A stretch of 31,337 nt of DNA from Bacillota bacterium (GTDB lineage Bacteria > Eremiobacterota > SpSt-956 > JAKJGF01). The stretch is from positions 1-31,337 of the forward strand of contig JAKPQU010000159.1 in assembly GCA_029555925.1 (NCBI GenBank), in the 5' to 3' direction. The position numbers were made by a program, and so were the translations under genes. Below, in pieces: positions 1 through 31,337 of the stretch; position 1 is the stretch's first letter, and each line of letters opens with the position of its first letter. The notes beneath the pieces were generated by a model, which was not told the origin of the DNA, ran no database searches, and saw nothing but the letters and a program-made list of their open reading frames with translations.

Positions 1-30
1 CGCGTCACGCGTCACGCGTCACGCGTCACG
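1..30. repeat. Heptamer tandem array (GCGTCAC type), cut by the window edge
   Basis: Four copies of the 7-mer GCGTCAC run from the first base. The array may continue to the left of the window. It belongs to the intergenic NNNTYAC heptamer family seen across this window and lies about 80 bp upstream of the first kinase gene. Confidence 0.9.
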
Positions 31-63
31 AAGTATTAAAACTGATTATAATAACATTCTGTT

Positions 64-77
64 CCCCCTTACGGGGG
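64..77. other. Small GC-rich hairpin in the leader of the first kinase gene
   Basis: CCCCC and GGGGG are separated by four bases, giving a 5-bp G:C stem. A TATAAT hexamer lies at 47-52, just upstream, so the hairpin would fall in the 5' leader if that is the -10 box. No clear -35 box was found, because the heptamer array occupies that position. No T-run follows, so a terminator is unlikely. Confidence 0.3.
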
Positions 78-112
78 TAATCGTTACAATTTTTATAAGC
101 AGGTAACAACTT

Positions 113-2206
113 ATGTCAGCAGGAAAAGTTTTAAATAGCCGATATGAAATTATTAAATTAATGACAATAGTAGATTTTATTAATATCTACAGTGCGTTTG
201 ATTATAACACTGAAGAGAAGGTAATAGTAAAGGAACTTTCATATATATTCCTCGATCCTGTAATAAAAGAAGAGGTTATGGGAGAGTTTAAAAAAGAAAG
301 CAAAATTTATCTTAAGATTATTCATCCCAATCTGGCACGTTATATAGATTATTTTGAACATATCGGCAAACTGTATATAATTATGGAGCATTTTGAAGGA
401 CAGAGTCTTAAAGACCTGCTGGAAGGATATGGCAGTTTTTTGGAACCGGAAAAGGTAATTTTATGGGGTATAAGTCTCTGTAATTTCATATCCTCTCTTC
501 ATGAGGCAAAACCTGCATCAATTATATTTAAAAACCTCTCGCCTGATAGTATATTTTTGAAAAATGACGGTGAATTAAAACTCTTTAATCTGGGTATGCC
601 TCCTATAAATAATATATATAAATGTACGACTAAAACCAGAAGTTTTCACAGTTATTTTTCGTCACCCGAGCAGTATAGAGGGAGACTGGATATTAAATCT
701 GATATTTATTCTCTCGGGGCAAACATGTATTATCTCCTTACCGGTTCACTGCCTCCAGATCCTTCAAAGCTTGCCACTACAAGAGAAGTTATTCCTCCTC
801 TCAGAAATTATAACAGGGAGATTTTATCCAATCTTGAGGACATAGTTTTAAAATCCATGTCTGTTATAAGCAGTGACAGATATGACAGTGCCGAAGATAT
901 GAAGAGAGATTTGAAGGAAGTGTACTTTAATATAATCGAGCTGAGAGAATCTGAAGAATCTAGAACCAGGGAACAAAAAACTGAAGTTATGCCTGTTTAT
1001 AAAAAAGATGATTTTTCGAAAAAATTTCTTGACGTCAGATCAGTTATAGATACAGGCTCTGAGAAAGAGGAGAGGCTTAAGAAATTTGATAAAATTTCTT
1101 CTGACATAAAAATGATAAAAGAGAAAAAAATGTCAGCAGATAAATATAGTCCTTCTACGGAAGTTCTGAAAGGAGGGGTGGTTTTTCAGGAAGAAGCTCC
1201 TGAACCGGGGCGTAAATTAAAAACACTTCTTGAACAGAAGAAAGAGGAAAGGAAAAGAAGATCCACATTGATGCTGGAGAAAGTTACTTCATCCGTTTCT
1301 TCCGAAGACGGCACTACTATCTCATATATATATAACATACAGAATGACGAGCCGAAAAAAACACCTGTCGAAGCCCAGAAAAGCGAAGTGCCAAAAAATA
1401 TAATATTGAAGGAAAGATATAAAATTCTGGATATTATAAATATTACTCCTCTGAGTGTAAATTACATGGGTTATGATATAAAAACAAATAACTATCTATT
1501 TATAAAAGAACTGGCTGATACATTCAGGGATCTAGCCACCAAACATCAGGCTATAGCGCAGTTTAAAATGGAAGCCAAAATACTTTTCAAACTGGTACAT
1601 CCAAATCTGCCCGGTTATAAGGATTATTTTGATTATGAATATAAAAGATATCTAATTATGGAATATATAGAAGGAAAGAATTTAGAAACAATCGTAAAGG
1701 AAACTCCGGGATTTATAGACCAGAAGCAGGTAATAAAATGGGGCATGGAATTATGCGATGTGCTCTCTTACCTGCATAACATGAAACCTGAACCCATAAT
1801 TTTCAGGAATTTAAGACCTGATAATATTATCCTGTCGAAAACAGGACTACTCAAACTTATGGATTTCGGTATATCCAAATTTTTTCAGGCTGACAAACAG
1901 ACTTTAGAAGTAGCAAAAATAATTAATCCTCATTTCTCTCCTTTTGAACAGTACAGCGGACGGACAGACGTAAGAACTGACATATATTCACTCGGGGCAG
2001 TAATGTATTTCCTTGTAACAGGAACAAAGCCGGCAGATGCAATAGATATAAGTATGGAAACAAAAGTGTTGAAATCCTGCAGGGTATTTAATCCTGATAT
2101 ATCGCTGGAACTGGATAACCTCATTTTAAAAGCCATGAGAATGTACAAAGAACACAGACATCAATCCATTGAAGACATCAGAACGGACCTGAAAAAACTG
2201 CTTTGA
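113..2206 (+). CDS. Tandem Ser/Thr kinase-fold protein, both domains probably catalytically impaired
   Basis: The 697-aa protein has two Hanks-type kinase domains, roughly residues 10-275 and 434-697, joined by a charged linker rich in Lys and Glu. Each keeps the ATP-anchoring lysine (K40, K465) and the C-lobe DIYSLGA motif. The HRD catalytic aspartate is replaced by asparagine in both: FKN at 139-141 and FRN at 564-566. Domain 1 also has NLG (159-161) instead of DFG, while domain 2 keeps DFG (584-586). The glycine-rich loops are not recognisable in either domain. By family knowledge this points to pseudokinases used as scaffolds or regulators; lack of activity is an inference. No membrane segment or signal peptide is visible, so it is probably cytoplasmic. 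The ATG start has a weak AGG upstream; the kinase fold begins at once after it, as in the other two kinase proteins here. Confidence 0.9.
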   Translation: MSAGKVLNSRYEIIKLMTIVDFINIYSAFDYNTEEKVIVKELSYIFLDPVIKEEVMGEFKKESKIYLKIIHPNLARYIDYFEHIGKLYIIMEHFEGQSLKDLLEGYGSFLEPEKVILWGISLCNFISSLHEAKPASIIFKNLSPDSIFLKNDGELKLFNLGMPPINNIYKCTTKTRSFHSYFSSPEQYRGRLDIKSDIYSLGANMYYLLTGSLPPDPSKLATTREVIPPLRNYNREILSNLEDIVLKSMSVISSDRYDSAEDMKRDLKEVYFNIIELRESEESRTREQKTEVMPVYKKDDFSKKFLDVRSVIDTGSEKEERLKKFDKISSDIKMIKEKKMSADKYSPSTEVLKGGVVFQEEAPEPGRKLKTLLEQKKEERKRRSTLMLEKVTSSVSSEDGTTISYIYNIQNDEPKKTPVEAQKSEVPKNIILKERYKILDIINITPLSVNYMGYDIKTNNYLFIKELADTFRDLATKHQAIAQFKMEAKILFKLVHPNLPGYKDYFDYEYKRYLIMEYIEGKNLETIVKETPGFIDQKQVIKWGMELCDVLSYLHNMKPEPIIFRNLRPDNIILSKTGLLKLMDFGISKFFQADKQTLEVAKIINPHFSPFEQYSGRTDVRTDIYSLGAVMYFLVTGTKPADAIDISMETKVLKSCRVFNPDISLELDNLILKAMRMYKEHRHQSIEDIRTDLKKLL

Positions 2207-2218
2207 TTTTGATTATGT

Positions 2219-2241
2219 CATATGTTTTGTGTAAACATATG
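2219..2241. other. Perfect 9-bp inverted repeat after the tandem kinase gene
   Basis: CATATGTTT and AAACATATG are separated by five bases, starting 12 bp after the kinase stop codon. There is no T-run, so it is not a typical intrinsic terminator. It could be a weak terminator, an RNA 3'-end stabiliser or an operator; nothing decides between these. Confidence 0.35.
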
Positions 2242-2280
2242 GTAAAGCCACGGTGCTTATAACAGTAAATATTCCACTTG

Positions 2281-2300
2281 TATCACCCGTCACCCGTTAC
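2281..2300. repeat. Short heptamer array upstream of the dnaJ promoter
   Basis: About three 7-bp units of the NNNTYAC family (TCACCCG, TCACCCG, TTAC). They end 12 bp before the -35 box of the dnaJ promoter. No opposite-orientation arm is present in this gap. Confidence 0.75.
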
Positions 2301-2312
2301 TTTTATATCTAC

Positions 2313-2341
2313 TTGACAATAGTAGACTAAACTTTTATAAT
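2313..2341 (+). promoter_or_regulatory. Consensus sigma70-type promoter of dnaJ
   Basis: TTGACA (2313-2318) and TATAAT (2336-2341) are separated by 17 bp, a perfect vegetative consensus. The spacer contains AGTAGACTAAAC. The block 2311-2341 is repeated upstream of dnaK with one mismatch. No CIRCE inverted repeat is present, so any heat-shock control would have to act by another route, perhaps through the conserved spacer. Confidence 0.85.
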
Positions 2342-2384
2342 ATATATAGGCGTAAAATATATTCTAACAGGGCAGGTGAATGAT

Positions 2385-3428
2385 ATGGATTTTAAGGATT
2401 ATTATAAAATTCTTGGTATAGGCAAGAATGCAACAGATAAGGATATAAAAAAAGCCTATAGAAAGCTCGCGAGACAGCTTCATCCTGATATAAACCCGGG
2501 AGATCCGAAAGCAGAGGAAAGATTTAAAGATCTCAATGAAGCGTACGAGGTGTTATCGGACCCTGCAAAAAGGGAAAAATATGATCTCCTGGGACAGAAC
2601 TGGAAAACCGGGGGATTTAATACGGGTAGATATGGTGGAGAAGGAGCGTCTGATTTCTTTAAAAATTTCAGAACGTCGTCGGTGAAGAGCGGTGCCGCCT
2701 CATTCGGCGGATTCGGTGATTTCAGTGATTTCTTTAATATGTTCTTCCGAAACGGAGCAGGCACTGTTACTACCGGCGACTTTTTTACCGACAATTTTGC
2801 CGGAGGAAAGGGAGATGTGGAATATCAGATAGAGATAACTTTGAGAGAAGCCTATAACGGCACGGAAAAATCATTTCAAATGCAAAGACAGGAAAAATGT
2901 TCTTCCTGTCATGGCACGGGAAGGGTAAATAATAATCTCTGTCGTAACTGCGGAGGAAGCGGAATGATTTCTACCAGCAGACAGATAGAAACTAAAATCC
3001 CCCCTGGAGTTAGAAACGGTTCCAGGATAAGGTTGAGGGGAGAAGGGGAAGTGAAAAGAGACGGCAGAAGGGGGGATATGTATTTAAAAGTAAAGCTTAT
3101 ACCCCATGATTTCTTTGAACTTAAAGAAAATGACCTTTACTGTGTTGTGCCTATAACTGTTACGGAAGCGGCTCTCGGTGCGGAAATTAAGGTGCCAAGT
3201 CTTAACGGTAAAGATCTGCAGATGAAAATACCGCCAGAAACTCAGAATGGCAGGAAATTCAGACTGAGCGGCATGGGAATGCCAAATCTTAAAGAAGGTT
3301 TGCCCGGTAATATGATTGTCGAGGTAAAGATTGTCATGCCCCAGGGGCTTACCGAGAGAGAGAAAGAGCTTTTTGCCGAAATGGCACGTATCCGTAAGGA
3401 TAATCCCAGGGTCTATACCAGGAATTGA
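2385..3428 (+). CDS. dnaJ: DnaJ-family co-chaperone with a single zinc centre
   Basis: Hsp40 co-chaperone that delivers substrates to DnaK and stimulates its ATPase. From the ATG at 2385 it has 347 residues: a J-domain (about 3-68) with the essential HPD at 33-35, a Gly/Phe-rich linker (about 72-140), a cysteine region and two C-terminal substrate-binding beta domains. Only two CxxCxGxG motifs are present (C172/C175 and C186/C189), enough for one zinc site; classical DnaJ has four motifs and two sites. A GTG at 2376 opens the same frame, but the AGGTGA ribosome-binding site (2374-2379) overlaps it and is well spaced for the ATG at 2385, which also gives the usual short N-terminus before DYYKILG. 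dnaK follows directly, with its own promoter. Confidence 0.93.
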
Positions 3429-3471
3429 TAATTATTAAGATATTCTAATTTATATTTTTTTTGTAAAATAC

Positions 3472-3500
3472 TTGACAATAATAGACTAAACTTTTATAAT
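3472..3500 (+). promoter_or_regulatory. Consensus sigma70-type promoter of dnaK
   Basis: TTGACA (3472-3477), 17-bp spacer, TATAAT (3495-3500). The block 3470-3500 matches the dnaJ promoter block 2311-2341 at 30 of 31 positions (G2322 against A3481). The two chaperone genes therefore probably respond to the same regulator while being transcribed from separate starts. Confidence 0.87.
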
Positions 3501-3545
3501 GACAATAGAGATAATAAATAACAGAAATTATGGAGGTGTCAATAT

Positions 3546-5396
3546 ATGTCTAAAATAGTAGGTATAGATCTCGGAACTACAAATTCGGTAGTGGCAGTTA
3601 TGGAAGGAGGAAAGCCTGTTGTTATTCAGAACGCCGAAGGAAGTCGTCTCACTCCTTCTGTTGCAGGTTTCTCAAAATCAGGGGAAAGGCTTGTAGGACA
3701 GCTTGCCAAACGGCAATCTGTATTAAATCCTGAAAATACAGTATCTTCTATAAAAAGGAAAATGGGAACCGCCGAAAAGGTAAATATTAAGGGGAAAAAC
3801 TATACACCACAGGAAATTTCGGCTATGATTCTGAGAAAGCTCGCAGATGATGCAGGAACATATCTTGGTGAAAAGGTGACGAAAGCAGTCATAACAGTGC
3901 CTGCATATTTTGATGACTCGCAGCGTCAGGCCACAAAAGATGCGGGCAAGATTGCAGGTCTTGAGGTGCTGAGGATTATAAATGAACCTACAGCTGCATC
4001 TCTTGCCTACGGTCTTGACAGAAAAGGCTCTGAGACAATACTTGTGTGGGATCTCGGAGGAGGAACCTTTGATGTGTCAATACTCGATGTGGGAGATGGA
4101 CTTTTTGAAGTTAAATCTACAAGCGGAGATACTCATCTCGGAGGAGATGACTATGATGAACGGCTTGTAAAGTATATATGTGAAGAATTTAAAAAAGAAC
4201 AGGGAATTGATCTGACGAAAGACAGACAGGCCATGCAGAGACTTACAGAAGCAGCGGAAAAAGCAAAATGCGAACTTTCTTCTATGTTCGAAACTGCAAT
4301 AAGCCTGCCTTTTATAACGGCAGATCAGAATGGCCCGAAACATCTGGAGATGAAGATCACAAGAGCAAAGTTTGAGGAACTTACCGCAGATTTGACGGAA
4401 AGAACAATTGTACCATACCATCAGGCTCTGTCAGATGCCGGTATAACGGAAAAAGATATACATGAAGTTGTCCTTGTAGGCGGCTCTACCCGTATGCCCT
4501 GTATTGAAAGTCTGGTAAAGAAACTTACCGGAAAAGAACCTCACAAAGGAGTAAATCCTGATGAAGTAGTAGCCGTGGGGGCAGCCATACAGGCAGGAGT
4601 TCTCGGCGGAGAAGTGAAAGATGTGGTTCTCGTTGATGTTACCCCTCTGTCTCTCGGCGTGGAGACACTGGGAGGTGTTTCTACGGTGCTTATACCAAGA
4701 AATACATCTATTCCGACAAAGAAAAGTGAAATATTCAGTACTGCCGCAGATGGTCAGACCTCTGTTGATGTTCATGTGCTGCAGGGGGAAAGACCTATGG
4801 CACGAGATAATAAAACTCTTGGTATGTTCCGTCTGGACGGAATTCCTCCTGCACCCAGGGGATTGCCGAAGATTGAAGTTACCTTTGATATTGACTCAAA
4901 CGGTATAGTAAATGTATCTGCAAAGGATATGGCTACAGGCAGAGAACAGCATATTACCATAACGGCCAGTACTAACCTGTCTAAAGCAGATGTGGAGAAA
5001 ATGGTCAGAGAATCCGAAGCTCATGCAGAGGAAGACAGGAAAAAGAAAGAAGAAATTGAAGTGAAGCACAGCGCCGATTCACTCCTGTATCAGATGGAAA
5101 AACAGATTAAAGATTATGGAGACAGGATTTCTTCTCAGGACAGGCAGAATATTGAAGGTGCGATGGAAGCACTCAGGGATGCCATAAAGAGTGATAATAT
5201 AGACAGGATTAAAAAGGCTGAAGAAGATTTGAAACAGGCTTCCTATAAAATGGCGGAAAGTCTTTATTCAGCAGGCGGTTCAGGGGCGGCAGGAGGTTAT
5301 GGCCCACCTCCCGGCACAGGATACGGCCCACCTCCGGGAGGCGTTGCACCTCCGGGCGGAGATAATGTTGTGGATGCAGAGTTCAGAGCAAACTAA
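3546..5396 (+). CDS. dnaK: Hsp70 chaperone DnaK
   Basis: ATP-dependent Hsp70 chaperone, 616 aa, close to the usual 610-640. The N-terminal ATPase domain opens with [14 protein letters not shown] phosphate-loop sequence ([17 protein letters not shown]), followed by [29 protein letters not shown] and [13 protein letters not shown]. The substrate-binding domain contains [14 protein letters not shown], and a helical lid follows. The tail is Gly/Pro-rich, with repeated GYGPPPG, and ends VVDAEFRAN, a variant of the common C-terminal acidic motif. The start is decided by a GGAGGTG site eight bases upstream of the ATG. It works with the DnaJ encoded just upstream; no grpE or hrcA gene is in the window. 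Confidence 0.98.
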
Positions 5397-5402
5397 ATAG
5401 AA

Positions 5403-5436
5403 TGGGGGCGGCCATGGCCGCCTCCATAGTTTTATT
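5403..5436 (+). terminator. Intrinsic terminator after dnaK
   Basis: A perfect GC-rich palindrome, GGCGGCCATGGCCGCC (5407-5422), extended by flanking GG/CC pairs, is followed by a T-rich stretch (TTTTATTTTA). It begins seven bases after the dnaK stop codon. Confidence 0.8.
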
Positions 5437-5521
5437 TTAATTTTAATAAATAAAGGGTTTGGCAGAGCGGGCAAGAAGAAAGATAAAAGAACAGTTGTTC
5501 TGAAGAAAGAAGGTTGAGAAA

Positions 5522-5722
5522 ATGAGCGGTGGCTGTGAAAAAGAAAAGGATATGAATTTAGATTCCCGCAAAGAATACTCTATGAGGGATTATAACAATC
5601 GACTGGCTTTAAAACAGGAGTTCGAGAAAAGAGATTATTTTGTTACGACCGGCCAGATCCATACTGTTAAAGTAGCAGAATTTATAGTGGTCTCTGAGAG
5701 AATAAAGAAAAAAGAACAGTAA
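5522..5722 (+). CDS. Small hypothetical protein (66 aa)
   Basis: Charged 66-aa protein with no recognised family. It is rich in Lys, Glu and Arg, has a single Cys (C5), and a short hydrophobic stretch (VAEFIVV) near the C-terminus. An AAGG about eight bases before the ATG is a reasonable ribosome-binding site, and no overlapping gene competes for this stretch, so it may be real. It lies between the dnaK terminator and a heptamer array. A short palindrome, AGAACAGTTGTTCT (5488-5501), sits just upstream and could be an operator. If this gene is not real, the gap 5397-5939 holds only the terminator, that palindrome and the heptamer array. Confidence 0.45.
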   Translation: MSGGCEKEKDMNLDSRKEYSMRDYNNRLALKQEFEKRDYFVTTGQIHTVKVAEFIVVSERIKKKEQ

Positions 5723-5768
5723 TTCTATTTACTGACCTGCCAATAAGCATTTAATAAAAGTTTTCCTC

Positions 5769-5790
5769 CCGTCACGCATTACGCATTACG
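5769..5790. repeat. Heptamer array upstream of the AlaX gene
   Basis: Three 7-bp units, CCGTCAC, GCATTAC and GCATTAC, with a trailing G. This shows both the TCAC and TTAC variants of the family in one array. The rest of the gap to the AlaX start is AT-rich with no other clear signal. Confidence 0.85.
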
Positions 5791-5939
5791 AGAGCATATA
5801 TTTATTATTTATGTTCACCCCGGCACATTCCAATAAGTTATGAAATACACATAAATATAAATTAACCTTTACAATCAAGAGGGAAAAAAAGATAATATGT
5901 CGAATAAGATTTTGAATAATGGAAAATTTGTGAGGTCTG

Positions 5940-7130
5940 ATGTCAGAAAAACGACTTTATTACAATGATTCATACATATCCACCTTTGAAGGGAAGATCA
6001 CTGATTTATATCCCGATAGAGATAATTTATATTTGATTTTTGACAGAACAGGTTTTTATCCTTTGTCCGGAGGGCAGCCATGTGATTATGGAACTGTAGA
6101 AGGCATCCCTGTAATTGATGTTTTTGAAAGAGAAGACGGAGAAATAGTTCATGTAATCTCTTCCTCTGAAGTTCATAATTTAAAAACAGGTATGAATGTA
6201 AACTGTGTTATTGACTGGCAGAGACGTTTTGACCATATGCAACAGCATACGGGACAGCATATTCTTTCACAGTGTTTTTTTAAGCTTTATAATCTTGAAA
6301 CAATAGGATTTCACCTTGGTAAAGATATTTCAACTATAGATTTAAATATTTCCAATCTGCCGGAAGAGAACATCTTTGCAGGTGAAGTATATGCAAATAA
6401 GATAGTATTTGAAAACAGATCTGTTTTTATAAAATATATGGATAAAGATGAGCCTGACACAGTCCTGCGTAAAGAATCAAAGAGAACAGGACTTTTGAGG
6501 ATAATTGACATACATGATTTTGACTCTTCTGCCTGTGGCGGGACTCACTGTAATGCAACAGGAGAAGCAGGACTTATAGTTATTAAGGCCTGGGAAAAAC
6601 TGAAAGAAAAGTTCAGAATAGAATTTTTGTGTGGCTATAGAGCTTTAAAACTCTTCAGAGAATATTCTTCTGTATTCAGAGATATTTCCTGCAGATTTTC
6701 AGTAGGCCCTCAGGATGTTGTTACAAAAATAGATAAATTAATAACAGAAAACAAGGAAAATTATAAGGCCTTGAAGAAATTAACAGAAAAGTGTATGACT
6801 CAGGAGGTAGAACTGTTAAATTCTGAGAAAATTATAAGAGATAATACCGGTTATATAAAACATATTTATAAAGATAAAACGCTTGAGGAGTTGAAAGGTC
6901 TGGCAAAAAATGTTATTATGAAGTCTAATAATATTATTGTATGTCTTGCTACTTCACCTGAACCGTCTGGATTAATTATTGCCAGATCAAAGGACGTAGA
7001 GGTAAACCTTTCTGAAGTAATGAAAAATTTCAATAGAAAATTAACTGGAAAAGGTGGAGGCACTCCTGATTTTGTCCAGGGCGGAGGATATAAATTAGAG
7101 GAAATAGAGAATATACTTCTTGAATTATAA
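5940..7130 (+). CDS. alaX: AlaX-type alanyl-tRNA editing protein with DHHA1-like C-terminus
   Basis: Stand-alone trans-editing factor that by family role hydrolyses Ser-tRNA(Ala) or Gly-tRNA(Ala) made in error by alanyl-tRNA synthetase. The protein is 396 aa, the size of the long AlaX class. The beta-barrel part has GFYPLSGGQPCDYG (38-51). The zinc-binding editing centre has HTGQH (H103, H107) and CGGTH (C199, H203). A linker with coiled-coil character (about 255-300) leads to a DHHA1-like end with GKGGGTPDFVQGGG, which binds the tRNA elbow in AlaRS. A TGAGG lies four bases before the ATG. The reading frame stays open for 42 codons after the stop codon. No alanyl-tRNA synthetase gene is adjacent. 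The following kinase gene may be co-transcribed, as no terminator is visible between them. Confidence 0.92.
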   Translation: MSEKRLYYNDSYISTFEGKITDLYPDRDNLYLIFDRTGFYPLSGGQPCDYGTVEGIPVIDVFEREDGEIVHVISSSEVHNLKTGMNVNCVIDWQRRFDHMQQHTGQHILSQCFFKLYNLETIGFHLGKDISTIDLNISNLPEENIFAGEVYANKIVFENRSVFIKYMDKDEPDTVLRKESKRTGLLRIIDIHDFDSSACGGTHCNATGEAGLIVIKAWEKLKEKFRIEFLCGYRALKLFREYSSVFRDISCRFSVGPQDVVTKIDKLITENKENYKALKKLTEKCMTQEVELLNSEKIIRDNTGYIKHIYKDKTLEELKGLAKNVIMKSNNIIVCLATSPEPSGLIIARSKDVEVNLSEVMKNFNRKLTGKGGGTPDFVQGGGYKLEEIENILLEL

Positions 7131-7245
7131 TGTTGTGAGGGTGCTATAAAAAAGATTATAGAGGAGGAAAAAGCTGAAAGATTTGGAGTTTGTCGTAATG
7201 AATTATTATACGAAATAACTCTTGAAAAGGGCTTTTGCGAAAGTT

Positions 7246-8547
7246 ATGTCAAAAGATAGAGACTGTTTACCAGAAGGTACTGTGTTGAAAGATAGATTTA
7301 AGATAGTTAAACATCTGAGTAGTGGTAGAAATAGTAATCTTTATATTGTAGAGGATCGTAAGAAATTTGATTTCTGGGTAATTAAGGAATTGATAAGTAA
7401 ATTCAGTAATCCTATTGAGGCAAAACAGGCCTATCAACAGTTTGAATTGCAAGCTAAAATTTTGAATAAACTGGATCATCCTCAGCTACCAAAAGTTGAG
7501 GATTTCTTTGAAGAAAATGCCAGACATTTCCTGGTAATGGAATATTTAGATGGAAAAAACCTGAAAGAACTTATAGAAACAACAGAAGATTTTTTCGCAG
7601 AAGAAGAGATTATCGGATGGGCAATTCAGCTTGGCGGAGTCCTTGAATACCTGCACGGTCAGAAACCGCACCCTATAATTTTCAGAGATTTAAAACCGGA
7701 AAATTTAATCCTTACAAAAGATAAATCTATTAAACTCATCAATTTTGGTATATCAAAACTTTTTGACCCTCATTCCAGAACCCTTGCTGTAGCCAAAACA
7801 ATTACACCTCATTTTTCTCCTATCGAGCAATATGCTATGGTTACAGATGCAAGAAGTGATCTCTATTCTCTCGGAGCCACACTGTATTATATTGCAACAA
7901 AGGTTTTGCCCGTAGATGCCATAGATAGATCTATGAATAATGTCCCTCTGAAGTTCTGTAGAGAATATAATAAATCCATATCTCTGGAACTGGAAGGTAT
8001 AATATTAAAGGCTATGGAACTTGATAAAGAAGATAGATATCAATCTGCTACGGAAATGATGACAGCCCTTAAAGAGATTCAATCCGCTTCCAGAACATCG
8101 GATATGACAGATCAATTTTCTTCCGGCAGCTCGTCCATCCAAACTATAGATGCACAGGCAATACAGGCTTTAAGCAAGCCAAAACAGACTATTGTTATGC
8201 CGGAAGATGAACTGGAAAAAGGTGATACCCGTAAAGCAGAAAAGAACGCTCCATCAAAAGGTATATCAAAAGCTGAAGAGGAAGCTCTCAGCTCTGATAT
8301 AGAGGATGAAAATAAACCACAGGAAAAGAAAAAAGGAACAAAAAAGAAGGTAAAAAAGAAAAAGAAAGAAGAAGCGACTCAATCAAATATGGCAATCTAT
8401 ATAGTTCTGGTTCTTATTATATTAATTGCCATAGGATATATTGTGATAAAATTTATATTACCCAGGTTGACAGGCAGTTCAGGTTTTTATGACACAGGTC
8501 TTTTATTTGCTTTTCTGCATAATCTTATTGCTTCTATAATGGTGTGA
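7246..8547 (+). CDS. Membrane-anchored Ser/Thr kinase-like protein with NFG in place of DFG
   Basis: 433 aa from the ATG. A TTG at 7222 would add eight residues; the ATG gives the short N-terminus seen in the other kinases, and neither start has a strong ribosome-binding site. The kinase domain spans about residues 16-280. It keeps the ATP lysine (K47, VIKEL), the catalytic-loop aspartate and asparagine (FRD at 146-148, N153) and DLYSLGA, but the metal-binding DFG has become NFG (166-168), so activity is doubtful. A Ser/Glu-rich linker and a very basic lysine run (about 360-374) precede one transmembrane helix (about 382-405). The remaining C-terminus (about 28 aa) is short and hydrophobic, with no sensor domain. 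The kinase domain would be cytoplasmic. It resembles domain 2 of the 113-2206 protein in motif order and in the PIIFR wording. Confidence 0.9.
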   Translation: MSKDRDCLPEGTVLKDRFKIVKHLSSGRNSNLYIVEDRKKFDFWVIKELISKFSNPIEAKQAYQQFELQAKILNKLDHPQLPKVEDFFEENARHFLVMEYLDGKNLKELIETTEDFFAEEEIIGWAIQLGGVLEYLHGQKPHPIIFRDLKPENLILTKDKSIKLINFGISKLFDPHSRTLAVAKTITPHFSPIEQYAMVTDARSDLYSLGATLYYIATKVLPVDAIDRSMNNVPLKFCREYNKSISLELEGIILKAMELDKEDRYQSATEMMTALKEIQSASRTSDMTDQFSSGSSSIQTIDAQAIQALSKPKQTIVMPEDELEKGDTRKAEKNAPSKGISKAEEEALSSDIEDENKPQEKKKGTKKKVKKKKKEEATQSNMAIYIVLVLIILIAIGYIVIKFILPRLTGSSGFYDTGLLFAFLHNLIASIMV

Positions 8548-8583
8548 GCCGGGTATCTGTGGCTGCAGATTTCTCCGGATAAT

Positions 8584-8618
8584 AACAAGGCGTGACCGGT
8601 CAGTCACGCCTTGTTTGT
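8584..8618. terminator. Bidirectional terminator between convergent genes
   Basis: AACAAGGCGTGAC (8584-8596) pairs perfectly with GTCACGCCTTGTT (8603-8615) across a six-base loop, and T-rich sequence follows. It sits between the kinase stop (8547) and the stop of the leftward secreted-protein gene (8626), so it can serve both strands. Its core has the GTGAC...GTCAC order also found in the heptamer hairpins. Confidence 0.85.
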
Positions 8619-8625
8619 TATTCTC

Positions 8626-9468
8626 TTAAAAATTTACTTCTATGACAGTATTGGATTTTGTATCTTCAGGATTTTCTGTCACACCTTTTTTTGCATCTCT
8701 GTCCGGAACCATGTCCGTTACAGGATGGCTCTGTTCTTTTTCTAATATTTTCAGCTTTATTTCTTTACCCTTATAGGAAAAGGTCATTATTTTTTTGCAT
8801 ATACCTGAAGGGTCTCCTTCTGTTATGAAATTGCCTATCTTCTCCTGCCGGTTTGTATCCTCTTTATTCAATAAATACACCTGAGATTTACCTTCAAGTA
8901 TAAAAGAGGTGAAAGCAAGCAAGTCTCTGTTTGAACGAAATTCAATATTATATCCTATTACATTATTATTGTTCTGCTGTGTAAGCAGAAAAACCGATAC
9001 ATTCATATCCTGAATTTTATCAACTTCCACGACTGCATTGTTAGACTGTTTCCATACAGGAATACCACCGGATTTTATATCAACATCCTTGAGCAGGTCG
9101 CTGTTCGATAGTTCTATGGCATTGCTTCTGGGAGGAACCGGTGTCGCCTGGGCCTGAGGAAATTGGTATTCTTCAAAGCCGGAATGTTTATAATAGCCGG
9201 AATAACCGTTACCTGCTTCACTATTTCCCGGATAATTATTTACATTTCTATCACTTCTGAAATTAAAAGATTCGTGAGCTCTGGCAGGTTCATAATAGCC
9301 ATCATAAGGATTACTCTGGCTATTTCCCTGTATTTTAGTTCTCGTACTCATGTAATCGTCATCACTTACTGTTAAATTTGGCAATGGCTGAACTTTTGTT
9401 TCCTGTGCTTTAACCGGGATATGGCACATAAATATAATCGCCAAAAGGATAAATATCTTTTTTACCAT
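8626..9468 (-). CDS. Secreted protein of unknown function
   Basis: 280 aa with a clear Sec signal peptide: MVKK, a hydrophobic core (residues 5-15) and a likely cleavage site after VKA (A21/Q22). I do not recognise the mature protein. Residues 22-125 are low-complexity, rich in Ser, Asn, Gly, Tyr and Pro (for example PYDGYYEPARAHESF and PQAQATPVPPRSN), which suggests a disordered or surface-exposed segment. Residues about 126-250 have beta-rich character (VFLLTQQNNNNVIGYNIEFRS). The start has an AAGGAG site six bases upstream. It lies 14 bp downstream of the lipoprotein gene and probably shares its promoter. The final residues are VIEVNF. Confidence 0.8.
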   Translation of the reverse strand: MVKKIFILLAIIFMCHIPVKAQETKVQPLPNLTVSDDDYMSTRTKIQGNSQSNPYDGYYEPARAHESFNFRSDRNVNNYPGNSEAGNGYSGYYKHSGFEEYQFPQAQATPVPPRSNAIELSNSDLLKDVDIKSGGIPVWKQSNNAVVEVDKIQDMNVSVFLLTQQNNNNVIGYNIEFRSNRDLLAFTSFILEGKSQVYLLNKEDTNRQEKIGNFITEGDPSGICKKIMTFSYKGKEIKLKILEKEQSHPVTDMVPDRDAKKGVTENPEDTKSNTVIEVNF

Positions 9469-9482
9469 AAAGACTCCTTTCC

Positions 9483-9965
9483 TTAAAAATAAGCAGGTGT
9501 GAAAGTAGGAGTTGGTGAAAAGATTTCAATAAATGTCGGTGTCGCTGTTACAGTACCGCCGGGCGTATTGGTAGCGGACGGAGTGGGAGTGGGAGGTGCT
9601 ACTTCGCCCTGCTGTATAGTTACTTCTTCAGTTTCATTTTTTGCAATATCTACATTCTTGCTTGCAATAAAGGTACCGTTCTGTTCCGATGCGGTAATAG
9701 TATAGGTGCCTGTAGGAATGTTTGTAAAACTGAATTTGCCATTTATATTTGTATCAACAATACCTAACCCGTACGTTCCATTTATGCCGTCAATTCTTAT
9801 TTTTTTCCCGGTCATTATGGCGCCGCTCGTATCCACAAGTGTTCCCTTTACACTGCCTACATCTATATCGTCTGTGGAGCCACATCCGAATAACATTACA
9901 GGAAGATATACCAGGAGACCAAATATTGCAAGTAAAAGCAAAATTACACTGAAAGACAATCTCAT
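9483..9965 (-). CDS. Putative lipoprotein with carboxypeptidase-regulatory-like beta domain
   Basis: About 160 aa. After Met-Arg comes a long hydrophobic segment ending in a lipobox-like LFGC (C28 from this start), so the mature N-terminus is probably lipidated and membrane-anchored. Residues about 35-118 look like a CarboxypepD_reg (transthyretin/Ig-like) fold: VKGTLVDTSGAIMTGKKIRI, then GKFSFTNIPTGTYTITAS, then VTIQQG. The C-terminus is a Pro/Thr-rich tail with repeated PTPT motifs, likely a cell-surface spacer. A TTG at 9971 is closer to the AGGA site and would add two residues; I prefer the ATG at 9965. It is the first gene of a two-gene unit with the secreted protein downstream. Confidence 0.8.
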   Translation of the reverse strand: MRLSFSVILLLLAIFGLLVYLPVMLFGCGSTDDIDVGSVKGTLVDTSGAIMTGKKIRIDGINGTYGLGIVDTNINGKFSFTNIPTGTYTITASEQNGTFIASKNVDIAKNETEEVTIQQGEVAPPTPTPSATNTPGGTVTATPTFIEIFSPTPTFTPAYF

Positions 9966-10010
9966 AAACAAAATATCCTTTCTTTATTATAAATAATTTA
10001 ATTAAATTTA

Positions 10011-10039
10011 ATCTTACATAGTTTCAGGCTATCTGTCAA
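10011..10039 (-). promoter_or_regulatory. Promoter of the lipoprotein/secreted protein unit
   Basis: On the minus strand TTGACA (10039-10034) and TAAGAT (10016-10011) are separated by 17 bp. It lies between the metallophosphoesterase stop and the lipoprotein start, so the two downstream genes can be transcribed independently of the phosphoesterase. Confidence 0.7.
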
Positions 10040-10046
10040 TAGTTAA

Positions 10047-10838
10047 TCAAATTTCAATAGTGAGTAATTCTTTCTGCTGATATGTGCTTCCAACGCTGAT
10101 ACATTCTACATGCTCTTTTGTTGCCCTTACATATCTATGATTATGTCCGCATATGGCAAGTTTTATTTTTTTATAATTCAAATAAAGTTCTCCTATCTTT
10201 TTACTTCCCAGGTAGGCTCTGGCAAAATCCCAGGACATATAGTTTGTTTTTCTGATCATGTGTTCAAAAGGCATATGGTGAGTTACACCTATAATGGTTT
10301 CTACATGCTCGTATATATGTTTTATGTGTTTTTCCATTTTATCCAGCAGAAGACCCAGGAACTCATAATCATTATAATCCCATTTTATAAATCGTCTGTC
10401 ATTCCATCGTGCTACTTTAGGCAGGCATTTTTCTTCATAATATTTTATAGGAATATTTAGTTCTTCCAGCTTGAAGGAATAGTCATACCATCCGATATTC
10501 CCGACGAAGCCTATGTTGTCCAGAACAAAAGGGCCGGTATCAAGATAGTGGAACCCATTACTTTCGCATATTTCTTTCAGTATTTCCGAATATATCTGAA
10601 AAGATTCTCCCTCTTTACACCACAGATCATGATTGCCAGGCACGATAAGTTTATATCCTTTGAATTCTTTAAATAATTCCAGGCATGATTGGAAATTTTG
10701 AAGGCCTTCTCCTATGTCGCCTGCAATTATAAATACATCTGCATCGGAATTTATCACAAGTCGGGCTATTTTTTTTGTAGAATCGTTTCCCCATTTTTTC
10801 AGACCGTAATGAAGGTCACAGGTAGCTATTATTTTCAT
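10047..10838 (-). CDS. Calcineurin-like metallophosphoesterase
   Basis: 263 aa, soluble, with no signal peptide. It has the full metal-binding signature of the family: D8-x-H10 (CDLH), GD at 40-41, GNHD at 68-71, an H187-H188 pair and GHNH at 231-234. These ligate a dinuclear metal centre that hydrolyses phosphomonoesters or phosphodiesters; the substrate cannot be read from the sequence. Aspartate-rich and Tyr/Trp-rich inserts (about 112-165) probably shape the substrate pocket. No strong ribosome-binding site precedes the ATG, and a TATAAT-like hexamer lies within about 15 bases of it, so the message could be short-leadered or leaderless. Given the kinases nearby, a protein phosphatase role is possible, but the family is broad and this is a guess. 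Confidence 0.9.
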   Translation of the reverse strand: MKIIATCDLHYGLKKWGNDSTKKIARLVINSDADVFIIAGDIGEGLQNFQSCLELFKEFKGYKLIVPGNHDLWCKEGESFQIYSEILKEICESNGFHYLDTGPFVLDNIGFVGNIGWYDYSFKLEELNIPIKYYEEKCLPKVARWNDRRFIKWDYNDYEFLGLLLDKMEKHIKHIYEHVETIIGVTHHMPFEHMIRKTNYMSWDFARAYLGSKKIGELYLNYKKIKLAICGHNHRYVRATKEHVECISVGSTYQQKELLTIEI

Positions 10839-10878
10839 GATTTATATTATACATGGAGTGTCAAGTTTATATGAAATC

Positions 10879-10906
10879 GTGACCGGTGATGCGTACGGCA
10901 TGACGG
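10879..10906. repeat. Degenerate heptamer array, GTRA orientation
   Basis: Four degenerate 7-bp units: GTGACCG, GTGATGC, GTACGGC and ATGACGG. They form the GTRA-type arm to the left of two TYAC-type arrays (10985-11005 and 11044-11072) in the same gap. Confidence 0.5.
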
Positions 10907-10939
10907 GAAGATAGACCTGGCGTAAAAAAACGCTATCCC

Positions 10940-10968
10940 TTGTAACTGTGATAAAATTCCTGTATAAT
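10940..10968 (+). promoter_or_regulatory. Promoter of the HEAT-repeat kinase gene
   Basis: TTGTAA (10940-10945) and TATAAT (10963-10968) are separated by 17 bp, with TG directly before the -10 box. Transcription from here would place two heptamer arrays in the roughly 120-nt leader of the kinase mRNA. Confidence 0.65.
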
Positions 10969-10984
10969 ATTGTAAAATTACAAT

Positions 10985-11072
10985 CTGTCATGCGTTATGT
11001 GTTACCATGGCTGGAATTGCAGGTCAGTCATCATAAATTCCTCGCGTCACGCGTCACGCGTCACGCGTTACG
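10985..11072. repeat. Two heptamer arrays, TYAC orientation, in the kinase leader
   Basis: 10985-11005 is a degenerate array (TGTCATG, CGTTATG, TGTTACC). 11044-11072 is exact: GCGTCAC three times, then GCGTTAC and a final G. The exact part is almost identical to the array at 1-30, which also precedes a kinase gene. Confidence 0.85.
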
Positions 11073-11093
11073 ATTGTTAGGGGGAATATTATC

Positions 11094-12311
11094 TTGCATT
11101 TAAAAGTAGGGGAAATATTAGATAATCGTTACAGTATAATAACTCTTGTGAAAATAGGCGGCATGAGCAATATCTATAAAGCTGAAGATAAAAGGCTCAA
11201 TAAAATCTGTGCAGTCAAGGAACTTCTTGACAAATCAGATGAACCGGAAGAAAGTGAGTATGTTATCAAACGTTTTCGGGAAGAAGCAAAGCTCCTGGCA
11301 GAACTTTACCATCCGAATTTACCGAGAGTAAGTGATTATTTTATCAATGATATTCGTTACTATCTGGTTATGGATTTTATTGAAGGTGTTGATCTTGAGA
11401 CAGTCCTCAGAAAGAGTGACTATAAAGGATTGTCGGAAGAACAGGTTGTCAACTGGTCAGTGCAGTTATGTGATGTTCTGGATTATCTGCACGGTCAGGA
11501 TCCGCCTATCATATACAGGGATATAAAACCGGCAAATATTATGTTGAGAAAAGGAACCGATAAGATTGTTCTTGTTGATTTCGGAATAGCAAAAAAAATT
11601 GAGCCCAAAGGTACGATAACTGCTATAGGTACTATGGAATATGCCCCGCTGGAACAATATCAGGGCAAAGCAGAACCGAGATCTGATATATACGCACTGG
11701 GAGCAACCATGCATCACCTGCTAACTGCAAAAAATCCTGTACCCTTTAAATTCCCTCCTGTCAGAACGATTAAAGAGGAACTTTCTCCTGAACTGGAAGA
11801 TATAATAATAAAAGCTTTATCTCCCAAACCTGCTGCAAGGTTTCAAACAGCAAAAGAAATGCAGGGAGCACTTCTCAGTCTTCTTGCTTCCAGTAAAATC
11901 AGTTCTGCTGCTAAAAAAGTAAAAAAACCTGAATTTATATATGACCTTGAAGAAGCCAGGTATATGATGAGTATGAATGTCAATCAATTACTGGCAGAAT
12001 TAAAGAAAGGAAATAAAAAGGCAGCTTTTCTGCTTGGAGAAAAAAAGATAAAAGAAGCGGTAGAACCTCTTATAATTGTATTAAAAAGTAATGATTCTTC
12101 TCTCAGAGGTGAGGCTGCTCTTGCCCTGGGAAAGATAGGAGACCCTGCCGCCATACCTGCTCTCATGGAATTACTGGAAACAGAACAGAAAAGTACCGGT
12201 AATCTCAAGGTTGGACTTGCTCTTGAGCAGCTCAGGGCCATTCAGGCAAAAAAAGAAGAAGGCTTCTGGGATGTACTTGTTAACAAAATAAAAGAATTTT
12301 TTGTTAAATAG
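11094..12311 (+). CDS. Ser/Thr protein kinase with C-terminal HEAT-like repeats, probably active
   Basis: 405 aa. This is the only kinase in the window with all key residues: a glycine-rich loop variant (KIGGMSNIYKA, 20-30), K42, catalytic-loop YRDIKPAN (D143, N148), DFG (162-164), APLEQ in the APE position (184-188) and DIYALGA. A short linker is followed by HEAT/PBS-lyase-type helical repeats (about 305-380, including RGEAALALGKIGDPAAIPALMELL), a likely protein-docking surface. There is no transmembrane segment. The start is TTG with a GGGGG run about ten bases upstream; the next Met (M24) would remove part of the nucleotide-binding loop. The membrane/TPR gene begins 28 bp downstream and is probably co-transcribed. 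Substrates are unknown; the two eroded kinase proteins nearby are possible partners (inference). Confidence 0.93.
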   Translation: MHLKVGEILDNRYSIITLVKIGGMSNIYKAEDKRLNKICAVKELLDKSDEPEESEYVIKRFREEAKLLAELYHPNLPRVSDYFINDIRYYLVMDFIEGVDLETVLRKSDYKGLSEEQVVNWSVQLCDVLDYLHGQDPPIIYRDIKPANIMLRKGTDKIVLVDFGIAKKIEPKGTITAIGTMEYAPLEQYQGKAEPRSDIYALGATMHHLLTAKNPVPFKFPPVRTIKEELSPELEDIIIKALSPKPAARFQTAKEMQGALLSLLASSKISSAAKKVKKPEFIYDLEEARYMMSMNVNQLLAELKKGNKKAAFLLGEKKIKEAVEPLIIVLKSNDSSLRGEAALALGKIGDPAAIPALMELLETEQKSTGNLKVGLALEQLRAIQAKKEEGFWDVLVNKIKEFFVK

Positions 12312-12339
12312 TGATTTTTTATTAAAATAGTGATCAGAT

Positions 12340-13500
12340 ATGGAAAAAAATAATTTCACCAGACGTATTGCAGAAGGCGGACTTCTTGTCTGTCTGGCTT
12401 TTATATTTTATTTTACAGGATTGAACCTTGCTTTTCTGGATATTCTGAAATATCTGAGTGTAACGCCTGTAGTAATAGGTATAATGAAATACGGATTTTA
12501 TCAGGGGCTGGAAATGACTATTGCTACGGCTTTACTCCTGTGTATGTTCTATTCCCCTCTGGCAGGAGCAGATTTTTTTCTTTCCACAGGCATCATAGGA
12601 TTGAGTCTCGGAGTATGTATTAAGAAAAATTTCGATGCTTTTAAAACGATTCTTTATACCTTTTTTGCGGCTTTTACCGGTTTTGCTCTCAATCTCGTCC
12701 TTTACGTGCTGCTAATGGGTACAAAAATAATAACAGAAGATTTAAAGAAAATCTCAGAATGGTCTGTATCCGCTTTGACGTGGGCTGTAGGTATTATCAA
12801 TTTAAATCTTAATCAGGGCTGGATAAAACCGGAATGGCTTACGGGAAAACTTATGGAATTATTACCTTCGTTACTTGTATTTCTGGCCTTTTATTATGTT
12901 GTATATCTATGGATTTTCAATCTCTTTATTTTAAAAAAATTAAATATACCTCTTCCTTCAAATGCTCTCATCAGCGAGATTCCCATATTCCTTATTATAC
13001 CGTCGTGGAGTCTTGTATTTATGCTCTCTGGTTTTATATGTATGGTGGTGAGTTTTTACAGTCACATAAAAATATTTGAAATTACAGGACTTAACATTAT
13101 TATGATTATGTTTATATTGTGTTTCTCCAAAGGGGTTTTTTCTATTAATATGTTTGTAAGAAATATAATACCGGAAAATAAGAATCTTCGTATCATGACA
13201 GGGTTTATCGTTACTATACTGGAATTTACCATTCTTATGCCGGTAGTAATATTATGGGGAATCATATCGATAGCTTTCGGGGTGCAGAATGTAGCATTAC
13301 ATGAATTCCTGGGCAATACGTATCTTAAAAACGGTAAATTTGAGCTTGCCATAAAACATTATAAAAAATCTCTCGAACTGAAGCCTCACAGGCCCTGGAC
13401 CCATCAGATGCTCAGTCTCGCCTATCAGAAAGAAGGGCAGGTGGAGCTTGCTGTTCAGCATTATAAAAAAGCTCTCGAGTTATCGGGAAGAACCAGATAA
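12340..13500 (+). CDS. Polytopic membrane protein (DUF2232-like) with C-terminal TPR repeats
   Basis: 386 aa. Residues about 10-310 hold roughly eight hydrophobic segments. The layout resembles DUF2232/YybS-type membrane proteins (an S-component-like fold), but I assign that only tentatively. The last 70 residues (about 317-386) contain two TPR units, LGNTYLKNGKFELAIKHYKK and LSLAYQKEGQVELAVQHYKK, so a soluble protein-binding tail is fused to the membrane body. It starts 28 bp after the HEAT-repeat kinase and is probably in the same transcript, which makes it a candidate kinase substrate or membrane anchor. The ribosome-binding site is weak. Confidence 0.8.
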   Translation: MEKNNFTRRIAEGGLLVCLAFIFYFTGLNLAFLDILKYLSVTPVVIGIMKYGFYQGLEMTIATALLLCMFYSPLAGADFFLSTGIIGLSLGVCIKKNFDAFKTILYTFFAAFTGFALNLVLYVLLMGTKIITEDLKKISEWSVSALTWAVGIINLNLNQGWIKPEWLTGKLMELLPSLLVFLAFYYVVYLWIFNLFILKKLNIPLPSNALISEIPIFLIIPSWSLVFMLSGFICMVVSFYSHIKIFEITGLNIIMIMFILCFSKGVFSINMFVRNIIPENKNLRIMTGFIVTILEFTILMPVVILWGIISIAFGVQNVALHEFLGNTYLKNGKFELAIKHYKKSLELKPHRPWTHQMLSLAYQKEGQVELAVQHYKKALELSGRTR

Positions 13501-13568
13501 TTCAATAAATTTTTGTCTATGTTAGAGCCCTGTTCTATGGTGAGTTTACTAATGAAATAATGCAAAAT

Positions 13569-13600
13569 AAAAACCTCCCGACCTGTGCCGGGAGGTTTTT
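13569..13600. terminator. Bidirectional intrinsic terminator
   Basis: CCTCCCG (13574-13580) pairs with CGGGAGG (13589-13595) over an eight-base loop. It is flanked by an A-run on the left and a T-run on the right, so it can act on both strands between the TPR membrane gene and the leftward Met/Gly-rich gene. Confidence 0.85.
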
Positions 13601-13612
13601 ATGTTAACTTAC

Positions 13613-14641
13613 TCAGCCAACCTGCTGGCCGTTTGCTCTATACCATTTACTCACATCCGTGCCTGCTGCATATACGGAATCTCCGTCAGCCTGCATTGCA
13701 TCGGCCATATATCCGTCATAACCGCTGCCTGTGAAATTGCCGCCTTCTCCGTGGATATGTTCATTGCCATTATATATATCAATACTCTTAACTTCTCCGT
13801 TTGCACTTTCTGCGTTCATTGTAATTTTTGTTCCGTCAGGAAGATTGAAGCTCATGGTCTTGTCTTTCCAGTCCCATCTCTGACCATTGCTCTGATCTAC
13901 ATGGGGGTCACCCCATATCTTGGTATTGCCTGTGGTCTGATAACCGGGCATCTGTCCTGCCATTGCAAAAGATCCGAATGGAGTTGCTCCTGCCATTGCA
14001 AAGGAACCTCCTCCTACCTGACCCATTCCGCTGATATTGACTGTTGAGCCGCTGTAACTTATTTTGAATCCGCCCGGTGTAGTAACTTCATTGCCCTGCT
14101 GTCTGAGTCCGCCCATTCCGCCGTGAAGTTTCTGAGCCTGGCCCATACCCATCATGCCGCCCATGCCCATCATGCCCATCATGCCGCCCATCATACCTCT
14201 TGAAATAGCTCCACCTATGAGGCCGCCCAACATACCACCTAACATCATACCTGCCATGCCTGGCATACCCATCATGCCCAAGCCGAGCATACCGTAATTA
14301 CCCATGGCTCCCATGCACTGCATTAATTGATCTGCTCCGGGAAACATTCCTCCGCCGAACATAGGATTGAATCCGGGCATGTATCCCGGTAACATTCCGC
14401 CCATATTCATAGGACTGCCTATCATTCCACCTCCCATGCCCACTGAGCCCATACCCATCATGCCGGGCATTATCATGCCTGCCATCATACCGGCCATACC
14501 GCCGCAGCATCCTCTTGCCATATTTCCCATCATCATCATCATCTGCATTGCCTGGAATGGCATCCCGACTCCCATCATTGCTGACATCCCGAAGGAACCG
14601 AACATACCCTGTACATTAAATGAAGCACCTATTCCTATCAT
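13613..14641 (-). CDS. Met/Gly-rich protein with DUF1521/MIIA autocleavage-type domain
   Basis: 342 aa. Residues 1-180 are extraordinarily Met/Gly-rich (by my count 51 Met in 180) with repeats such as GMMGMMGMGGMMGMG. Residues about 238-342 match the DUF1521 pattern: KIWGDPHVDQSNGQRWDW, then DGTKITMNA. GDPHVD (244-249) is the self-cleavage motif known from the metal-ion-inducible autocleavage (MIIA) domain of Bradyrhizobium NopE1, which is cut between Asp and Pro when calcium binds. Cleavage here between D245 and P246 is inferred from that family. No signal peptide is visible; NopE1 is a type III effector, but no secretion genes occur in this window. Start: an AGGAGG site sits eight bases before the ATG. 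A divergent Met/Gly-rich gene starts 192 bp away, and both N-termini have the pattern M-x-G-I-G-x-x-F. Confidence 0.85.
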   Translation of the reverse strand: MIGIGASFNVQGMFGSFGMSAMMGVGMPFQAMQMMMMMGNMARGCCGGMAGMMAGMIMPGMMGMGSVGMGGGMIGSPMNMGGMLPGYMPGFNPMFGGGMFPGADQLMQCMGAMGNYGMLGLGMMGMPGMAGMMLGGMLGGLIGGAISRGMMGGMMGMMGMGGMMGMGQAQKLHGGMGGLRQQGNEVTTPGGFKISYSGSTVNISGMGQVGGGSFAMAGATPFGSFAMAGQMPGYQTTGNTKIWGDPHVDQSNGQRWDWKDKTMSFNLPDGTKITMNAESANGEVKSIDIYNGNEHIHGEGGNFTGSGYDGYMADAMQADGDSVYAAGTDVSKWYRANGQQVG

Positions 14642-14704
14642 AAAAAAAACCTCCTGATTACATTAATTAAAAATTTCGATACTAATATATCACGACATTT
14701 TAAA

Positions 14705-14771
14705 AAAAGTAAATATTTTATAACATTGAAAAAAAAATTTTTTTCAATCTTATGAAAAGCTATTTACTTTT
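14705..14771. promoter_or_regulatory. Large AT-rich inverted repeat between the divergent Met/Gly-rich genes
   Basis: Arms 14705-14735 and 14738-14771 are complementary except for two mismatched positions and a 3-nt bulge. The outer 11 bp (14705-14715 with 14761-14771) and the inner TTGAAAAAAA/TTTTTTTCAA are perfect. It lies in the 192-bp divergent intergenic region. The A-tracts predict intrinsic DNA bending. It could be a symmetric operator for co-regulation of both genes, or a hairpin blocking read-through on either strand. No convincing -35/-10 pair was found beside it. Confidence 0.7.
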
Positions 14772-14833
14772 ATAAAAAAACAGTGATAAATTTAAAGGGA
14801 ATTTATTAAAATTTTTTAAAGGAGTGGATATTA

Positions 14834-16123
14834 ATGTACGGAATAGGTTCACAATTTTCAGCATCAATGGCCTACAGTACGATTATAGGCGGCGGAATGG
14901 GAATGGGCATGATAGGCGGCGGATTTTCCAGTATAATGATGCAACGCCTTATGCAGCTTCAAATGATGATGGGTGCAATGATCGGTATGCAGAATCCTAT
15001 GATGATGCAGGGGATGATGCCCGGTATGATGGGAGAAATGGGCGGTATGGAATCTATGGGAGAAATGGGTATGATGGCAGGACTCGGACAGATGGGCGGT
15101 ATGGATCCCTTCGGTGGTATGGGTGGATTTGGCGGTATAGATCCATTTGGCGGGGGTATGCTCGGTCAATCTATGGGAGCAATCATGGATGGAGGTTTTG
15201 CCGGAGCAGGTGCATTTGCCGGAGCAGGTGCAGGAGCTTTTGCCGGTATAGATCCGCTAACAGGCGGCGCATTTGCCGGAGCAGGCGCACTGGCCGGAGC
15301 AGGTTCTTTCGCAGGTGCCGGCGCATTACAGGGTGGAGGCTCTTTTGCCTTTGCTTTCTCCGCAGCAGGTCAGGCACAGGAGAGCTCTGCAGTCGGAGCA
15401 GTCGGTTCTTTTGGCTTCCAGAACAGAATTGAAAAGGATCCCTTTGGCAGCGGCGGTACAGGTATGGGAGGTAATAGAAATTCCAATCTCGCCAATTCAC
15501 CTGCTGCAACTCTTGCCATTAATAATATAATGGCTTCAGGTGTGAGTGATTTTGATAAAGTGGCAACAGAATTGAAAGAAAGATATGGTATAGAAGCCAA
15601 GGTTGATACAGTTGACGGTAAGAAATCATTAAAACTTGCCAATGGCGATGTTATATCCGACGGTAACGGAAATAATATCCTTGACAAGGCTGACTATGAT
15701 ATGGACGGAGCCACAAAACAGATAAAAGAAAAATATGGTATAAGTGCAAATCAATTTGATCTTATGTATAACAAGAAACTTACTCCTGAGGAAAGACAGA
15801 AAAAGATTGAAGCAGTTCAGAAAGAAAAAGAAGCAGATTTTAAAGCACAGTTGAAGGAACAGGGATATAAACCGGAACAGATAGAGGACATTATGAAAGG
15901 TTATCAGGGTGGCGGAGCATTCGGAGGAGGCTTCGGAGGAGGCTATAATCCGATGGGCGGTATGGGCGGATTTGATCCTATGGGTGGTATTGGTGGATTT
16001 GACCCGATGGGCGGCATGGGTGGCCCCGGCATGATGGGCGGTTCCCCCATGATGAATATGATGCGTATGTACATGTCAGTTATGCAGATGATGATGACTG
16101 CCATGGCCATGTCTGCTTTTTAG
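14834..16123 (+). CDS. Met/Gly-rich repetitive protein with EF-hand-like loop
   Basis: 429 aa, not assigned to a known family. Residues 1-115 are Met/Gly-rich with DPFGGMGGFGG-type repeats. Residues about 120-170 are Ala/Gly repeats (GAGAFAG and variants). A folded-looking segment (about 224-355) contains KVATELKERYGIEAKV and later TKQIKEKYGISANQF, two related helical motifs. Between them lies DGNGNNILDKAD (276-287), which fits an EF-hand-like calcium loop with oxygen ligands at 1, 3, 5, 9 and 12. A charged helix follows. The C-terminus returns to GGFDPMGG repeats and ends with a Met-rich helix. A strong AAAGGAGTG site precedes the ATG. It is paired head-to-head with the DUF1521 gene, and a coiled-coil gene follows 13 bp downstream. 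Confidence 0.85.
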   Translation: MYGIGSQFSASMAYSTIIGGGMGMGMIGGGFSSIMMQRLMQLQMMMGAMIGMQNPMMMQGMMPGMMGEMGGMESMGEMGMMAGLGQMGGMDPFGGMGGFGGIDPFGGGMLGQSMGAIMDGGFAGAGAFAGAGAGAFAGIDPLTGGAFAGAGALAGAGSFAGAGALQGGGSFAFAFSAAGQAQESSAVGAVGSFGFQNRIEKDPFGSGGTGMGGNRNSNLANSPAATLAINNIMASGVSDFDKVATELKERYGIEAKVDTVDGKKSLKLANGDVISDGNGNNILDKADYDMDGATKQIKEKYGISANQFDLMYNKKLTPEERQKKIEAVQKEKEADFKAQLKEQGYKPEQIEDIMKGYQGGGAFGGGFGGGYNPMGGMGGFDPMGGIGGFDPMGGMGGPGMMGGSPMMNMMRMYMSVMQMMMTAMAMSAF

Positions 16124-16136
16124 AGAGGTATAATCT

Positions 16137-16499
16137 GTGACCAAACAGGAAATCAAAGAGAAGATGAAGGAATTTACAGGCTATATTCTTCAGGAGAAGG
16201 AAATTAAAGAAAAGCTTCTGAAGCTCAGGCTTGTAGCAAGTGATATGAAGATCCTGAAGGACAGAATAGCAGAACAGGACAATCTTCTTGCAGAAATTGA
16301 GTCTCTTCGGAAAGAAAAAATGTTACCTCTCATCGAAGAAATAGCACAATTTATCAGTAAAAGGCAGAAAGAAATAATGGAGGATGAATCTATTACGGCA
16401 AAAGATTTGGACTCTATGGTGGAAAATGCCAGGAAAGACCTGGAAAATGATAAAGTCCTTAAAGATTTTTTAGAAAAATTTAAAACGGCTATGCAATAG
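16137..16499 (+). CDS. Small coiled-coil protein downstream of the Met/Gly-rich gene
   Basis: 120 aa, almost entirely helical and highly charged, with heptad-like Leu/Ile spacing from about residue 20 to 80 (for example LLKLRLVASDMKILKDRI). No Cys, no signal peptide, no known family. GTG start with AGAGAGG seven bases upstream. It begins 13 bp after the Met/Gly-rich gene and ends before a strong terminator, so the two form an operon. Size, charge and position would suit a dedicated chaperone or binding partner for the repetitive protein, but this is inference from context only. Confidence 0.75.
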   Translation: MTKQEIKEKMKEFTGYILQEKEIKEKLLKLRLVASDMKILKDRIAEQDNLLAEIESLRKEKMLPLIEEIAQFISKRQKEIMEDESITAKDLDSMVENARKDLENDKVLKDFLEKFKTAMQ

Positions 16500-16520
16500 A
16501 GCCGGTGATTATAGAGAAGA

Positions 16521-16562
16521 GGGGCTTGATTGGTCAGGTAGATTAATCAAGCCCTTTTTTCG
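16521..16562 (+). terminator. Intrinsic terminator of the Met/Gly-rich operon
   Basis: GGGCTTGATT (16522-16531) pairs perfectly with AATCAAGCCC (16545-16554) across a 13-base loop and is followed by a run of T (16555-16560). Confidence 0.9.
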
Positions 16563-16575
16563 TGATTATTAAGAA

Positions 16576-16646
16576 GTGAGTAGTAAGTCGTGAATAGTAA
16601 GAAATAATTACTTTTCACCATTCACTTTTCACTATTCACTTTACTT
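16576..16646. repeat. Inverted pair of heptamer arrays
   Basis: Left arm 16576-16603: GTGAGTA, GTAAGTC, GTGAATA, GTAAGAA (GTRANNN). Right arm 16605-16639: TAATTAC, TTTTCAC, CATTCAC, TTTTCAC, TATTCAC (NNNTYAC), with a degenerate unit after it. Period 7 is exact within each arm, and the arms can pair to form a hairpin just upstream of the radical SAM gene. Confidence 0.9.
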
Positions 16647-16662
16647 AAAACAGGAGGATATA

Positions 16663-18504
16663 ATGAACAAGGAAGACTTTAACATTACCTTTATTTTCCC
16701 GCCTCAATGGACTCCTCAGAACCCTCATTATGCCATGACATCCATTGCTGGTCATCTCAGACATCATGGATATAATGTCACCCCGAAGGATCTCAATGTG
16801 GAATTTTACGATAAAATCCTTACTCCCCGCTATATTCAATATTCCAGAGAGAAAACCTTACTGGAATATGATTATTTAAAACTTAAGGTTTTAATGAAGT
16901 GTCTCACTGAAGAAGAGGATGAGAATTTAGAGATAGAATCTGCAAAGTTACTATATATTGAAAAATATCTGAAAGAAGAGCAGGAAGCCTGGAATAATAC
17001 CCATAAACTGATAGATGAGGCAGTATCTGTTACAAGAGATCCTGAAAGATTTTACGAGGCAAATGTTCTTGTTGATGCCCTTATTATCATTGATGATGCA
17101 TTAAAGATTATATCTTTGCCTTATTATCCGGAAAGATTATGTTTTAACGATTTTCGTCATACCAAAATAGCTTTTAATATGAAAGATATTCTATCATATT
17201 GTACAGATAAGAAAAGAAATATGTTTTATGATTTTTATGAAGAGGTAATTCCTGAAATAGTCGATAATAAGCCCGATTTGATAGCAATATCAATAAATTC
17301 TTTCAGTCAGGTTCTTCCCGGTCTGACCCTTGCAAAAATGCTTAAAGAGAAAAATGGTAATTTTCATATTAATATAGGAGGAAATTTCTTTGGTCGTGTC
17401 AGGGATAATCTCATGGAACTTCCCGAATTTTTCGAACATTTCTGTCATACTCTCGTCATGGGTGAAGGGGAAAAATTTATGTTAGAACTCTGTGATACTG
17501 TAAGATTAAAAGAAGATTTACATAAAGTACCTTCCACACTTTATTTAAAGGATGGCAGAGTAATATATACTTATAAAGGTCAGCCTGAAAAGATGAATAA
17601 TCTTGGCATTCAGGATCTGGCAGGTCTTAAATTATATAAATATTTTACCTCTCATATAGTTCTGTGTATACAGAGCAGTAAAGGCTGTTACTGGGGTAAA
17701 TGCAGTTTCTGCGATTCCGATTTCGGTGTGGAACATGACGGAAAATCTCTTGACAGACTGGTCATGGAAATAAAATATCTGAGGGATAAATATAATATAA
17801 GACATTATGAATTTATGGATGAATCCATAAATCCTGCTTATATGAAATCCATGGCAGAAAGGTTTATTGAAGAAAAACTCGATATAAAATGGTTCAGTAA
17901 CGGAAGGCTTGAAGAAGACTTTACTCCTGAACTGCTCGCTTTACTTCAGAAATCAGGACTTACCATGGTGCTCTGGGGATTTGAATCAGGCAATAAAAGG
18001 ATTATGGATTTAATTAATAAAGGCATTAATGTGGAAAAAAGATATGATATACTGAAAGCATCCAGTGATTGTGGCATATGGAATTTTGCTTATATATTTT
18101 TCGGTTTTCCTACAGAGACAAAAGAAGAGGCCATAGATACAATAAATGCCATGTGTGAACATAAAGATATAATTCATTCTTATGGAAGAAGTGTTTTTAC
18201 CCTTGGTAAACACAGCAAACTGAGAGATGATGCAAAAAAATTCGGCATAGTTGATATTATAGAAGACAATCAGGAACTTTCTACAAATCTCTATTATAAA
18301 TCTACATCAGGTATGACGGATAAAGAAGTTGATTCTATGATAGATCTGTGTATAGAAAAATGTAAAGATGCCTATGGAATGCCTCTGTGGATGTATCTTA
18401 AATACAGGGAAAATTTACACCTTTATATAGCAAAATACGGTGCAGATTATGTGAAAAATTATCCTACAAAGAAGTGGTATATGCAGGATCTTGTTGTGTG
18501 GTAG
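16663..18504 (+). CDS. B12-binding-type radical SAM protein
   Basis: 613 aa, soluble. The N-terminal part resembles a cobalamin-binding-type Rossmann domain (FIFPPQW near the start, SIAGHLRHHGYNV, then INIGGNFFGRV at 236-246 and VMGEGEKF at 265-272), with a helical insert at about 60-160. The radical SAM core follows with GCYWGKCSFCDSDF. Its cysteines C342, C347 and C350 are spaced CX4CX2C rather than the usual CX3CX2C. Later core motifs include HYEFMDE and LWGFESGNKRIMDLINKG. The likely chemistry is methylation or another radical modification; the substrate is unknown. An AGGAGG-like site precedes the ATG. It stands alone between two heptamer hairpins, so it is probably monocistronic. Cobalamin genes lie 3-8 kb away on the other strand. 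Confidence 0.85.
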   Translation: MNKEDFNITFIFPPQWTPQNPHYAMTSIAGHLRHHGYNVTPKDLNVEFYDKILTPRYIQYSREKTLLEYDYLKLKVLMKCLTEEEDENLEIESAKLLYIEKYLKEEQEAWNNTHKLIDEAVSVTRDPERFYEANVLVDALIIIDDALKIISLPYYPERLCFNDFRHTKIAFNMKDILSYCTDKKRNMFYDFYEEVIPEIVDNKPDLIAISINSFSQVLPGLTLAKMLKEKNGNFHINIGGNFFGRVRDNLMELPEFFEHFCHTLVMGEGEKFMLELCDTVRLKEDLHKVPSTLYLKDGRVIYTYKGQPEKMNNLGIQDLAGLKLYKYFTSHIVLCIQSSKGCYWGKCSFCDSDFGVEHDGKSLDRLVMEIKYLRDKYNIRHYEFMDESINPAYMKSMAERFIEEKLDIKWFSNGRLEEDFTPELLALLQKSGLTMVLWGFESGNKRIMDLINKGINVEKRYDILKASSDCGIWNFAYIFFGFPTETKEEAIDTINAMCEHKDIIHSYGRSVFTLGKHSKLRDDAKKFGIVDIIEDNQELSTNLYYKSTSGMTDKEVDSMIDLCIEKCKDAYGMPLWMYLKYRENLHLYIAKYGADYVKNYPTKKWYMQDLVVW

Positions 18505-18510
18505 TCAATC

Positions 18511-18570
18511 GTGAAAAGTGAATGGTGATTCTCCCAGGGGCAAAACCAGGCGTCACGAGTCACGCATCAC
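18511..18570. repeat. Inverted pair of short heptamer arrays
   Basis: Left arm 18511-18531: GTGAAAA, GTGAATG, GTGATTC. Right arm 18550-18570: GCGTCAC, GAGTCAC, GCATCAC. It begins seven bases after the radical SAM stop codon. The arms differ in AT content (GTGAAT type against GCGTCAC type), showing that only the GTRA/TYAC core is constant. Confidence 0.88.
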
Positions 18571-18643
18571 AAAAAGCAAGAAGGATAATATCTGTGCACA
18601 TAGAAACTATTTGCCATAACATTCGGAGAAAGGAAGAAAAAAC

Positions 18644-19399
18644 ATGAGTAATGAACAGGTGAAATATTTCAGGATAGGAAAAATCAATAAAAATGCAACA
18701 GTAGTAGGCATGTGGGAAATAGATGCTGATAAATTACCACACGATTATATAAAATACTTTTATGATGATAAAAACAGGGTTGTAAGATTCGAGAAATATG
18801 AAAGGGAATTTCCCGGTGCTTCCTATAGAATTTATAAGTATGAAGGTGATTCTAATAGTGTAAAGGTTTCGGAATGGTTTGACAGGTTTGGTAATCTGAA
18901 AGGTATTCACAGATATTACTGTGATGAAAAAGGTCTGATGGTAAAAAGAGAGGAACTGGACGGGCAGAATAATGTAAAATATTATATACTGAGCCGGTAT
19001 GATGAGCAGGAACGTCTTATTGAAGAAGCATGGTATAATCCTGATGACAGTCTTGATAAAAGAGACAGGCTCATTTACGACAGCCCTGATTTATCTGAAC
19101 TTACCCCATCTTCTGAGGAAAAATATAATTCGTCCGATGAACTTGACGGAGTTTTCCATTATAAATGGGACGAAAGATACAATTTACTGGAAAAAAAATG
19201 GTGCAATAAAGCTGGTGAACTTAAAAGTTATTACACCTACAAATATAATGATAAGGATCTTCTGACATGGATTGGTCTCTATCATGAAGATGATACGCTG
19301 CAGATGAGTCAGAATTTTGCATATGATGAAAAAGGTAATAAGATTTCGGAGGAAATATTTGACGGGAAAGGAAATCTTGTAAAACGTAATACCTGGTAG
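18644..19399 (+). CDS. YD/RHS-repeat-like beta protein, function unknown
   Basis: 251 aa. It consists of repeated units with the pattern Y-x-Y-(D/E)-x-x-x-x-L/V-x-x-x-E-x-(W/Y), for example YFYDDKNRVVRFEKYE, YDEQERLIEEAWYN, YKWDERYNLLEKKWCN, YKYNDKDLLTWIGLYHEDD and YDEKGNKISEEIFDGKGN. This resembles single-unit RHS/YD repeats or related beta-hairpin repeats, but no full RHS core or toxin domain is present. There is no signal peptide, so it may be cytoplasmic. AAAGGAAG precedes the ATG. Heptamer hairpins flank it on both sides, and it converges with the zinc-ribbon gene. Confidence 0.75.
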   Translation: MSNEQVKYFRIGKINKNATVVGMWEIDADKLPHDYIKYFYDDKNRVVRFEKYEREFPGASYRIYKYEGDSNSVKVSEWFDRFGNLKGIHRYYCDEKGLMVKREELDGQNNVKYYILSRYDEQERLIEEAWYNPDDSLDKRDRLIYDSPDLSELTPSSEEKYNSSDELDGVFHYKWDERYNLLEKKWCNKAGELKSYYTYKYNDKDLLTWIGLYHEDDTLQMSQNFAYDEKGNKISEEIFDGKGNLVKRNTW

Positions 19400-19405
19400 A
19401 TAACA

Positions 19406-19487
19406 GTGAGTGGCGGGTAGTGAATAAAGTGCAAATTCTATTCACGACTCACCACTCACTGTTCACGATTCACGACTCACGACTCAC
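19406..19487. repeat. Inverted heptamer arrays between convergent genes
   Basis: Left arm 19406-19426: GTGAGTG, GCGGGTA, GTGAATA. Right arm 19439-19487: seven consecutive units, each ending TCAC (TATTCAC, GACTCAC, CACTCAC, TGTTCAC, GATTCAC, GACTCAC, GACTCAC). The arms share a perfect stem (AACAGTGAGTGG with CCACTCACTGTT). The array slightly overlaps the 3' end of the leftward zinc-ribbon gene (stop at 19484). It could act as a two-way terminator. Confidence 0.93.
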
Positions 19488-21163
19488 TTATTCTTCTTTC
19501 CCGCCCGAGAAACTTTGTCTCCCAGATGCTTTACTCCGTAAAGTAAGTCTCCGCCTTTCATAAGTTTCCCGAGTCCGGTCTCAAGATTTAATATATCGTC
19601 ATCCAGTAAATACATTCTCATATCTTCTATACCTGCACGACATTCCTGAATACCTTCTTCTATATTCTGTTTGATAGATTCAAAAAGTGTCTTCTCTTCT
19701 TTTGTAATGCCCTCCGGCACAGTCAGCAGTTCATCCATATTTATACTGTTTACTTCTATATTATTCTCAAACCAGTCCAGTGTCTTTTCGAATTCATCCT
19801 TTGTTATTTTACCTTTACTTACATCCCAGGCAGCAGTGTAAACCTTTTTTACATGTGGCGGAACCATAAACTGTCTCTGTTCCTGTATGGTAGAGTCTTT
19901 GATGTCAAGTCTGCTGTGAGCGGAATGGATCTGAGGAAGTATTGCACGACATTCAGGGCAGAATTTTAGATCTGCTGTAACTTCATTGGAACAACGGGGA
20001 CAGAGTCTTACAGGTCCTCTGTGTGCCCTGTCTATCTCAGCTTTGAGAGCCATCTGTGCTCTATAAATTTCATGAGATGCTTCCTCTATATTATCAAGTC
20101 CTTTTTTTAATAATGAGATTGCTTTATCTTTTTTTTCGACAGATTTGCCGGAATCTTCAGAAGAGACGGCTGCAGGTTTTTCATCTTCGAATCCGCCAAA
20201 CTCAGAATTTTCTGAAGAGTCATCGTGAGAACCGAATTTTTCACTACCGAATCCGCCAAAACCGGAATCTTCTGAAGAGTCATCGTGAGAACCGGATTTT
20301 TCACTACCGAAGCCGCCAAAGTCTCCGAAAGAGTCGCCTGAAGAAACAGGCTTTTCGTCTCCGAAGCCGCCGAAGTCTCCGAAAGAGTCGCCTGAAGAAA
20401 CAGGCTTTTCATCGTTGAAGTCTCCGAAAAAATCGTCAGAAGAACCGGATTTTTCATCAGAGTTTATTTCGCCTGAGCCGGCATGTTCAATATTAGCAAA
20501 ATAGGAGTCTATATTTTCAATACCATATTTAAATAGAGCCAGTGCTTCCAGTATAACAGGAATCTGTTCTTCCAGCACTTTTGTATCAGGCTCTTTTTGG
20601 GTCATTTCCTTTACATGTCCCGCAGTGTATTCATAAATATTTCTTATAATCTCTAATCGTGGTTTTAATAACTCCGGTTTAAATTCACCTGATATTACTC
20701 CTTTACCTATTCGTATTAATTCACTTATGGGAGGGGAATTGGAAAATTTCTGAGCTTTTTCTTCATGTCGTTTGAATTCATCTATAAGCCCCATAACAGA
20801 TTCTGTTTCTTTTTTTAGGAGTTTTAAGCCCAGGTCAATATGATTTGTATCATTATCCCTGAAATAAAGTGTTATTTCATCCAGAGCACATCTGAAGGCT
20901 TCACAGGATGCCAGAAAGACTTTTGTTTTTATACTGAAATCTTCATCTCTGGGCTGGGTCGGAGACAAAGATTTGTAAGTAATTATAAGGGCATCATAGG
21001 TAGCATATAATTTATTCAGAGGATCTCTGAGACTTTCTCTGTCAGCTTTACCATCTTTTACATCCTGACAGGCTTTGATTAAATAATTCACATGAGGGGA
21101 TCTGGTAAACATATCACCGCTTTCCTGAACTTTTTCCCTCAATTCTTTTGGAATAATAGCCAT
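19484..21163 (-). CDS. Zinc-ribbon protein with helical repeats and acidic tandem repeats
   Basis: 559 aa, cytoplasmic by absence of signal or membrane segments. Three related helical modules are visible: about 20-130 (SPHVNYLIKACQDVKDGK), 142-228 (SPPISELIRIGKGVISGE) and 433-545 (PPHVKKVYTAAWDVSKGK). Between modules 2 and 3 lie acidic repeats of about 20 aa (236-340, EKPVSSGDSFGDFGGFG and variants), a helix and a zinc ribbon (C388, C391, C402, C405; CPRC...CPEC). I do not recognise the whole protein; the zinc ribbon and repeats suggest a scaffold or binding protein. The first ATG of the frame is at 21193, but AGAGGTG lies just before the ATG at 21163, which starts MAIIPKELRE, so that start is preferred. 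Confidence 0.85.
   Translation of the reverse strand: MAIIPKELREKVQESGDMFTRSPHVNYLIKACQDVKDGKADRESLRDPLNKLYATYDALIITYKSLSPTQPRDEDFSIKTKVFLASCEAFRCALDEITLYFRDNDTNHIDLGLKLLKKETESVMGLIDEFKRHEEKAQKFSNSPPISELIRIGKGVISGEFKPELLKPRLEIIRNIYEYTAGHVKEMTQKEPDTKVLEEQIPVILEALALFKYGIENIDSYFANIEHAGSGEINSDEKSGSSDDFFGDFNDEKPVSSGDSFGDFGGFGDEKPVSSGDSFGDFGGFGSEKSGSHDDSSEDSGFGGFGSEKFGSHDDSSENSEFGGFEDEKPAAVSSEDSGKSVEKKDKAISLLKKGLDNIEEASHEIYRAQMALKAEIDRAHRGPVRLCPRCSNEVTADLKFCPECRAILPQIHSAHSRLDIKDSTIQEQRQFMVPPHVKKVYTAAWDVSKGKITKDEFEKTLDWFENNIEVNSINMDELLTVPEGITKEEKTLFESIKQNIEEGIQECRAGIEDMRMYLLDDDILNLETGLGKLMKGGDLLYGVKHLGDKVSRAGKKNK
20200..20425 (-). repeat. Coding tandem repeat, about 60 bp per unit
   Basis: Within the zinc-ribbon gene, near-identical DNA units of about 60 bp encode Ser/Gly/Asp/Phe-rich 20-aa repeats. 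Two units encode EKPVSSGDSFGDFGGFGD-like sequence and two encode EKSGSHDDSSEDSGFGGFGS-like sequence. High DNA identity between units suggests recent slippage or recombination. Confidence 0.8.
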
Positions 21164-21316
21164 GGTTACACCTCTTTCGTTAAAAGGATTCATATTAAAT
21201 CGTTATATAGATTTAATATCAAGCTGCTGTTATGAGTTTACTTTTATGTTCGAATGTTATTAATTCTATTTATTTAGATTAAAACCCTTGCTATTCATAT
21301 AGTATCTTGAAAATAT

Positions 21317-22369
21317 TTATATCTGCTCCTGTCCGACTGCTTCTTTGCAGGTAAACATTTCATTTATTATCTTACATGCCCCTTCTAGTATAAAGAATGA
21401 CATTGTGCAGCCCGTACCTTCTCCGAGCCTCATATCCGTAGATACTACAGGTTCCATAGAAAGAAATTCCATAAGTTTTTTTCCTCCTTTTTCCGATGAA
21501 ATATGGGAAGGGAACATAAAATTTCTTGTTTTTTTATTGAGTTTTATAGCCATAAGGGCTGCCACACCTGATATAAATCCATCTATTACCACCGGTATCC
21601 TCCGTGCAGCACATCCTAGATAACACCCCACAAGACCTGCTATATCCAGTCCTCCCACCTTTGATAACACATCCACCGGGTCAGAAGGGTCGGGATGATT
21701 TAATTCTATCGACTTTTTTATGACCTCTATTTTCCTCTTTATTCCTTCATCTGAAAGTCCTGCACCAATGCCTGTTATATCTTCAATTGCAGTACCAGCA
21801 TAAAGAGAAAAAATTGCACTGCTTGTAGTAGTATTTCCTATGCCTGCTTCACCTGTTCCTATCAACTGATACCCCTTTTGAGACGCTTCGAAAACTGCTT
21901 CTATGCCTGTCTCTATAGCTCTTATTGTTTCTTCTCCTGTCATGGCAGGGCCTTTCATAATATTTCCTGTGCCATATCTGATTTTTTTATTGATTATGCC
22001 GGGACAGTGCAGGTCTGCATTAATTCCTATGTCTATAACCATAAGGTCTGAACCTGCATGCCTTGCAAGGACACTGATACCTGTACCGCCTGCAACTATA
22101 TTTTTTGTTATGGAAGCCGTCGTCTCTATTCTTTTAACACTCACTCCTTCTTCTATAACACCGTTATCTGCACCCATTATGATAATCAATTTTTTTGAAA
22201 GATTGTTCCTGACTTTACCGGTAATACCTGCAAGCTGTACTGACATAGTTTCAAGCTTCCCCAGGCTGCCAGGCGGTTTAAAGAGACTCTTCTGTCTGTT
22301 CCTGGCTTCAGACATAGCTTCCTCATAGAGGTCACCCACAGAATTTAATGTTTCTTCAAATAATTTCAT
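21317..22369 (-). CDS. cobT: Nicotinate-nucleotide-dimethylbenzimidazole phosphoribosyltransferase
   Basis: CobT activates the lower-ligand base of cobalamin, making alpha-ribazole phosphate from nicotinate mononucleotide. The 350-aa protein has the family's KPPGSLGKLE, IGEAGIGNTTT-type motif (GTGEAGIGNTTTSS) and RLGEGTGCTM. From the ATG at 22369, the conserved glutamates fall at 174 and 317, the numbers I recall for the Salmonella CobT active site. A GTG at 22378 is in frame, but it overlaps the GGGAGG ribosome-binding site, which is well placed for the ATG. It is the last gene of the leftward cobalamin series, 182 bp after cobC, with a palindromic heptamer array in between. Confidence 0.95.
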   Translation of the reverse strand: MKLFEETLNSVGDLYEEAMSEARNRQKSLFKPPGSLGKLETMSVQLAGITGKVRNNLSKKLIIIMGADNGVIEEGVSVKRIETTASITKNIVAGGTGISVLARHAGSDLMVIDIGINADLHCPGIINKKIRYGTGNIMKGPAMTGEETIRAIETGIEAVFEASQKGYQLIGTGEAGIGNTTTSSAIFSLYAGTAIEDITGIGAGLSDEGIKRKIEVIKKSIELNHPDPSDPVDVLSKVGGLDIAGLVGCYLGCAARRIPVVIDGFISGVAALMAIKLNKKTRNFMFPSHISSEKGGKKLMEFLSMEPVVSTDMRLGEGTGCTMSFFILEGACKIINEMFTCKEAVGQEQI

Positions 22370-22442
22370 TCTTTTCACCCTCCCTTACTGAGTACCTCAA
22401 CAGGTAAATTCATAACCATTTATAAATTATTTATATGAGAAT

Positions 22443-22470
22443 CGTAACGCGTTACGCGTAACGCGTTACG
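22443..22470. repeat. Perfect 28-bp palindrome built of heptamers
   Basis: Alternating CGTAACG and CGTTACG units form a sequence identical to its own reverse complement over 28 bp. It contains both orientations of the heptamer core (GTAA and TTAC). It lies in the cobC-cobT gap. A further TGACCG/CGGTCA inverted repeat is at 22497-22511, and a degenerate pair of TCAC heptamers at 22523-22536. Confidence 0.9.
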
Positions 22471-22560
22471 GGAGGAACAAATTCTCAACTTCGTTGTGAC
22501 CGAACCGGTCATGGTTGTTTTATCCTCACTATTCACTGTTTATAGTTTTTGGATACTCTT

Positions 22561-23172
22561 TTACCTGCTGTCATAATAAGATCTTTGCCTTATTTCCGTT
22601 AGAATAGCGAAGCCATCCAGAATTTCTATCCTTGTAAGACTTCCGAGAGAAACACGAAAATGCCAGTGAGTATTTATGTTTTCTCCTATGTATTTTGACA
22701 GGATACATCTTATGGGGCCGCTGTGAGTAACTATAAGTATTTTACTGCTTTTACAGGCTTCAATGATTTCGTCCGACGTTTTTGTAACCCTGTCATAAAA
22801 ATCAATCATACTTTCTCCGCCCGGTATCCTGTAAGAAAGCCAGTTTTCAGTCCATTCTTTATATTCTTCAGGATAAAGAGATCTGATTTCTTCAAAGGAT
22901 ATATCCTGCCATCGACCGAAATTCAGTTCTCTCAGACCGTAAGAAGCTATTATGGAAACAGAATGTACACTGTTAATTATTTCGGCAGTATGAAGAGAGC
23001 GCCTGAGATCACTTGAATAAATGACATCTATTTTTTCGCCGGCAAGAACGTCTTTCAATCTTTCTGCTTCCTTTATGCCTCTGTCATTTAATCCAGCTTC
23101 ATTCCAGCCGCAGTAAAGCTGTTTTTTATTTATGTCTGTTTCACCATGACGGATCAGTATAAGTTCTGTCAT
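22561..23172 (-). CDS. cobC: Histidine phosphatase, probable alpha-ribazole phosphatase
   Basis: 203 aa, histidine (phosphoglycerate mutase-like) phosphatase. It has LIRHGET at the N-terminus (phospho-accepting H9), the GGESMIDFYDRV region and the second catalytic histidine in VTHSGPIRCIL. This fold serves several pathways; its place between cobS and cobT makes dephosphorylation of alpha-ribazole 5'-phosphate or adenosylcobalamin 5'-phosphate the best call. The ATG has only a weak ribosome-binding site, and the heptamer hairpin lies about 15 bp upstream of it. Confidence 0.85.
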   Translation of the reverse strand: MTELILIRHGETDINKKQLYCGWNEAGLNDRGIKEAERLKDVLAGEKIDVIYSSDLRRSLHTAEIINSVHSVSIIASYGLRELNFGRWQDISFEEIRSLYPEEYKEWTENWLSYRIPGGESMIDFYDRVTKTSDEIIEACKSSKILIVTHSGPIRCILSKYIGENINTHWHFRVSLGSLTRIEILDGFAILTEIRQRSYYDSR

Positions 23173-23186
23173 ATAAATTCCTTATT

Positions 23187-23258
23187 CGTGACGCGTGACG
23201 CGTGACACGTGACGGGGTTATATCCATGCGCATTACGCATTACGCATTACTCATTACG
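23187..23258. repeat. Inverted pair of heptamer arrays
   Basis: Left arm 23187-23214: CGTGACG-type units, four copies with one variant (CACGTGACG). Right arm 23228-23258: GCATTAC-type units, four copies with one variant. The gap lies between cobS and cobC. Left is GTRA and right is TYAC, matching the order of the other paired arrays. Confidence 0.9.
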
Positions 23259-23330
23259 AGGTCATTATGGATAGTTATGAAGCTAACTATAAATAATGAC
23301 AGGTTATGAAATTAAAAACATCATAGGAAG

Positions 23331-24104
23331 CTAAAACAGAGACTGCATGACTGTTATAAGAGACAATTTTTCCATAACAAGAACAGTAAAGAGAAGAACT
23401 ATCTCGGACATCTCGGTACATGCTCCCAGTATATCTCCTGTAGTGCCTCCGATTTTAGAATATATAAATTTTGTAAAAATCAGGGTAAATATAATTGTTG
23501 TTGCCACAGGGAAAATCAAGGAAGGCCCTATGGCAAAAAAAGCAATTAATACAGTAGTGCCGGTGCAGATCAGAATTTCTCTGAAACCGGTAAAATCGAT
23601 TGTAGCACTGCCCATACCGGATTTTTCTCTTGCATACTCAGATGTGCCGGCACACCATATCATACCCAGTCTTCCGAACAGAGGCATTACAAAGATTACT
23701 TTTCCCAGCAGGAACGTTGAAATACTCAGGATAAATAGTATCTTTAAAAGCAAAAGGAAAAACAGTGCCATGCCGCCGAACGTTCCAAGCCTGGGATCCT
23801 TCATGATCTCAAGCATTTTTTCTTTCGGTCTGTAACTGAAAATACCGTCGAAGGTATCTGCAAGGCCGTCAAGATGAAGACCTCCTGTAATAAGTACTCC
23901 TCCTATTACGGTAAATACGGCGGATACAGTTTCACTGGAGAGTAATGAGGAAATATAGTATACTGCCATAAGAAAAGCACCTATTATTGCGCCTATAAAC
24001 GGTATATAAATGATTCCCTTCCCGAATTCTTCTGTCGTGAATTCTACTTTAAAAGGAACAGGTATGGTAGTAAAAAATTGAAGCATGATTAAAAATCTGT
24101 TCAT
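23331..24104 (-). CDS. cobS: Adenosylcobinamide-GDP ribazoletransferase
   Basis: CobS joins activated cobinamide to alpha-ribazole (phosphate) at the membrane, the last joining step of cobalamin assembly. 257 aa, with about six hydrophobic segments and the family signature GGLHLDGLADTFDG (residues 74-87), followed by MKDPRLGTFGG. Its ATG overlaps the cobA stop codon by four bases (ATGA), indicating translational coupling. No cobU or cobY, needed to make the GDP-activated substrate, is visible in this window, so it must lie elsewhere or be replaced. Confidence 0.95.
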   Translation of the reverse strand: MNRFLIMLQFFTTIPVPFKVEFTTEEFGKGIIYIPFIGAIIGAFLMAVYYISSLLSSETVSAVFTVIGGVLITGGLHLDGLADTFDGIFSYRPKEKMLEIMKDPRLGTFGGMALFFLLLLKILFILSISTFLLGKVIFVMPLFGRLGMIWCAGTSEYAREKSGMGSATIDFTGFREILICTGTTVLIAFFAIGPSLIFPVATTIIFTLIFTKFIYSKIGGTTGDILGACTEMSEIVLLFTVLVMEKLSLITVMQSLF

Positions 24105-24643
24105 AATTCTATCCCTTCTCTCGAACTTATTTTTCTGTCTGCAGGGTGTTTTATCTTTTTCATTTCTGTTACAAGATCAGCCATAAGAACAAGCTCTTCC
24201 GGCGCATTCCTTCCTGTCAGAATTAATTCCATATGGTAAGGTTTTCTCTCTATCAATTCTTTTATTTCTTCCAGAGAAACAAGTTTATTTTGAAGTGCCC
24301 CCAGGATTTCATCCAGCACAAGTATGTTACATTCTTCTTTATCTATGGTTTTTCTTGCGAAGTCCATGGCAAGGGATATTTCTTTTTTCAATTCTTTTTT
24401 CTCTTCATCATTTAAAGTCCAGAAAAATTTTTTTTGATGTTCGAAACGATAAATGACAAAAGAGGGATGAAGTTTTTCTACTGAATGTAATTCTCCCGAG
24501 TCAAGGCATTTTAAAAACTGTATGAACCTCACCGTTAAACCATGACCTGCCGCACGTAAAGCCTGGCCCAGGGCTGCAGTGGTTTTACCCTTCCCGTCAC
24601 CTGTATATATCTGAACAAGTCCGGAAGATAATTGTTTTTTCAT
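24101..24643 (-). CDS. cobA: Cob(I)alamin adenosyltransferase, CobA/BtuR type
   Basis: Transfers the adenosyl group of ATP to corrinoid cobalt. 180 aa, close to the family's usual 180-200. P-loop GDGKGKTT at residues 15-22, then FIQFLK and the NILVLDEI motif. The frame opens further upstream at 24694, inside the radical SAM gene, but an AAGGA site lies seven bases before the ATG at 24643, so that start is chosen. The gene then begins ten bases after the radical SAM stop codon, which places both in one operon, with cobS overlapping at the other end. Confidence 0.95.
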   Translation of the reverse strand: MKKQLSSGLVQIYTGDGKGKTTAALGQALRAAGHGLTVRFIQFLKCLDSGELHSVEKLHPSFVIYRFEHQKKFFWTLNDEEKKELKKEISLAMDFARKTIDKEECNILVLDEILGALQNKLVSLEEIKELIERKPYHMELILTGRNAPEELVLMADLVTEMKKIKHPADRKISSREGIEL

Positions 24644-24653
24644 AAAATAATCC

Positions 24654-26501
24654 TTACTCTTTCCACTTGATTGCAAGAGAAAGATATTTAGCATCTTCCC
24701 CTGTGATGAAACCTCTGTCCGAAAGAGGATTTATTATTTCCAGAATTTCTTCGTTACTGTATTTTTTTCCTCTATATTTTTCTGCAATATTCTTTAATTC
24801 GGAAAGGGGTTTTATAGAATCGCAGGCAAGATAGAGGAGTCTTTCCAGACCTGAAATAATTGTAATATCTTCTTTTGCTCCGGGTCTTTTATCACTTATA
24901 ATAAGGTGTTTTCTGTAGTCCATATATATAAGGCTGCTTTCAGGATAAACATGGATCCACTTTTCAATCGCTTCTTTCACGGATTTTGTATATTGTTCCG
25001 TCTCCTGCGGAATTTTATAGGTGAAGAAAAATGCCAGATTATTTATTGCATCTTCTGTAAATCCGGGATAAATATATCTGTAAGCACCATATGGCTTAAG
25101 CTCTGAAACCCCGAAATCTTCAGGGGTTTCAAAATAGGGGCTGAAACGGCTCACATATATGGAACCATAATCTTTAGGAGGTTCCAGGTGGCTTAAAAGA
25201 GGTATTAACTCTGACATAAGTCGGTAATCTTCAGAACGTTCTCCCGGAAAACCCCATAATAAATTCCAGTGAACATCTATATTAAATTCTCTGGCCCATT
25301 TTAAAAACTGTATGTTCTGAAGAGATGTAACTCCTTTTCTCATAAGTTTCAGCACATGTGTAGACAGACTCTCTATACCGGGTTGAAGATGGCTCTGTAC
25401 CCTGGCGCTTACAAGCTGTAATTGTTCTTTTGTCACATTTGCCTTCACATGGTGGAGTAACAGTTTATCTGATTTTATATGGGGGAGAAAGTCGTTAAAA
25501 TATTTCATGTCAACAATATTATCTACATGGACAACGATACATTCGGGATATTTTTCAGTAAGATATGAAAATTCTTCAAGGGCTCTGCCGGGATGTTTGC
25601 TTCTGAAATGAATGTCCTGGCCGTAACCGCAGAAAGTGCATCTTTTCTTTTCACCCCACCAGCAGCCGCGGGATGTCTCAAAATGTATGACAGGCCTGTA
25701 GAATTTATTGTTTATTATGTCTGGATTTTTAGAGAGAGAACTATTGTTCCACTGTTCGAAAAAATCATCATAGTCAGGGCAGGGGAGACTGTCCATATCT
25801 GTCACGGACGGTGTGTTTACATAATAGATCTTTTCTATATTTTCTTTTGTATAAACCCCCTGAAGGTCTGATATGGATTTACCTGAAATCACCCTTTGCA
25901 CTATTTCCGAAAATACGAGATCTCCCTCTCCGGATACAACGGCATCTACAGAAGGAAAATTTTTTATGATTTCCGCTCCCATAATACCTTCACAGTTACA
26001 ACCTCCGAATAATATAAAGATTTCAGGCGATTGTTCTTTAATTTTTCCGGCAAGTGAAAGAGAAGATAACTGCTGCCCGTAATTACTGCTGAAGGCCACT
26101 ATATAAGGTTTACACTCAAGGATTTCCATAAGACAATATTCCAGAAAATCATTTACTTTCTTTTTTACAGAGAGAATTTCGTCAATAATATCTTCAGGCA
26201 CTCTTATATGCTTATATTCTTTAAGTCCTCCAAGCAATACATCTTTTATATAATTATCTGAGATAGAAGGCGAAAAAATCCATTCACCTGTCTGACACAT
26301 AGCAGAAGGGTAATTGTTGGCTATCATATTATTCAGACTGGGAGAACAGATTTTTTCTATAAAATCCAGAGAAAAATACCTGATTTTACAGGATACCTTC
26401 TGTTTAAGTGATGATTTTAACAGACTGAGTCCTATGGAAGGCCAGGAAAAATAATCAAAAGGCATATTGATTAACAGTACATCATATGGTATTTTTTTCA
26501 T
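24654..26501 (-). CDS. B12-binding-type radical SAM protein, RiPP-maturase-like, heading the cob cluster
   Basis: 615 aa. The N-terminal cobalamin-binding-like domain includes FILFGGCNCEG (162-172) and VVSGEGD (188-194). The radical SAM core has TSRGCWWGEKKRCTFCG: C280, C288 and C291, spaced CX7CX2C. This SRGCWWG...CTFCG form is typical, as I recall, of radical SAM enzymes annotated as RiPP maturation protein 1. Later core motifs include LLHHVKAN and WNLLWGFPGE. The C-terminus (about 535-610) looks like a winged-helix region, perhaps a peptide-recognition element. No candidate precursor peptide was found nearby. An AAGAAGG-type site precedes the ATG. It is the first gene of the leftward unit, ten bases before cobA; the cob genes could supply its cofactor. 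Confidence 0.88.
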   Translation of the reverse strand: MKKIPYDVLLINMPFDYFSWPSIGLSLLKSSLKQKVSCKIRYFSLDFIEKICSPSLNNMIANNYPSAMCQTGEWIFSPSISDNYIKDVLLGGLKEYKHIRVPEDIIDEILSVKKKVNDFLEYCLMEILECKPYIVAFSSNYGQQLSSLSLAGKIKEQSPEIFILFGGCNCEGIMGAEIIKNFPSVDAVVSGEGDLVFSEIVQRVISGKSISDLQGVYTKENIEKIYYVNTPSVTDMDSLPCPDYDDFFEQWNNSSLSKNPDIINNKFYRPVIHFETSRGCWWGEKKRCTFCGYGQDIHFRSKHPGRALEEFSYLTEKYPECIVVHVDNIVDMKYFNDFLPHIKSDKLLLHHVKANVTKEQLQLVSARVQSHLQPGIESLSTHVLKLMRKGVTSLQNIQFLKWAREFNIDVHWNLLWGFPGERSEDYRLMSELIPLLSHLEPPKDYGSIYVSRFSPYFETPEDFGVSELKPYGAYRYIYPGFTEDAINNLAFFFTYKIPQETEQYTKSVKEAIEKWIHVYPESSLIYMDYRKHLIISDKRPGAKEDITIISGLERLLYLACDSIKPLSELKNIAEKYRGKKYSNEEILEIINPLSDRGFITGEDAKYLSLAIKWKE

Positions 26502-26539
26502 AAGTGAAACCTTCTTCCTATCAGATAATTCTTCCCTTC

Positions 26540-26567
26540 TTGAAACTTCCCTCTTGTATGATATACT
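26540..26567 (+). promoter_or_regulatory. Probable promoter of the TerB-like gene
   Basis: TTGAAA (26540-26545), 16-bp spacer, TATACT (26562-26567), in the 98-bp divergent gap before the TerB-like gene. This gap is too short for a cobalamin riboswitch serving the leftward cob unit. Confidence 0.5.
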
Positions 26568-26599
26568 ATAGTTAGAAATAATTTATAGGAGATGAAATC

Positions 26600-27081
26600 A
26601 TGTTTTTACAAAAACTGAATAACAGGGAAAAGAAAAATTTTCTTTATCTGGCTCAGAGACTTATAAAAGCTGATAATAAAATAAAAGCCGTGGAAGTATC
26701 TCCTTTAAAGAATTTAACAGAAGAAATGGGTCTTCAAATGAAAGATGCAGTAAAAATAGAGTATATAAATATAAAGTGTGGCAGATATTCACTTCAAAAG
26801 AATCAAGGATAATACTACTTGTTGAACTTATATCACTTGGCTATGTAGATGATGATTTCTGTGCCAGTGAAAATGATTTGATAAAAGAAATATCCACTTC
26901 CTTTTCAGTACCGGATACAAAACTTCGTCTTATAGAAACATGGGTCAGAGATGAAAAAGAACTCTCTTCCTTAATAAAAAAACTCTCTTCAAAAGAAGAA
27001 TCCGGGGAAGAAGAACAAAATGAGCTGGAAAGCTTGAAGCTAAAATATGCAGAATTTATTCAAAAGGGCTATGATTTTTGA
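26600..27081 (+). pseudogene. TerB-like helical protein, broken by a one-base frameshift
   Basis: Two reading frames together make one TerB-like protein of about 160 aa. The first (26600 to about 26775) encodes FLYLAQRLIKADNKIKAVEV, the first helical half. The second continues in the -1 frame to 27081 with LLVELISLGYVDDDFCASENDLIKEI, the typical second half, ending in a charged coiled coil. The first frame runs on to a stop at 26810-26812. The frame switch lies near 26750-26776, where AAAAA (26752-26756) and ATAAAG occur; restoring one base there rejoins the frames. A GTG at 26776 could start the second half alone, but it has no ribosome-binding site. TerB-like domains often act as helical binding modules. 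Start: AGGAG nine bases before the ATG. Confidence 0.75.
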
Positions 27082-27088
27082 TATAGTT

Positions 27089-27095
27089 AGGAGGG
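27089..27095 (+). promoter_or_regulatory. Strong ribosome-binding site with no standard start codon after it
   Basis: AGGAGGG lies eight bases after the TerB-like stop codon. In the frame of the signal peptide that follows, the next codons are ATT (27100) and ACG (27103); no ATG, GTG or TTG occurs until GTG at 27280. The site is four bases from ATT and seven from ACG. Confidence 0.6.
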
Positions 27096-27099
27096 ATTT

Positions 27100-29118
27100 A
27101 TTACGGTAGATTTTTTTATTCAAGAGAAAAAAAAATTTATTATCTTTATATTATTATCAGGTATATTTATATTTAAATCTTTTGCACAGGAGAAATCTTC
27201 CGGTAAATCTCCTGAAGAGATATTAAAAGAAGTTCAAAAAATACCTTCGAATCAGGATAATATAAGAGAAAGATATGGAGTGATAAGGACACTTGTTCCC
27301 ATATTATTTCAGAATGGTGTAAATGTTGATAGTATATTACCAAAAGAAGAAGGACAGAAACTTGAACAATTGATTATTGAAAAGAAATTTTCTGAAGTCT
27401 GTCCGAAACTGGATGAAGTATTAAAGAAATTCGGAACAGCAATAAAGGAGAAACATATCGAGCTGAATAACTTACAGATGGCAGCACCTGTTATGGAGGC
27501 TCCGACTGATGAAGCTCATATTAAAAAGATTCTGGAAGAGATAAAAAAAAGTCCGACAAATTCAGGTAATGTAGAAGAAAGATTTCATGCTCTTATGGAA
27601 TGGATACACATGTTACTTCAGGAAGGCACAAATATTTCCTGTGTATTGCCCCGTAAAAAAGGGGAAGACCTTGAAAAACTGTTTGTTGAAAAAAAGTTTG
27701 ATATGTTATGCCCTGAAATAGATAAAATTTTTAAAGGCCTTGAAGAACTGGTAAAAAGTAATCTATTACCGGTGAAAGTAAATATGTCAGTAAAAAGTGA
27801 TAAAGTAGAAATAATAAAAGCACTTCCCTCTGGAGAAAAAGGTGTGGATATTGGTGAAAATCCAGAGTTTTCTAAAATTACATCTAATGTGAAAAATGGA
27901 ATAGTTCAGATTGAATTAAGTGATGAACCTGTCTGGATTATTGAAGGGAATCTTCCTGCCGCTAAAAATCTCTCACAGGAAAAATCTCCTTTCGGTTTTC
28001 ATCCTGCCGATGCCGGTGAAGAAGGGTATAAATATGCCAGAGATATTGGTGTCACATGGGATAGAGGCGGATTATATTTCTTCTGGGTTCTTGTGCAGCC
28101 TGATCTTAAGAAAAAAAATTACGACTGGTCTAAATATGATTCGTATTTTCAACATCTTCCATGTGGTTTTCAGACACTTAAAAATATTACGGTATGTCCT
28201 GACGGAGCAGTTAAAAAATCCGCTCGCCGTCCCTTTCCTTCCGGGAAAAATCCTCCTCCTGCGCTTGATGTCTCACAACACCTTGAAGGTGTCACTTATA
28301 GACCGGCAGACCGGCTATCTTACAGTGAATGGGTACAGGCGGCAGTAGAGCGTTATGACGGTGATGGTATTGATGATATGCCAGGTCTTTCTGTGCCTGC
28401 AAAGTACTGGCAGGTTGATAATGAACCTCCGAGAGGAAGAGAAGGTTATGCAGATCTTGTCCATATTACGAGTAAAGCTATAAAAAAAGCAGACCATTCT
28501 GCTAAAGTTCTTATAGGAGGATTAATATTACCGGCCGGTTATATGGTAAAAGCTTATGAAAGAGAATCTTTACCTCTTATTAAAGAACTTGCCGGTAAAG
28601 ATATAGATATCTTTGATTTCCACTGGTTTGGTTCGGCAGGAGAGTGGCAAAATTTACCTGAGGCAATGAAAAGAATTCGTAAGGATTTGAAAGAAGCAGG
28701 TTTTGAAGGTGCTTCTGTCTGGTTTGCCGAGATGGGTACCTCAAGTGGAACACCAGCTCATGCCAGATGTCAGACAGAAAGAGAGCAGGCATGTGAAATG
28801 GTAAAACGATATTCAGTAGCCCTGGGGGAAGGTGTGGGGAAAATATTCTGGGCCTGGGGTATGAGAGAAGGTTTTATGGATGTTGAAGATAATGATTTTT
28901 TTGATAATACCGGTTTTGTTTATGATGGTATTGGGCCGGATGATCCGGGTAAAGGCGTGAAAAAAGTAATATACTGGACATATAAAAATATGACTCAATT
29001 GCTTCAATACTGGGATGGAAGTCTGCCGGAAAGAATCAAATCAGAAGAAGGAGTATGGGCCTATCGCTTCAGGTTTAAAGGAGAAGCAAGAGGGATTATT
29101 ATAGCATGGCATAAGTAG
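27100..29118 (+). CDS. Secreted glycoside-hydrolase-fold protein, probable non-standard start codon
   Basis: About 672 aa if translation starts at ATT 27100 (or ACG 27103). The first standard start, GTG 27280, has no ribosome-binding site and would cut off an evident signal peptide: EKKK, then FIIFILLSGIFIF, then KSFA before QEKSS. Two related N-terminal helical repeats follow (about 40-125 and 148-225; compare VDSILPKEEGQKLEQLIIEK with ISCVLPRKKGEDLEKLFVEK). The C-terminal part (about 290-672) resembles a clan GH-A TIM barrel: YWQVDNEPP carries a candidate acid/base E442, and VWFAEMGTSSG a candidate nucleophile E544. The GH family and substrate cannot be assigned. The mature protein would act outside the cytoplasm. 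It follows the frameshifted TerB-like gene by 18 bp and shares that gene's second reading frame. Confidence 0.8.
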   Translation: MTVDFFIQEKKKFIIFILLSGIFIFKSFAQEKSSGKSPEEILKEVQKIPSNQDNIRERYGVIRTLVPILFQNGVNVDSILPKEEGQKLEQLIIEKKFSEVCPKLDEVLKKFGTAIKEKHIELNNLQMAAPVMEAPTDEAHIKKILEEIKKSPTNSGNVEERFHALMEWIHMLLQEGTNISCVLPRKKGEDLEKLFVEKKFDMLCPEIDKIFKGLEELVKSNLLPVKVNMSVKSDKVEIIKALPSGEKGVDIGENPEFSKITSNVKNGIVQIELSDEPVWIIEGNLPAAKNLSQEKSPFGFHPADAGEEGYKYARDIGVTWDRGGLYFFWVLVQPDLKKKNYDWSKYDSYFQHLPCGFQTLKNITVCPDGAVKKSARRPFPSGKNPPPALDVSQHLEGVTYRPADRLSYSEWVQAAVERYDGDGIDDMPGLSVPAKYWQVDNEPPRGREGYADLVHITSKAIKKADHSAKVLIGGLILPAGYMVKAYERESLPLIKELAGKDIDIFDFHWFGSAGEWQNLPEAMKRIRKDLKEAGFEGASVWFAEMGTSSGTPAHARCQTEREQACEMVKRYSVALGEGVGKIFWAWGMREGFMDVEDNDFFDNTGFVYDGIGPDDPGKGVKKVIYWTYKNMTQLLQYWDGSLPERIKSEEGVWAYRFRFKGEARGIIIAWHK

Positions 29119-29123
29119 AATGC

Positions 29124-29160
29124 TTGAAGAGTTGAAGGAGGTATCCCCCCAACTCTTCAA
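29124..29160. terminator. Bidirectional terminator-like hairpin
   Basis: TTGAAGAGTTG (29124-29134) pairs perfectly with CAACTCTTCAA (29150-29160), and the loop can extend the stem through GGAGG/CCCCC pairs. It lies between the convergent glycosidase-like and HAD genes. The T-run is poor, so strength is uncertain. Confidence 0.7.
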
Positions 29161-29168
29161 TTGCTCCG

Positions 29169-29930
29169 TTAAATCAAAAATCGTCTTACTTTGAAATCCC
29201 TCAATTTATAGATCCCGTCATCCAGTTCCGGCGCATCAGGCCTGTGCTGTGTCAGGACAAAAAAGGACAGGGCATCAGGAAAAGCTTTATGTAAAATATT
29301 GCTGTTCAGAGGTTCATTTTCAAAAACAGCCACTACCTCACCCAGTCTTTTTAAATAATCCACTACATCACCTTTGAAGATTTCGTCTTCCACTGTTACA
29401 TCATCTTTTACAAGCATCATTGTGCCCACTATACCAACGGGGAACCCGTAAAGTCTCAGACAATCCGTAGTTCCGACAAGCATACGGCCTACATCTCTCC
29501 CCGTAAGATATATAATAGTGGCTCCTGCTTTATGAGCCCTGGTGACATAGGCTTTGGCACCGTTTAACGGGAGATCGAATTTCTGATATTCGTCTGAAAA
29601 AAATCTCTTTGCCCATTCTTTTTCAATAAATTTTATCTCTTTTTCACTCTTAACTCCCATTCTCCTCAGAGTATTTTCAGGAACATATTCAACAACAGAA
29701 TGATCATGAAATCTCTCCATAACTGCCGAGAGTTCAGGCAGTTCTATGTCAAACTGTTCGGATATCTCCCGGAGAATAAAAAGAGTTCTTGTACGATTAT
29801 CAAAGAGAGTGCCATCAAGATCAAAAATAGCAAGGCTGGATTGCTGCAGTGCAGTTTTCTCTTCTATTTTTTTTATGACTTCCTCAAGTTTCTGGTTCTG
29901 AACCTTCTGATTTTCTTCTGACCAGTACAT
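29169..29930 (-). CDS. HAD-superfamily hydrolase
   Basis: 253 aa. A charged N-terminal helix (1-30) precedes the four HAD motifs: IFDLDGT with nucleophile D37 and D39, YLTGRD (T143), the lysine of FKGD (K187) and AVFENEP (about 202-207), where ENE replaces the usual acidic pair. This suggests a phosphatase acting on a small or nucleotide-type substrate; the exact substrate is unknown. There is no signal peptide. The ATG has no good ribosome-binding site and sits five bases from a heptamer array, so its translation initiation region is unusual. Confidence 0.88.
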   Translation of the reverse strand: MYWSEENQKVQNQKLEEVIKKIEEKTALQQSSLAIFDLDGTLFDNRTRTLFILREISEQFDIELPELSAVMERFHDHSVVEYVPENTLRRMGVKSEKEIKFIEKEWAKRFFSDEYQKFDLPLNGAKAYVTRAHKAGATIIYLTGRDVGRMLVGTTDCLRLYGFPVGIVGTMMLVKDDVTVEDEIFKGDVVDYLKRLGEVVAVFENEPLNSNILHKAFPDALSFFVLTQHRPDAPELDDGIYKLRDFKVRRFLI

Positions 29931-29934
29931 AACC

Positions 29935-30004
29935 CGTGAAGTGTGAAGCGTGAAGTGTAAAGGGTAAATCCCTCACTTATCACTCATCACTCTTCACTCT
30001 TCAC
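29935..30004. repeat. Inverted pair of heptamer arrays
   Basis: Left arm 29935-29967: GTGAAGT, GTGAAGC, GTGAAGT, GTAAAGG, GTAAATC. Right arm 29971-30004: CCTCACT, TATCACT, CATCACT, CTTCACT, CTTCAC. The arms are largely complementary and nearly abut, so a strong hairpin is possible. It fills the whole gap between the aminopeptidase-like stop and the HAD start. Confidence 0.92.
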
Positions 30005-30007
30005 CTC

Positions 30008-31075
30008 CTAAAATAATTCTCCTAAATTTCTTGTATAGAAATTACTTCTGAATATTGGTTCTCTGGAATTATCGGGATAGACAAAATCCATATCCATTGC
30101 TATAGGATGTTCTGCCCATATGGTATCAGGGAAATGTTTCTGAGGGCCATAACCCCAGTGCATACCCATGGTTTTTTCATCACCTACATGGGTTCCGTTC
30201 GGACGTCCTTCATCATTTACACCAAGGCCGAGCTTTGTTATAAGAGCCATTTCCGGGTGGGCAGGATCAAGGATATGTTTTCTTTCATTTTCTGCAGCAG
30301 ATCCTTCCCCTGTTATTTCAACTATACGGTTTTCTTTAATTTTATATATAACAAGTTCATCATTAATTATAGCAGGGATTTCACCTTCTGTCTGGCTTTT
30401 ACCTCTTCTGTCTCCTTCTATGCCCGGATAGGGAGGAATATTGGCACATCCTGAAGGAAGATTTATAAATTCACCTGGTCTCTGGGCAGAACCATTTTCC
30501 AGATACTGGTAACGCTGACCTCTCAGGTCAAAAGTGCATTTCCATGTCTGACCTTCATAACGGAAAATCATTTCTGCAGCTTTTGCTTTGCCCATTTTAG
30601 AAGTGAGTATTTCAAAACGTAGCGGTATGAGCGAATAATCTGCTTTAAAGCCTTCGAAATCTATGGTTACATTGGGAGCAGAGGCAAAACGAAATTTTTG
30701 TTTTGTAAGTCTTCTGAGAAGTTCACCTGTAATAGAAGGGCCTGTAATTGCTATAATAATATCTTTTTCTCCCCATGAGTCCATGATTTTTGACATGTCT
30801 GCAGGTTTTCCGTCAATATAGGCATCTGCATCAAATTTTCCCGGCGCAGGATTTCGAAGATCTATTGTCACTATCGGCGAAAGATCAAAATCCAGTTCTT
30901 TTGCAAGTTCTGCCATCACTTTATGCCATATAAGAGTCATCTCTGCACGGTGCCTGTGTCCATCTGTAATCTTTGCTTCCTCTTTCGGGAAATCATTTAT
31001 AAAGATGACTTTTTCTCCTGTCTGTGGCGCAAAGGCATCCATGTAGAGTTTTTTCAGGTCATACTCCAGTTTCAT
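30008..31075 (-). CDS. Aminopeptidase T-like (M29 superfamily) metallopeptidase
   Basis: 355 aa. The C-terminal half resembles M29 aminopeptidases: EFINLPSGCANIPPYPG, then VEITGEGSA, LGLGVNDEGRPNGTHVGDEKTMGMHWGYG and WAEHPIAMDMDF. These supply Glu, His and Asp residues of the kind that bind the two metal ions in that family. The N-terminal half (LIWHKVMAELAKEL, IIIAITGPSITGELLRR) fits the M29 N-terminal domain. There is no signal peptide. The frame is open up to 31147, but an AAAGGAGC site lies before the ATG at 31075 (MKLEYDLKKL), which is preferred. It is separated from the HAD gene by a heptamer hairpin. Confidence 0.8.
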   Translation of the reverse strand: MKLEYDLKKLYMDAFAPQTGEKVIFINDFPKEEAKITDGHRHRAEMTLIWHKVMAELAKELDFDLSPIVTIDLRNPAPGKFDADAYIDGKPADMSKIMDSWGEKDIIIAITGPSITGELLRRLTKQKFRFASAPNVTIDFEGFKADYSLIPLRFEILTSKMGKAKAAEMIFRYEGQTWKCTFDLRGQRYQYLENGSAQRPGEFINLPSGCANIPPYPGIEGDRRGKSQTEGEIPAIINDELVIYKIKENRIVEITGEGSAAENERKHILDPAHPEMALITKLGLGVNDEGRPNGTHVGDEKTMGMHWGYGPQKHFPDTIWAEHPIAMDMDFVYPDNSREPIFRSNFYTRNLGELF

Positions 31076-31328
31076 ACATATAGCTCCTTTCAGCATGTAA
31101 AAATGTTGTGTAAAAATAAATATATCATATATAGGAAGAGATGGCAATTATAGCGTTTAAAAATGAAAGGTGATATTATACTATTTAGCTTTAGATATAG
31201 TAGTCTGCCTGCCTGGTGTTCCGGAGAAAAAAATATCACGGCAGCACAGGTATATTTTATTGAATTATAATGTAAAGTAGCATGATATAAGCTGTAACTG
31301 TTATAAACGTTCCAGTTTAGATTTTTTT

Positions 31329-31337
31329 CGGAGGAGC
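31329..31337 (+). promoter_or_regulatory. Ribosome-binding site of a gene beginning past the right edge
   Basis: CGGAGGAGC ends the window and follows a T-run. The 262-bp stretch 31076-31337 holds no other gene; a rightward gene probably starts within a few bases of the edge. A TATAAT hexamer is at 31266-31271 without a good -35 box. Confidence 0.5.

Follow-up and report, generated by a model that had tools for sequence, protein, structure and literature searches.

B12-dependent radical-SAM enzymes are better known for acting on short peptides and small molecules. One of them, EreB from Eremiobacterota, C-methylates a ribosomal peptide (PMC9259500). Proteins with an MIIA domain cut themselves, and the cleavage position has been reported for a relative (PMC6506597). 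Partial cleavage persists in an MIIA domain that ends 102 residues past the cleavage Asp. The calcium response is much weaker in truncated domains, and the domain of VIC_001052, the one tested, carries 42 acidic residues in 171 (PMC6506597). Here we compare with these systems a locus from an uncultured member of the Eremiobacterota, located within a window (the whole stretch of DNA that was analyzed) of 31,337 nucleotides.

Two genes of this locus diverge from each other. P1 (13613..14641, reverse strand), recognized as an ORF with a profile match, encodes a Met/Gly-rich protein of 342 aa with a C-terminal DUF1521 (MIIA-type) domain, and P2 (14834..16123, forward strand) encodes a protein of 429 aa that is rich in Gly, Met and Ala and has a conserved core with an EF-hand-like loop. 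An AT-rich intergenic region of 192 bp separates them (14642..14833), and Shine-Dalgarno-like sequences, judged by eye, precede both starts. P3 (16137..16499, forward strand), a predicted helical partner of 120 aa, begins with a GTG codon 13 nt after the P2 stop. The preliminary description of this DNA had placed the head-to-head genes and the 120-aa partner correctly; its module did not include the gene that follows (16663..18504, forward strand), which encodes a radical-SAM enzyme of 613 aa with a B12-binding-type region (rSAM) and is the third conserved member. Terminator-like hairpins lie 3' of P1 (13567..13602, reverse strand) and in the gap between P3 and the rSAM gene (16516..16560, forward strand); the latter parts these two genes in the window, which counts against reading them as members of one module. 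A protein of 251 aa, labeled YD-repeat-like by eye, is encoded farther downstream (18644..19399, forward strand). Of 23 cassette stretches, the window among them, 10 contained an ORF that matched a profile built from four such proteins.

Conservation was examined in a first phylum of 149 genomes (Vulcanimicrobiota/Eremiobacterota by database names) and a second phylum of 195 genomes, mostly metagenome bins whose completeness is not given in the tables. P2, P3 and a cobalamin-type rSAM form a recurrent module, strict in the first phylum and present also in the second. The P2 core profile gave 15 matches in 10 of the 149 first-phylum genomes, and an additional P2, cut by a contig end, was found at G037:C17 (98% identity to another P2 over 156 aa). 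The P3 profile gave 16 matches in 11 of the 149 genomes, exactly at the P2 places. All three genes were found at 15 of these 16 places, some of them cut by contig ends, and the other place (G029:C144) has P2 and P3 without rSAM. The rSAM query (E <= 1e-40) had at least 22 matches in at least 14 of the 149 genomes, a count that in many genomes covers the 8 best candidates scored. Every one of the 14 full-length matches (553-715 bits) lay at a P2-P3 place, while a 412-bit fragment that opens contig C211 of genome G003 is probably the continuation of the gene truncated where C224 ends. The remaining 7 matches (149-270 bits) were located away from P2-P3 places. In the second phylum P2 was found in 6 of the 195 genomes, accompanied by P3 and rSAM (501-651 bits) at 4 of the 6 places and by P3, followed by the contig end, at one more. 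The sixth genome (G154) has P2, P3 nowhere, and a sole rSAM that is distant (157 bits) and lies elsewhere. Over 13 cassettes, the identity matrices of P2, P3 and rSAM correlated at 0.83-0.91. The search for P2 outside the two phyla covered 23 further genomes, picked for DUF1521. The gene set kept by relatives is P2-P3-rSAM, not the P1-P2 pair, and this set is undescribed.

The conserved core of P2 comprises residues of about 195-325 (15416..15808, forward strand). The flanks are of low complexity and drift in composition while the core is kept, and therefore it appears to be the core, not methionine, that carries the function. P2 of the window contains 22.6% Gly and 13.1% Met; across 16 family members Met ranges from 1.2 to 13.1% and is not a family feature. 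The acidic EF-hand-like loop that had been proposed for P2, DGNGNNILDKAD (residues 276-287; 15659..15694, forward strand), was confirmed, as it satisfies the first 12 positions of the EF-hand loop pattern. All 16 first-phylum P2s, window included, match this pattern (0.11 matches would be expected across the set once residues are shuffled), as do 2 of the 6 P2s of the second phylum, where the 4 failures have Ala at position 3. The overall fit of 18 of 22 P2s (the window and 17 of 21 others) is partly selected, because the P2 profile contains the loop. No Pfam EF-hand was among the 13 families listed for 19 P2 members (E up to 1), and no obvious target residue for a modification was found in P2.

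The partnership of P2 and P3 is borne out by their co-location across both phyla and by two natural fusions, each a single ORF (L110 and L116, both in metagenome bin G003). Because they are fused at these two places, P2 and P3 may act as one complex. Separately, genome G009 has a P3-like stretch without P2 (E 8e-4 in a single-sequence search), for which the P3 profile gave no confirmation. A small, predicted helical P3 next to a P2 with low-complexity flanks would also fit an export substrate and its chaperone, with rSAM maturing the exported protein or a partner, and genes of an export apparatus occur throughout much of the phylum (PF01313 in 132 of 149 genomes; PF00771 in 19 of 19 tested). 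However, almost every genome there has this apparatus, counted without distinguishing flagellum from injectisome, and its presence therefore does not discriminate for such a role. In addition, the 25 of 38 weak matches listed for 15 P3 proteins include no Pfam chaperone family, and none of 16 first-phylum cassette stretches has an SctV-like ORF, so we regard export of P2 as unlikely.

The rSAM of the window matches PF04055 with 63.7 bits (cut-off 29.5). Its Cys motif, C-x4-C-x2-C, is present in 15 of 16 first-phylum rSAM ORFs, the exception being cut before the motif, and in 4 of 4 from the second phylum. The match to the B12-binding family PF02310 (22.4 bits) is below the cut-off of 32.1, and a full TIGR03975 member at 24654-26501 likewise falls below it (18.7). 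TIGR03975 (RiPP C-methyltransferase) is the top NCBIfam match of rSAM, at 115.9 bits and below its cut-off of 281.85, and TIGR04014 matches weakly (58.5 bits, cut-off 360). The weaker matches include B12 radical-SAM enzymes of lipids and phosphonates, and hence rSAM might act on a lipid or small molecule, with P2-P3 regulating or scaffolding the enzyme in response to calcium; the EF-hand-like loop kept in most P2s would suit such a role. We consider this distinctly unlikely, since the top-scoring family modifies RiPPs and since, beyond the module, the YD-repeat-like family alone recurs in more than 2 of 17 stretches.

The explanation that we favor, with a probability of about 45%, is that the locus holds two separate things: a P2-P3-rSAM module in which P2 and P3 are the dedicated substrate or recognition pair, and a self-cleaving, lineage-specific P1. 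P2 would be the protein modified by rSAM, most likely through C-methylation, and P3 would be a helical adaptor that presents P2 to the enzyme. Calcium may steady the P2 core where the EF-hand-like loop is intact. Points that speak against this reading are the place without rSAM (G029:C144), genome G154, the 4 second-phylum P2s whose loop misses the pattern, the restriction of both fusions to one bin, the sub-cut-off B12-binding match and the absence of an obvious target residue in P2.

P1 contains 24.9% Gly and 17.3% Met. The Gly/Met bias that had been described for P1 and P2 stands for both proteins, but a methionine content of nearly 30 percent holds for residues 1-172 of P1 (14126..14641, reverse strand; 29.1% Met, 30% Gly, almost uncharged) and applies neither to P1 as a whole nor to P2. 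The most hydrophobic 19-residue stretch of this half starts at residue 128 and is glycine-zipper-like by eye. Several phylum relatives instead have Gly/Ala-rich glycine zippers in this half, and PF13488 is at or above cut-off in 3 of 10 scanned. A store for a metal (copper) or an oxidant sink could be imagined from the methionine of P1 residues 1-172; this is highly improbable, given that Met is not kept across the P2 family and that the zippers in the same half of P1 relatives fit hydrophobic packing better.

The C-terminal part of P1 (13616..14122, reverse strand) is predicted to be one all-beta domain (pLDDT 90.1, pTM 0.81), a folded model that says nothing on metal dependence. A DUF1521 domain with a cleavage motif had been claimed for it, and the profile search agreed: PF07481 matches residues 235-300 (13742..13939, reverse strand; E 1.3e-9) with 38.8 bits, the cut-off being 23.6, and GDPH lies at residues 244-247 (13901..13912, reverse strand), with presumed self-cleavage after Asp245. 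P1 extends 97 residues past this Asp. A DGxxxDAxxxDG motif at residues 309-320 (13682..13717, reverse strand) is a candidate metal site, and a Photobacterium DUF1521 protein (L008) has the same spacing by eye. The domain contains 16 acidic residues in 170. GDPH is carried by 17 of 19 phylum relatives (of 28 profile matches, 19 were examined) found with a profile that itself includes GDPH, and just 2 of 10 scanned relatives reach the PF07481 cut-off. Conservation of GDPH in the DUF1521 loci L002-L050 is partly built in, because the search pattern held GDPH; within the stretch retrieved for each, 15 of these 49 loci have an ORF resembling SctV/FlhA, and an SctV-like ORF was sought within the window and not found. 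The domain also has weak VWD-like matches, the E of 5.2e-11 for FCGBP being a sum over five repeats. It had no match to Pfam VWD, only to DUF1521 and, below cut-off, to Big_15.

Judged from these sequence features, P1 is likely a self-cutting protein and probably an exported one. P1 joins an almost uncharged Gly/Met-rich N-terminal half, which in some relatives holds a glycine zipper, to a DUF1521/MIIA domain. Once exported, it would meet calcium or an ion like it. Contact with the ion would let the C-terminal domain fold and cut between Asp245 and Pro246, so that the hydrophobic N-terminal part is released from a fragment of 97 residues. The low acidity of the domain, the much weaker calcium response of truncated MIIA domains, the small share of relatives that reach the PF07481 cut-off and the absence of an SctV-like ORF from the window weigh against this.

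The preliminary description had suggested that P1 and P2 each form one half of a single system in which calcium triggers release or assembly. Their genes are head-to-head and alike in bias and starts, and each protein has a putative calcium element. The shared M-x-G-I-G start is there (MIGIG in P1, MYGIG in P2), but it is weak, as an 85%-identical P2 relative begins MYGVS. Across the 149 genomes, P1 (in 14) and the triad (in 11) also occur together more often than chance predicts (6 genomes have both; one-sided Fisher p 8e-5), and P2 was found in 2 of 25 DUF1521-bearing genomes from the GDPH-pattern search. However, this association fades when the 25 genomes of 4 Mb or more are taken by themselves (p 0.16), and none of 22 P2 neighborhoods from other genomes, stretches of 3-17 kb, contains a P1 relative. 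The genome with the closest P1 found (G001, 66%) has no P2 or P3 match, and in five of the genomes with the triad P1 is not matched. There is also the indirect observation that the contigs carrying three P1 clusters measure 11-52 kb, yet the P2 search gave only three hits, and these are on contigs of 1.5, 1.1 and 97 kb. A joint system therefore seems improbable, and the best reading of P1 is as a lineage-specific neighbor of the P2-P3-rSAM module.

The cassette is a clean case of guilt by association. Two of its three parts are without a Pfam family, and it offers a candidate substrate of a B12 radical-SAM enzyme that can be tested directly. If the self-cleavage of MIIA and of VWD shares an origin or a mechanism, this would provide a structural frame for MIIA and make its metal sites predictable. 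That both would hold, namely a modification cassette of two phyla whose rSAM substrate is a large, calcium-loop P2 with its adaptor P3, and one calcium-linked Asp-Pro self-cleavage fold shared by MIIA and VWD, is a tentative and rather doubtful proposition.

Compared with known systems, P1 resembles the MIIA proteins NopE1, NopE2 and VIC_001052 in its DUF1521 domain, GDPH site and Asp-rich C-terminal motif, and its length after the cleavage Asp is similar to that of the partly active truncated MIIA domain. It differs from them in a far less acidic domain, a Gly/Met-rich N-terminal half, an uncultured host and a window without an SctV-like ORF. The VWD domains of mucins, VWF and FCGBP undergo autocatalytic cleavage at GD/PH, the same bond as in the presumed site of P1. 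The rSAM shares with TIGR03975 enzymes and EreB a radical-SAM domain and a B12-binding-type N-terminal region. It departs from them in its sub-cut-off TIGR03975 score and its C-x4-C-x2-C motif, and it adjoins P2 proteins of at least 284 aa and a helical P3 in place of a short precursor peptide. By its name, TIGR04014 (methyl-coenzyme M reductase glutamine C-methyltransferase) is a B12 radical-SAM enzyme with a large protein target, and a large substrate is therefore not new for the class. There the substrate is a subunit of an enzyme; P2, in contrast, is a protein of low complexity and has a dedicated partner.

The cobalamin-type radical-SAM gene at 16663-18504 (forward strand, 613 aa) is the third member of a module with P2 (14834-16123, forward, 429 aa) and P3 (16137-16499, forward), its 120-aa, predicted helical partner. 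Among the 149 genomes of the relatives' phylum (Vulcanimicrobiota/Eremiobacterota by database names), a profile of the P2 core matched at 15 places in 10 genomes and a P3 profile at 16 places in 11; a sixteenth P2 (in G037), cut at a contig end, is 98% identical over 156 aa to another P2. All 16 places fetched carry P2 and P3, and 15 carry the radical-SAM gene, the sole exception being contig C144 of genome G029. With the best 8 candidates scored in many genomes, the enzyme query gave 22 matches in 14/149 genomes at E <= 1e-40, and the 14 full-length ones (553-715 bits) all lie at P2-P3 places. A 412-bit fragment that starts contig C211 of G003 is probably the remainder of the gene truncated where C224 of that genome ends; the other seven (149-270 bits) are located away from P2-P3 places.

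Gene order is mostly P2-P3-radical-SAM, with P2 divergent at one locus (L102) and P3-radical-SAM-P2 at two (L113 and L114). At L110 and L116, both in G003, P2 and P3 are fused in one ORF, of which P3 forms the C-terminal end. Identity matrices of the three proteins correlate at 0.83-0.91 over 13 cassettes, window included and the incomplete or fused L107, L110, L116 and L117 excluded (Mantel p 0.0002, the lowest value that 5000 permutations can give), a correlation that would also be expected from shared descent alone. By eye, the spacer that separates the radical-SAM gene from P3 holds inverted GTGAATAGT/ACTATTCAC repeats (16575-16650) that look like a small palindromic repeat element. A Gly/Gln-rich ORF upstream of the L110 fusion (3366-4322) has a terminal stretch with HEVGH, zinc-peptidase-like by eye.

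A search of about 5.8 billion proteins, in which the best 7995 candidates by shared words were scored, found 43 P2 relatives. The phylum name used above is inferred from the labels Candidatus Eremiobacteraeota on one of them and Vulcanimicrobiota on another; Firmicutes, Chloroflexi and plain bacterium also occur as labels. The module extends past this phylum. Two of 25 DUF1521-bearing genomes, G151 and G154, both labelled Deltaproteobacteria, have P2, and G151 alone among the 25 has P3 and a radical-SAM match above 165 bits (501 bits). In the phylum of G151, P2 occurs in 6/195 genomes; four of the six places hold all three genes (L134, L140, L141, L142), at L143 the contig stops after P2 and P3, and at L133, in G154, P2 stands alone. 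Together with 15 places in the first phylum and the window, therefore, 20/23 places have the full triad. At L143 (7642-8762), the C-terminal part of P3 extends as many near-identical RTGSTSQQPALN-type repeats to the contig end.

The constant part of P2 is a core with an EF-hand-like loop. The acidic loop noted in the preliminary description was borne out: the 12-position EF-hand loop pattern occurs in 16/16 first-phylum P2s, window included, and the 13-position pattern in 10/16, against residue-shuffle expectations for the set of 0.11 and 0.03, respectively. In the second phylum, 2/6 P2s have the 12-position pattern and the other four have Ala at position 3. Since Met content ranges from 1.2 to 13.1% over the 16 P2s, methionine in P2 is lineage colour. 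No convincing Pfam family was found for P2 (19 members scanned) or P3 (15 members). For the L110 fusion, AlphaFold gave a model that is confident in the core (~131-200) and in P3 (~271-360) but not as a whole (mean pLDDT 72.6, pTM 0.38).

The best NCBIfam family of the radical-SAM enzyme is TIGR03975 (RiPP maturation C-methyltransferase), with a score below the cut-off; in Pfam, PF04055 is over its cut-off and PF02310 under. We therefore hold, with moderate confidence, that P2 and P3 are most likely a putative substrate and adaptor. A second B12 radical-SAM gene in the window (24654-26501) is a full TIGR03975 member (559 bits), and the adjoining ORFs at 21317-24694 look cobalamin-synthesis-like by eye. 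A YD-repeat-like protein may be a fourth, optional member, because a profile of the 251-aa window protein, built with three homologues, matched an ORF in 10/23 cassette stretches, some of the matched ORFs being long overlapping frames. Such ORFs lie near the radical-SAM gene in the window (18644-19399) and at L102 (2773-3558), L103 (2318-3037), L104 (3339-4031), L106 (8439-9257), L140 (3413-4177) and L142 (1965-3077).

P1 (13613-14641, reverse strand, 342 aa) does not seem to belong to this unit. The coordinates first described for the two divergent ORFs and the 120-aa ORF are correct. P1 and P2 are not kept as a pair in the relatives: no P1 occurs in any of the 16 first-phylum P2/P3 neighbourhoods, nor a P1 relative at the six second-phylum P2 places. 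The survey of relatives began with G001, which carries the closest P1 locus (L001). P1 relatives gave 28 matches in 14 of 148 genomes searched, three of them in G001 (two N-terminal only). The nearest linkage is on contig C68 of G004, where a P1 relative with GDTH in place of GDPH lies ~12 kb from the triad. P1 and the triad share 6 genomes of 14 and 11 (p 8e-5); in genomes of at least 4 Mb (n=25) their co-occurrence is not significant (p 0.16).

P1 is a DUF1521 protein of local type. The suggested DUF1521 domain was upheld by a profile match (38.8 bits vs a cut-off of 23.6), residues 244-247 being GDPH; the claim of nearly 30% methionine stands for residues 1-172 (29.1%) but not for whole P1 (17.3%) or P2 (13.1%). 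Among 10 P1 relatives scanned in the phylum, DUF1521 is at or over the Pfam cut-off in two and an N-terminal glycine zipper in three (L056, 25.0 against a cut-off of 25; L057, 27.9; L058, 26.6), with weak zipper matches in others; GxxxG spacing in the window P1 shows no excess over shuffles (16 vs 15.2). A DUF1521-type protein in G003 (L061, 187-1911) also has an EF-hand over the Pfam cut-off.

SctV/FlhA-like ORFs lie on the fetched stretch at 15/49 DUF1521 loci from a GDPH-containing pattern search, which agrees with the connection to type III secretion described for NopE1 and VIC_001052 (PMC6506597, PMC8367979 and PMC9185962); none occurs in the 16 first-phylum P2/P3 neighbourhoods. PF00771 (SctV/FlhA) matched in 19/19 genomes tested (G001, G017, G018 and 16 others of the phylum; L128-L130), up to 19 times per genome, as full-length copies and many ORFs matching the cytoplasmic half only (model ~320-656). 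A separate protein family seems to have arisen through the spread of this export-gate domain.

Compared with the MIIA domain of VIC_001052 (PMC6506597), the P1 domain is much less acidic (16/170 residues vs 42/171). P1 also has 97 residues C-terminal of Asp245, vs 102 past the cleavage Asp in a shortened MIIA domain that, according to the same paper, still cleaves partially, with a much weaker calcium response.
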